In this document: piece by piece, positions 1 through 64,000 of the stretch
Numbering within the stretch: the first letter of the stretch is position 1
Layout: the number at the start of each line of letters is the position of its first letter
Assembly: GCA_030272155.1 (NCBI GenBank)
Contig: CP126205.1
Coordinates: forward strand, 3,336,501 to 3,400,500
Direction of reading: 5' to 3'
Origin: Tetradesmus obliquus
Lineage: Eukaryota; Chlorophyta; Chlorophyceae; Sphaeropleales; Scenedesmaceae
DNA: 64,000 nucleotides
Translations under genes and position numbers: made by a program
The notes under the pieces: model-generated
Database searches by the model: none
What the model saw: the letters and a program-made list of their open reading frames with translations, nothing else
What the model was told of the DNA's origin: nothing

Positions 1-988
1 GAGCAGGCTGGCTGACTGCGGGAGCCGTAGAGCGCCTGTTCAAAGGTCAAACGGTAATCTATAAGCATCATGAGTATAATTGAACCTAGCTTGAAGCTTG
101 CCATGCCCTGCTGACTGCTTGCCTGGCACCATTGTTGCCACGCCCGCCTGTTGACAGCCTAGCATGACCAAATCCTGACTGCAACATCCCTCAATCACCC
201 TCCTAAGTAGTTCAGTTTTAAACTTGTAAGTTTTGACGTGATGAACACACAAAGTGCACAATCAATTGCAAAAGATGGAAGACACTCCGGACGCAACGCA
301 GGTACTGGCGCGATCGAGAACTCTTGATCAACACGTTCTCGTGCAGTTCTTTGTGGCAAGCACTAAGTCCCTCCACGTACTCGAAGCACCCGTACGTACC
401 CAGGTGAGAAGCCCTGGTTGAGGTCTTATCAACTGTCATTCATTCGCTGCAAGCGTGGCTTGCGTGTTCAAGCGAACTGCAGCGGTTCTCTTTTGAGTAA
501 CAGTTTGCTGCTGAGCAAGATCGAAAGCGAGCGGACCAGTATCAACTGCAACCCTAGGACAGCACAAGGGCAGCAGGCAAGAGCCTGCGAACAACAGAGT
601 GTTCATTGAGATTCAACAGTGTTGGCGATGCACATTTGCGCACTCTGCGGCTCGCACGTTGCAGTTGCATGCCACAGCAGCAATAGCATCAGCAGGCATC
701 ATTTGCAATATTGTGTTGCTGCATCCATCCATGCAGCCGCACAACTGCATCCTGGTTCAGCCATAGCATCAGCATGCATAATTCGTTCAAGTTTATAAGT
801 CAATCCCATGTATGCCTGTATGCAGGGCTGCAAAGCAAGCATACGAGCATTGCCCAAGGTGGTGACAGCACCTTGGACTGCGCCTGCTAGCCAACACAGT
901 GCAGAAGCACTGCACAGGCGCACAGCTGCAACAAGCACAACAAGCAGCATTTCCAACGAAACAAGCAGCAGCAGCAGCAGCAGCAGCA
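1..988. other. Left-edge sequence upstream of the OMA1-like gene
   Basis: I see no convincing gene here. Short open frames occur on both strands but lack codon bias, recognisable motifs and good splice signals. The last part must hold the promoter and 5' UTR of the gene starting at 989; a CAG microsatellite abuts its ATG (about 965-988). An upstream exon carrying an organelle-targeting peptide for that gene could lie here, but I could not identify one. Confidence 0.5.
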
Positions 989-3269
989 ATGGCGGTGGGC
1001 GACGTGCTGGACAAAACATCCAACCAGCCCAGCAAGCTGAGGGCCTTCTTCAACCGGAGGTGAGGTCACGCAGCCTGCTTACACCAAGCAGCTCACAGCC
1101 AAGAAACCCACACGCAATCACCAGCTTACACCAGCGGGTGGCAGCACACCAATCAACAGTAGACTGCTGTGCTGTGGTGCAATTGTACGTTTCGCAGGAG
1201 AACAGTTGCTGTGCTGTGCTCATGCTGTTGTAGCGCATGCATGACGGTGCATGCAAACCCTCACCAACAGTGCTCGCCACCAGACACCAGCTGGTCATGC
1301 CTGGTGTACAATCAAATCAGCAAGCGCCCTTTGTCTTGCTGACAGTACTGCTGCTGCTGCTGCTGCTGCTGCTGTCACCCTGCAGGAACCTTGCTGGGCT
1401 GCTGGGGGCGGCAGTAGCAGGGCCTGGCCTGAGGCTGGGACTGCCGGGCATGGTGGTGGGCTATGTGGCCTGCAGATGGATCTACAGCAAGACAGAACAG
1501 TGAGTGCGTTTGTGTGCAGAGCTGCGGCGGTCTTCCACTTTTTGTGGTGTTGTGAGTTGTGCCTGCAGGTCGATTCTACAGCAGGACAGAACAGTGAGTG
1601 TGCATTACCATGCACTGCAGTGCAGCACGTGTGGTGTTACTGCAGCTGCTGGAGTTCATAGTGGTGCAGTGCGAATGGTTCAGAGACAGCATGCTGTGCT
1701 GCATGCAGCGTATGCAGGCACCCGCAAATGCATTGGTTACTGGTTTGAACCTACTCCTGCTATGCTGCTGCATACTTCTGTCCGCAGCATGGCTTCTCCT
1801 CACTCTCGTCAGTGGCAACATGTTGTACGACTACTGCTGCTGCTGCTGCTGCTGCTGCTTATTTAGGTTTGTGCCCTTCACCAAGCGCCGCCACATCATC
1901 CTCATGCCGTCAGTGGCAGAGGCAGTGCTGGGCGCACACCTGTATGAGTCCTTCCTCATCGAGCAGCACAAAAAGGTGTGTGTTGAACACATTGTCTCCA
2001 TTTGGTGACACAAGCAAACACAGTCGCTTCTGTTGAGCAGTAGCAGAAGCTTTACGAGTCCTTCCTCATCGAGCAGCGCCAGTTAGCTGTCTTACAGCTG
2101 CGCTTCAGCCACCAACAGTTGCCGTTGGTTGTACTTCGTGCATTTCCTGCAGGGCACGCTGCCTGACGCCTCTCACCCTGACACCACAATGGCGCTGGGC
2201 GTGACTAACGTACCGTCATTAGCAAACCCGCTTGTTCCTGTACTTCTTGCTTACCTGCAGGGCACGCTGCTTGATGCCTCGCACCCTGACACCACATTGG
2301 TGGTGGCCGCGACAAGTGATGCATTAGTACTTCGCTTGTTTCTGTACTTCTTGCTTACCTGCAGGGCACGCTGCTGGATGCCTCACACCCTGACACCACA
2401 TTGATGCTGGCCGCGACAAACAATTTATCAGTACTTCGCTTGTTCCTGCACTTCTTGCATGCCTGCAGGGCACACTGCTGGACGCCTCACACCCAGACAC
2501 CACATTGGTGGTGGGTGTGGCGCAGCGGCTCATTGCTGTGCTGGGGCAGGGCCATGGCGGGGGCTACCAGAAGCACCTGCGCAATTTCAAGTGGAGCGTG
2601 AGCGTGGTCAAGGAGCAAGTCATGAACGCGTTCGTGTGAGTGGCCTATGCTGGTGTCAAATTGCGGTTTTGGTTTTTGTGCGCGCAGCTTGCTGGCCATG
2701 GTGGGAGCTACCAGCAGCACCTGCGCAACTTCAAGTTGAGTGTTACTGTCGTGGTCAAGGAGCAAGTCATGAACGCCTTTGTGTGAGTGGCTGTGCGCGT
2801 GGTATGGTTTTTCATTCGATAGGTTTGTGTCGGCTGCAGAAGAGGTGCGCTTTTGTCACTGGTGCACCTAGCTTGCATGTGGCTTTATGGCTTGGTGTTT
2901 GCATGCAGCGTCGTGCATCGTGCCAGTGGTAGTGCATGTGCTGGGGCAGGGTCATGATGGGGGTTACCAGAAGCACCTGCGCAACTTCAAGTGGAGCGTG
3001 AGCGTGGTCAAGGAGCAAGTCATGAATGCCTTTGTGTGAGTGCCTTATACATATTTATGTGCTACTTGCACTTGTTGTGATTGAACATGCGACTTGCTGG
3101 CAGCTTTGCTGTACACCTTTGGCAGCAATCCCACCTGCCCATGTACAAGGTGCTGCTGACAAGCGCTGTACATCTTGGCAGCTGTATAACAGCAGTAGCA
3201 CCTGCAAAGGCCTTGTGATGCTTGCCATCACTGCATGATCCTGCAGCAGTGACACCTGGTTTTGCCATG

Positions 3270-3323
<54 letters not shown>

Positions 3324-3548
3324 AGGTTCCCTGGAGGCTACATTGTGGTGTACACAGGTATGTGCAGCAGTGCAGTGGGCGGGTACAAGGCAAGACTAGC
3401 AGCAACCTGCTGTAGCCATGCACACACAGCTTTAGACCATGGGCCTTTGTTTGCAGCTTGGAGAGCAGATCCCTTGAAGCGCAGATCCCTGTGATTTCGT
3501 GCCTCTGATGACTGTGCCGTCTCAAATTCGTCATGGGCCACACTCTCA

Positions 3549-3586
<38 letters not shown>

Positions 3587-5049
3587 GCCGCCGCCGCAGG
3601 ACTGCTGCAGCTGCTGCGGCGCGACCCTGATCTGCTCGCCATGGTGATGGGCCACGAGATTGGCCACGCGCTGGCGCGCCACAACACAGAAAAGATGGGC
3701 ATGGGCTTGGCCCTGAGCATGATCAGCAGCATGGCTATGGTGGGTGGTTTTGTTATGTTATGCCATGTTAAATTGTTGTATGTTTTGTTACGTTATAGGC
3801 CGGGAGATTGGCTACGCGCCGGCGCGCCACAACACGGAGAAGATGGGCATGGGCCTAGCCCTCAGCATGGTCAGCAGCATGGCCATGGTGGGTGGGGTTT
3901 GTTACGTCATGTTATGTTATGTCATGTTTTGTTATGTCATGTTATGTCATGTTAAGTTGCATTGTCCAGCGACTGCAGGCAGGCTGTGCAGTTGAAACTG
4001 GGCAGATCACCAGCTGCGGCAGCAGCAGCAGCAGCAGCGCTGCACTGCGTTAGCTGCATCTTGCTGAACAACCACATCTGGCGCCAAAGTCGGTTGTTAT
4101 GAGTGCGCCGTCGACAACACCGACCGTTTATCGGGGTTGCTGTCTGCCTGCAGGTCATGCTGGGAGCAGGGCCAGATGAGCAGCAGCAAAAGCAGCGCCA
4201 GCAGGAGCTCGAGCTGGAGAGGATGCGAAGGGGGTACCACCGCACACACTCGCGCTTGGTCACCGACGCTGCTGCTGCTGCTGGCAGCAGCAGCGGGGCT
4301 GCAGCGCCCTGGGGTAGCAGCGGATATGTGCCGCCTGGTGCATCTGCTGCTGGTTACTACCCCGAAGTGCCGAAGCCAGACCTGCCGCCCATTCATTATG
4401 ACCCGCGGCAGCAGCAGCAGCAGCAGATGCGGCAGCGGAAGGTGAGAGTGCTGCGACAATGTGAATCGAGACAGGTAGAGACGTGGATGCAAAACATGGG
4501 TGCAAGCCGAGTCGCCTGCATGACATCCAAGCAGCAGGTGCAGAGGCTCCTCCCCAGCTGCAGCGTTCGGTTGATGTGCACCACACAGCTGCTAGCAAAT
4601 GTTGGGCAACATTGGGCTCCAAGAAAGCCATCCACTGCTGCTGCTGCTGCCGCCGCTGCCGCTGTTGCTGCTCCTTCCGCTCATATTGTGGAAACCAGGG
4701 CAAGCCAGCCTTAGACCCAGATGCGCCGCCTCAGCTGCCGCCGTGGATGAGTGAGCAGCTGCTGCGCAGCCTCACCAACGTGCTGCTGGAGCTGCCCTTC
4801 TCAAGTGACACAGTTCTTGAGGTCTCAAACAACACCACTGCTGCTGCCGCTGCTGCTGCCGCCGCTCCTGCTCCTGCTGCGTCCCTGCTGCTTTTGCAAC
4901 TTGAACCAGGGCAAGCCAGCAGCAGACCCTGATGCGCCGCCGCAGCTGCCGCCGTGGATGAGCGAGCAGCTGCTGCGCAGCCTCACCAACGTGCTGCTGG
5001 AGCTGCCTTTCTTGAGTGACACTGTTCTTTACGTCTCAATGATAACACA

Positions 5050-5090
<41 letters not shown>

Positions 5091-6147
5091 CTGCCCTTGC
5101 TGCTGTTAACCCGATATTCAGGGCAAGCCAGCAGCAGACCCTGACGCCCCGCCTCAGCTGCCGCCGTGGATGGGTGAGCAGCTGCTGCGCAGCCTCACCA
5201 ACGTGCTGCTGGAGCTGCCCTTCTTGAGTGACACGGTTCCTTAGGTCTCAAACAACACCACTGCTGCTGCTGCTGCTGCTGCTGCCGCCGCTCCTGCTGC
5301 TGCTGCTGCTCTTGCTGCTTATAACCCGATATTCAGGGCAAGCCAGCAGCAGACCCAGATGCGCCGCCTCAGCTGCCGCCCTGGATGAGCGAGCAGCTGC
5401 TGCGCAGCCTCACCAACGTGCTGCTGGAGCTGCCCTTCTCACGGCGCGCAGAAACTGAAGCAGACCTGATAGGGCTTAAGCTGATGGCCCTGGCAGGGTT
5501 TAATGCGGCAAAGGGGCCCGAGGCATTCAAGCTGCTTGCGAGTGCGTTCTCTTGAAATGAAGACTTTTTGCAGATCCAGTAGACAAGCACAGCTTGCAAA
5601 GCGGCCGCCTACAGCATGTGTACGTGTGCCGCCATATGTGTTGTTGTACTTCTGATACGAAGCTGGTGACAGGGTGTCAGGATCATCATGTAGCTCTGGC
5701 AATTGCTGGGGTTGTCCGCGCCTTTGTCTTTGGGCACTGTCCCAGCATGCGTGCTTCAATGCAGTTCCTCTGATGCTGATGTTCTGCAACTGCAGCCCAT
5801 GCAAACCCACGCAGGTGTCTCTGAGGGCTCACGCAAGGGTGCACCCTTGCCCCACGTGGGGCCGAGTCGCTCATCGTCAGCCTGGGCTGCACACACCCTG
5901 GTGCCCTTTTGTCCCTGCAACATGCGAGACTCCTCACCACAGTGGTGTTAATGCCGGCTGTATTGCAGGTGTCTCTGAGGGCTCACGGAAGGGTGGCGCT
6001 GAGTCGCTCATTGCTGGCCTGGGCTGCACACACCCTGACAGCAACCGGCGCGCTGAGCTGCTGCAGAAGGAGCTCAGCTGGATGGCTGCCAACAAGGCAG
6101 AGGCGAGGGATGCAGTGGGCAGCAAGGTGAACTACTGGTCACTGTGA
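989..6147 (+). CDS. OMA1: OMA1-like M48 zinc metallopeptidase, probably mitochondrial
   Basis: Nine exons join in frame to about 434 aa: 989-1059, 1386-1499, 1867-1975, 2469-2635, 3326-3357, 3600-3739, 4154-4441, 5337-5541, 5969-6147. Exon 2 encodes a hydrophobic segment (LLGAAVAGPGL onward) that could span a membrane. Exon 3 gives VPFTKRRHIILMP, typical of OMA1 homologues. Exons 4-5 carry the MNAFV-FPGGYIVVYTG strand. Exon 6 has the catalytic zinc motif HEIGHALARH, and exon 8 has ETEADLIGLKLM, supplying the third zinc-ligand Glu. Exon 9 ends with a THPDSNRRAELL motif. In the known family OMA1 is an inner-membrane stress protease; mitochondrial location is inferred here, as no clear transit peptide was found. 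Exon 7 adds a Gln/Ala/Ser-rich insert unlike most homologues. Introns are full of partial exon copies, so automated prediction may misassign exons 4, 6, 8 and 9. The start ATG could be preceded by an unseen exon. Confidence 0.88.
2153..2468 (+). repeat. Three copies of the 5' half of OMA1 exon 4
   Basis: Copies begin at 2153, 2261 and 2365, and the true exon begins at 2469, so the period is 104-108 bp. Each contains the upstream CTTGTTCCTGTACTTCTTGC-like intron end, a CTGCAG acceptor and about 45 bp of exon (GTLLDASHPDTTL coding sequence with substitutions), then stops. None has a donor, so each is a half exon. Confidence 0.9.
2690..3040 (+). repeat. Two copies of the 3' half of OMA1 exon 4
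   Basis: At about 2691-2790 and 2935-3040 the sequence repeats the end of exon 4 (coding for YQKHLRNFKWS through KEQVMNAFV) and its GTGTGAGTG donor, with scattered changes. They follow the true exon and lack an acceptor. Together with the copies at 2153-2468 they frame exon 4 on both sides. Confidence 0.88.
3271..3323 (+). repeat. (CTG)n microsatellite at a 3' splice site
   Basis: An uninterrupted run of about 17 CTG units fills the space where a polypyrimidine tract is expected and leads directly into the CAG acceptor of OMA1 exon 5 at 3326. A second run (about 3553-3587, then CCG units) leads into exon 6 at 3600. Confidence 0.9.
3799..3887 (+). repeat. Copy of the HEIGH-bearing part of OMA1 exon 6, with both splice signals
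   Basis: This 89-bp segment repeats exon 6 from the zinc motif to its donor. It reads REIGYAPARHNTEK in place of HEIGHALARHNTEK, so both zinc-binding His are lost. It is preceded by TTATAG and followed by GTGGGT, so unlike other echoes it could be recognised as a cassette exon. Its length is not a multiple of three and joining it to exon 6 gives an early stop. Confidence 0.85.
4699..5336 (+). repeat. Three copies of the 5' half of OMA1 exon 8
   Basis: Copies start at 4699, 4910 and 5122; the true exon starts at 5337 (spacing 211-215 bp). Each has the acceptor, about 107 bp of exon (DAPPQLPPWMSEQLLRSLTN coding stretch) up to ELPF, then a shared linker starting AGTGACAC and a CTG-rich tract. 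The copies end where the exon would continue into the third zinc-ligand motif. Confidence 0.9.
5814..5905 (+). repeat. 5' echo of OMA1 last exon
   Basis: It repeats the CAG acceptor and the beginning of the last exon (VSEGSRKG coding sequence) with a small insertion, ending at the THP motif region. It lies in the upstream intron and lacks a donor. Confidence 0.8.
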
Positions 6148-6227
6148 ACTTCACAGTCACCTGGTCCTCAGGTTCACTGTGAAGTTGACGGCGCTGGCTG
6201 CTGTGAAGTTTCTGGAATTCCTCAGTG

Positions 6228-6420
6228 CCAGCTTTTTTGAGTGGTTCTACCGCTGGCCTGGGCTGCATGCCCCCGGACAGCAACAGGCGAGCCAAGAAAC
6301 AAAAGGCGCGCTGAGCTGCTTCAGATGGAGCTGAGCTGAATGGCTGCCAACAAGGCGGAGGCGAGGGAAGCAGTTGGCAGCAAGGTGAACTACTGGTCGC
6401 TGTGAAGTTCATGGTCATCT
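6228..6420 (+). repeat. 3' echo of OMA1 last exon, downstream of the stop
   Basis: A diverged copy of the C-terminal coding sequence (GLGC-PPDSNRRA, then the WMAANKAEA region out of frame) and the AACTACTGGTC stop region follows the true stop at 6145-6147. It carries indels and cannot extend the reading frame. Confidence 0.8.
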
Positions 6421-8633
6421 GGCCTAGAGGTTCATTGTGAAGTTGGCAGTTCTGGCCAGCCATGGAACATTTCTGTGAAGTTTTGGCTCTTGCAACGCAA
6501 GCTGCAATGACGCCCTCTTGCCCGTAGGTTGTGGCTGCTGCGTTTTGATGCCATAATCATTGTCATCATGTTCCTTTGGCAGAGCTGCTACTGCGTATCT
6601 GTGGGACTGTTGCAAAGATGCATATGCTGTTTTCTTTCATTTCAGCCGCAGTTGACGCCGATGTTGCTGCATGCCCACTGTCTTTGTTGACTTGTACAGC
6701 ACAGCCTTGTTGCATGTTGAGTGAAGTTGTCTGGTGTTGCCTGCTAGATTTCGTGGTGGTGGGTGTTGCACAGACAGGCACGTTGGCGTAGTTGTGTTAC
6801 TCAGGGTTCTGCAACCACAAAGCAGTGCACAGCAACAGCGGAGCGCTGCAAATCACGAACTACATACTTATCAGTTTGTGCATTGGTCAGTTGTGTTGAC
6901 GCTGGCCGTGCAGCGGAATGGCACCTTAATGGTGCAATGCATGGTGAATTATGCAGGGCAAACAGCCGCTGGATAATGCACCCCGCGGCGTGTAGGGTTG
7001 GGCTGTGTCGTCCCCAGCGTGAGTGAGTGAGCACGCCCGTCACACACACCTGTAGTGCTTTGGTCGACGGCCACCTGTACTGCTGCTGTGACTCGTTCTT
7101 TTGGTGTGTCTCGCCGCTTTGTAACAGCAATGCAAGAAGAAAAGAAGTCTTGGTGGTGTTGTCGAGTCCCGCGACACAGGGTGTAGGTGACTGAGGTCTG
7201 GATTCAACCCAGGGTTGACTTCTCTTTTTGGGATCAGGCAACGGCAGTCACTGCCACTGTGTGCCGGCAGCCGACCGTGTGCAGCTGCTGACAGAGGTGC
7301 ACGTGTAGCTGAACAGCAGCAAATGCCTAGCTCAGGGAGCTGTCTAGGTGTCTAGCCAGATGTCTCTCTGATCAGACACAGTGTGTCTGCAGTCTGCCGC
7401 AGACACTGCGACAGTGTTGCACCTGCAGCTTCACATGGGACAAGTTCCAGTCGGCAACACAGATTTCCTGGCTCCAACATGTCTGTTACTGGAAAGCAGC
7501 CAATTGCAAAAGGCGGTTTTGCATGCCCACTGTGGCACTCTGCACTGCACATGGCAGGTGATTGGTGCCATAACGAACAACAAGTCTATCTCTACTTCTG
7601 GTTCACTTGGCGCGTTGCTCGACATAAACTCTCAGTGCTACATGAGTTACACTCTCCACGTCAGCACCCTGGCTGATCTTCTGATGCAAAGCGCTGCATG
7701 CATCGCTGTTCAACACAATACCAACCACAACGCTCAACCACAACTCACACACATGCATATGCTGTAACAGCACGCGCCACAGCACCACAGAGCACAGTTG
7801 CAGTAGCAGCAAGCCATCGGCCCAATGTCTGCATGGGAGCCTCTGACCTCACTACAGTGCAAAGCGGCCATAGATGCATAGTACTGGCTGCGGCACTCTC
7901 CGTGCCTGCTCCCATGCACACTCTCCCTCTGTGCATGTACAACTGCTGCTGCTGGTGTCCGCTGTTTATCCTGTTTTGTCCTGTGTTCAGTCATCATCAA
8001 CTGCGCGCCTCACAGAGCCGACTGTGTTGCTCACGGCCTTCTGTGCTGCAGATTTGGCCTCAGCAAAGCTTGCAGAAGCATCACCCTCGCCTTCAAAGTG
8101 CCGCCGCGTTATGCACAGACACAAGGACGAAAACAGGCAAACACACAAGAGGTCAACGACCCGCCGCATACTCAATGTGGCGGCATGCTCAGGCACAACC
8201 AATCCGCTGCACACCACAATCAGTGTTACGCATTAATCTGCTGCCGCACATGCTGCAGCATGCACCTATTCAACCATGCACCATCACCACAAGCCCACCC
8301 GCTGCTTTGCATGCACTCCGCCTGCCTACTGCGCCGCACACAACTCCTTGCGCCACATAACAGCACTCAATGGCTGCTCCGACAGAGGTTGCTTGCTTAT
8401 CCAACAAACAGATGCGGCTGCAGCGCTTTGCATGGTCCACACATGCTGCAGCTGCGCATAACAAATCAGATATGCCTGCTGCAGCTGCAGCAGCAGGTGG
8501 CACGCCTGCGGTGCAGTTCACAAGCGCCCCTCCCACGGCTGCTGCAGCAGCAGCTGATAGCGCTGCTACTGACTGCACACCACACAATAGCTCACCGACG
8601 CGCAGCGCGCGCGGTGATGCTGCTGTGATGTGT
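6421..8633. other. Intergenic stretch between convergent OMA1 and CURT1 genes
   Basis: I see no supported gene. A TGTAA at 7120-7124 could be a distal poly(A) signal for OMA1. On the minus strand an open stretch ending with a TGA at 7987 (reading SFAEAKSAAQKAVSNTVGSV) has an amphipathic, coding-like look, but I found no acceptable splice acceptor or start for it, so I do not call it as a gene. Confidence 0.45.
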
Positions 8634-10616
8634 TTACATCTCACCGGTGATCTTCTTCTTCAGCTCGTCAACATCCCTGAAGGGAAAACAGGCAGAAAAA
8701 CCAGACACGAAGTTCAGCAAGAGGCACTTGAGACACTAGCAAAGGGTGTTTTGAACTGACTGGTACTGTTCCCTGGCTGCTGCACCTTCATATAAATGCC
8801 ACCACCTTGCACAGTGCAGAAGGGCCTGACTTCGACAGGATCAAACAGTGTTGCTCGAGGTGCAGTTGCTGTTTCTCCTAGCTGCCGGAGCAATGGGCAA
8901 GTGACACAGAAAGCTGCACTATTAGGGTCAGGCGGCTGCTCCTGTTGCTGCAGCTGCAGTGACTGCTTCTACAGCTGTTATCCACTGCTGCTGCCTCCTT
9001 CTGCAATACGTGCTACTGCTATGCTGTTGATAACATTATGACATGACTGGTCCTGCAATGTCGAACCGCTGCGCAATGGCTGCATTGCAGCATCCGTTTC
9101 TCTGCAAGGACCCGTCGCTGCACACAGCTGCAGTGCAGAAGCACCGCCCTCCCTGCAGCTGGCATGGCCCCATCCCTTGGACTACTGCAGAACTGCTGTT
9201 ACAATTGCTGTTACTCCCCCCCAGCCTGCTGCTCACTTGACAAGCTCCTCGCGGCTGCTCTGTAGGGCACCACCAGGTATCAACAGCAGCATTGTGGAGA
9301 TGAGGGTTAGGCAGGCGCAGCAGCAGCAGCGAAGGCAGCAAGCACACAGCAGCCACAAACGGTCAGCAGCAACGCTTGCAGGATGCCTGAGGACCAGGGC
9401 GGCCTAGGCCTGACAGCAGGCACACACTGTCATGATAAATGCTTGGTGTTGACGGATGCATATCACAAAGCAAGCCTGGCTGCACTCCTCGCCACGTGGA
9501 TGCAAAAAGTTGCAAGTTAGAAACATGAATACACAATGCATGGATATGCTTTCGACACGCACTTCACTGCCGTAGGCACTGGCATCCTCTCGCCGCTGCT
9601 TGCACCTGCTGGCTGCAAAGCTGCAGGAGTTTGACGCACAGACGCGCTGATTCTGCCACTGTTAGCTCAGACTGTCCATGCTGCTGCTGGCTGCACAGGT
9701 GCAGCAGTCAATGCACAGGCACGGTGATTCTTTCATCATATGTGTTAGCGCTGTCACCCCACGCACCTTGAACAGCAGGTAGCGGTAGATGAACCAGGAG
9801 GTGTAGCCAAGGCCAACCAGCTCCATGAACTTGGGCAGCTGCAGCAACGCACAAGGGCAGATGCCGTTTAGTTATGCAAAAGTATAATAGCAGACAAAAA
9901 GAGCCCTAGGGGAACCAGAACAGCCAGAAAGGAGGGCTGCGCAGCAGGCACAGCAGTACAGCAGGCTTCCCATTGCTACCAGAGCACCTGCTACACGTGT
10001 ACCAGCAGCACAGCTTTGGCCGCTGAAGCTGCTGTTCTGCAATACTCATCGTTTGAAATTTCACTGCGTGGCTGTACAGGCCAGCTGCTGCGTCAGTGCT
10101 GCGTACAGCCCCTTCCCTCCTCTGCTCTCACCAGAGGGATGCCGTTGAGTGCGGTCACCAGCGTGCTGCTGAACCAGATGAGCACGATACCGCCCACGCC
10201 ATACGCCACAACGGTGGTCTTGTTCTCCACCTTGTCCCACTGCGCAGGCAAACACACAGACAAACGACCGCGAGCAACGTAGCGTCAGCTACCCAGTGAT
10301 CACAGCATACAGAGCAGCGCTGCTGTCCTGCGAGCGTGATCCTACCTTCTCCTGCAGGTCCTTGACCATCTGGTCCACCTCCACAGTCTGCTCAGTGTCC
10401 TGGGCGCGTGCAACCACGCCCCTCCTCTGCAGAAGCAGCAACGCCGAGCAGCGGCATCAGTAAGGGTTGTGCCCGCATCTAAGATGCACGTATCAACGAA
10501 TGGGATAGCAAGAGCACCTGTGGCAGCACCGGGCGAGGGACAGCACTGCAGGCCAGACGAGCTGGCCTGACAGTGGCACCAGTGCGCAGAGCGCTGCAGC
10601 GCGCGGTAAGAGCCAT
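8634..10616 (-). CDS. CURT1: CURT1/CAAD-domain thylakoid membrane-curvature protein
   Basis: Six exons on the minus strand join in frame to 141 aa: 10616-10518, 10426-10346, 10239-10132, 9838-9767, 9259-9237 (a 23-nt microexon) and 8676-8634. The N-terminus (MALTARCSALRTGATVRPAR) looks like a chloroplast transit peptide. Exon 3 encodes YGVGGIVLIWFSSTLVTALN, the first hydrophobic helix. Exon 4 gives LPKFMELVGLGYTSWFIYRY, the second helix. The microexon SSREELVK and last exon DVDELKKKITGEM form the C-terminal amphipathic helix. This matches the compact CURT1 family, which oligomerises at grana margins to bend thylakoid membranes. The microexon is required to reach phase and fits the family consensus. 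The stop codon overlaps a TGTAA. No exon copies were seen in its introns. Confidence 0.95.
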
Positions 10617-12742
10617 TGTATCGTTTTTAAGTTGATCAAGTCGTTTGCGCCTGGTATGCAGCAGCGGTGTGGGCGGGAAGTCTTGTAGTGGGTGCCAAGG
10701 CAAGACCCTCGGGCCCAAGGATCTGAGCTTGCTGACGTCGTGATCTTCGTTCAAAAGTTGTGAAGCATGTAGACTTAAAACTATATATGCGGTCGTGCAT
10801 GGTGGCATCTTTTCGTATAAGGCAGACTAGCAGCGTTTGCAATTCAAACATCTCAACTGCGTTTTGAGCATTCATCAGCACACGGTTCAATTGATTAAAC
10901 ATACGGTATGTATATATACTGTTTGCGATGGACGTTTGTGCGCTCAGGCTGGAAGTTCGCACTGCTCCACTTGCTGCTGCGGTCCACCTGTCACCCAGCC
11001 ATGGCGGGGCCTGGCCAGCCCAGGCTGAGCTCAGCTCAGCAGCGAACATAGCCGTCACAAATCACAACAACACTCAACGAACGAAATGATTACCGCCACA
11101 TTTGTCTTGCTGTCAACAAGGTGTCAACAAGCTGTTGCATTGTAGAGGTGGGCGGTGCCAGCTCTTGGTCACAGAAACAATGTACGGTGCATATTTGTTA
11201 CCCAGCGAGCACCTCCTACATTAGAACACACACGCAATAGCCTTAGGCTGCTAAATGCACCGTGCACGCATCTCATTCTGGAAAATCACAAAGCCAGATG
11301 ATGAAGCCAGTCCGACTGTGGGCCACAACACCAGACCATCTGATAATGCATGATGTGGCAATGCGGTAGGCAAAGCTCACTCCATTGCAAAAAATGTCAG
11401 CCAGGTGGCATCTGTTGTGCTATGCAAAAGGCTTGCAAGCTCCACAACATACAACAGTACTAGAACTAGTTCTGTGACTGCAAGCACAGCTGCTGAAGTA
11501 AATGGCTGAACTACATCTACCTTCAGCACCCGCATCATGCAGTGTTGCAACTGCTGACACAGGCTCGGCAGCTGCAAGTTTTGATACTTGTGCAGCTGCA
11601 GGTGACATGCAGACCGTCTGTGACTACTAGTAGTGCTTCAAGACAGCGGCCAAGCTTTAATTGAATGCCCTACATATGGCTATACTGCGTGACTTCAAGT
11701 CAAAACACGCACAGCCAGCTTGCATTGGATCAGCAGCAGTGGAGCCACACTGCATACAGAAAGTGTCACCAGCACGCGTCCTATCAGAACTGTACCTGCA
11801 CTGCAGGTACTAGAAGGCCACACTGCATACAGAAAGTGTTACCAGCACGCGTCCTATCAGAACTGTACCTGCACTGCAGGTACTAGAAGCCAACAGGCCC
11901 GTGATCATACTGATGATGACAAAGGAAGACGGCGTCCATGTCAATTTCTTATGTTGCCGCCACTGCAGCCCAGCCAAGCAGCCCTGCTGCAACCATTGCG
12001 ATGCTATTCGGCTTGGGGTTCAGCAGTACTGCTGCATGACTTGACTCCTGCAGCTCACACAATACATGCACAGACAAAGAAACATAGGTATGTACACACA
12101 CAACACAGCACAACACAGCTTTGAACAGCATACAAGTGGTCCTGCCGGCCTTCCCTCTCCCCATGAACCTTCCTGCTGATAACGTTGCTCAAGTTCAAAG
12201 CAGGGAATCATCATATCATATTCCACTCAGCAGCAGCCCTGCCCAGAGCCACTTGATGTGCTGCTGATGTGGCAGTGAGCGTCGCATTACCGCTCCCAGT
12301 GGGCCTGCTAAGCACAGCTGCGCAGGCATGAAGGGCGCCTCACAAACATTACTGCTGCTCGGCCTGAGCAGAGCAGTGCCGTAGTTATTCTATAACAGAG
12401 ACACACCAGCCCAACCAGCAAAGAGTCACAGAGTATCAGCTGATCATATCAGGTCACGTGTTAGTCAAGCATGTTAGTCATGCATGTTAGTCGAACTCCC
12501 TCACCCTCAAAACACACAAACTGACACACAACCGAAAGATAAAGCAGTCACAGCCAGCAGATGAAGTGCAATGATATGCCATGCCAGTGAAAAGCAGTAT
12601 TCATCTGCCCATGTAGCTGCGCACCATCAATTAGCCCTCCAGACATTGGAGTTCATACAGCAACAGCCCAATGTACAGCCCAGACCCTTCCCAGTAACCT
12701 TCCGCCGCACACCAACACCGAACCAGACAATGACACATGTAG
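10617..12742. other. Intergenic stretch upstream of CURT1
   Basis: Two minus-strand genes flank this stretch. Apart from the tandem repeat at 11745-11890 I see no supported gene or RNA. The part next to 10616 should contain the CURT1 promoter; the part next to 12743 should contain the 3' UTR of the following gene, but no nearby TGTAA (TTACA on the plus strand) was found. Confidence 0.5.
11745..11890. repeat. 73-bp tandem duplication
   Basis: Two near-identical 73-bp units (starting at 11745 and 11818) contain GCATACAGAAAGTGT and CCTGCACTGCAGGTACTAGA. They differ at about one position inside the unit (CACC/TACC). No gene is visible around them. Confidence 0.92.
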
Positions 12743-14470
12743 TTATTGTTGCAGCTTGCCAGCTGCTGCCAGTTGCAGGGTGCCGGCAGCGGCAGCAGCA
12801 GCAGCAGCGGCACTGATGCCAGCAACTTGGTTGCTGCAGCCACCCACAGACCGCTTGCCCCACCCTCCTCCTTGGCTGCCTGGTGTGCCACCCCTGCTAC
12901 CCCTGCCATTACTACCCCTCACACCCCCGCTGCTGTGCCTTGCACCCCTGACACATTTTCCGCTGCCAGGCGCGCCGCCGCTGCTGTGCCTGGCGCCTCC
13001 GCTGCTGCTGCTGCCGCCTGCCTGGCTGCCCTGCCTGCTGCGTGGCGTGCGGCCGTCCCCTCCAGCGCTCCAGCGGATCATGCCGCCTGTGGACAAGCTG
13101 CTCCTAGGGGGCGGCCGAGCCAGGTCAGGCCTGTAGGCATAGCCAGGGGGCTCCTTGATGGTGTAGAAGCAGTGAGGGCCAGCTGCACTGCCACACAGCA
13201 CTGCTGGATCGCTAGGCGTGCTGCACTGTGGGCTGGCCTTGCCTGGTCCTGCTGCTCCTGCTGCTGCAGCTGGGTTTGCGCTGAAGCATGCTGGCACTGC
13301 TGCACCAGCTGCTGGGCCCGTGGGTGTGTCCTGCTGCGTCCTGATGCGTGGCAAGATAGGCCCAAACATGCTGCTGCCGCTCCTGTGCATGTGTGATGCT
13401 GCTGCGGGCGTTGTAGGCCCGTGCATCACGGGTGAAGAGGCGACACCCATCTGCCGCTGCTGCTGCTGCTGTGCGGAGGTAGCAGCCACAGCAGCTGCCC
13501 TGGCTGCAGCAGCCGCAGCCACGAGGCCACTGGTGCGTGAGGCAGCAAGGGGATGTGCAGCCGGGGCAGCTGTAGGTGTGCTGCTGCTGGCCCTGCCTGC
13601 TAAGCTTTGACGCTGGGGTAGCTGTGTCTGCTGGATTATGCCGCATGCTGCTGCTGCTGTCTCTACAGCAGGCCGGCCTGGCTGCCTCCTTGCCGCAGCA
13701 GCAGCAGTTGCTGGGCCGTTGTTATCCTTTGCATTCAGTGCCGGCAGCAGTGAGGTGCCCTCCAGCTTCAGCCCCAAGCCCGCCTGCCGGACGGCCCTGT
13801 TGCCGCCGCCACTTCGCCTGCCCCTGCCGCCTCCCCCGCTGCCGCTGCCACTGCGCCTGCTTCTGCCTGCATAACCGCAGTTCACCGCATTCTGCCTGCC
13901 GCCTGCTCCTCTGCCTGCAGCAGCAGCACTGGGTGAATGTGGCTGAACATTGTAGTGCTGCTGCATGCGCAGCTTCTCCCACCATTTGAGCCTCTCTGAT
14001 ATGCTGGGCGCAGCGGGCCTGATTGCGGGGTCTGCTGCCTGGCCCTGCTGCCGCGCATGCTCCTGAACATCTCGCGCCGACAAGCTGCCACGCTGCGCTG
14101 GACGCTGCAGCACACCAGCAGCAGCTGCTGCAGCTGCAGCTGTTGTCAGCTGCTGCTGCTGCTCATGCTCCAGGAAGAAGCCAGAGTAAGGGCTGGCAGC
14201 ATTTGCTGCAGTCCCTGCAGCAGTGCTGCGCGACGCAGCCTGAGTTGCCTTGCTGCTGCCAGTGCTGCTCGCAGCTTTCGGTGGTGCCGCACCTGTGCGC
14301 TGCTGCTGCTGCATGTGGGCACCTTCTAACACAGACGTTGTTGTGCGAGCGGATGGGAGTTGTGATCCCCAATGTCGGTGCTGCTGCTGTTGCTGCTGAC
14401 CCTGGCTCCTTGCCTGCAGCCGCTGAACAAGGTCCTTCACGTGTGGACCGGTGCGTGCCCCGCAAGGTGG

Positions 14471-14519
<49 letters not shown>

Positions 14520-16856
14520 GCAGCTTGCGCCTGCTTCCAAGGCTGCTGGTGCCGGCCGCCGCCGCTGCTGCGGTTACGAGAGCCTCCACAGCTGCTTGCA
14601 CGCACAAAACCGCCGTCAGACCAGCCTGCAGTACGAACATGACCCGGCCTTGCTGCAGCAGCTGCTGTTGGTGATGCTATCATCGCAGCTGCTGCAGGGT
14701 TTGCACCAGCGCCACTGCTGGGTCTGCCAGCACAGCCACCATTGCTGTGGCTGTGGTCCCTGCTGCTCAGCTGTGAGGCTCCACCAACGCTGCGTCCCGC
14801 AGCGACAGTGCTGCCACCAGCAGCAGCGCCACCACCGCCATTGTTCTGCCTGCGGCTGCTGGCTGCAACTGCGCCGCTAGCATGCTTTGCCATGCCGCCA
14901 TTGCTGCTGCGAGCATGAGGCAGCCCTGCAGCATTGCCAGCAGGCTGCGGCCCAGCTGCCTCTGCAGCAGATGCAGCAGGCCGCGGCAGTGTGCCGTGCG
15001 TCATGGCAGCGAGCCTTGATGGCTGCTGATGGTGCTGCTGGTGGTGGCGGTTCAAGTGCGGGTTATGGTGCTGCTGTGCTGCCTGCGGGCCGCTGCCGCT
15101 GCTGCTGCTGTGCTCTGCAGGAGGGCTGGCAAAGGGCGCAAAGTATACCATAGGGCTGTGCTGCAGCGCGTTTTGCTGATTGCCGCTGCCCTGTGTTTGT
15201 AGCGTGTGCTGCATGTGTTGCAGTGGAGAGTGCACTGGGAAGTGCTGCTGCTGGTGCTGCTGCCACTGCTGCAGCTGCTGCTGCACCTGGCCAGGCCACA
15301 GGGACCTGCTGGGCTGCAGGGGCCATTGCTGCTGCTGGGCACCACCGTCACTGCCAAACTGCCTGCGGCAGTGCACCTGCTGCTGGCCGCCGCAGCTGCC
15401 ATGCATGCTGCCGCAGCCGCCACTGCTGCTGCTGCGCACGCTGCTACGGCCTCCGCCAGTCCTGTGCTGCGCTTGCGCATGCATCAGGCCTGCTGGTACA
15501 GCGCCTGGGTGCGGAGGTCCGCTGCTGGTGCGGATGGGCGGCGGTGGTGGCGGCGGCAGCAGCATGTCACCTGCTGCTGCTGCTGCTGCTGAAGGCGAGC
15601 CTGCTCCCCCGCTTGACTTCCATGCGTCCAGCGGCACTGAGGGTGCAGGGCTGATGCTAGCTGTCTGCCAGTAGCTGCTGAAGTGTCGCTGGCATGCATA
15701 TGAGCTGGTTGCTAGGGCCGCTGCCAAGCCCGGGCTGCCATATGCTGCAGCACCTCCTGCTGATGCAGCGGCAGCAGCGGCAGCGGCAGGTGCAGCTGCA
15801 AGGGGACTGTTGTTGCTGCGCAGTGAGGCTGGAGTGTCTGGCGCAGGCCCCTCTGGCCTGGGGTGCGCAAACTTGGGCTGCGGCAGCATCCGTGCAAGCT
15901 CATTGATCCTGAAGGACCATTTGTAGAACACATACAATAGGGCAGCAGCGGCAGTGCCACAATGGTGAGGTGACGTGTTGGATAGATGCTTGCCTGCAGC
16001 ACTACTGCTGATGCTTGTTTCACAGCAACGGATGCTCTGTGTGCCCACAGCAGCTGCAGGAGCAAGATCTTGCACAACCTGCGAAGCAGTGATGTCACCA
16101 GACATGTCGCCAGCAATGGTGTCCTGCAAGCAGGAGAGGCAGCACAGGTGCAGCAAATGTGCCTCACCTTCCACTGGTGGGGAAGCCAGAGCCCTGCCTA
16201 CTCAGCACGCCATTCCAGTCTATCACCACGTTGCTCATGTGGTGCGGTGTCCTGCCATCATAGCTGTTGCGCACATGCTGCATGTGCTGCGCAAAGTAAG
16301 GATTGACTCCGCTGGCAGCTGGAGAGCCCAGTGCAGCCACATATGCAGCTAGCAGCTGATCATGTGGTGCCTGGTGGAACACCGCGGCACCTGGTGAGAG
16401 GTGCTGCTGGTGGTTGTGCCCATCCTGCAGCTGCTGTTGCTGCCAGTGCTGCTGCTGCATGTGGCCGTCGCCGCTCCTGCAAGGCCGTGGGTGCAGCTGT
16501 GCCCTTTGGCCCTGCACTTCCAAATTACTGCTGTTGGTGGGGCCTTGGTGCTGGCTTGCACCCGTCCTGATACGTGCAGCTGGGGCACGTGATGGCAGTG
16601 GCCTGCCATTCTTTGAAAGCTTGCTGCTACCACCGCTGCTGTTTCCCCGCTGTCCCTGCTGTGCTTGCTGTGCGTGCTGCTTATGTGCACCCTGATGCAC
16701 CTGTTGCAAGACAACACAGACATACCAGCTTAGAGGATGTTTCACAGCTGCATGCATTCTTGACAACAAATTCCAGTATAAGCTGGCATTGCTGGCAGTT
16801 TATAAGAAGCATGCAGCTACCTTGGGAACGTCCTGGGAGCTCTGCTGGCCGGCCAT
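12743..16856 (-). CDS. Large Gln/Ala/Gly/Ser-rich protein, function unknown
   Basis: I do not recognise this protein. Exon 1 is 16856-16821 (MAGQQSSQDVPK). Exon 2 starts at 16700 in phase. A very long open exon then runs to the stop at 12743-12745. The junction between exon 2 and the long exon (between about 16275 and 16050) is unresolved: the best-looking donor, GTGAGG at 16172, does not match the phase of the best acceptor before 16123, whereas a GTGCGC donor near 16275 does. The protein would be roughly 1200-1350 aa. Less repetitive islands are FYKWSFRINELARML near the start of the long exon, ISERLKWWEKLRMQQHYNVQ in the middle and FYTIKEPPGYAYRPDLARPP near the C-terminus. Poly-Gln (about 17 residues, encoded by 14472-14518) and poly-Ala runs separate them. 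The composition suggests a disordered nuclear or RNA-binding scaffold, which is inference only. The reverse strand is also widely open because of CTG/CAG repeats. Confidence 0.7.
14472..14518 (-). repeat. CAG (poly-Gln) tract in coding sequence
   Basis: About 16 uninterrupted CTG units on the plus strand are read as a poly-Gln tract in the large minus-strand protein. Pure repeats of this length are expected to vary between isolates. Confidence 0.9.
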
Positions 16857-17304
16857 TGCACTCTCAGCACGCCTCAACAATCTAAATGCGTATAAATAAC
16901 AGATTCGAGCTAGGTAACGTCAGCCACGCTCACAGCACTGTGCTGCCACAACCGGCAGCACATGCGACATGTTTAGCTGACACGATGACGCATGTTAGGT
17001 ATCGCAAAAAAACCAAAGAGAGCAAAATTTTTTGGTTTAATCTCGACTTCGCCACGCTATGTGCGTGATGTGTTGTCATTTGGCACTTTTGGCGGGACCC
17101 CGTCTCGGCGACGCTCTTACGTGGTGTTCCGTAGTATTACTCTATCAAGTCAAAGTAAAACATAAAGGTAAGCTGCTATGGTATCGACGCCGTTGCCAGT
17201 CCAACTCAGACTCTCCACTTGATTGCTGACTGGTCAGTACAGTACTGTATCGGCAGTCATTGGTTCAAAACATCGACCACAAACTTGGCATCACGTTTGC
17301 AGTG
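16857..17304. promoter_or_regulatory. Divergent promoter region, 448 bp
   Basis: It separates the ATGs of the minus-strand low-complexity gene (16856) and the plus-strand gene at 17305. It is locally less GC-rich than the genes. A TATAAATA-like stretch at about 16886-16893 lies close to the minus-strand ATG, but I cannot assign it firmly. Confidence 0.5.
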
Positions 17305-20088
17305 ATGTCAGGGCTAGGATGTCAGCCTTTCAAGCCAAGCTTTGGTGGGAAGGTCATTGTGCCAGGTGAGTCAAGCGTACAGATGCTTCTGCTGTCAGCA
17401 GACTGCATTGTGTTTGCGTTCATGTCATCTGCTGCGTTTTCCAGCATCTGACATGGGTCTTGTTTGCAGGATGCTCGGACAAGAGTGCTAGGACAAATCT
17501 GCAGGAGGCAAGCCAGGGGGGACCAGTGAGTTGTACTCATGCAATCTGCGCTCTGCGCATGCAGCAGGCTAAGCTGTGGGCTTGAGCCGAATACGCCATT
17601 GTAATTAGGCAACCGCGTTTTCATAATGCAGCAGCAGTGCATCTGTGCCTTAATGCACATGCACGGATCTCCACAAACGCAATGCCATGGCAGCACCCTC
17701 TCAGTGTTTCCACTGCACCGCCTGGTAGTGCCGGCTGTACATGTCAAACTACAGGCGCTGCATGTTGCCAGGCTGTCAGCTCCTGGTGCTTACAAACAGG
17801 AGCACATGGCTGAACAAGTTATACGTGTTGCTTTTCATGTCTTTTCGCAGAAGCTCACAACATATGCACGTTCAGCAGCAGCGCTGGAGGCGTACTGGGC
17901 GCAGCGTGCAGCAGCAGGCAGTGCCCCTGTTGGGCCCAGCTTCCCTGGAGGGGAGAAGGCGCTGGCATACAAGACACGCGAAGCATGTGAGCTGCCAAAG
18001 GCCATCTTTTTTCCAGAGCTGATACTGCAACAACTCCTATGGCAGCTTGCGCCAGTCAGTCAGTAGCAGGCTTCTGGGCCCTGTCCTGCAGTGCGGTATG
18101 CACATGTACAACAGCAGAAGTGATGCACAGTGCTCTGCGTAAACTTCAACACACATGTGCATAGTTGGTAGCAGAAGCAGACCTCGAGGCGTGCTGTAGT
18201 GCTGCTGCAGTGCAGTACAGCACATCACGATTGCCAATCACATGACAGTAACTGTTGCTGGATGCAACTGCCTGCAGGCTGGAAGGACAGCGTGCACCTG
18301 GACCACCACGCTGGAGGTCAGTCTCAAGAGTGGCAAGGTGTGCCAGCAGACATTGAAGAAAAGGAGACTGTGAGGTGCGCATATCATAAGTAGAAAGGAA
18401 CTGCTTGCAAATGGGCTGCTGGGTGGCAGCAGCGTGCTTTGCAGCGACGCATCATTACCAACATTAACATTACCCATCGTCACGAGAGAGCAGCGGCCAT
18501 GGCCGACCTAGTACATCAGCAAGCGCAGGTTGCGCGACCTGCTCTGGGCAAGACCAGCTGCAGCTGCCGCAGCTCACCGCAAGTGGCTGTTGTACATCTG
18601 CTCCCTTGCAGGACGCGTGGCATCACCGGCTTCACAGGCAAGCAGCCGCAGCCGGGCTGCAGCAAGCCGCCGTCGCCCGCGCCCGACACCAGCCGCTGGG
18701 TGGCCATCAATGCCTTTGATGAGCCCAAGCCGCGCGTGAAGGGCATCGTGGGCTACACAGGTGGGGAGCTGCTGCCAGCGACCTTGATTTCAAGCCTAAC
18801 CCAACCCACCTCATTGAAGAAGTTGAAGCAGCTGCAGATCAGACGCTGCAATGTGTGCTCAAGGCGATTCCTTACCTAACACGCACATGCTGCTTTTCCT
18901 GCTGCTGCGTCTGCTGCTGCTGCTGCTGTGTCTGTGTCTGCTCCTGCTGCTGCGGTTGCTGCACTGCAGGTCATCAGCCACCATCACCAGCCAAGTCAGC
19001 AGCAGGGCAGCTGGCAGCTGCGGGGCCCCTTGGTGAGCACAGCAGCCAGGGCCAGGCCACATGGTGCGCCATGTGTAGCACCGCACACTGTGCACGGCAG
19101 GCATCACATCACTATATGCTGGGTGTTGTGCAAATTTTGGTTCTTGCAGGTTGCCCTGCAAACAGTGCCTAGCACTGGTATAGCTTGAACAGTGTATTTC
19201 CAGTGCAAGCTGCTTGTTAGCACTGTCACTGTCAACAACACAGCCGATTAATGGTGCAGCATAAATTGAGAGTCCTGCGCAAGCATAGCATACACTTGAG
19301 TCTGCTGCATGGCTCAGCGCTTTTATGGTTCATGCGTTTGACAGTGGCTGCATGCTCTGCAACTTGCAGGTGCTCACCCAGACACGCAGCATGCTGACCA
19401 GCTGGCCAGCAGACCTGACACCAAGATAGCCTGGGGGCAGCCTTCAGCTCCAGGCACTTCCACAAACCAGCACCACCACCAGCAGCAGCAGGGCGGCGGT
19501 TATGCTGCCGCAACTTACACTGGCAGCTTGCCACTGGGTGGTGTGCCTGGCAGTGCTGGCAGTGCAGGCAGTGCAGGCTATGTGAGCATGCGAGGAGGTG
19601 ACACAGGCAGCAGCCAGTTTGGCACTGGCAGGCCCCACAGCACTGCCTCATCCTGCTACTCCCCAAGGTTTTTCGTTGATGGTGAGGAGGTGCCAGCTGA
19701 CAAGGTGCAGCTGCCGCCGCACTCGGCAAGCATTGCGCAGCAGCAGCAGCAGGATGCACGGCTGGCATCCTGCCAGCACTGTTGCCAGCAGCAGACGTAC
19801 GACAGGCAGCAGGTGTCAGGGGGGCGAGCCACAGCATGGTCTTCAATGAGGCCACCGCAGCCGCAGCTAGCATGGGGTGCCGGCAGCAGCACAGGGCTTC
19901 AGCAGCCGCAGGTAGGTCAGCTGCCCCGCACGCGTGCGACAACGTACTCAGCAGCGTTCAGCCCTGCGGCTGGCTTCAACTTCCAGCAGTACATGGACAG
20001 CCTGAAGCTTGCAGGCAGCATCAGGCCGGGCAGTGCAGCTGCGGCGTACAGCAGCTACCAGCAGCAGCGGCAAGCCGGCATGCGGTGA
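17305..20088 (+). CDS. GYTG/GFTG-motif protein, possible ciliary protein
   Basis: Eight exons join in frame to about 449 aa: 17305-17365, 17470-17525, 17851-17986, 18278-18369, 18445-18518, 18612-18760, 18970-19032, 19370-20088. The fifth intron only fits phase with a GC donor (GCAAGC at 18519). The N-terminal half is compact (KLTTYARSAAALEAYWAQRA; RRIITNINITHRHERAA). It is followed by two related motifs, TRGITGFTGKQ and VKGIVGYTGHQPP, and then a His/Gln/Gly/Ser-rich tail with PRFFVDGEEVPADKV and AAGFNFQQYMDSLKLAG. Short G-[FY]-T-G motifs recall microtubule inner proteins of cilia (CIMIP2/FAM166 type), but the resemblance is limited to these motifs and I hold it loosely. TGTAA lies 118 bp after the stop. 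Confidence 0.78.
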
Positions 20089-20205
20089 TGTGCTGCCGGT
20101 GTTGGCACGGTGCCAGTGGCACTACTTGGCATGAGTGTTCAGTTTCTATCAGGACGGCTGCTATCAAAATCAAGTGTACAACAATTGGATATTTTTAACT
20201 GGTAC

Positions 20206-20210
20206 TGTAA
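20206..20210 (+). terminator. TGTAA poly(A) signal candidate
   Basis: TGTAA, the usual green-algal polyadenylation signal, occurs 118 bp downstream of the stop of the gene ending at 20088. Confidence 0.6.
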
Positions 20211-20670
20211 AATATTCCAATGTAGATGCTGGTTGTTCACGGATCGTCGAACGTCACGCAGTACGGCAGCTCGTCGTACGGTTCGGGATACGGCACCATC
20301 ATGTTGAAGAGCTTGCAGGAAAGCCTTATATGTGCCTGATATGATGTTAAGGGTTGCACGAAAGTCAAGTGCTACAGCAGACAGTACAAGAGCTGCAGTA
20401 GACCATGTTTCAAAAGCCTGTAACTGTTGCAGCACGTTGGTTCGATGGTCATACTGTCGAGCCTGGCTCCTGTGATAGTGACAAAGCCAGTCATAGGGCA
20501 GCATTGAGAGAACTGTCTGTTACCAGCATTACCCAGCTCAACTGCTGCAGCAACTAGGTGCACACAACACGCAGCGCGTCAGCGCCAGCATCTTGCTGTG
20601 CCAGGCACCCAGCCAGCCAACCAGCCAGCACACAGCCAGCTGCTGCATGCAGCTGCCTGGCCAGCCGTCG

Positions 20671-20702
<32 letters not shown>

Positions 20703-20849
20703 CCTGCCATCTCGCGCAGAGCCGCCTCTTCCTCTCTGCTACTCTCTGCAATGCTGCCGCCGTACTCGCACCCAAGCAGCGGCTGCTGCCGGGCTCGCCA
20801 CCACTGCCGCACAGCTGCAAAACTGCTGCTGCATGATGCAGTAGGTGAT
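20211..20849. other. Gap between two convergent genes
   Basis: No gene is supported. It contains a (CTG)n run at about 20671-20700. Open frames on both strands around it are products of the repeat. Confidence 0.5.
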
Positions 20850-23354
<2,505 letters not shown>

Positions 23355-23624
23355 CTTGTCTGATTTTGCTGAACTCCAGGGGGTCAAAGAAACAAGGAAA
23401 AGGGCTGAGATCGGCGCTGGCTGTCGACTTCACTCACTGTGGAGCAGCCGACAAAAGCTAAAACCCCACCCAAATGCGCGAGGCACTGCTCGCACATGCA
23501 CGATTCAATCGAACTTGAGTAAGAGCCTTGATACTTTCGTGTTCAACTCGGTTGTTTGAAGCCGAGAGTTTTCATGTTTAGCAGTGGCCCCTGGTGACCA
23601 CCAGCAGGGTCCACCGATTCACAC
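23355..23624. promoter_or_regulatory. Divergent promoter, 270 bp
   Basis: This is the whole spacer between the ATGs of RPS15 (minus) and the TrmN6-like gene (plus), so both promoters must share it. I saw no clear TATA box. Confidence 0.6.
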
Positions 23625-25270
23625 ATGAAAGCAGCTATGCTGCAGTCAATCCTGAGCTGCCCTGGTCTGGCACGTCATGGATATGCTCCTAGAGCTAGGT
23701 CGGCATGTTGCAGGACACGGTCCCTGGCCTGCTGCAGCACTGCCAACCCTGCTGCCAGCGTCACCACTGTCACGGCACCTGAACAGAAGGTGAGAGGAGG
23801 CAGGCGCTGCAGTTGATATGCAGATGCATGTGATAACCTATGCATTTCTTGGTTGATGGCTGCAAACATGACGCCTTTGACCATCCTGAGCGGTGAAAAG
23901 CACCCAGCCAATCACCACATCCCATTGCCTCTGGTACGTGACATCTCTGCCCTGCAACTGCACGTGGTGCATGGGCGCCGCAGCTGGTGTGCGCCCACTC
24001 TACTTCTGCTAACCACGCCATGCACTGTGTTGTCCCTCTCACAAAACCTCCACCAACCCCCAGGTGCCACCAAAGAGCAGCGTGTTCAGGTTCAGGCACT
24101 TTGACCTAGCACACGGCAAGTGTGCACAGAAGATGGGCACTGACTCGATGCTGCTGGGAGCTTGGGCACAGCCGCCACCAGAGACACAAACCATTCTGGA
24201 TGTGGGTACAGGCACAGGTGCGCAGCTGGCAGCAGTTGATAGTGTGTACTACTGTAAGCACGCTGCAGCACAGGAATGGCACTACTCGACCAACGCTGCT
24301 GCTGGGAGGCATGGGCGCAAGGTGTGCGCCGCTGTCAGCATGCTGCAGCGAAGACATGCAGATAGCAATGGTTATGTTGGGCATGTTCACTGGTTGCGAG
24401 GTCAGCCGCGCATGCAAAGGCACAAGCTCAGCAGTGATGGATGGTGCTATGGTTTGTTGGGTGATGTGGTGCTGACAAACAGCTCAGCAATGACTCATGT
24501 GTTTGGCACGGCATCTGCATCATCTGCGAAGCAATTATGCCGCGCCCTCCTGCCCTGGCTGCCACCCTGTACCTGCAGGCGTGCTTGCTCTCATGATGGC
24601 TCAAAAGACGCAGCACAGCCGCGCAGCTGTGCATGCCATCGACATCGATGCAGCAGCATACCAGCAGGCAGCCGACAACTTTGCTGCGAGCCCTTGGCCA
24701 GACCGGCTGCTGCTGGCACACGCAAGCTTCCAGCAATGGGCAGCAGCAGCGCCCTGCAAGTATGACCTGATCATCAGCAACCCGCCGTTTTTCCTGCAAA
24801 GCAGCAAGCCGGACAGGTCAGCGCGCGCAGCCGCCAGGCATGCAGACGACGTGCTGCCGTTTGCGCAGCTAGCAGCTGGCGCAGCAGCGCTGCTGCAGCC
24901 GTCAGGGCGGCTGTGCCTGGTCTTGCCGCCAGTAGAGGGCCAGAGGTTTGTGCAGGAGGCTGTGCAGCATGGGCTGCTGCTTACGCGCAGCTTGCATGTG
25001 TTCACCAAGGCGCAGGATGAGGAGCCGAAGCGCCACGTCATGCAGTTTGAGCTGGCAGAGCACTGCTGCAATGCAGCAGCACAGCAGCTTGAATGCGCCG
25101 CTGGCAGCAACAGCAGCAGCAGTGCAGTTGAGAGGCTGGTGGTGATGCAGAAGGTCACTGACCCAGTCAGTGGCAGGCAGCAGCAGCTGTACAGTGAGCA
25201 GTACCAGCAGCTGACTGCAGACTTCCACCACCCCAGCCTATTCAAGCCTGTGCTCACCATCTACAGCTGA
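23625..25270 (+). CDS. TrmN6/YfiC-like N6-adenine methyltransferase, probably organellar
   Basis: Three exons join in frame to 336 aa: 23625-23789, 24064-24217, 24579-25270. Exon 1 (MKAAMLQSILSCPGLARHGY, rich in Arg, Ala, Ser and Cys) resembles an organelle transit peptide. Exon 2 carries FRFRHFDLAHG...KMGTDSMLLGAW, characteristic of the bacterial tRNA1(Val) A37 N6-methyltransferase family. Exons 2-3 give the SAM-binding ILDVGTGTGVLALMMAQ, and exon 3 the acidic loop AIDID and the N6-adenine MTase motif IISNPPFF. The likely substrate is an organellar tRNA, by analogy with bacterial TrmN6; chloroplast versus mitochondrion cannot be decided. Downstream, a Ser/Gln-rich insert precedes the C-terminal FHHPSLFKPVLTIYS. 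Confidence 0.9.
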
Positions 25271-26137
25271 GCTGAGGCGGCAGCCGCGCCACTGAAGCAG
25301 CTGTACAGCACCAACATGTCCGTCAGTTGAACAGCGTTTCCTAGTGTTTACCGCAGCCCGTGACAACATCGTTGCTCAATCAACGGAAGTTGGGGGCCAC
25401 ACTGGTCAACAGCTGGATTGCCTGCAGCGCTCTTGTCAGCTACAGCAGGTGAGCACTTGTGAAGCTGTATGCCTATGGGGTTGGTCTGTCTGCACGTGCA
25501 ATGACTAAGCAATGGACGCACGCATCTGCAGGACCACAATCACAAAATCCGGCAAGTTTGCCCTGAACAATGCAGGCATTTGGGTTGGTTGGTTTGTTAC
25601 ACTCGTGCCTGATCAGCCGACTTTGCAGTGCCGGGTCACTGCTGCAAGCACCAGGTTCAACACGCACATCCAAGCACCCAGGAGCAGGTGATGTTTTTGG
25701 TGTGCATCCTTTGCTCGAAGCAAAGCAAGGCCTTGCAAGGCCGACTGGCATCCCGCAAATCATGCAACTGCATGCAAGCAGGGGCTCACAGGCCACACAG
25801 GCTGCTACAAATATTGCAGCCTAGTGGTACTGTGGTCACTGCATCCCCTAGTTTGCTTCCAACATCAGGGCTCAAGCTCACTCAAGCAGCAGCGCCAGTG
25901 GGGCACAGTTGTGGCTGCAACCACAGCAACAGACACATTTAGACTGCCACAGCACGTTGGCCACCACCTACACCTGTGGTGCAGCTTTCTTACAGCATCC
26001 TTGCCAGCCCCTGTTTTAGAAGACCACTGAGGTGCTGCCGCTGTCCCTGCCACTGCCATTTCTCAGCAGCTGCTTCGCGCGCCACTGCATGCACCACCAC
26101 TGCCTGCAACCCCCACGACGCTTGCTCAACTCTCATA
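25271..26137. other. Gap between two convergent genes
   Basis: No gene is supported. TTACA at 25990-25994 is a TGTAA poly(A) signal for the minus-strand gene, 144 bp past its stop at 26138. Confidence 0.55.
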
Positions 26138-26544
26138 CTAAGCCTCCTCGCCCCTGCCGCCGCCGCCGCCGCTGCTGTACCCGCCCCTCCCCGCAGCTGA
26201 ACCCCCGTCGCCGCCGCCACCCTCCAGCAGCTGCCGCACGCGCTGCTGCCGGCTGACCCTACCCTCGTTAATCGCCGGCCGGAACGTGCACTCCCTCAGC
26301 TCCGCCTGACTCGCACTCGCCTCTGCATGGCTGCGCCGCAGCTGTGCAGATGCTTCCCTTGAGCCGCTGCCACCCAGCTTGAACGGCTCCGGCACTGTGA
26401 AAGGTGGCCGGTGTGGGTTTGTGGTGGTGGGAAGTTGCGTCATGAAGACCTTGGCTTCCACGGCGGCTTTCTGTTGGGCTTGGCGCTTGGCCATCTCCTT
26501 GAGCTCCATGAAGCGGCCCAGACCACGCACCAGCACAGGTCCCT

Positions 26545-26590
<46 letters not shown>

Positions 26591-29500
26591 GACGTCAAAA
26601 ATTGTTTTGTTGGGCTTGGTGCTTGCCCATCGACTTGAGCTCCATAAAGTGGCCCAGACCGCGCACCAGCACAGGGCCCTGCAGCAGCAGCAGCAGCAGC
26701 ATTGAGGATGGCAGGGACGAGGCTGGTCCCAGTCGTGAGGGTGGTGGTGAGTGATACCTGGTGGGACGAAGAAATTGGGATGCCAGCTCTGTGAGCACAG
26801 GCACAGCCACTGCTGTATACACCTGCTCAGTCGGCCCAACCCCGCTGTACATGTACAGCTGCACCAGCCTCACCGTCTGCTTGGGCACGTCCCGCGTGAT
26901 CTCTGGCGTGAAGGTGCAGGCCTTGAGCTCCTGGTACTGCTTGAAGCTCAGCGCCGCCTCAGCCTTGCCCTCCTTGGCGCGCGCAGCGCTGTGCAGCCGC
27001 TCCACCACCGCGTCCACCTCCTGCAGGCGCCACAGCATGCACAGCTGTGTGAGTTTGTCTGTTTAGATGGCGCGCGTTGTATGTTACAGACAGTTGGACG
27101 GCAGCAGGAACCGCTGTGTGCAGCCGCTCCACCACCACGTCCACCTCCTGCAAGCGCAGTGCATTATCATTTGATGGCATGAGTGCTTTTGCAGTGGCGC
27201 ATTGTATATATGTGACTGGTGAATGGCACTCGGCACTGGTGTGCAGCCGCTCCACCACGGCGTCCACCTCCTGCAAGCACAGGTGCATGAGCATTTGGAT
27301 GGTTTGAATGAGTTTTCAGTGGCGCATGTTGTTCAAACGTGACTGATAAGTGGTACCGTGCACTGTTGTGCAGCCGCTCCATCACGGCATCCACCTCCTG
27401 CAGGTGGCACAGCATGCAGCAGTTGATAAGCGTGTTTGATTATGGCGGTGCATGTTGTAGATAGGTTGGACGGCATCAGGAAGTGTTGTGTGCAGCCGCT
27501 GCATTCACCGCTCCACCTTCTGCAAGCACGCGCCAGCAAGCATGATTGTTTCGAGTGCGCTGCGGTTGCGCATGTTGTTTGAGCGTAATATTGGTAACAG
27601 GCACTGTTGTGTAGCCGCTCCACCACTAGTCGGCCTCCTGCAAGCGCAGGCGTGCCAACGCTTGCTTGTATGCTGTCAGTTTGATGTGGTGCTGCTGAGG
27701 GGTGCTACAGAATGAGACAGCGCTATCGCTGTTTTGTAGCCCTGATGGCTTGCGTGTGTAGGCAAGTGCTTGTGTAACAAACAATTCACCACAAGTGGCA
27801 GTCATGACTGGGCCAGCATAAACACATGTCAGCCACACAAGAGTGCAGCTCACCGATGAAGACAGGCTGAGCTTGGCCTCTGGCGGCGAAGCCTGCACAA
27901 TGCCTGGCTTGGCAAGGTTGGGCGCAAACGTGCACTGCTGCTGCCGCTGGCTCTCCACCGCCTGCGCTATGGCGCAGCGCCTGGCTGCGCCCTTGCTGTT
28001 CTCGTACAGCTCATGCAGTGGCGTGGGCTGCAGGCAGGAAACAGATGGCGGCAGGCACGTGTAGGGAACCGATTGCCACAACATGCGTAGCAGGCAGGGA
28101 AGGTGACGGCAGGCACAGGCAGCCAAATCAATGCCAGGACATGCTGATGTGTAGCCAGACATGTGTGGCTCCATCTAGGCGATGTGCTGGGTGCTGCAGC
28201 GCCAGCTGGCATTGCCCTATGCACAGCTGCACTGCTACAAGTAACTCAAAACCACCGTCACTAGCTAGCTGGCCAGCTGGCGCGCGCGTGCCCAGCATCA
28301 CAAGCTGTTGTGATGACCACCAAGCCTCAAACTCAGCCAGCCCAGCGCAATGGCTTGTATGCTGGCTGCTGTCACCCGGCTTGCTCACGGCTGCTAAGCT
28401 TGTCACATTGCCCAAGACACAACCCAGACCATACGCTGGCAGTGTGAGGTGCACAGCTGAGCCATCACTGAGTGCCTGCCCAGCCAGCAGAGACTGTAAC
28501 ACAACCATATCAGCATATGTACCACATGCTGCTCACCTTCACCATGCGCTGGCTACGCGGGTTGATCTCCGGCCTGAACGTGCACTCCGCGTTGTGCACT
28601 TGCTCAGCCAGCACAGAACGCGCCGCCTCCTGTGTACGCTTGTCCTGGTAGGCCAGGCGCTCAATGCGGTCCAGGAAGCAGGAACCATCCAGGCTGCCGC
28701 TGCTGCGGCTGCAGGGCAGGCAGGCGGTACAGCAGCACACACATACAGCTGTGTGTTGGGTGGCAGGGGTTTGGAGCAACAAACTAATGCCTCTTTTCAA
28801 CAGGTGAATGCAGCAGGCATATAGCCTACGGCACATCAAGCATCAGCATCCAGCCCAGGCATCCTGTGCATCATGTCACCCGAGCATCACAAGCATACAC
28901 GAGTCTAGGCAACCTGTGCACGTGCATGCAGCAGCAGCGCCGCACTCGAACTCACCCAAAGTCGCACACGCTGTGTGCCGGGCTGAAGCTGCAGTGCTGG
29001 TCCTCCACCGCCAGCTGCAGCAGCTGCCGCTTCTCGCGCGCCAGCCGCTCAAAGTACTGCTGCCGCTCCAGAAAGCCCGCCGGGATCTCGCCGGCCTGCT
29101 GCAGCAGCGCCTTGCTGCTGGCGTTGATGCGCGGCGTGAAGGTGCACTGCGCCTGCGCAGCCGCCAGATCAGCCTCGGACCTGACAGCAGATGATGATGT
29201 GACAAATGGAAGCAGCCGGGAGGCATCAGGCAGCGTCAGCAGCACACAATCCCTGAGAGGCGCCTACTGGCTTGACGCATGTGTGGCGTGATGCGCGGCG
29301 TGAAGGTGCACTGCACCTGAGCAGCCGCCAGATCAGCCTCCGACCTGACAGCAGATACAAACAAACCGGGCGACGTCAAGCAGCGTCAGCAGGACACAAG
29401 AGAGGCAACTGCTAAGTCGATGCAGGTGCCAGCAGCAAGAGCATACTGACAGGCTGAAGGATGTGGCTGCCTGGATGTGCTGGCGCGCCAAACACATAGC

Positions 29501-32385
29501 TCTGCTTGCACATACATAACCGCCTCTCACTTGCAGTCTGCAGCACACCACCTGCTGTAGACAAGAGCAAGATACATCATGGCACTGCAACTGACCAGGT
29601 CGCACCTGCTGCGCCGAACGCTGCGTCCCCTGCTGCTGTCTCTCTGCCTCTCTCTATCCCGCCGGTGCTGGCCACCCTCTTCATCATCCTCATCTCCGCC
29701 ACCGCCACCAAAGCCTCCGGCCCCGCCGCTGCTACCATACTCGCCAAGCCCACCCCTGCTGCCTTCACCCCTGCTGCCTTCACCCCTGCCCCTGCCTCTG
29801 CTGCTTGCCCGCAGCGCCAGCACGCTGCTGCGCGGGTTGATGCGCGGCGTGAAGGGCGCCGCGTCGCTGCTCTCGCGCTCCACCTGCATCTGCAGCGCTG
29901 CCAGCTTCTCATTCTTGCTGCGCAGCACCTCCCCTAGCCGCTCATGGATGGGCACATACTCGTACGCTGCCAGGTAGCGGCTCTGCGCTGCTGCGTTGGT
30001 CTGTGGCTTGAAGGTGCAGCCCTGCAGGTGTAACAGGGAGCATGCATCAGCATCCGAAGGCATCGACCTGAGGCCATAGTGACACATAGTGTAGGCAGTC
30101 TGAAGCTGGTCAAGCAGTTGGTAGCAACATGCTTAAGTCAACTCTAACATTGCTCATGAGGCTACACTTGGTGCTGCTAGCACATCTGCATCTGCCGCCG
30201 TTGTGCTGCAGGTGAAAGGCCACCTGCTCGCTGCATGATTCTGCTTAGCAGACATCGCTCATGTGTGTTAGCCTCCTGTGATACAGGCATCGCCACCACA
30301 GCCGCCAGCCGCCAACCACACTCACTTGAGTGCTGCTGGCCTGTGCTTCCGCTGCTTTGCGCTCCAGCTTGGCCTGCCGTTCCCGCGCTGTGTGGTACAG
30401 CCGCTCAGCCACAGGCAAGCCCTGGTGGGCTGCTGCATGCTGCGGGCCTCTGCCAGTCTTGGGCTGGAAGGAGCACTGCTGCAGCACCTCCTGCTCTGCT
30501 GACTGCTTCAGCTGCAGGCATGAGATAAACAGACATAGCCAGCAATGAGCACGGCACAAGCAGCCGGAGCAACCTCAATCAAAGCATGGCTGAAGTTTGT
30601 GAGTATTACGGGGTGATCCTGATGCATGATGTTACAACAGGAACGTGGCACATCACATTCAACTCAAGCTGCTGCCTCAGCATGCATGAGCATTGCGCAC
30701 TGTCAATAGCTGGCAAATTGAACCGCCACACCATGGCGCAGCACGTCCCCTAGAGCATTGCAACTCACCCGCTCATACTTCTGCCGGTCCATCACCCTGG
30801 GTTGCGCCAGCTGCTGTATGCGCTCATCAGCAGAGGCTGGGTAGCCAGGCGGCAGCTGTGCAGCAGGCCGCTGCCTGCCTGGCGTTAGCTGCCTGCCTTG
30901 CTGCTGCTGCTGGCGCTGCTGCTGCTGCTCCAGCAGCTGCTGCCGCCTCTGCAGATGCTGCGACTGCCGCTGCTGTGCAGCAGACTGCTGCTGTCGCTGC
31001 TGCTGAGATTGCTGCTGGTGTCGATGCTGTTGCTGCTGCTGCCGTTGCTGCTGTAGCTGCTGCATGTGTTGCTGAGCATCCTGCTGCTGCGGCAGCCGCT
31101 GCCAGGGCTGCTCTCGCTCTCGTAAGCTCAGGCTTTGGCCTGTGGATGCAGGCAGCAGCGGTTGGACACAGAGTGTGAGTACTTCAGCCTTTCGTGGTTG
31201 TTTGGCATCACCCAGCAGTTGCCGTGCTGTGCGACACTGAGGTTGCTGCTGCTTGCAGGCCAGTGCACAAACTACCTTGCACAGCATGCAACATGTGCAT
31301 CACCTCATGGTCTTTCAAGGCGGCAACTTCAGCAAACGTATGCGTGTACTAGTGCACCCACTCACCAAACATTTGATAGGGTGGTGAGTCGCGAGATGCA
31401 TCCTCAAGATGCACATCCTCGTCATCATAGCTGTATAGGTCATCCTCCTCATCACATGCGTGCTGCTGCTGGTATGGGTGCTCCTCGTATGACTGTTCCA
31501 GAGAAGCCGCAGGCGCTGCCTCCCACAGCTGGCTGACATCCATAGGCCCTGCCAGCACAGAGGCAAGGCCCTGCTGCTGCTGCTGCTGCTGCTGCTGGGG
31601 CTGCTGTGCCTGTTGTGAACCAGGTGCTGAGTGCCGCTGCTGCAGGTGCTGCATGCCTCGCAGCTGCTGCTGCTGCTGATAGGAGGCATTATATTCGTCC
31701 TCTTGTTGCTTCTCGCCAGCATACTGGTACAATTGGCGGTCTAGCGATGCTGCCACATCACTCCTGGCGGTGTAGCTGACTGGGTCAGCCCGGCTGTGTA
31801 TGTGTGCACCGCGTGATACTGCACCACTGCTGCCTGCCGCTCCGGAGTACTGATGCAGTGGCGATGGCGACTGCGGCTGTTGTGGTGCATATGAGGAGCG
31901 CAGCGGCGCTTTGCCGGATGCAAGGCTGCATGTGGAGCCTGGTGACAGCAGCTCATCCAAAGACGGCTGCTTCAGCAGGTCCCCACCTGCAGTTGCTGCT
32001 GCATGCTGTGAATCTAAATGGCTGCCACCTGCAGTGCATGAACATTCGTCCATGTTATGTTCAGCGTATGGTTGCTCAATACAGTCCGGCTTCAACTTTG
32101 TAGGACGGCCTTGGTGTGCCACTGTGCAAGTGGACAGTCCAGATGGTCAAATATCAAAAGGCTGACTTGGCAAAGCGATAGCTCACCATAGTGTTGTTCG
32201 TGTTGCTGCCTTGCTGCTGCACGTTGCCGAATGAGCTCTTGTACGCGCGCTGCCCTGTCCTGCTGAGCAGGACCCTCATCAGATATGCTGCAGCCACTTC
32301 TGCTGCGTCTTTCTGACAGCAGCTTAGCTATGATTTGGCTTCGTTGGTCTTCTGTCAGATTCTGAGATGGAGACACTGATGGCAT
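26138..32385 (-). CDS. Coiled-coil protein with nine C-[ST]-F-x-P-like motifs
   Basis: Ten exons on the minus strand join in frame to about 1016 aa: 32385-32187, 32121-31366, 31139-30769, 30511-30326, 30021-29606, 29180-28956, 28708-28537, 28027-27854, 27020-26874, 26542-26138. The N-terminal third is acidic and Gln-rich. From exon 4 on, nearly every exon carries one or two copies of a short motif: CSFQPKT, CTFKPQTN, PFTPRINP, CTFTPRIN, CSFSPAH, CTFRPEIN, CTFAPNL, CTFTPEIT and CTFRPAIN. These alternate with charged helices predicted as coiled coil (for example RLYHTARERQAKLERKAAE). Proteins with repeated T-F-x-P-x-I-N motifs are common in ciliated protists and often found in cilia or basal bodies, so a cytoskeletal role is plausible; this is inference. 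Partial copies flank exons 6, 9 and 10. Confidence 0.85.
26546..26590 (-). repeat. (CTG)n run at the 3' splice site of exon 10
   Basis: About 15 CAG units on the plus strand (CTG in the gene's sense) end directly at the acceptor of exon 10 (26542). Confidence 0.9.
26596..26681 (-). repeat. 5' echo of exon 10 of the C-[ST]-F-x-P gene
   Basis: A copy of the acceptor and first about 80 bp of exon 10 (GPVLVRGLGHFMELK) lies in the upstream intron, separated from the true exon by the CTG run. It diverges at KSMGKHQAQQ and then hits a stop. Confidence 0.9.
27100..27645 (-). repeat. Five-copy array of the 5' end of exon 9 (period about 120 bp)
   Basis: The acceptor and first about 40 bp of exon 9 (EVDAVVERLH coding sequence) recur near 27151, 27271, 27401, 27523 and 27640 (minus-strand starts), upstream of the true exon at 27020. 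Each copy carries about 75 bp of shared intron sequence. The outer copies are more degenerate, for example GAAGGTGGAGCGG and GAGGCCGACTAGTGG. Confidence 0.88.
29283..29347 (-). repeat. 5' echo of exon 6 of the C-[ST]-F-x-P gene
   Basis: It repeats the CTGTCAG acceptor and coding sequence SEADLAAAQVQCTFTPRI, then stops matching. The true exon starts at 29180. Confidence 0.9.
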
Positions 32386-33032
32386 TGTGTCAGCTGCTCT
32401 ACAAGCAGGCTAAAGACTTCAGCACTGCATCTGGTCTGAGCTGTTGTGCTGCTGTCTTTGCACACGGCTGATGCAGCCAGACCACACCGCCGTTCAAAGT
32501 AACATCACATATACCACGAAACTAGTATTCCTATAGGTTTATGCTGGCATGCTTCGGTTTTCTTGTTCAACAATTGCTCCAGCAGTCTGTCCCTCGCCGC
32601 CCTGGCATCGATGCGAACTTGCAATACCGGTAGTTGTGCTTAGCTTGCGTTCAAAATCGTTGCCAACACATAAGGGAACACCACGACAGATGACTTTCAA
32701 AGTGTAACAGCGTCCTATGTCATGTGCGCTGCAGTTCTTCCCAGCTCAACTACGATCTCATTGCGCCGTTTGATGCATGTACGTATGCAGTTTTCCAGAA
32801 CCGACCTGCAACTTCTGCCAGCAGCACCTTGCACCCCTGCCTCTTCTGTGTTGCTGTCCTATTTTGCCAGCCAAAGGATCCCGGTTCATGCCCGTAGCCG
32901 TACAAAAGCATCAACAGTGACTGACTAGTTGAGGCTGTCTCATTCAGCAGTACAGGTGCAGCTGCGCTGCATCCTGGTAATCTTGCCCTACCCCTGCTGC
33001 CGTTCTGCCAGCAGTGGCATTGCTGCTGAATC
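32386..33032. promoter_or_regulatory. Divergent intergenic region, 647 bp
   Basis: It lies between the ATGs of the C-[ST]-F-x-P gene (minus) and the Gln-rich gene (plus). No clear core promoter element was recognised and no gene is visible. Confidence 0.5.
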
Positions 33033-34850
33033 ATGTGGCAGCCAGGCGCAACACAGCTGTCAGGAGCTCCTGGCACGATGCCCATCACTATAGCTATCAC
33101 TGAGCTACAGCGGCCGCCAGTGCCATCGGTGCTTTCAGTACAGGACCGCCAGGTGAGCGAGCCTGGGCGGATTTGGCTAAGCTTGCAGTGCTGCTGGCCG
33201 AAGCAAGCATGCCAGTGCATGCATGGTGCAGCATCTGCTTAATGAAGGGTATCTTGCATGCTGCGTACATTTGAAATCAACATGTGTGCACGTGTTGGCG
33301 GCAAGGTGGCCAACTGTGCATAGCGATCATGTGTCAGCAGCCAGAATCACATAGCACTGTTTCATTTTCCGGAGGACACGCTCAGCGACGCGTCTGGCTT
33401 GTCATCTCTATGGCTGTCATTTGGTTCGCTGACAGCATTTCTGCTGGCTGACAGCACAATCTGCTTGCTGCTGATGTTCTGTGCTGCAGGTGTATGTGGA
33501 TAACATAGATGCACCACCTCCAGGGTAGGCAACTCGCCTTGACACATGCCTGCTGCGATGTTGGTGGCAGCAACAGCAGCAATACGTAGAGCAGCTCCGT
33601 GTAACAACCAATTTAGTGAATAGCAGCAGCAGCAGCAGGTGAACATGCTGCATACACAGTGCTGACAATCCACAGCAATGGGGCAGCAGTGGCAAGTGTG
33701 TTGCGTGTGCGGTCATGATCATCAAGCTGCCTCCTGCTGCTGGTCTTGTGCTGCTGCTTCAACTCCGCAAGTATGTGCTGACGCTGTGTGTGCGGTTGTA
33801 CTCATAACACTGCCGCCTATATTGTGTGTTTGCGTGTGTGTGCAGGTATGTGCTGACGCGTCGCTGGATGCGCAACGACCCTGATGTTGACGTTGAGCAC
33901 CTGCCTGGCACTGTGAGTGGCCCGTGACACAGCAGAACAGCCCCGCATTTTGGCACCCCCTAGCAGATGCTGAGCCTTGCCCACATCACATTCCTGCAAG
34001 CCACATTTGCGCCAGGATTTCTGCCGCTGCAGCAATCGACTCCCCTGTCACTGCATATCAGCGTCACTTTTTAAACCCTCCCCCTGTGTTACACCTTGTG
34101 CGCCGCCCGAGACACTGCATGTTGCTGCCACTGTCTCCTTCCTGTGCCCCGCAGCACAATGCGCTGGTGCTGCCGCGCCCGCTGCCGCATGACGACAACA
34201 TCAATGACGACCCGCCAGCCTTTCCTGACGACTCAGAGCACTACGACCCTGAGGTGAGAGCCTTATGCCACAAGGCTTTGTATCAAAAGCTGAACAGGCG
34301 CTGCCAAACCATGCATGCAAGGACCAGGGAGGTTGCCTGCCGCAGCGGCTGCTTGCTAGCATTACTGTTGCATTGATGCAGCATCATGAGTGTATCTGCA
34401 CAAGCATGCTGCGTTGGGTGTTGCTGCTGCTGGTGGTCTTACTGCTGCTGCTGCTGCTGCTGCTGTGTATTCGTCACAGGAAGCTGTCAAGTCTCTGAAG
34501 CAGCACTGGGTGAACGTGCGGCAGCATGACACAGCACAGCGCATGCAGCGCGTGGCGCGCTACGCAGAGCGCCTGAAAGCAGTCACAACGCCTGGCCTCG
34601 CACCAGCAGCAGTGAACATGGTTGTGACACAGGCCCTGCTGGCGCAGCATCAGCAGCAGCAGGCATCGCAGGGCTTCTCTAGCCTGCAGGCAGCGTTGAT
34701 GCTGCAGCAGCAGCAACAGCAGCAGCACCAGCAGCAGCAGCAGCAACAACAGCAGCAGCACCAGCACATGCCAATGGCCGTGCCTGCAGTGTCTGCTGCC
34801 CTGCAGTCAACTGCAAATGGCCAAGTGCTGCTGCAACCAGGACTCGCAGC

Positions 34851-34893
<43 letters not shown>

Positions 34894-35097
34894 GAGCCGG
34901 GGCAAGAAGGACAGCATCCTGGCATGCAGCAGCAGGAGCAGCATCAAGCAGCAATTAATGATACGCAGATGCAAGATGTGGAGCAGCAGCATGCGCCAGG
35001 TGCTGTTCTGGAACAGCCGCAGGAGCAAGAAGTCAAGCAAGAGCAGCAAGCGCAGCAGCAGCAGCAGGACCCTATTGGTGATCCAACAGAGGCCTGA
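33033..35097 (+). CDS. Gln-rich protein of unknown function, possibly nuclear
   Basis: Five exons join in frame to 312 aa: 33033-33152, 33490-33524, 33846-33912, 34155-34253, 34480-35097. The N-terminal 150 residues are non-repetitive: RPPVPSVLSVQDRQ, VYVDNIDAPPPG, YVLTRRWMRNDPDVDVEHLP, an acidic stretch DDNINDDPPAFPDDSEHYDP, and then VKSLKQHWVNVRQHDTAQRM. The remainder is dominated by Gln (several CAG runs, the longest around 34851-34892). I do not recognise the family. The combination of a short conserved N-terminal region and a Gln-rich tail resembles transcription co-regulators, but that is only compositional. A short copy of the start of exon 3 occurs at about 33768-33785 in the preceding intron. 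TGTAA follows the stop by 32 bp. Confidence 0.8.
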
Positions 35098-35128
35098 CAG
35101 AGTAGGGCCTGTGCATGTACATTGTCTA

Positions 35129-35133
35129 TGTAA
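35129..35133 (+). terminator. TGTAA poly(A) signal candidate
   Basis: TGTAA begins 32 bp after the stop of the Gln-rich gene. Confidence 0.65.
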
Positions 35134-36433
35134 TGTTGCAGCATTGCAGCAGGCACTCAGGTCCCCCATAGCCCACATGTGTATGCAAGTTATGTGTACA
35201 ATTGCTGCCACACCTTGAGCCTGTGCCAGCCTGCACTGTTTGTTGATTAGCAGCTGCGTATGGCGCCAGCTGCCTTGCCGAGCGCAACAACGATGCTGCT
35301 ATGTCTTACGCCCACATCACATGTTGACATGGATTGCGTTCTATTGCATGTGAGCTGTCTGGCGAGCACGTACTGGCAGCCCTGGTGATTCATACACATT
35401 TGACTGCTGCAATGCCCAGCTGGGGCCGTGCTCCTTTGGCTGCTGGGCCATGTGTATCCAAGTCAGACATTGGTGTGTCATGCATAGGTGTCTGCTGCTC
35501 GCCCTTCCCTTGCATGTTTTTGCCCACTATCCAGCGAGCCAGGTGTTGCAGCGCCAGCGTCCATTGTTGTTCTGTTGCTGTGATTGAAATGATCTTGAAT
35601 GAGATCTGTCGTGTGCAGTGCTGCGTCAAATGGCGCTGCGGCGCCAGCCGGTTCTGCATTGATCTTGATCAAAACAGTCCATGTCCAATGAGCCTGCCAG
35701 TGGCATTGCATCACAAACGCACGAGGCCAGCCATGTATGCATGTATGTAGACTTCATTCAGCAGATGTTGTATTCTTCCATGCTGCCTCTGACATGTAAT
35801 AGCCTAAAATGGCGAACAATAACATGCTAGTTGCTTGCACTAGTGCAGTCTTTGCTGTGCCTGTGGCTGTGGAAAGTCTTGCTGTGCCTGTGACTTCCTG
35901 CAGCCTGGCAGTCAACAAAAAGTCAAAGTATGGAACGCCTTAGGTCGACCACCGGCCAGTAAAGTCACAAACCAACCACTCATTATCTTTCTTGACAGAC
36001 TGCAACCATATTATACGCCGTTGGAGCGTACACAAGTGTGCCCCAGCAGAGGATGAGTCATGCAATAGTGACATGACAGCTTTTTCATCTGTGTCCTCGT
36101 GAGTGCCTTCCATTGCTTCAACTCCGCTGACTAGATTCTAATTACAGCGTGATAACATCTTGTGGAGCACGTTACATACCTTGAGGTCTCGCTGGTCTCG
36201 CTGCAGACGGAGCAAAGACAAACAGTGCTACCACGGTCTTGCGGTCAACGTTCAGCGATACACTTGGGGAAAAAACACATCACCTTTCCTTGACAAAGAC
36301 AGCTGCAAAGTAGGGCCTGAGACTCCCCACCGAGGGACGCTTGGAGGTCGAGGAACAGCAGGTCTATGTTGGTGCACCACTAGGGCGCTATACTAAATTT
36401 GAGGGCGAGCTACATCGTATCTTCAGCTGCGCC
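35134..36433. other. Intergenic stretch
   Basis: No gene, RNA or repeat array is supported between the Gln-rich gene and the methyltransferase gene. The right part must contain the promoter of the gene at 36434. Confidence 0.5.
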
Positions 36434-39208
36434 ATGCCCGCGGTCAGCAGCTCCTCACAGCACTCCAGCCCACCAGGGGTGAACAGCTGTGTCCTGCAGG
36501 CTGACTGCCTACTTGCAGCATGCCGATTAATGCGTGCTCTTTAGGCATGCCTGACCTCGAATGGTCGTCCTTTAGTTTCAGTTGCTGTTTCTCTCTTTCT
36601 GACTGGCCAGTGTGCTGCTGCTGTGGGCGCTGCTGTGTGTTGCAACAGTATGGCGAAGCAGCTTACTGGGACCAGCGCTATCAGCGGGAGCCCACCTGCT
36701 TTGACTGGTGCGTGGCTGAGCAGGTCTTCACAGCCACAGCAGCACAGCTGTGCAGGCTGGCTGCTGCAGTGATGGTTGTCTGGCGCCACGCAGCCAGGTC
36801 GCCAGCAATGGCAAGATTGGGCACCTTGCAGAAAATCTGTTGCTGTACTGCTTTTATACACAGCACTTCAATTATATCAACAGCATCTCCTTCTGTTCAG
36901 CGCTGCCGCTAGGCCACAGTGTACAGCTGCTTGCACAGAGCGCATGTTGTTCAGCAACGCTGATGCACGTTGGTTGTCGTGCTGCCTGTTGTGGCTCCCA
37001 GGTATCAAGGCTTCAGCGGCTTGGAGCCAGTGCTGAAGCAGCACGTTCCCACCACTTCCAACATCCTGCATGTGAGCATGGACTGCAGTAGCAACAGCAG
37101 CAGCAGCAGCAGCAGCCAGCAGTACTGTGCTGCCAGGTGGTGCAGTCAAGTGGGCTTGCAGCAGCTGTGGCGGCAGCATAGCAGTGCTTATTGGGCAGCA
37201 GCAGCAGCAGCAAGGGCATGAGCAAGAGTGCAGATCACGCAGACCGGACAAAGCAGTTTGATGCTGCCGGGGAATGCAGCCAAAGTAGGCTTGCAGGATT
37301 GTCAGATTTGGCACTGAAGGAGACTCCATTCTCAATCAGGGGGGCATATCAGGCATGTGCGTGCGCACCCTGACAGTCCTGCACACATCACAGCACGGCA
37401 ACAGTAGCCCCAACCTCAGCAACAGGTCAAGCATTCATGCCTGCCTGCAACAGCGTGTTCAGTTTGTGTCACGTGCGTGCTTATTGCTTGCAGGTGGGTG
37501 CTGGCACGTCACAGCTGCAGGCTGACATGGTGCAGCGGGGAGGCTACCAGAGCATCCTCAACACAGACATCTCCAGCGTGGTGGTGCAGCACATGCAAGA
37601 GCTGCACAAGAGCATACCGCAGCTGCAGTACCGCGTTGGCGACGCCAGGTGCGCCCAGGGGCAGTGCGGCTCTCTTCCTGTTCATCATCAAGTCGCTGTG
37701 TTTAAGTACGCTCACCCGCATGTGTATGCGCGTCTCCTGTGTCTGCTGTCTGTGCGAAGTGTCTCTTGTGTTTGTGTGTTTGAGTGTTTGAAGCTCAAGT
37801 TGTCGTGCATGGCTCGTGCATTCTCTCTCTTACCGAGTCGCAGTCAATGCAGTTGGTCAGCAAATATGCCCAGCAGCCCTAACAACTGGTGCTGAACCAT
37901 TGCAACCTTTTTCATGCTTGCAGGAGCATGCCTGAGTTCAAGAACGGCGCCTTTGATGCAGTAATAGACAAGGGCACATTGGACGCAGTGCTGTGCGGAG
38001 AGCATGCCGGCGACAACGCAACATCCATGCTGGACGAGTGCAGCAGGTGAGCCATGTGTGTAGGCACGCCCGAGCAGTAGCACACGAAGGCGGCCCGGCA
38101 TGAATGAATGAATGATTGAGCTACGCGTGGTGTGTTCACACTCAACACCCGCGTAAGGGGACGTGTGTGGAGATGAGGATACCTCATGCCCCTCCACACC
38201 GCCTACCATCCCTACCGCACCCGAGGGTCTGGTAGTGTACCTACGGCCCGGCATAAACCAGCAGGGCTTGGTTTCAACTGATGCTCCTGCTCATGTGGTG
38301 CTCTGGCGTGTATTGACAGCCTATGTGTTTTGTCAATGTACTGTCGTGTATCTCAGCCGTGATGGGTGCCTGTAGCATGAGCAGCCGCTGCCTCATGCAC
38401 ACACACCAGGCCGCATCCAGCAGTTTTCCTCAACTGCCGCCGTTGCGGTGTCTGCAATGCGCCCGCAGAGTTCTGCGCCCTGGCGGCGTGCTGATGGTGG
38501 TAACGTACGGCGAGCCGTGCTCGCGGCTGCCGCTGCTGCTGCAGCCGTGCTACGGCTGGCATGTGGAGCTGTACGTGATGGGCAGCCAGCTGCAGCAGCA
38601 CCTGAAGAGCTTCCCCACGCAGCTGGCCCCCATCATCCATGGGCCCATTGATGCACACATGCTGGTGAGTGCGATTGAGCTTGTTATTGGCTTGGAGACG
38701 GGCTGTGCGCCCGTTGTGTGACACCTAAACTGTGAGCTGCAGGCCGGCAGCTGTAGGGTGGATGATGGATGATGCTGAAGCAGTGTCGTTGGGAGTGGCG
38801 CTGAAGGCTGGCTGCGTGTACATTGGTTGGCGTGGTATGTGTGCATACAGCACGCATGGACGCGCGCGCTGCAGAGTGTGGTGCAGAGTGTGGTGCCAGT
38901 GTGTGTGTGTGTGTGTGCAGCTTGCTATCAGGTGAGGTCGGGTCGTGCGGCGGCTGTTGCAGCTTCAAGGAACGGTGCGAGGCCTGTGTTGAGCGTGTAC
39001 GCACAACAGTGGTTCTGTGCAGTGCGTTCAGGCTGTGGCGGGAGCCTTCTGCAGCTGCGAGGCATGCACGCTTCTTTACTGCGGCTCAGTCACAGCAGGC
39101 AAGGCAATGCAGCTGGCAGATGCACGCATCTTGAACCATGGCATCTTGTCGCAGGTCTGCCATGCGGCGGCGTCCCTAACCCTGTTCGCGCTGTCACTGC
39201 TGCTCCTC

Positions 39209-39243
<35 letters not shown>

Positions 39244-39354
39244 CAGGAGTCATATGATGCCTTCAGTGGCCTAGATCATGCACACTTTGTGTATGTGTGC
39301 ACCAAGCATGCGCGCGGCACCAGCAGTAACGGCAGCAGCAGCACTGCAGTGTGA
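36434..39354 (+). CDS. EEF1AKMT4/METTL13-type lysine methyltransferase
   Basis: Seven exons join in frame to 251 aa: 36434-36478, 36649-36707, 37002-37071, 37494-37648, 37924-38046, 38469-38664, 39247-39354. The junction of exons 2 and 3 rebuilds YWDQRYQ...FDWYQGF, the hallmark start of this family. The SAM-binding loop is ILHVGAGTSQL, the second acidic motif is LNTDISSVVVQHM, and FDAVIDKGTLDAVLCGE is the family's signature. VLRPGGVLMVVTYG forms the later core strand. Known relatives (human EEF1AKMT4, similar length) trimethylate a lysine of elongation factor 1A; the exact substrate here is inferred. A (CTG)n run precedes the last acceptor. TGTAA lies 122 bp past the stop. No exon copies were found in its introns. 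Confidence 0.92.
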
Positions 39355-39475
39355 TGGTCTCTCCAGGACTGGCAGCGCCAAGCTGCTGCTGATGCGACAT
39401 GCAGCTGGCTGCCTTGCCGGCTGACCAAGCGCCAGGGTCATGCGATCGGCTGTTGTTACAGCTGTGTTGCTTGCA

Positions 39476-39480
39476 TGTAA
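39476..39480 (+). terminator. TGTAA poly(A) signal candidate
   Basis: TGTAA begins 122 bp after the methyltransferase stop codon. Confidence 0.6.
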
Positions 39481-41695
39481 TCAGCAAAGTGGGCAGCAGA
39501 TATGTTGTATAGCAGGGTGTGTGTGGAGCGTTCTAGCTCTGGCCTGCTTGTTTGCTATGCCGCACGTGGCCGGGGTTGCCAGGTTTGTGTGTGCAGTGCA
39601 TTGTGTTGCGCAGCAGCGCACAACTCTTCTGTACATGTGCCCTGGTGTGCTGTGCTCTTCTGCGGACATGATTTGCTTGGGGAACATGGTGGCATTGGTG
39701 ATTTTGCAGCTCCAGGTGCGTATGTTTTGCTTGTTGGGAAGATCAGGCGACGGTGTGCGTGAGCAAGGCAGCTTGCTGCAGATGCCTTGCGGATGGGTTG
39801 AGCAACCATCAGAGTCATTGGTATGCAGGTCAACTGGTGCATGTAGTTTGTCCCTCGTACGTATGTTGAGATCTTGTGCTTCTGGATGCTTGCGCCAGGC
39901 ATCAACCGCAACATCAGCACTCTTGTAAGTCCCACTTGCAGTTATGTGGCTCGTGCTGCTGAGTGTTCACTAGCGGCAGCGGCACTGGAGTTTGCACATT
40001 TTGTCCGCTGCTATGCTAAGCAGTGTCCCTGTTACGTAGGAGACGTGTGCAATTTTGATGATTTGCCTGTGTAAACTGCGGCATCGAGTGTGGTGTGCCA
40101 ATGGCTCTGACATTCAGAGAGGCATATGCACCGCACTTGATCCAGAAGCAGCACCCCAGGTGGCGGGCGGCTGCATTTGCCTCCCCGCCCTGTGGCTGCT
40201 GCTGCTCTTGCGTGTGGCGCCGGCACCCACCAGCAGCTAGCATCAGTGTGGCGCCTTGCGATAGTGCGAGGAGCGCCATGCTGTGCAGCGATGCGCACAA
40301 ACAACCTGATCAATGACATGTTTGTGCAAGGGTGATCAGAGCACACAGCAGGCAGGGAGCTTGACAGCATCGCCTGCAGAGAGCCGAAGCAGAGCTGCCG
40401 TTGTTACAGCTGCTGCTGCTGAGCTCGTTATCAGTTTTTGTGCTGAGTAGCTGCCTATGCAGCTACTGGCGCCAATATCAGGTGCCATGCTGCCTTGTAT
40501 GCTGCCTTGTGATCGGCGGTCGCTGCGGGCTGTAGTCTGGGGTATGTGGGCGTTGGAGGGATCGCTGTAGCACGACAAGCACCACTGGACTGACAGCAGT
40601 AAGAGCGTGCGTATTAGCAGCTCTTGATGCTGTGTGTTGCTTTGTTGTTGCTTTTATCGCAGTTGATGTGGGCAGCTGACAGCAGCTGTCTGCATTGTGG
40701 CAGATCGGTGACGCCTTGTTGGGTCTCACAGTCAAGCATGTTTTTGGCACTGGCGGTAGCAGTGTGTGTCGGCGTCGGAGGACCAAGTGCTGCTGGCCCT
40801 CCTACCTTTTGGAACGCTGAAAGGGGCCTTGCATGTGTGCGTCTTTCCTATATCTGTGTCAACAGTGTCTGTTTTACCAAGGCTGCTTCAGTGTCTGTTT
40901 TACCAAGGCTGCTTTTGTGTCTGTTTTACCAAGGCTGCTTTTGGGACAAGTGCACGCGTTTCAACAGCTGTAGCGGCACGCTGTGGACACCTGTGGCATA
41001 GCATGCGTACTGCGGCTGCTCAAAAGGCTGCTGCATGCTGCTGCCTATGATATCTGTTCACCTCTCAAAGCCTGTGCCCACAAGCAAAGGCAGGACGTTG
41101 GGTTTGATTTATGTGGTGAGGAGTGGAGAGAACCGTTTGATCATGAGCAAGTTGTCTTGGGCAGTAGCATCGATCCCACCATGCCTGTGCTTAGGTCGCG
41201 ACTTGGTTGGAGGATGTGTCTCTTACCTACGCGCTAAGCGGATTATTGCGTGGTTGCCCTCGTGTGTGCATGCATGCTGTGCGTGCACAGGCAGGTGCAA
41301 AATTAATCCAGTGTCAAGAAGGGATCGTGAGTTGGGGGTGGCGGTGGTGCAGGAAGAACTGTGTCATTTTGGACCAAGTGGCTACCTTATGGTTGAAGGT
41401 TTAGGGTTGAAACCCTTGGCCTAAACCCTTGGCCTAATAGCTGTGCTCAGCAGGCTCTGCCGGTGGGCTGCTCAGGTGGGCAGTGGCGTCTCTTCGCAAA
41501 ACTGCGCAGTAAAAGTGGGTGGTGTGCTCGTGCTGAGCCAGTGAGGTTGCCGGCATGTGTGTTGCTGGTTGGGCGCATATTGGCTGCTCACAGTCCCATG
41601 TGGTGCATTGTCTTGTGTACACTTGTCAGAAGCCAAACATGCAGAGGCCGGCATACAACTGTGTCTGTGAGCAGTTGTAGCGTCTGCAAGGCTTT
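39481..41695. other. Intergenic stretch left of the transposon
   Basis: No gene is supported. Open frames up to 129 codons occur (for example around 41035-41424) but show no recognisable domain or splice context. A short tandem repeat is listed separately. The four bases before the transposon are CTTT. Confidence 0.5.
40864..40941. repeat. 26-bp tandem repeat, three copies
   Basis: The unit GTGTCTGTTTTACCAAGGCT plus GCTT and two variable bases occurs three times with starts at 40864, 40890 and 40916. Confidence 0.92.
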
Positions 41696-42394
41696 CACTG
41701 GGTCTGAAAAAGAATAAGCAGCCCGATTCATGCATCAAAATAGACTTGTTTTGCTGCAATCTGCTGTGCTTATATTAAGCATTGGTGCCCTGTAGACGTC
41801 AGAAAACGATTAAACGGGTCACCCTCCTGCCCTATGAAAACTGGCGGGCTTGTTTCGACCAAGCACTCTGTGCTGTCCTGCAGTGCTCGAACTTTTTTGT
41901 TGTGTTCTCATGCACCGTTTTGCTGCTCTGCCTGCAGCTGCATGCACGTGTGCGTGATGCATGGTCACATCCTTGGATGAGCTGGCAGGTGTGCTTGCTG
42001 TGTGTGTGCTGCGCAATCCTGGAATAACATGTTTTGGGTCACTGTGTTTGTGGGTAGTTTTCATCGTGACAGATGCGCTGCAATGCGCGCGTCTCACCTT
42101 GCTGCTGCTCGCTGCTGGTGTCACCGGAGTCCTGGGCAGGGCGCGGCTGGTGCCAGCCGGGCCAGAGCGGCTGTATGCAGCAGGCTGTTTGTCCTGAAAG
42201 TTAAGTTGTTATTTTTTTGGTACTTTCTGGCCGAGACGTGGGTGGTAATGCCTGCTGCTCAGACTTCGGTTCGCGCCAACGCAGAGTGCAACAGCAATGG
42301 CAGAACAGCCTGAAAATGGCTGTACAGGCGCAAACCTTGCCGCACTGTAAAATGGTAATCATTGTACCGGCATTATTCTTTTTCCGTTCCAGTG
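41696..42394. mobile_element. A unit, left copy (699 bp, inverted ends)
   Basis: It begins CACTGGGTCTGAAAAAGAATAA. Its other end, read on the minus strand, is CACTGGAACG followed by GAAAAAGAATAA, so the termini are imperfect inverted repeats of about 22 bp. It contains no recognisable protein. It is preceded by CTTT and followed directly by B1. Confidence 0.85.
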
Positions 42395-42604
42395 AAGCGG
42401 GCGGTGGTTTGGTGGTTTGGGGTTCCAGCCTTCGTGTCACCTGCTGCGACCTCTGTTCGCTGCATCGCTCCGTACGTCGATTGGGCATTGATTCTTCTAC
42501 TTACTACGTGCAGCGCAGCCTGAAACTGTCACGCATGGCCTAACACCGTGTGCTGAACAGCCTTTTCACTGTGATTTTGCCCCGGTTCTTGTCGCACAAG
42601 CTCT

Positions 42605-44356
42605 TTGTTCCTCAAACATATCGCGCAAAGTAAATATCATTACATCAGAAACCAGAAGCAAGACCTGGAGCGCCACCGACAGCTGCTGGAGCTGACGCTG
42701 CGACAGCAGCAGCAGCACAACCAACTGCCTTGTGATCTCGCAGCAGGCGACCAACTAGCAGGTGAGGCATCACTCAAAGTTCAAATGCAGTATATATGGC
42801 AACGTCAGCGCTGCAGCTGCCCCGTCACCTGCACTGCAGTGCAGCAGCAGTGCACTGACAGTCTCCCCTAACATGCTGCTTGGCAGCCAGCAGGTGCCTC
42901 TCTTCAGTGCAACAGCATGTTTCAAAATAAAGACATGCTAATTGTTGCAAACTCATGCTATTTCCTGCAAATCTGGATGGTTCCATGCAGGCTAATACAA
43001 CAGCAGCACCTCAGCTGCCTTGCGGCAGCAGCAGCGCTGCGGCAGGGACCTCAACCCAGCCATGCATACCAGGAGCCAGGCCAAGAACCCTGATCAAGGT
43101 AATTGTTGTACATGTTATAGTGTACAGATGTGCCAGCAGCAGCTGCAGCATCAAGCAGCACATGCACTCACAGCAGCAGCACCATATCCTGCAAGCGTTA
43201 TGTTACTGCCCGTAACAGTCAGCTGACAGCTCTACCTGTGCTGCTTTTTTACATAGCCACCCTCAGCATCAACTACAGCCTGATAGGTGTCTTTCAGTGT
43301 CCTGACATCCTTCTGAATGCTGCTGATGTCCAGCTCCTGTGTGAACAGCCTCATCAGCTCCGCCTTGCACTGCGCAACTGTCAGCGTCGCCTTGTCCTGC
43401 AGTGCAAGCCACTTCTGCATTCTGCCCTGCAGTCAGCCATGCACGTGCTCAACTACTTTGTGCATGTCACTGCTGAGCTCTGGCAGGTAGAACCTGTCCT
43501 CATCTTCAATGCCAATGGTGCTGAGGTCAGCCCCCTTGTGCACCTTGTCATTATCCCAACTGTACTTCCACTGCTCACGCGCGCCCAGCTTTGCTAGGTT
43601 CGCTGGCTTCTCTGCCTCCTCCCTGAACAGCTGCATGATCTTTGTCCACTCCTCTGACGTCACGGCGCGTGCACGCTTGCCTTTCTTGGTCTGCATGTGG
43701 TTGCAGGCACACAGCAGCAGCAGCAGGGCAGGGGCAGACCAGTTCAGCAGTTGTCAGAAGCAGCACAGGCCAGCTATGTGCCATGGCTCAACACTGGAAA
43801 GCTTGAAAGTGTACCTTCCTACAGCACACAGCTCATGGTCTGGAAGGCCCGCTGTGACCATGCTACGCATATGCGGTACATGCAGTGCCAGCAGGTGATG
43901 CGTACCGGTGCTGCTCTGCCCTGCAGAGCATGCCAGGGTTTTGGCAGCAGCTACGAAAAGACAGCATATGCTGCATGCAACCGTGTGCCACAGGTGCAGG
44001 CATGGGCTGCTGAAGCTCATGCAGTCAGGGGCCAGTATGAACATGAGGGGCAGCTGTGCAGCATCAGCCGGCACAGCTGGGACATCGTGATCCTAAAACC
44101 CTTTGGGGTTTTGATCGAGGTTCAAGGGGAGCAGCACACATGCAAGCTCAACACTCAGGCTAACAGCAATGATGACAGTTTGGCCAGCAGAGACAACAGA
44201 GACAGGGCTCTGGCTAAGGCAGCAGTGGCGCTGGGTTACAGCGTGGTCTGGCTGCTGCCTGGTGGTGAGCGTGGCCGGCTGCAGCGCTGGACTGCCCTGA
44301 TCAAGCAAGCAGTGCTGGACAGGAAAGCCAACAAGATTGCAAAGCTCTACCCATGA
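42605..44356 (+). CDS. PD-(D/E)XK-like nuclease gene in B1 (plus strand)
   Basis: The confident part is the last exon, from about 43707 or 43715 to the stop at 44354-44356. It encodes CRACQGFGSSYEK followed by SWDIVILKPFGVLIEVQGEQ-H and ALAKAAVALGYSVVWLLPGG. The spacing D...E-V-Q-G-E-Q-H, then a helix and a hydrophobic strand, resembles Vsr/DUF559-type PD-(D/E)XK nucleases. Two upstream exons are plausible: one ending at 42763 with a GTGAGG donor (QDLERHRQLLELTLRQQQQ) and one ending at 43098 with GTAATT (PQLPCGSSSAAAGTS). The start codon was not found; the first ATG inside the last exon is near 43832. The intron before the last exon contains the transposase's last exon on the other strand. 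The role in transposition is unknown. Confidence 0.6.
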
Positions 44357-45114
44357 TGCACTCACCAGGTAAACCCTGTTTGGGTCACGGTCAGCTGGCA
44401 TGCCGGTGGTGCCCGTGTAGAACACCAGCAGCAGTGCGCCCAGCCTGTAGTTCACCGCTATGTAGTACTTGAGCTTCATTGGGTTCTTGAGTGTGGGTGG
44501 GAAGGCTGTCTCGTAGGTGTCCTCGTCACCAGCCATGGCCCAGCCGTACTTGCTGTTCACTACCATGTACATGGTCTTTGCATCTATCCATATCACACAT
44601 TCCAGCTCGCTGTCAGGCACCTGCAGGTGTGACTGCGCTGTGGTCATCCTATCCTCACGCTGCCGCTTCTTCAGCTTAGGCTTGATGCAGAGCTTTGTAT
44701 AGGACAGCGCTGGGCAGAGCTCCTTCAGCCTAGTGATCAGCGTGTCGTCGGACACGTTGGTGCTGCTCACAATGCCTGCCACTACTGCACTCTCTTTTTC
44801 AGCTGTGCAATAGACTCATAGGGGCTGTTCTTGCCGTCTGCGCGCCACTGCAGGATAACATCCAAGACCTGCTGCACCTGCTCAGCTGACAGCTTGCGCG
44901 GCCTGCCGCTGTTGCTGGCTTTGCCGTTGACCGAGCTGTCCTTAGCCCACTCCTGGCCCCAACGAAGAACAAAGCCGCGAGCGTCTGCTGGGACTTTCAG
45001 CTTGAGAGCGCGGCAGTGTTTGCGGAACTCCTTGGTGGCTGCATCTATATTGCACTTTGCCTCGGCAAAGCTGAGCGCTGCAAGCACACGTTGACCGTCT
45101 TCATACACCTTCAT
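43232..45114 (-). pseudogene. Tc1/mariner-like DD34E transposase in B1, with nonsense codon
   Basis: Exon 1 starts at ATG 45114 (MKVYEDGQRVLAALSFAEAK) and encodes a helix-turn-helix region with a GRPRKLS AT-hook-like linker. It runs to 44782, where the frame changes by -1 into the segment 44782-44366, which contains the first catalytic Asp (VIWIDAKTMYM). A GTGAGT intron (44365-43691) follows. The last exon from 43690 carries the second Asp (SWDNDKVHKG) and, 34 residues after it, the Glu (LSSDMHKVVEHVHG). In this copy the next codon is TGA (43433-43435), cutting off about 67 C-terminal residues present in B2; hence it is called as a pseudogene, although the catalytic triad remains. Confidence 0.78.
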
Positions 45115-45491
45115 ACTGGTCTCCCTGGGGTCAGGTCAAAACAGCCAGTGTGACGACAGTTGTGTTGGGAGTGAGTTGTTTGGTGACGGTGTCATGTTGT
45201 ATTGGTGTATGTGCGGTGTGTGCAACTGCGCCGCCGGTTGGCTTAAACCCTGAGCCCTGCTGTGGTTTTGGGCGGCATCAGAAGCGGGCGGTGGTTTGGT
45301 GGTTTGGGGTTCCAGCCTTCGTGTCACCTGCTGCGACCTCTGTTCGCTGCATCGCTCCGTACGTCGATTGGGCATTGATTCTTCTACTTACTACGTGCAG
45401 CGCAGCCTGAAACTGTCACGCATGGCCTAACACCGTGTGCTGAACAGCCTTTTCACTGTGATTTTGCCCCGGTTCTTGTCGCACAAGCTCT

Positions 45492-47243
45492 TTGTTCCTC
45501 AAACATATCGCGCAAAGTAAATATCATTACATCAGAAACCAGAAGCAAGACCTGGAGCGCCACCGACAGCTGCTGGAGCTGACGCTGCGACAGCAGCAGC
45601 AGCACAACCAACTGCCTTGTGATCTCGCAGCAGGCGACCAACTAGCAGGTGAGGCATCACTCAAAGTTCAAATGCAGTATATATGGCAACGTCAGCGCTG
45701 CAGCTGCCCCGTCACCTGCACTGCAGTGCAGCAGCAGTGCACTGACAGTCTCCCCTAACATGCTGCTTGGCAGCCAGCAGGTGCCTCTCTTCAGTGCAAC
45801 AGCATGTTTCAAAATAAAGACATGCTAATTGTTGCAAACTCATGCTATTTCCTGCAAATCTGGATGGTTCCATGCAGGCTAATACAACAGCAGCACCTCA
45901 GCTGCCTTGCGGCAGCAGCAGCGCTGCGGCAGGGACCTCAACCCAGCCATGCATACCAGGAGCCAGGCCAAGAACCCTGATCAAGGTAATTGTTGTACAT
46001 GTTATAGTGTACAGATGTGCCAGCAGCAGCTGCAGCATCAAGCAGCACATGCACTCACAGCAGCAGCACCATATCCTGCAAGCGTTATGTTACTGCCCGT
46101 AACAGTCAGCTGACAGCTCTACCTGTGCTGCTTTTTTACATAGCCACCCTCAGCATCAACTACAGCCTGATAGGTGTCTTTCAGTGTCCTGACATCCTTC
46201 TGAATGCTGCTGATGTCCAGCTCCTGTGTGAACAGCCTCATCAGCTCCGCCTTGCACTGCGCAACTGTCAGCGTCGCCTTGTCCTGCAGTGCAAGCCACT
46301 TCTGCATTCTGCCCTGCAGCCAGCCATGCACGTGCTCAACTACTTTGTGCATGTCACTGCTGAGCTCTGGCAGGTAGAACCTGTCCTCATCTTCAATGCC
46401 AATGGTGCTGAGGTCAGCCCCCTTGTGCACCTTGTCATTATCCCAACTGTACTTCCACTGCTCACGCGCGCCCAGCTTTGCTAGGTTCGCTGGCTTCTCT
46501 GCCTCCTCCCTGAACAGCTGCATGATCTTTGTCCACTCCTCTGACGTCACGGCGCGTGCACGCTTGCCTTTCTTGGTCTGCATGTGGTTGCAGGCACACA
46601 GCAGCAGCAGCAGGGCAGGGGCAGACCAGTTCAGCAGTTGTCAGAAGCAGCACAGGCCAGCTATGTGCCATGGCTCAACACTGGAAAGCTTGAAAGTGTA
46701 CCTTCCTACAGCACACAGCTCATGGTCTGGAAGGCCCGCTGTGACCATGCTACGCATATGCGGTACATGCAGTGCCAGCAGGTGATGCGTACCGGTGCTG
46801 CTCTGCCCTGCAGAGCATGCCAGGGTTTTGGCAGCAGCTACGAAAAGACAGCATATGCTGCATGCAACCGTGTGCCACAGGTGCAGGCATGGGCTGCTGA
46901 AGCTCATGCAGTCAGGGGCCAGTATGAACATGAGGGGCAGCTGTGCAGCATCAGCCGGCACAGCTGGGACATCGTGATCCTAAAACCCTTTGGGGTTTTG
47001 ATCGAGGTTCAAGGGGAGCAGCACACATGCAAGCTCAACACTCAGGCTAACAGCAATGATGACAGTTTGGCCAGCAGAGACAACAGAGACAGGGCTCTGG
47101 CTAAGGCAGCAGTGGCGCTGGGTTACAGCGTGGTCTGGCTGCTGCCTGGTGGTGAGCGTGGCCGGCTGCAGCGCTGGACTGCCCTGATCAAGCAAGCAGT
47201 GCTGGACAGGAAAGCCAACAAGATTGCAAAGCTCTACCCATGA
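45492..47243 (+). CDS. PD-(D/E)XK-like nuclease gene in B2 (plus strand)
   Basis: It has the same gene structure as in B1: possible exons ending at 45650 and 45985 and a confident last exon from about 46594-46602 to the stop at 47241-47243. The protein sequence of the last exon is the same as the B1 copy. See the B1 entry for domain evidence and uncertainty about the start. Confidence 0.6.
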
Positions 47244-48001
47244 TGCACTCACCAGGTAAACCCTGTTTGGGTCACGGTCAGCTGGCATGCCGGTGGTGCC
47301 CGTGTAGAACACCAGCAGCAGTGCGCCCAGCCTGTAGTTCACCGCTATGTAGTACTTGAGCTTCATTGGGTTCTTGAGTGTGGGTGGGAAGGCTGTCTCG
47401 TAGGTGTCCTCGTCACCAGCCATGGCCCAGCCGTACTTGCTGTTCACTACCATGTACATGGTCTTTGCATCTATCCATATCACACATTCCAGCTCGCTGT
47501 CAGGCACCTGCAGGTGTGACTGCGCTGTGGTCATCCTATCCTCACGCTGCCGCTTCTTCAGCTTAGGCTTGATGCAGAGCTTTGTATAGGACAGCGCTGG
47601 GCAGAGCTCCTTCAGCCTAGTGATCAGCGTGTCGTCGGACACGTTGGTGCTGCTCACAATGCCTGCCACTACTGCACTCTCTTTTTCAGCTGTGCAATAG
47701 ACTCATAGGGGCTGTTCTTGCCGTCTGCGCGCCACTGCAGGATAACATCCAAGACCTGCTGCACCTGCTCAGCTGACAGCTTGCGCGGCCTGCCGCTGTT
47801 GCTGGCTTTGCCGTTGACCGAGCTGTCCTTAGCCCACTCCTGGCCCCAACGAAGAACAAAGCCGCGAGCGTCTGCTGGGACTTTCAGCTTGAGAGCGCGG
47901 CAGTGTTTGCGGAACTCCTTGGTGGCTGCATCTATATTGCACTTTGCCTCGGCAAAGCTGAGCGCTGCAAGCACACGTTGACCGTCTTCATACACCTTCA
48001 T
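46119..48001 (-). CDS. Tc1/mariner-like DD34E transposase in B2
   Basis: This is the more complete copy. Exon 1 is 48001 to 47669, the second segment is 47669-47253 in the -1 frame, and the last exon is 46577-46119. The last exon has the second catalytic Asp (WDND), the Glu (VVEHV) with 34 residues between, and a C-terminal helix region (WLQGRMQKWLALQDKATLT) absent from B1. The predicted length is about 400 aa, reasonable for the superfamily. The exon 1/segment 2 frame break is shared with B1, so either it is a programmed or tolerated -1 shift (CTG AAA AAG at the overlap), a very short intron, or an old mutation. Without solving this I cannot say the gene is functional. Confidence 0.72.
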
Positions 48002-48165
48002 ACTGGTCTCCCTGGGGTCAGGTCAAAACAGCCAGTGTGACGACAGTTGTGTTGGGAGTGAGTTGTTTGGTGACGGTGTCATGTTGTATTGGTGTATGTG
48101 CGGTGTGTGCAACTGCGCCGCCGGTTGGCTTAAACCCTGAGCCCTGCTGTGGTTTTGGGCGGCAT

Positions 48166-48864
48166 CACTGGGTCTGAAAAAGAATAAGCAGCCCGATTCA
48201 TGCATCAAAATAGACTTGTTTTGCTGCAATCTGCTGTGCTTATATTAAGCATTGGTGCCCTGTAGACGTCAGAAAACGATTAAACGGGTCACCCTCCTGC
48301 CCTATGAAAACTGGCGGGCTTGTTTCGACCAAGCACTCTGTGCTGTCCTGCAGTGCTCGAACTTTTTTGTTGTGTTCTCATGCACCGTTTTGCTGCTCTG
48401 CCTGCAGCTGCATGCACGTGTGCGTGATGCATGGTCACATCCTTGGATGAGCTGGCAGGTGTGCTTGCTGTGTGTGTGCTGCGCAATCCTGGAATAACAT
48501 GTTTTGGGTCACTGTGTTTGTGGGTAGTTTTCATCGTGACAGATGCGCTGCAATGCGCGCGTCTCACCTTGCTGCTGCTCGCTGCTGGTGTCACCGGAGT
48601 CCTGGGCAGGGCGCGGCTGGTGCCAGCCGGGCCAGAGCGGCTGTATGCAGCAGGCTGTTTGTCCTGAAAGTTAAGTTGTTATTTTTTTGGTACTTTCTGG
48701 CCGAGACGTGGGTGGTAATGCCTGCTGCTCAGACTTCGGTTCGCGCCAACGCAGAGTGCAACAGCAATGGCAGAACAGCCTGAAAATGGCTGTACAGGCG
48801 CAAACCTTGCCGCACTGTAAAATGGTAATCATTGTACCGGCATTATTCTTTTTCCGTTCCAGTG
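48166..48864. mobile_element. A unit, right copy (699 bp, inverted ends)
   Basis: It matches 41696-42394 throughout where compared. It is followed by CTTT, matching the four bases left of A1. Confidence 0.85.
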
Positions 48865-49701
48865 CTTTGCATCTGCTGCGGCATGGTGGTGGATGGGATT
48901 TTCCGGATCCCGATGCATATGCCACTTTTTTTGTCTTGCTTTGCTCTTGTTTCCGGCGTTGGAGCAGCTCATTCCATCATGGAGGTGATGCAAGCGGCAC
49001 GTTTGCAGTGCTGCTGTGGGTTTGGATGTGTGACACATGCATGTTCAGAGGTGTCAGGTTGGGCATGTCACTGACACGTCAGTGCTGTGTGCACTGTCCG
49101 GCGGTGGTGCTGCTCTGCAATCAAGCTGCGCAACTCTGCTTCAACAGCCGGAGTGCTGTGTGAGCTGTTTGTGCTCCAGAGCCACTTCTTGCGTTTGGCA
49201 GCCATGCTTGTGGTGATTGCTATTCGAAGCTTTTGCTGGCTGCACTCCTCCCTAGAACGTGTGGAGTGTGTGTTGACTGGAATGGGCAGGGGTCTGCGCC
49301 TACGCATGCCCCATGCCGACTTCAACAATGCTGCGCTATGCATGCAGGCCCATCAAGCGTGGCTTCCTCGCCTGCCCTTGGGCTGTGTGTGTTTTGGGGG
49401 TACTGTTGATTTGTGCTGTGGCGCGGATGCACTGAAATTGAATCGGTTGAGCAGCTCTGGCTGTTACAAGGCTGCATGTGTATCCTAATGGGGGGTGGGG
49501 TTGCAGGCCGCGGGCGCGCCTCTGCTATGCATGTGCAATGCGCATGCTAGTGCTGCTGTGACCCTTGGTATGTGTTGCTAGCGCACTGCTACTTTGTCGT
49601 AGAACTGCCATTCAGTGAGAGCCTTGTGCTGCACCAGGGGCAGGCATGATGGTCATAAAGCAATCTACTGTCACTATGGAGCAGCAACTGGCCTGGCTAC
49701 C

Positions 49702-49828
49702 GGCTGACACGGCACCCTGCAAGCACGTGCAGCTGATGCATGTGGCTGACACGGCACCCTGCAAGCACGTGCAGCTGATGCATTTGGCTGACACGGCACC
49801 CTGCAAGCACGTGCAGCTGATGCATGTG
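49702..49828. repeat. 42-bp minisatellite, three copies
   Basis: Units starting at 49702, 49744 and 49786 contain GGCTGACACGGCACCCTGCA and CGTGCAGCTGATGCAT with one or two differences. The length is a multiple of three and both strands stay open, but no gene is evident. Confidence 0.95.
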
Positions 49829-50353
49829 GCGCCGGGTACCATGTGACACCGGTGTCACACCAGACGACAGCGCCATATGCCATGCATGGTGATGCATATG
49901 CTGCCGCTGCGTGCGGTTCTGCAGTCAGTGCCTAACTGCTGTAGTAGCCTGGGCCGTGTGATGCCATGTGTGTGTGCATGCTAGCCTGCAACACGTGCTG
50001 AGGCTCTGGGCTGTGATAACGTTATAACAGGTGTCACACGGTGGGAGAACTGCAGCCATCCGTGTACTTGTTGCTGGCAGCGTTGGGCACATGCGTATGC
50101 ATGTCTCTCGGGCATCACATCGGTCAGGGGGACTCGGGTGTTAGCGCTGCTGAAAACGCATGCGCCGTGTAACAAAACAAATGTAGACAATATCGTTTTC
50201 ACGCTGTTGCGGGCTGCGCGGCGGTGCCTGTTGCACAGATGGCAGTGACATTCTGAGGCGGCCTCAGGGTGCCCCCCCTCTCCTTCCTTCCTGCAAATCT
50301 TTATACTTCCTGTGGCACAGGACTGTCAAATCTTGCCGTTAAGTGCCAACAAG

Positions 50354-50440
50354 TGCCACGTGGCAGTGCTGGCAGCCACCAAGCGCAGCCGGCGTCGGCT
50401 GCGCTTGGTGCTACACTCGCCAGGAGTGCCAGGGTACACG
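50354..50440. other. Cluster of three palindromes
   Basis: A 12-bp palindrome TGCCACGTGGCA (50354-50365) contains a G-box. A perfect 15-bp stem with a 4-base loop follows (CACCAAGCGCAGCCG at 50377-50391 and its reverse complement at 50396-50410). A weaker stem CCAGGG...CCCTGG lies just after, with a 6-base loop. No gene overlaps. Confidence 0.8.
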
Positions 50441-51517
50441 CCCTGGCGTGACCGTCACAAAAATTGTATTGTTGATCATTCCAGTGGATAATGCCCACCA
50501 CACGTGGTCGGTCGCCTGCTTACATTTCACCAAACCATTCCTTGCAAATGCCGTCACTCAGATGACACATGCAGCCCAAAGAGCAGAGCGGCGCAGTGAG
50601 TGCCAAGCCACAAGCGGCGCTTGGGGAGCCCACTGCCCAAGACGCTCTTCTCAGCCGACTCCAAAAGGAGGTTTTTGCACCGTCGTGTCTTCAAAATACT
50701 AATTGAAGCAGCTTGAAGCAGTGCTACATTGATGAAGCAACCTTGTGCTGTAAGGTGTGGCGCATGCCCAACTGGCTCTTGTGCACACAACGGCAGCCAG
50801 CAAGCACTGCGGGTGGCACCCTACAACTCTCAAAACGTTGAACACACCATCCAACATCAGATACTGACGATACCTCTCGCACTGTGCATCAGGTGCCACA
50901 CACAACACCTAGGCCTGTTTCCTTAGGTAAGGACTCCTTAATGTAACAAACACTCTCCTGTGCACACTGTGAATTGCTGGCACCAGCAAATGCCACCAGT
51001 GAGCCGCCCAGACCAGCCACCCGTGTTTCCAATGCTACCTCTTGTGCAGCGCTCTTCAAAACAAGGCCTCCGGTTGTGAACTCTTGTGCAACGCTCCAAG
51101 GTAGGCCCTGAACAACCAGCAAATAACAGCAGCTGCAGAAAAGGCTGAATCTCTTGCAATGGCAATAGTGACAAAGCCTAACTGTGATAGAGCACAATGC
51201 ATACCAACACAGTCCAACCGACGGCAATAACCGCATGTGTCAGCACATCCACCTGTTCACCACGGCGCCTGGAATAACAGACGCCGCAGCTTTCATCTTA
51301 AAAGACATCTCATCATCATACCACACCACTGCTGCTCCTCATACCACTCACAACAGCTGCCGCGCCTCACTCCCATGTGTGGCAGCTGCACACATTGCAA
51401 GATGCAACACACAACACTCCTTACACGATCCAGATCGAGCTCAGCTGCGCCTATTGCTGCTGTTTTGTGCCTGGCATTGCCGCTGTCATTTAAAGTTCCG
51501 AATGCTGCAGTGCCGCG

Positions 51518-54500
51518 TCATTGCCGCGGCCGTGCAGCAGCATAAAGCGGTGACTGCATCTCAAACAGCCGAGACACTGCCCGGCTGAAGGCAAATTGCT
51601 CCTCCATGCCCCCCAGCAGTGCTGCTGTCTCCGCGCTGCTGCGCACGGGGGCCACACCACCATCAGCCATCAGGTTGGTGCGCAGCCTGGAGCCTGCAAT
51701 GAGAGGAATCACAAAGCAGCGCAGCAAACAACACATCAGTGAAGGTGCCTTTACATGGGGTGGACATGAGCGGCGATGTGGAGTACAACAAACACAAGCA
51801 GCCATCAGGTTGGTGCGCAGCCTGGAGCTTGCAATTGCAGAATGCCCAAAGCAGCGCAGCAACCAACACGTCAGCACATTGGGTGGACATGAGCGGCGAT
51901 GTGGAGTGCAACAAACACAAGCAGCCATCAGGTTGGTGCGCAGCTTGGAGCCTGCAATGGAAGAATGCCCAAAGCAGCGCGGCAAACAACACGTCAGCAC
52001 ATGGGGTGGACATGAGCGGCGATGTGGAGTGCAGCAGACACAAGCAGCCATCAGGTTGGTGCGCGGCTCGGAGCCTGCAGATACAGCACAAGCACAAGCA
52101 CATGGTGTGGGCATGCATGGCGTTGTAAATTGATTGATGAGACCCAGACAACCAGAAGCTAGAAGCTCAGCTAAGAGCCTGCAGAGAAGCAGCACAGCGC
52201 AGCGCGCCAACGCCAACGCAAATCATGCTTCTTGTCTCTCCTTCCATGGCGCCCTCACACTCCAGGCCCTCTGGATCCAAGATGGGCCCTTTCCCGGAGG
52301 CCCCAGCAAACACCTGTCCGCGTCACATATCATGTCATTCCAGACTCTTCAGTAAATAATTCCAACCCTCACTTTCACAGCGCCCCTCAAAATGCAGCCC
52401 ACCAAGGTCCAGGATGGGCTCTCCTCTGAAGGCCCCTGAGCAGCTGGTTGATCATACATCATAGCACACACACCATGCTTTTGTAAAAGCACTCCAATCC
52501 CCACCTTCAACAGCGCCCTCAAACTGCAGCCCTTCAAGATCAAGAATTGGCTCCTCCCCAGAGGCCCCAGCAAACAGTTGGTCCGGCGGCAGCGCCGCGC
52601 TGCATACCAGCAGGCAGCGCGCGTTGTACAGCTCGTCCACGAGCGTGATGAAGCGACGCGCCTGGTCGCGCTGGTTCATGGACATGGCAGGGATGCCTGC
52701 GCATAGGTAACACACAAAATCACGACATAGGTACTGAGTGAGCTGTGGCCAGCAGAGGTGTAGGTGAGGCATGTGCCTGGTCGCGCTGGTTCGCGGAAAT
52801 GGCAGGCATGCCTGCGCGGCTGGTTTAACGTAAAACAGCTGGCGACAGCCGATACCACAATGGCCAGTGCACTCCCACGCCCTGCACACTGCACCAACAA
52901 AGGCACCCTGAAGCATCAACACGAAACCCTCACGTCATGCAAACCAGGCATCACTCAACTCACAACTCACAACTCACAACATGCTTCACCTGTGATGAAG
53001 ACCGTGTGGTAGTTGTGTGCCAGAGCCATGTAGTCGGCAGCACCCAGCGGGCCCGCGCACAGGTCCAAGAAGTGGAAGGAAGCTACGCCACTGGCAGCAC
53101 GAGGCACCGCCAGCTGGCGGCCAAACATAACAGGCACGACAGTAGGCTCCGCCATGAAATCGGCATCACTGCTGCTGCTGGTGTTGTTGTCGCTGGTGTT
53201 GCTGCTGCTGCTTAAGTTGTTGCTGCTGCTGGCACTGACGCGGCTGCTGGCGTTCGCCATGTTGCTGCCGAGCACTTGCGCCCACTTCTGCTCCATTGCT
53301 GCCTCAGTTGCTGCATTGATAGGCCAGAAGTACATGCGCTGCTGCACCGCACTGCTGCTGCTGCTGCTGTGGCGGCTGGTCAGCTGCGGCAGCAGCGGCT
53401 GCTGCAGCAGCTGCATGGCTGGGCCTGTGATGCTGAGGCGGCGGAAGTCTGTGGCTGAGGACAGCTCAAACAGGCGGCAGCTGGTGAAGAGCCTGCAGGC
53501 ACAGCACAGCAGCGATGCAACAAGAATTGTCTTTCAGGCAAGCAAGCAGCCAAGCGGGTATTTGGGTAGGTTGTGGCCTAACACCTCAACATCATTGGCA
53601 GCCGACACACAGCTTGCGTGCTCAACACCAGTTTGGTCAGGCTCAAACATGTGAAGCCGCGTGATGCAGCATGCATGCAATTGCAGATGCTCCGCACGCT
53701 CTACACACCCCTGTGCATGCCTTTCACAGCATGGACACGCGCCTCCCCAAAGCTGCGGGTGTGATGCTGACACTGTGCAGCAGCAACTCACGTGTTCAGG
53801 AAGTGGCCAAACATGGCCTCATGCAGGCCGTGGCGTGGCAGGTCAGCCGGGTGCCGGTTGGAGGTGGTGACCACCACACAGCCCTCAGCGGTCAAGGCTT
53901 CCAACAGGGCCTTCAGCGCAGCTGCGCTGAACACATCACCCACCTGCACAAAACACAGAGATGGACGCAGGATCTGGTTTGGTGTTCGAGTTTGGGGGTG
54001 GAAAGGTTTGAAGTTGGTGACCACCATGCAGCCCTCAGCAGTGAGCGCCTCCAGCAGCGCTTTGAGCGCAGCTGCGCTGAACACATCGCCCACCTGCGCA
54101 CGCAACAGAAGCCCACATAAAGCTTAAACGATTCGGGTGGCGGTTGGAGGTGGTTACCAGAACGCAGCCCTCAGCGGTTAGCGCCTCCAGCAGCGCTTTC
54201 AGAGCAGCTGCACTGAACACGTCGCCAACCTGCAGATGACACATGGCATGAACGCAGGAGTTTGTTGTATGGGTTGAGGGGTTGGGAGGTGGTGACCACC
54301 ACGCAGGGGTTAAAGCGACGGGGTTTGGTTCAGCAGCAGCAGCTGTGCTGGACAAAATACCAGCCTGCACAAATACACACTCAACTACACCGAAGTCAAT
54401 GAACTGCATGTCTGGCTGAAAGCAGTAGAGGACCCAGCAGGACACAGTAGAATGCACAGCAGCCACACCATGTGTGCCCCTCACCTGCATCTCATCAAAG

Positions 54501-57500
54501 CACAGAAGTGCAGCCATGCGCCCGCTGCTGCTGTTGCTGCTGCTGCTGCCTGCCCAGCCAGCATGCGGATCAGGGCTGTCAGCGCGTATGAAGCTGCGCG
54601 CTGCTGCAGACATCACGGCAGCATTCGCAGCTGCCAGCCGCGCCTCTGGCACCCTGCCAGCACGTGCCTCCCTGCAAAAGTACCAAACGATGAAGATACG
54701 CCAGGCAGCAGGCGGACCAGGTTAAAAATGGGCATGTTGAAGGGGCTAGACAAAACAACGAAGCAAGCAGATGACGGTATGTACCTGCAGCTATTCTGCA
54801 GCAATTCATATTGGTAGCACAGCAACAGCGTCAGGCTGACAGCAGAGATGGCAGCTGTCAGCTTCAACACGAGGCTATGTCAGCATGCACTTCTCGCCGC
54901 ATGTGTTATGTGCACTATCGCAACGCTTGATAATGCTTGATGTGTGTTGATGCAAGTGCATACTGCTGATCCCCACCTCAGGTGGCGCCGGATTGCCAGC
55001 ACTGCTGCCTTGGCTTCCCGCTGGCGCAGGATGCCCTCATCAAACCACGCAGACACCTGCAGCACAGCAGAGGTACATACAAGTTCAGCAGTGCATGATT
55101 TAGACCCCATTTGCTAGCAAAGCAGAAACCTGCAGCACAGCAGGCGCGTAAGTGCACACGCCAAGAGCTCCTTGTCCCAGGCAGCTGGCTGCCATGTTGT
55201 TCTGCTGTGCACAACAAACATTCTGCTTGTGCACTTAGAAGTACGTGACGTTTCTCATCTCATTCAAAATGCATGCAAGGAGGGGGTGTGCAACACAATG
55301 CAGCTGCTACGCTAGCTGTACACCAGTTGCCTCCTCGTTGTAAGCCTTTTTCACCAAAAGCCTGAAGTCCACCAGAAGCCTGAAGTCCACAGGCCAGCAG
55401 CAGCGCATGTGCACCTCCCAACCTGCTGCGTTCACCACGTCACGGCCCACATGGGTAAGAGGCCAGCAGACCCATGCAAAACATGCTGCCACGCCCACCT
55501 GCACATCTGAGGCCGCATCGTTGTCCAGCTGCTCTGCTTCAGACAGTTGTTGGCTGTCATACTATTGAGCATGAGGCAGCGTGTAACATGGCACTTGCTA
55601 TGCCAGCTGCACAAATATGCCTTCTTGTAGCAAGCATTTGTGCGAACCCTCCAATGAAAATACCATCAGCAGCAACCCCCCAACGAAGAAGGGAACCATG
55701 CCCAGGCGGTGGTCGCTTTTTTTACCAACTTGTTATATGCACCCATGCCCACCTGCACATCAGAGGCGGCATCGTTGCAGCAGGCCTCCTCCAGCTGCTC
55801 CGCTGCCTCATGCTCTTGAACCAAGTGATCTGCACCCTCAGGCTGCTGCTGCACCCCTGCTGCTGCTGCTGCTGCTGCTGTGCCAGGCTCTACTCCCTGC
55901 AGCACTGGGTGCTGCACAGCATACGACCCAGTGCTGCTGCTGCTTTGCAATGCTGCAGCTGCTTTCTCGGCGGCTGCCTCCTGCTTGCGCTGCTGCTGCC
56001 GCTGCCGCTTGACGTCCAAGTGGTGCAGCCTGCTGTGATACTCCAGCATGGCAGCGTTGAAGTGCAGCCTGCAGCACGAGCAGCAGGAGCAGCAGCAATG
56101 TTGTGAATGCTGTGCTGTTCCGTGTATGCGGATTGCACCTGTGTAAAAGGCGGATGCTTACGATGAATGCCTGTTCTCTTGAATACAAGCAGCTGGGTCG
56201 GCTGTTGCCAGCACTTGTACAATCAACACCCACCATGTGCTGGCATGGACCCAGCTGTACATGTGCACGAGTCTGCAAGCTGACTGTTATGGTCTCCGGG
56301 CAGCAGCAGTCAAAGTACTGCAAAGGTGTGTAAGGCAGCAATGAGATGACGGCGTACTGCTGCCAGCGGCTGCTGGTGCCGCACCTCCTGCTGTGGTCCA
56401 GCTGCAGGTGCTGCCTGGCTGTGTCGTAGAACATGTCCATGAGCAGAGATTTGCCGCTGCATTTCAACGAATTGAGATACGCAGTGTGCAGGGCGCATGC
56501 AGAGCACAGGTCAGCAACAGCAGCACATGTCGCATATGTGGGACGACTGTAAACAAGAGTTGCTGCTATTAGGCTGAGTTTCTAGAAGACTCTCGTGAAA
56601 AAAGCAACTAGAACACTGGGTGGTTCCATTGCACACCAGCTGCACCAAGCTGCAGACAGCCCCCAAACACTTCCACCAGGCTCAGTCCTACTCAACATGG
56701 CACATGCTGAGGGGCATGCGCTGAGCACACGTATGCCGCCACTGCCGCACAGCCCCAACGCTGCACACATTGGACGTGGCACATGCTACACCACATGCTG
56801 AGGAGTGTGCCGCCTCCGCCGCACAGCCCCAGCCACCAACGCACCTGCCAACGCTGCCATACACGTAGAGCCCCTGCGGTGCTGCTGGCGGCTGCGGCCC
56901 AGGGCCCAGTTCCTGCAAGGCCTGAGCCCGCCGCGCTGCTGCTGCCTGGCGGGCTTTTTGAGCCGGGCTGATCTCGGCCTGCTTGCTTTCCTGCAAGAAG
57001 CCGGCACTGCGCAGCAGCCGCCGGAAGAGGCTGCTGTCCTGCTGCTGCTGCTGCTGCGCGGAGGTCTGGGCGGGCTGCTGCTGTGTTTCCTGCAAGCTGT
57101 CTTGCTGCTGCTGCAGCTCCTGCAGGCGCTGCTGGAACTGGGCCTGCACAGGGAATGTTGCCGGGCAAGATGGAAACACAATGATGAGGAGCAAACAGAA
57201 GCGGAGGCGACTGCATAATAGTGAAAAAGGTATGGGTGTAGCTTCACAACAGAAGCTGTGGGTGCTGCTTGAACGCGTGGCTCTGTTGCCAGTGGTGAGT
57301 TATCAGACTTGGCTGCTGCTGCTGCTGTGCCCTGCTTGGAGATGAAGAGATGCGTCAAGCAGCGATCCCTGCTGTTGACTGCTGGGGATGGTTACTGTGG
57401 ATAGGTTGATACATAGCGGGATGTAATGCAAGAGCATGGACGTCATGGTGTGATGCAGCAACTGCTCAGGCGTATGCTGGGCAGCAACACACCTCATAAG

Positions 57501-57983
57501 CCTGCCGCTGAACTTGGTAGCTGGACAGGGCAGCAGTGTACTCCTGCAGCTGTTGCAGCAGCGCTGACAGCTGCATCACCAGCTGCTGCTGCTGTGGTTC
57601 AGGCTTCAGCATGCCTTTCTGCACCATGGATGCATAGCGCTCTTGCAGGACGACATGCGCAGCAGCTGGCTGGCTGGTGGTGCTGGTGGTTGTGCTGCTT
57701 GGGCTGCTGGTGCTGCTGCCTGCAACAGCTGCAGTGGTCAGTACACATAAGTAAAGTTGAGGACAACGATGGGAGGATTGTGGTGGAGTAAACCCTGCTG
57801 GTAGCGGCAAACACATGATGAACTTTCCACTGTCCAACAATTGGATTGAAGTCAGGAAGGCTCACCTTCAACAGCAGCAGAACATAAGCACCGGAGATAG
57901 ATATGTGGTTGGTTTCCTCTTGTTTCTTGAATACTGCGAGCTGTCCTTGCCAGCAGCGATGCTGCAAGTCTGTTGCAGTTCAT
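51518..57983 (-). CDS. AFG1: AFG1/LACE1-family mitochondrial ATPase
   Basis: Eleven exons on the minus strand join in frame to 773 aa: 57983-57866, 57719-57493, 57143-56845, 56456-56385, 56068-55753, 55056-54977, 54671-54485, 53943-53792, 53492-52990, 52696-52505, 51693-51518. The N-terminus ([20 protein letters not shown]) is a good mitochondrial presequence. [20 protein letters not shown] is the family N-terminal region. Exons 3-4 rebuild [19 protein letters not shown] (Walker A); then [27 protein letters not shown] (Walker B), [10 protein letters not shown] (sensor) and [13 protein letters not shown]. The end [17 protein letters not shown] is typical. Yeast/human AFG1 acts in mitochondrial protein quality control. 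The protein is longer than homologues because of Ser/Gln/Asn-rich inserts. Several introns hold partial copies of adjacent exons. A TGTAA signal lies about 93 bp past the stop. Confidence 0.94.
51780..52085 (-). repeat. Three copies of the 5' end of the AFG1 last exon
   Basis: The acceptor and first about 30 bp of the last exon (SRLRTNLMA coding) recur near 51833, 51953 and 52079 (minus-strand starts), with shared intron sequence including CACATCGCCGCTCATGTCCA. The period is about 120-130 bp. The true exon starts at 51693. Confidence 0.92.
52240..52440 (-). repeat. Two 3' echoes of AFG1 exon 10
   Basis: Diverged copies of the end of exon 10 ([20 protein letters not shown] coding region) lie downstream in the gene at about 52385-52440 and 52245-52315. 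Confidence 0.85.
52770..52815 (-). repeat. 5' echo of AFG1 exon 10
   Basis: The first about 45 bp of exon 10 (MPAMS-NQRDQA coding) with its GCGCAG-like acceptor recurs upstream. Exon 10 is thus framed by copies on both sides, like OMA1 exon 4. Confidence 0.85.
54005..54310 (-). repeat. Two long and one short 5' echo of AFG1 exon 8
   Basis: Copies of the acceptor and first about 90 bp of exon 8 ([20 protein letters not shown] coding) start at about 54093 and 54231. A third remnant at about 54285-54310 keeps only the VVTTS region. The true exon starts at 53943. Confidence 0.9.
55497..55540 (-). repeat. 3' echo of AFG1 exon 5
   Basis: A copy of the end of exon 5 ([12 protein letters not shown] coding) and its GTGGGC donor lies in the downstream intron. 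The true exon ends at 55753. Confidence 0.88.
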
Positions 57984-58265
57984 TCTGGTGGTGTGTGGTG
58001 CAGCAGGTGCTGCTGTGGTGTTCTCGTGTTCAGGCCGTTCCGGCACCCCGTACAACAAACGTAAAAACTGATACAATGTTTTGTGCTCCTCTAGGTAAGT
58101 TGAGACAACAGCACCGTCTTGGTTACGAAAGGGACTCTGCTGAAAACCTATGCCCTTCCTGACAAGCAAATAGTTCACGATAACCCGTAGCAAAAGGGCA
58201 GATACATTGCAAACGATTATTTGGTTATTTTACAAGGTGTAGTCACCGGCCCATGCAGCAGCAAC
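57984..58265. promoter_or_regulatory. AFG1/GLE1 divergent promoter, 282 bp
   Basis: It is the whole space between the AFG1 ATG (minus) and the GLE1 ATG (plus). It includes AT-richer sequence near 58205-58235. Confidence 0.6.
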
Positions 58266-60593
58266 ATGGGGGACGTTGTGAAGCACCTCGTATTCAGCCC
58301 CATAGCCAAATCGCCAGATCCCTTCTTCAGCAACCCTTGCAGAGAAGCAGTGGTAACATCTGACTTTCCTGCTAGGCGGCTTGATGACAGCTTAGCCAAT
58401 AGCACCTGGGGAGCTGCTGCTGCTGCTGGTGGGTTGAGCTGCTGTGTTTTGCAACATCACACAGCTGAGGCGTTGGCACAACGCTGTTGCTGTGACATTG
58501 CATTGATGATCTTGATGCGTCACAGCCTTCAAGGCGCAGCAGCACAAGCGTGGGCTGCCATTGTGTCAAACACTGCTGTGAACAATGCCTGCATGTGCAC
58601 GACATCGCCTGTGTACTGTCTTTGAATTCAAGGAATGCACACCAGTAGACCACACAAACGCTGGATGTGCATAGGTGACGTGGTAGCACTTGCAAATCCA
58701 CACCATCACAGATAGCTCATCAGGCACATCTGCAAACACAACACGAGCTGGTGCTGCCGCTTGTGCAGGGCATGCCAGCAGCAGCAGGGGCTTCACTTTC
58801 AGAGCTCCACTAGATGAAGATGACGATGATGAAGATGCTGACTTCCTAGATGCAGACGAAGCAGCAGCTGCTGATGGCAATGGCCTGCAGTTCTACAATG
58901 GCAGCAACTATTTTCTGCAACCTCGGCAGCCTCAGCAGCAGTCAAGTGCCAGCTCATCATACATGCAGACCTCAGCCACTTTCCCACAGCATCCATCAAC
59001 CAGGCGAAAAGCGCGCATGTCCACGGGAGACGCTGACACAGCAGCATACGCAGCATACACAGCCGCAAACAGCAACTCGCAAGGCATCAACAGCAGCAGC
59101 ATGCGGCATCCGGTGCAGGCGGTGCTAGAGGCACGCACCAAGCAGCTGCAGGCAGATGCTTTGCTGGCGGCTGACCGGCAGCAGCGGCGGCTGCGGCAGC
59201 AGATCCAGGGAGTGGAGCAGCAGCTGGCGGCGCAGCTGCAGGAGGTGCAGCAGCAGCTGGCACACAAGCGGGTGAGGCGCTGCGCTTGCACGGGACAAGC
59301 AGGCTTGGTGGGGCTAAGCACTGGCACCAGCGCTGCACATCGCAGCATCTGCGGCACTGGCAAACATGGTGTTGATTGCAACGCATTTTGATTGCAGCCA
59401 CACCAGCAAGCCACTACAGATATGACTGAAATTGATGTGTGCAGCCTCCAATAGCAGCTGAGGTGGCTGTTCATGAGGCTTCACCAGCATACACACTGCA
59501 CTCAGAGCTCCTGACAAGGGGTGTGTTGACCGCGGCATGCGCAGTGCCGGCATGAACTTGCATGTATGTTGAGGCTGCCTTTGCCTTCTGTGCGCTTGCG
59601 CTTGCAGGCGCACGCAGCAGCAGCTGACGAGGAGTCGCGGCGCAAGCGCACCGCGGAGCGATCACGGCGGCTGGCTGAGGTGCAGAAGCAGCAGGCGGCG
59701 CTGGAGCAGGCGCAGGCCAGCGCGCTGCAGGTGGGGCTCTTTCCTTGAAATCTGTTTTTGTTTTTGACAGGCAGCTTATGCTCCGCCAGATTGTGTGTTT
59801 TGCTCTCTCTGGTCCACAGAGCTGTGTAGCTGTGAGGGAAGTTACTACATACAGCATCCAAGAGCATTGCTAGGCGCAAGTGTGGTGTGTGGCGTTTTGG
59901 TGGTGGAATGTTATTCATGTTTGGGCATTCAAGACGGCTGGCTGAGGTGCAGAAGCAGCAGGCAGCCCTGGAGCAGGCGCAGGCCCAGCGCACTGCAGGT
60001 GGGTTAACCTGGGTCTCACTGTATGTTTGACAGGCACACTGCACTGCCAGGTTGCCTGCACCACTGCATTTTCACAGAACCTTAACTCCTTGGCTCTTGA
60101 CACTGCCACTCGCCTGTGCTCTCGTAATGTTTCTTGCTGCACAGGAGCTGAAGCGAGCACAAGAGGAGGCAGCGCGCAAGCAGCAGGCAGAGGCAGAAGC
60201 AGCGCGCAAGCGGCAGCAGCAGCAGGAAGAGGAGAAGCGGCGGCGGGAGGCAGAAGCAGCAGCAGCGGCAGCAGCCAAAGCAGCTGAGGAGGTGAGCCAT
60301 TGCATAGCAGGGCTTCAGGCGTTGTTGTTCTGCATGTGATGGTGTACGCATGTGTCTGCGCTGTTGTTCAACGGCATAGTGGCGTGGTGCTGCACACATG
60401 CCGCGTTCTGCTGTTTCCTTTTTCCATCATGTGTTGTGGCCTAAAATTCCTGTACGTGTTCACCAAGACTTTGCTACGTCAGGCGTACAAGCAGTCCACA
60501 ATCGCCTTGAGTACATTTGTGCTGACGTAGTGTTTCCTGCCCATACCTGCTGTGTATGTAGGCCAAGGCACGAGAAGAGGCAGCCAAGAAAGA

Positions 60594-60627
<34 letters not shown>

Positions 60628-63600
60628 TTGCCAGCAGCACCAGCAGCTGCTGCAGCCCCCTCAGCAGGTGTCAGCCCAGTCAGTGCAGACCCCCACCTGA
60701 AATCTACTGCTGCTGCGGTAGAGTATGAGCAGCTGCTGCAGCGGAAGCTGGCAGAGGCTGAAGCAGCAGCAGCGGAGATCACGAGTAGGCCGCAGCTGAA
60801 GCAGCAGCGCAGAACCTTGGAGAAGCAGATCACCATGGCTGTCAGCCAGATCTCTGGCACGCAGCAGCAGGTGGGTCAGTTCTGTGACGAGGAAGGGGTG
60901 TCAGGTGTGGTTGCTCTGCATCTGCATGTTCCGCGCATATTTGGTTGTGCGGACAGCTTGAAGTGCAGCAGAGGTACAGAGCAGCACAGGCAGCAGCAAA
61001 CGCCAAAGTATGGAATTCAGCAGTCATCTCTGACCTGCTGGTTTGCTGCCCCTCATCTCGCTGCAGGTGCTGGCCAAGTCGCAGCAGCTGGTAGAAGTGC
61101 TGCGCAGCTGCGCCACACCGCAGCAGCAGGCGCTGGCCTACACTGTGCTTGCCAGCCGCGTGGTGAGCCAGTGCGAGGGCCAGGTGCAGAAGATCGGCTC
61201 CTTTGCCTACCCGCTGGCGTACGTGTGCGTGTCGGTGGGCGCTGCGGTGCCGGCCTTCATGGAGCTGCTGCTGGCCAAGCTGCAGGCGGTGCGTGCAGAC
61301 AATGGGTTTGTTGTATGTGCTGCTTGCTGAGTGTGACATTTGTGTTGTGTCCGTCGACGCTGCAGAGCGCGCTTGGTTGTAGCTGCTGCTTGCGAAGCTG
61401 CAGGCGGTACGTATGAGGAGTTGCTTTGCGGGTGGAATAGTTTGGCCAGGCTGCTTGTTCAGGTTTGCGGGGTACGGGTCACCTAGCTGGCGTGGAATCG
61501 TCTGTTGAGCATCGGGTTCAGATGAAGCAGTGTGATGGCGTGCTAGCCAAGCGCAGGCGGCGAGTGTTGTTGGGGTTGCCAGCCGTGGTGAGCCAGTGTG
61601 AGGGCCAGGTGCAGCGAATCGGCTCCTTTGCCTACCCGCTGGCCTACGTGTGCGTGTCAGTGGGCGCTGCTGTGGCAGCCTTCATGGAGCTGCTGCTGGC
61701 CAAGCTGCAGGCGGTAAGATTGTGGAACAGATTGCAGCTATAACAACCCGTGTATTCTCAGGGGCCGTGTTTAGGGACATGAAAATTAGTTTGATGTTCA
61801 GCTAAAGGCAAGTTGGGAGTTGCCTGGCCGTTACTTTCCATGTTGCAGAGGATACTGAAGTGCGCATGTTGTTTTAGTGGGATCGTGCCGTGGTGCCAGC
61901 ATTCATGGAGCTGCTGCTCGCCAAGCTGCAAGCGGTAGGTGCAACCAGGCTGTGTCGGGCTGGTGCTGTAGTGCTGTAGTGTCAGGTGTGTTGGTGATAT
62001 TGTGCTGCAATGCCAGCGTTCATGGAGCTGCTGCTCGCCAAGCTGCAAGCGGTGAGTGTAACCAGGCTGTGTCGGGCTGGTGCTGTAGTGTCGGGTGTGT
62101 TGGTGACGTTGTGCTGCAGTGCCGGCTTTCATGGAGCTGCTGCTGGCCAAGCTGCAGGCGGTGAGTTAAAAAGGTGGCTTTGCATGTGGGAACTCTGGCT
62201 AGGCTGCCTCCTACAGGCGTGTGAGGTGTGAGGCCAGCTAGAGCAAAGATCGTCTGTTGGGGATTGGGTGCAGATGACGCAGTGCCGTAGCTTGCTGGCA
62301 AAGCTGTTGGCGGCGAGTGTGGTCTTGGGGTGCTGCATTCTTTGAGTCTTTGAAACAGCTTGTGGGTGTCTGCTGCATGCTTGGCCACCAAGATAACGGC
62401 TTTATCTTGCCGCCGCTGCTTCTGTTGCCGTTGCGCTGTGATCAACACCAGGCCTGCCCGCTGCTGGTGCCCAAGTACACCATGTACAGCGCAGACACCC
62501 CAAAGGAGGACTGGTTCAAGGCCTGCGGCTACAAGGAGATCGAGGACCCAAAGACAGGCGCGCAGCGGCGCGAGAACGCGGACGAGTTTGTGTCGCGCAT
62601 GACAGCCATGGTGAGCAGGGCTCGGGTGCTTGCGCATGCATGGTGTGGGTGTGCATTTGCATGCAAGGAGCAGTGTCGCGCATGACAGCATTGTGCAAGA
62701 AGCAGCTTCGGGTGTAATATACACCCAGCCCCACAGCAGTGCTGTAGGTCCTTGTGCAGCAGATGTTCTTTTCAGGCGGCAACTTGCCAGCCTGGTTGTG
62801 GAGGGTGTTTTTTTTTCGACACATGATGCTGGATGTAAAGCGGCGCAAGAATGCGGACAAGTTTGTGTCGCGCATGACAGCCATGGCGAGCGTGATGGTG
62901 GTGTTGCTGTGGGTTGGATGAAAGCGTGATGCTGGTGAGCGTGTTGGTGAGAGGGTTTTGGGTGCTGGTGCATGCAGGCGTGGTGTGTGTGCGTCAGCAA
63001 GGAGCAGCGCGGTGTCCAGGCATGCGTAGGCGGCTCAAGATGTAGGCATGAGGACCATAGTGACGCTGGGTGCAAGCACAGGGTGTGTCGTTGTGATGTC
63101 TGCTGCGTGGTGCCGACGCATGGTGCATTGCAAGCTGCCAAGGTATGTGCTGCCAGTGCACAGCGTGTTACACCTCCAACTGCCACGCTAAACTGTGCTG
63201 CGTCTATTCTGTGCGTTGCACAGGTGCTGCTGTATGGCGCCATTGTGCAGACAGCCACGCCCGGCAACCCTGCAGGCCTGGAGCATGGCTGGGCGTGGCT
63301 TGCGCGCTGCCTCAACGCGCTGCCGCCCACACGGTGAGGCTTGCGCTTGTGCCTGCCTCTTCTACGGCCCGCAGCGGCAGTAGCAGCAGCAGCAGCAGCA
63401 AGCAAATCCGCTGCGTGATTTGCAAATATCAGAATGGCCGATATAGTCGTCGCGACAAAGTTTTAACTTTTGCTACTGCACAACTGCGAATCATCAGCTG
63501 TGCGTGGGGTCACAATAGGCTGCCGGCATGCAGTGCTAGCCAGTGTGCAGCAGCTGCATGCGGTAGCTTCTAACAAGCAGCAATACCTGCCGGCTCATAT

Positions 63601-63628
63601 CCCTGCATTCGTGCCTGCCGCACACCTG

Positions 63629-63663
<35 letters not shown>

Positions 63664-63758
63664 GAATGACTTGTAGGCCGTCAGCCACTGCGCTGATGTC
63701 CTTCCTGGCGCATGCTGGCTTCCGCATGGCGGCAGTCTACGGCAGGCAGTTCCACAAG
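58266..63758 (+). CDS. GLE1: GLE1 nuclear-pore mRNA export factor (partial at right edge)
   Basis: Nine exons join in frame to 625 codons and the gene continues past the window: 58266-58428, 58712-59271, 59608-59730, 60145-60291, 60562-60870, 61067-61288, 62452-62610, 63224-63333, 63677-63758. The N-terminus starts MGDVVKHLVFSPIAKSPDPF. A long Ala/Glu/Gln/Arg coiled coil follows (exons 2-5). The conserved GLE1 domain covers exons 6-9: VVSQCEGQVQKIGSFAYPLA, FMELLLAKLQA-ACPLLVPKY, WFKACGYKEIED, FVSRMTAM, LLYGAIVQTATP, GLEHGWAWLARCLNALPPTR and LMSFLAHAGFRMAAVYGRQF. GLE1 with IP6 activates the DEAD-box protein DBP5 at the cytoplasmic face of the pore. Exon 9 ends at a GTGCGG donor, so at least one more exon is outside the window. 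Introns after exons 3, 6 and 7 contain 3' echoes. Confidence 0.94.
59934..60003 (+). repeat. 3' echo of GLE1 exon 3
   Basis: It repeats the end of exon 3 (RLAEVQKQQAALEQAQA coding) and its donor in the downstream intron, with a few changes. Confidence 0.9.
61370..62310 (+). repeat. Array of at least five 3' echoes of GLE1 exon 6
   Basis: The end of exon 6 (FMELLLAKLQA coding) plus its donor recurs at about 61378-61410, 61584-61716, 61895-61937, 62018-62053 and 62127-62163. Degenerate remnants occur near 61540-61565 and 62290-62315. The copy at 61584-61716 is long (from VVSQCEGQVQ to the donor, GTAAGA), with mostly silent changes plus K to R and P to A substitutions. Confidence 0.92.
62660..62886 (+). 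repeat. Two 3' echoes of GLE1 exon 7
   Basis: Near 62671-62692 and at 62840-62886 the sequence repeats the end of exon 7 (RRKNADKFVSRMTAM coding in the second copy). The second copy is followed by GCGAGC instead of the GTGAGC donor. Confidence 0.88.
63631..63662 (+). repeat. (CTG)n run before GLE1 exon 9
   Basis: About ten CTG units lie just upstream of the TAG acceptor used by exon 9 (63677). Confidence 0.9.
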
Positions 63759-64000
63759 GTGCGGGCATGCGTGGCTGCATATGCGAATTCGTTTGTGTTT
63801 TGTGTGGGCGTGCATTGTGTGCATGCATCGCGCGCATGTGCTGGGCATGAGGGTGTAAGGCGTGCGCAGGCTGCGCGTGTAAATGTGTTTTTTGGGCGCA
63901 GGCGTGTGTGCGTGCGTGCGTGCAGGCGTGTGTGCACGTGCTGTGCGTATGCGGGCGTGTGGCCGGTGCGCAGCCGTGCGTGCACCACATCATTTGCGTG
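63759..64000. other. Right-edge intron sequence of GLE1
   Basis: GT-rich low-complexity sequence (repeated GTGCGTGCGTG and GCGTGTG) follows the exon 9 donor. No further exon is visible. Confidence 0.7.

Follow-up and report, generated by a model that had tools for sequence, protein, structure and literature searches.

Predicted transposase and antisense Vsr-like nuclease genes interlock through their introns in a composite-like transposon of the green alga Tetradesmus obliquus

Analysis of a 64,000-nucleotide stretch of the T. obliquus genome (the window) identified a composite-like transposon in which long end repeats, termed R, accompany a core of about 2.9 kb that carries two predicted genes on opposite strands, an IS630-like transposase and an antisense Vsr/EDxHD endonuclease, with interlocked introns. 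With a probability of roughly 0.6, we favor a reading in which the transposase moves R and, more speculatively, the nuclease drives the formation of tandem arrays. The gene layout, its conservation, the past mobility of both R and R-core-R, the enclosure of arrays in single target-site duplications and the loss of R with a scar are demonstrated at the level of sequence. An interlocked antisense gene pair within a transposon had been proposed in a first-pass annotation of the window, and this proposal is borne out by both of the window’s units and by further families of the same genome. The interval 42605-45114, to which that annotation refers, is indeed transposon sequence, but the whole element (41696-48864) is larger than was seen; it has the form R-core-CAG-core-R, with units arranged head-to-tail and spaced 2887 bp apart:

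41692-41695, target-site duplication on the left, read as CTTT, or as CTT with the T at 41695 counted as part of the element
41696-42394, left copy of the end repeat R (699 bp), which has terminal inverted repeats of its own, CACTGG...CCAGTG
42395-45278, core 1, 2884 bp, containing both genes
45279-45281, CAG footprint at a core/core junction without R
45282-48165, core 2, which differs from core 1 at a single base
48166-48864, right copy of R, with the same sequence as the left one
48865-48868, right target-site duplication, CTTT

The strict ends of the element are flanked by TTT and CTT, which corresponds either to a CTTT duplication or to a left end that is one base longer. Other repeats occur elsewhere in the window: a 73-bp unit is present twice in tandem at 11744-11889 (99% identity), and repeated segments at 61224-62199 that have GT-type donor-like ends (e.g. 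GCAGGCGGTGAGT) look like duplicated exons.

The window element (family F1) was compared with the T. obliquus genome (104.66 Mb, 17 contigs), where its relatives form the families F2 (C16:800132, with a near copy, F2b, at C16:1377156), F3 (arrays on contigs C2, C10 and C6, with a close relative, F3b, at C16:1400908) and F4 (arrays on C17 and C3, and an element on C8). R, 699 bp long in the window, measures 715 bp in F3 and F4. The C8 element has the form R-core-R and lies in a satellite, where CTA is duplicated around it and another satellite copy shows the empty site; in the satellite itself (L030:1-4424 and 8807-10000), repeats are spaced by about 312 and 390 bp. The C3 and C10 arrays contain 17 R each and have lengths that fit exactly 16 cores each, and the C17 array (2,095,005-2,316,560, ~221 kb) contains 58 R, at spacings that by arithmetic fit about 61 cores; one of these spacings exceeds the others by 2 bp, and the array may have a satellite or centromere-like role. 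A single 3-bp duplication encloses each of the three arrays (CAG for C17, with GAT and TTG for the other two), and the C2 and C6 arrays seem truncated at the left. The identity within arrays could come partly from assembly polishing. R of family F3 also occurs alone at three loci, in the 3-bp duplications GAG, CAC and CCT. These solo copies, L046 (C4:21612), L047 (C10:5212084) and L048 (C15:322748), match the array R at 99.6, 99.7 and 96.2% identity, and the one on C4 is 21 kb from the contig end. R-like pieces are found at C17:2416446, C3:6252419 and C5:2289758. In all seven relatives with both ends read the duplication is other than TA (CTA, CAG, TTG, GAT, GAG, CAC and CCT).

Among 21 core/core junctions that were read, 14 contain R and 7 do not, and every junction that lacks it has CTG or CAG between T and A, a C(A/T)G scar that presumably is akin to the scars of IS630/Tc1/mariner elements. 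Two other origins of the junctions were considered and rejected. An IS3-like circle junction does not fit, as the three bases read CTG/CAG, whereas the adjacent bases are CAC/GTG, and neither does insertion of R into a core/core site, as R is not flanked by copies of the junction’s three bases in any of three families (in F4, AGT is found on both sides of R and differs from the CTG of the R-less F4 junction). R and the alignable core diverge together, the R of F3 and F4 being 71% identical over 663 columns and their cores 72% identical over 1604 alignable columns, and F1, F3 and F4, the families covered by this comparison, are each paired with a matching R of their own. EnSpm/CACTA elements have CACTG-type ends and a 3-bp duplication, and R resembles them in both respects; together with the solo insertions, this would suit an ordinary EnSpm/CACTA-type MITE moved in trans by another transposase, with the core as a bracketed passenger. 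However, the parallel divergence of R and core, the matching R of each family and a scar that we take to be of the IS630/Tc1/mariner cutting type all argue against this, and we consider the MITE explanation quite unlikely.

Each core carries both predicted genes:

43062-43098, plus strand, coding part of nuclease exon 1, ATG, 12 codons and 1 nt, with a comparable short exon in F2, F3 and F4
43099-43706, plus strand, nuclease intron, GTAATT...TTGCAG, phase 1, holding transposase exon 2 of the opposite strand
43707-44356, plus strand, nuclease exon 2, with a Vsr/EDxHD-like nuclease domain and the stop TGA
44366-45114, minus strand, transposase exon 1, covering the N-terminal part and the first catalytic D, with a frameshift in this copy
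43691-44365, minus strand, transposase intron, GTGAGT...ATGCAG, in phase 0, which encloses nuclease exon 2 of the opposite strand
43232-43690, minus strand, transposase exon 2, supplying the second D and the E of the triad, with a premature stop in this copy (base 43433)
45949-45985, plus strand, core 2 nuclease exon 1
46594-47243, plus strand, core 2 nuclease exon 2
47253-48001, minus strand, core 2 transposase exon 1, frameshifted
46119-46577, minus strand, core 2 transposase exon 2, without an internal stop

The intron and exon coordinates that had been proposed for the interlocked pair were reproduced when re-read on the sequence, including two short spacings in the window: the acceptors of the nuclease and transposase introns are separated by 16 nt, and 9 nt of the transposase intron are left past the nuclease TGA. 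In both 2.9-kb units each terminal exon lies within the other gene’s intron, and the coding overlap between strands is 0 nt. The end of the upstream nuclease exon, at 43098, also agrees with the original proposal, but comparison supports coding only for the last 37 nt of that exon, from the ATG at 43062. The spliced window nuclease would have 228 residues, and its frame is intact in both units. Transposase exon 1 is frameshifted in both units, at the overlap of its two open frames; exon 2 of unit 1 contains an additional stop that is absent from unit 2, because of base 43433, the sole base that differs between the units. These lesions may reflect an assembly error.

The same interlocked layout is present in F2, F3 and F4, the three further diverged families of the genome. 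Relatives of the nuclease frame, at 36-58% identity, lie antisense within the transposase intron in F2, F3, F3b and F4, and the frame is open in these and in F1. The nuclease TGA directly abuts the donor hexamer (ACTCAC, as read on the plus strand) in F2, F2b, F3, F3b and F4, and three bases separate the two in F1. Across the families the transposase introns are 675-710 nt in length and phase 0, with the frame continuous across them, and F1, F2, F3 and F4 can all be fitted with a short exon that starts at an ATG and precedes a nuclease intron of 608-626 nt in phase 1. Counting the ATG, this exon has 12 codons (F1, F3 and F4) or 14 (F2), and a glycine codon spans its junction with exon 2 in all four families. 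F1 offers a single start-donor candidate and F2, F3 and F4 further ones; in F3 and F4, longer in-frame starts of up to 40 codons are also possible. A TR pair is common to the first exons of F1 (MHTRSQ), F2 (MVYSTRS) and F3 (METRR) and is lacking in F4 (MPINNQ), whose short exon is unlike those of the other families. In F1, F3 and F4, exon 2 has no in-frame ATG ahead of the conserved domain, so an upstream nuclease exon is needed there. Older, partly degraded relatives of the element are found on C16 at ~1.377-1.482 Mb and 0.797-0.801 Mb, and a fragment at C6:5464292-5464477 has 90% identity to the window transposase and no adjoining nuclease match.

Codon comparisons indicate that the nuclease frame is under purifying selection. 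Its pN/pS is 0.51 (95% 0.38-0.68) for F3-F4 and 0.50 (95% 0.40-0.62) for F1-F2, a pair whose dS is near saturation. The transposase exons have values of 0.61-0.78, above the nuclease in both pairs but with overlapping intervals (in F1, only the 150 codons of exon 1 downstream of the frameshift were comparable), which implies that the nuclease, whose frame lies opposite an intron, is under constraint no weaker than that on the transposase. Each of the five alternative readings of the F3-F4 nuclease stretch is interrupted by stops (3 to 16), and four of them have a pN/pS near 1; frame -1 also has a low value, 0.54, with 7 stops. No nuclease constraint is seen in the close pair F3-F3b (dN 0.016, dS 0.014; 10 changed sites), as expected after insertion. 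GC-rich genomes contain many antisense open frames, and the plus-strand frame might be a chance product of this kind, antisense to a transposon gene. However, it faces an intron and not an exon, it has at least 38 homologues, and 15 columns are invariant in 31 sequences; the pN/pS analysis rules out a chance frame, to which we assign a negligible probability. Decay of this frame among relatives of the transposase had been named as evidence against the gene pair. Such decay is seen in three older C16 copies (1377633, 1481283 and 1399165), in which the nuclease frame is split or stopped and the matched transposase exon-1 stretch is open (in one of them, F2b, both transposase exons are open), whereas the selected frame is open in F1, F2, F3, F3b and F4.

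The nuclease was previously suggested to be of the PD-(D/E)XK type, and structure comparison of its model agrees, pointing to a Vsr/I-Bth0305I fold (EDxHD homing endonuclease) over about residues 78-215. Foldseek, which had been put forward as a check, by itself returned no match for the nuclease at E <= 0.001; the Vsr likeness comes from the structure comparison. Four of the invariant columns are E83, D125, H143 and D165, which would correspond to the EDxHD motif, and a Cys/His cluster ahead of the domain looks zinc-binding. The PHROGs matches are to homing endonucleases and also to ‘head closure’ (7/12 members) and HNH (6/12) entries, so that the label is not clean. Pfam gave no match above cut-off for either the nuclease or the transposase, PDB sequence profiles nothing relevant and PADLOC nothing, and there was no relative among 182 pattern matches in IMG/VR or 53 in prokaryote genomes. 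A search of 5.8 billion proteins, in which the best 7997 candidates were scored, yielded at least 38 relatives of the nuclease. For 10 of the 38 the longest contig is 3.6-3.85 kb, close to one R-core unit (3.67 kb), which hints at circles or collapsed arrays.

The modeled fold is common to the algal nuclease, Vsr and the EDxHD homing endonucleases (I-Bth0305I). However, those enzymes belong to a phage or self-splicing intron setting, whereas the algal gene occupies, in antisense orientation, a spliceosomal intron of a nuclear eukaryotic transposon, and cleavage by its product is putative. TnsA of Tn7 is a poorer match than Vsr and I-Bth0305I, and no TnsB/C/D partners are seen in the algal core; the element is also unlike a Tn7-type pairing of TnsA with a transposase because R, to judge by the scar, is freed by the transposase itself. 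The homing-endonuclease-like fold and PHROGs match, the location in an intron and the three C16 copies that lost the nuclease while the transposase stretch stayed open would suit a homing endonuclease gene that parasitizes the transposon, having invaded the transposase intron and spreading among copies with no role in transposition. We find this improbable, since the nuclease start exon lies outside the transposase intron, beyond transposase exon 2, since for both genes the identities place F1 next to F2 and F3 next to F4, and since the pN/pS of the nuclease lies below that of the transposase exons in both pairs, albeit with overlapping intervals.

The transposase appears to be distantly IS630-like, with a D-D-E triad, and is weakly assigned to the IS630/Tc1/mariner group. 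It matches the NCBIfam IS630 profile with an E value of 8.8e-6 (6/11 members), at 25.4 bits, far under the curated cut-off of 100, and the best Pfam matches to the window pieces are the sub-threshold HTH_32 (E 0.0042) and HTH_Tnp_Tc3_2 (E 0.039). The last two residues of the triad, counted by eye, are spaced 34 apart in F1 and F2 and 35 in F3 and F4. These results are consistent with the earlier identification of a DD34E transposase from this group, but the element itself is not the ordinary Tc1/mariner transposon that had been supposed, because it has CACTGG/CCAGTG ends and non-TA, 3-bp duplications. The triad is shared with IS630-Tc1-mariner elements, to which the weak profile match also points; in contrast to their TA duplication, the algal element has 3-bp duplications of varying sequence, and it further differs in its composite-like architecture, with mobile end repeats and tandem arrays, and in its second gene. 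Zator elements have a Zator/ISAzo13-type transposase and a 3-bp duplication, a size that fits the algal element, but neither Pfam nor NCBIfam gave an ISAzo13 match.

The 5.8 billion proteins contained 13 relatives of the transposase. One, OEZ86_007264 (NCBI, T. obliquus), is 100% identical to the F4 transposase over 62% of the query; all other relatives of either protein come from the sources jgi, lgn and ena. Ten relatives were read of the 12 beside OEZ86_007264, and all ten continue, at the protein level, past the predicted donor into Val, as GTG gives. OEZ86_007264, an NCBI gene model, leaves the transposase frame at exactly the donor residue and then joins a different acceptor, and the protein P0022 has an exon-1-like N-terminus fused directly to transposase exon 2, as splicing would give.

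We propose that the transposase acts on the ends of R and so moves R alone, R-core-R or longer pieces, leaving a scar upon excision of R. Cutting two bases inside CA...TG, followed by joining across an A:A mismatch, would produce exactly T-C(A/T)G-A. More speculatively, the nuclease would cut within the element and thereby provoke unequal exchange between R copies, by which units would multiply into arrays. R, positioned between a transposase start and a nuclease start, may serve as a divergent promoter region. As the genes point toward each other in each core, their primary transcripts, at full length, would be antisense to each other across much of the core; as the spliced coding parts do not overlap, antisense effects, including the balanced or mutually exclusive expression suggested in the first-pass annotation, would operate only through unspliced RNA or untranslated regions. 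The interlocked layout would thus pack two genes into each core free of coding overlap, with only the unspliced RNAs fully antisense. It might also constitute a switch, in which transcribing either gene prevents its partner from being spliced or expressed and creates mutually exclusive phases of transposition and nuclease activity. The geometry conserved across families (a stop at or near the donor, closely spaced acceptors, and introns of 675-710 and 608-626 nt) is in keeping with such a switch, but close packing alone would conserve it too, and we regard the switch as doubtful.

The closest parallel to the composite-like architecture is KolobokP, a group of composite-like DNA transposons reported from animals (Kojima & Bao 2022, PMC9587614). 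KolobokP end repeats are ~450 or 660 bp and have their own inverted ends, and the elements occur as monomers, solo repeats, (repeat-internal)n and repeat-(internal)n-repeat, usually with target duplications around them. They encode a transposase of the Kolobok superfamily and, downstream of it on the complementary strand, a His-Me finger nuclease, and nuclease cutting with unequal exchange was proposed as the route by which units multiply. The algal element shares the long direct end repeats with their own inverted ends (~700 bp here), the solo repeats, the multimers with outer duplications, and the placement on opposite strands of a DDE transposase and a nuclease of the homing-endonuclease type; the window form, repeat-(internal)n-repeat, is also among those listed. 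However, KolobokP termini are 5'-RR...YY-3', whereas the algal element has CA...TG and does not belong to the group by this feature. The transposases are apparently different (Kolobok superfamily versus a weak IS630 profile match), as are the nucleases (His-Me versus a Vsr-like model, where absent His-Me matches alone exclude nothing), and the algal element differs further in its intron-interlocked genes and in arrays of up to about 61 cores. The algal element is thus probably an independently assembled, second composite-like lineage. Among the matches listed from open-licence PMC papers, the architecture of R-type end repeats with tandem arrays is described only in animals, and neither a second composite-like lineage nor a Vsr-like nuclease in a eukaryotic DNA transposon was found.

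A DDE transposase, a homing-type nuclease and mobile long end repeats have apparently come together a second time, independently, which suggests a functional and not an accidental combination. Tentatively, composite-like transposons may have had two or more origins, in animals and in green algae, with different transposases that each joined a different homing-type endonuclease, and with the algal intron lock allowing splicing and antisense transcription to choose between a transposition and an array-amplification phase, a broad proposal to which we give little weight at present. The reciprocal intron nesting of two protein genes is an unusual layout, and it has been kept although the proteins of the families are only about 30-40% identical. 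An array of >200 kb inside one 3-bp duplication illustrates how a transposon can become satellite-like DNA, and with few families and clean arrays, this unicellular alga makes the model of nuclease-induced unequal crossover testable.
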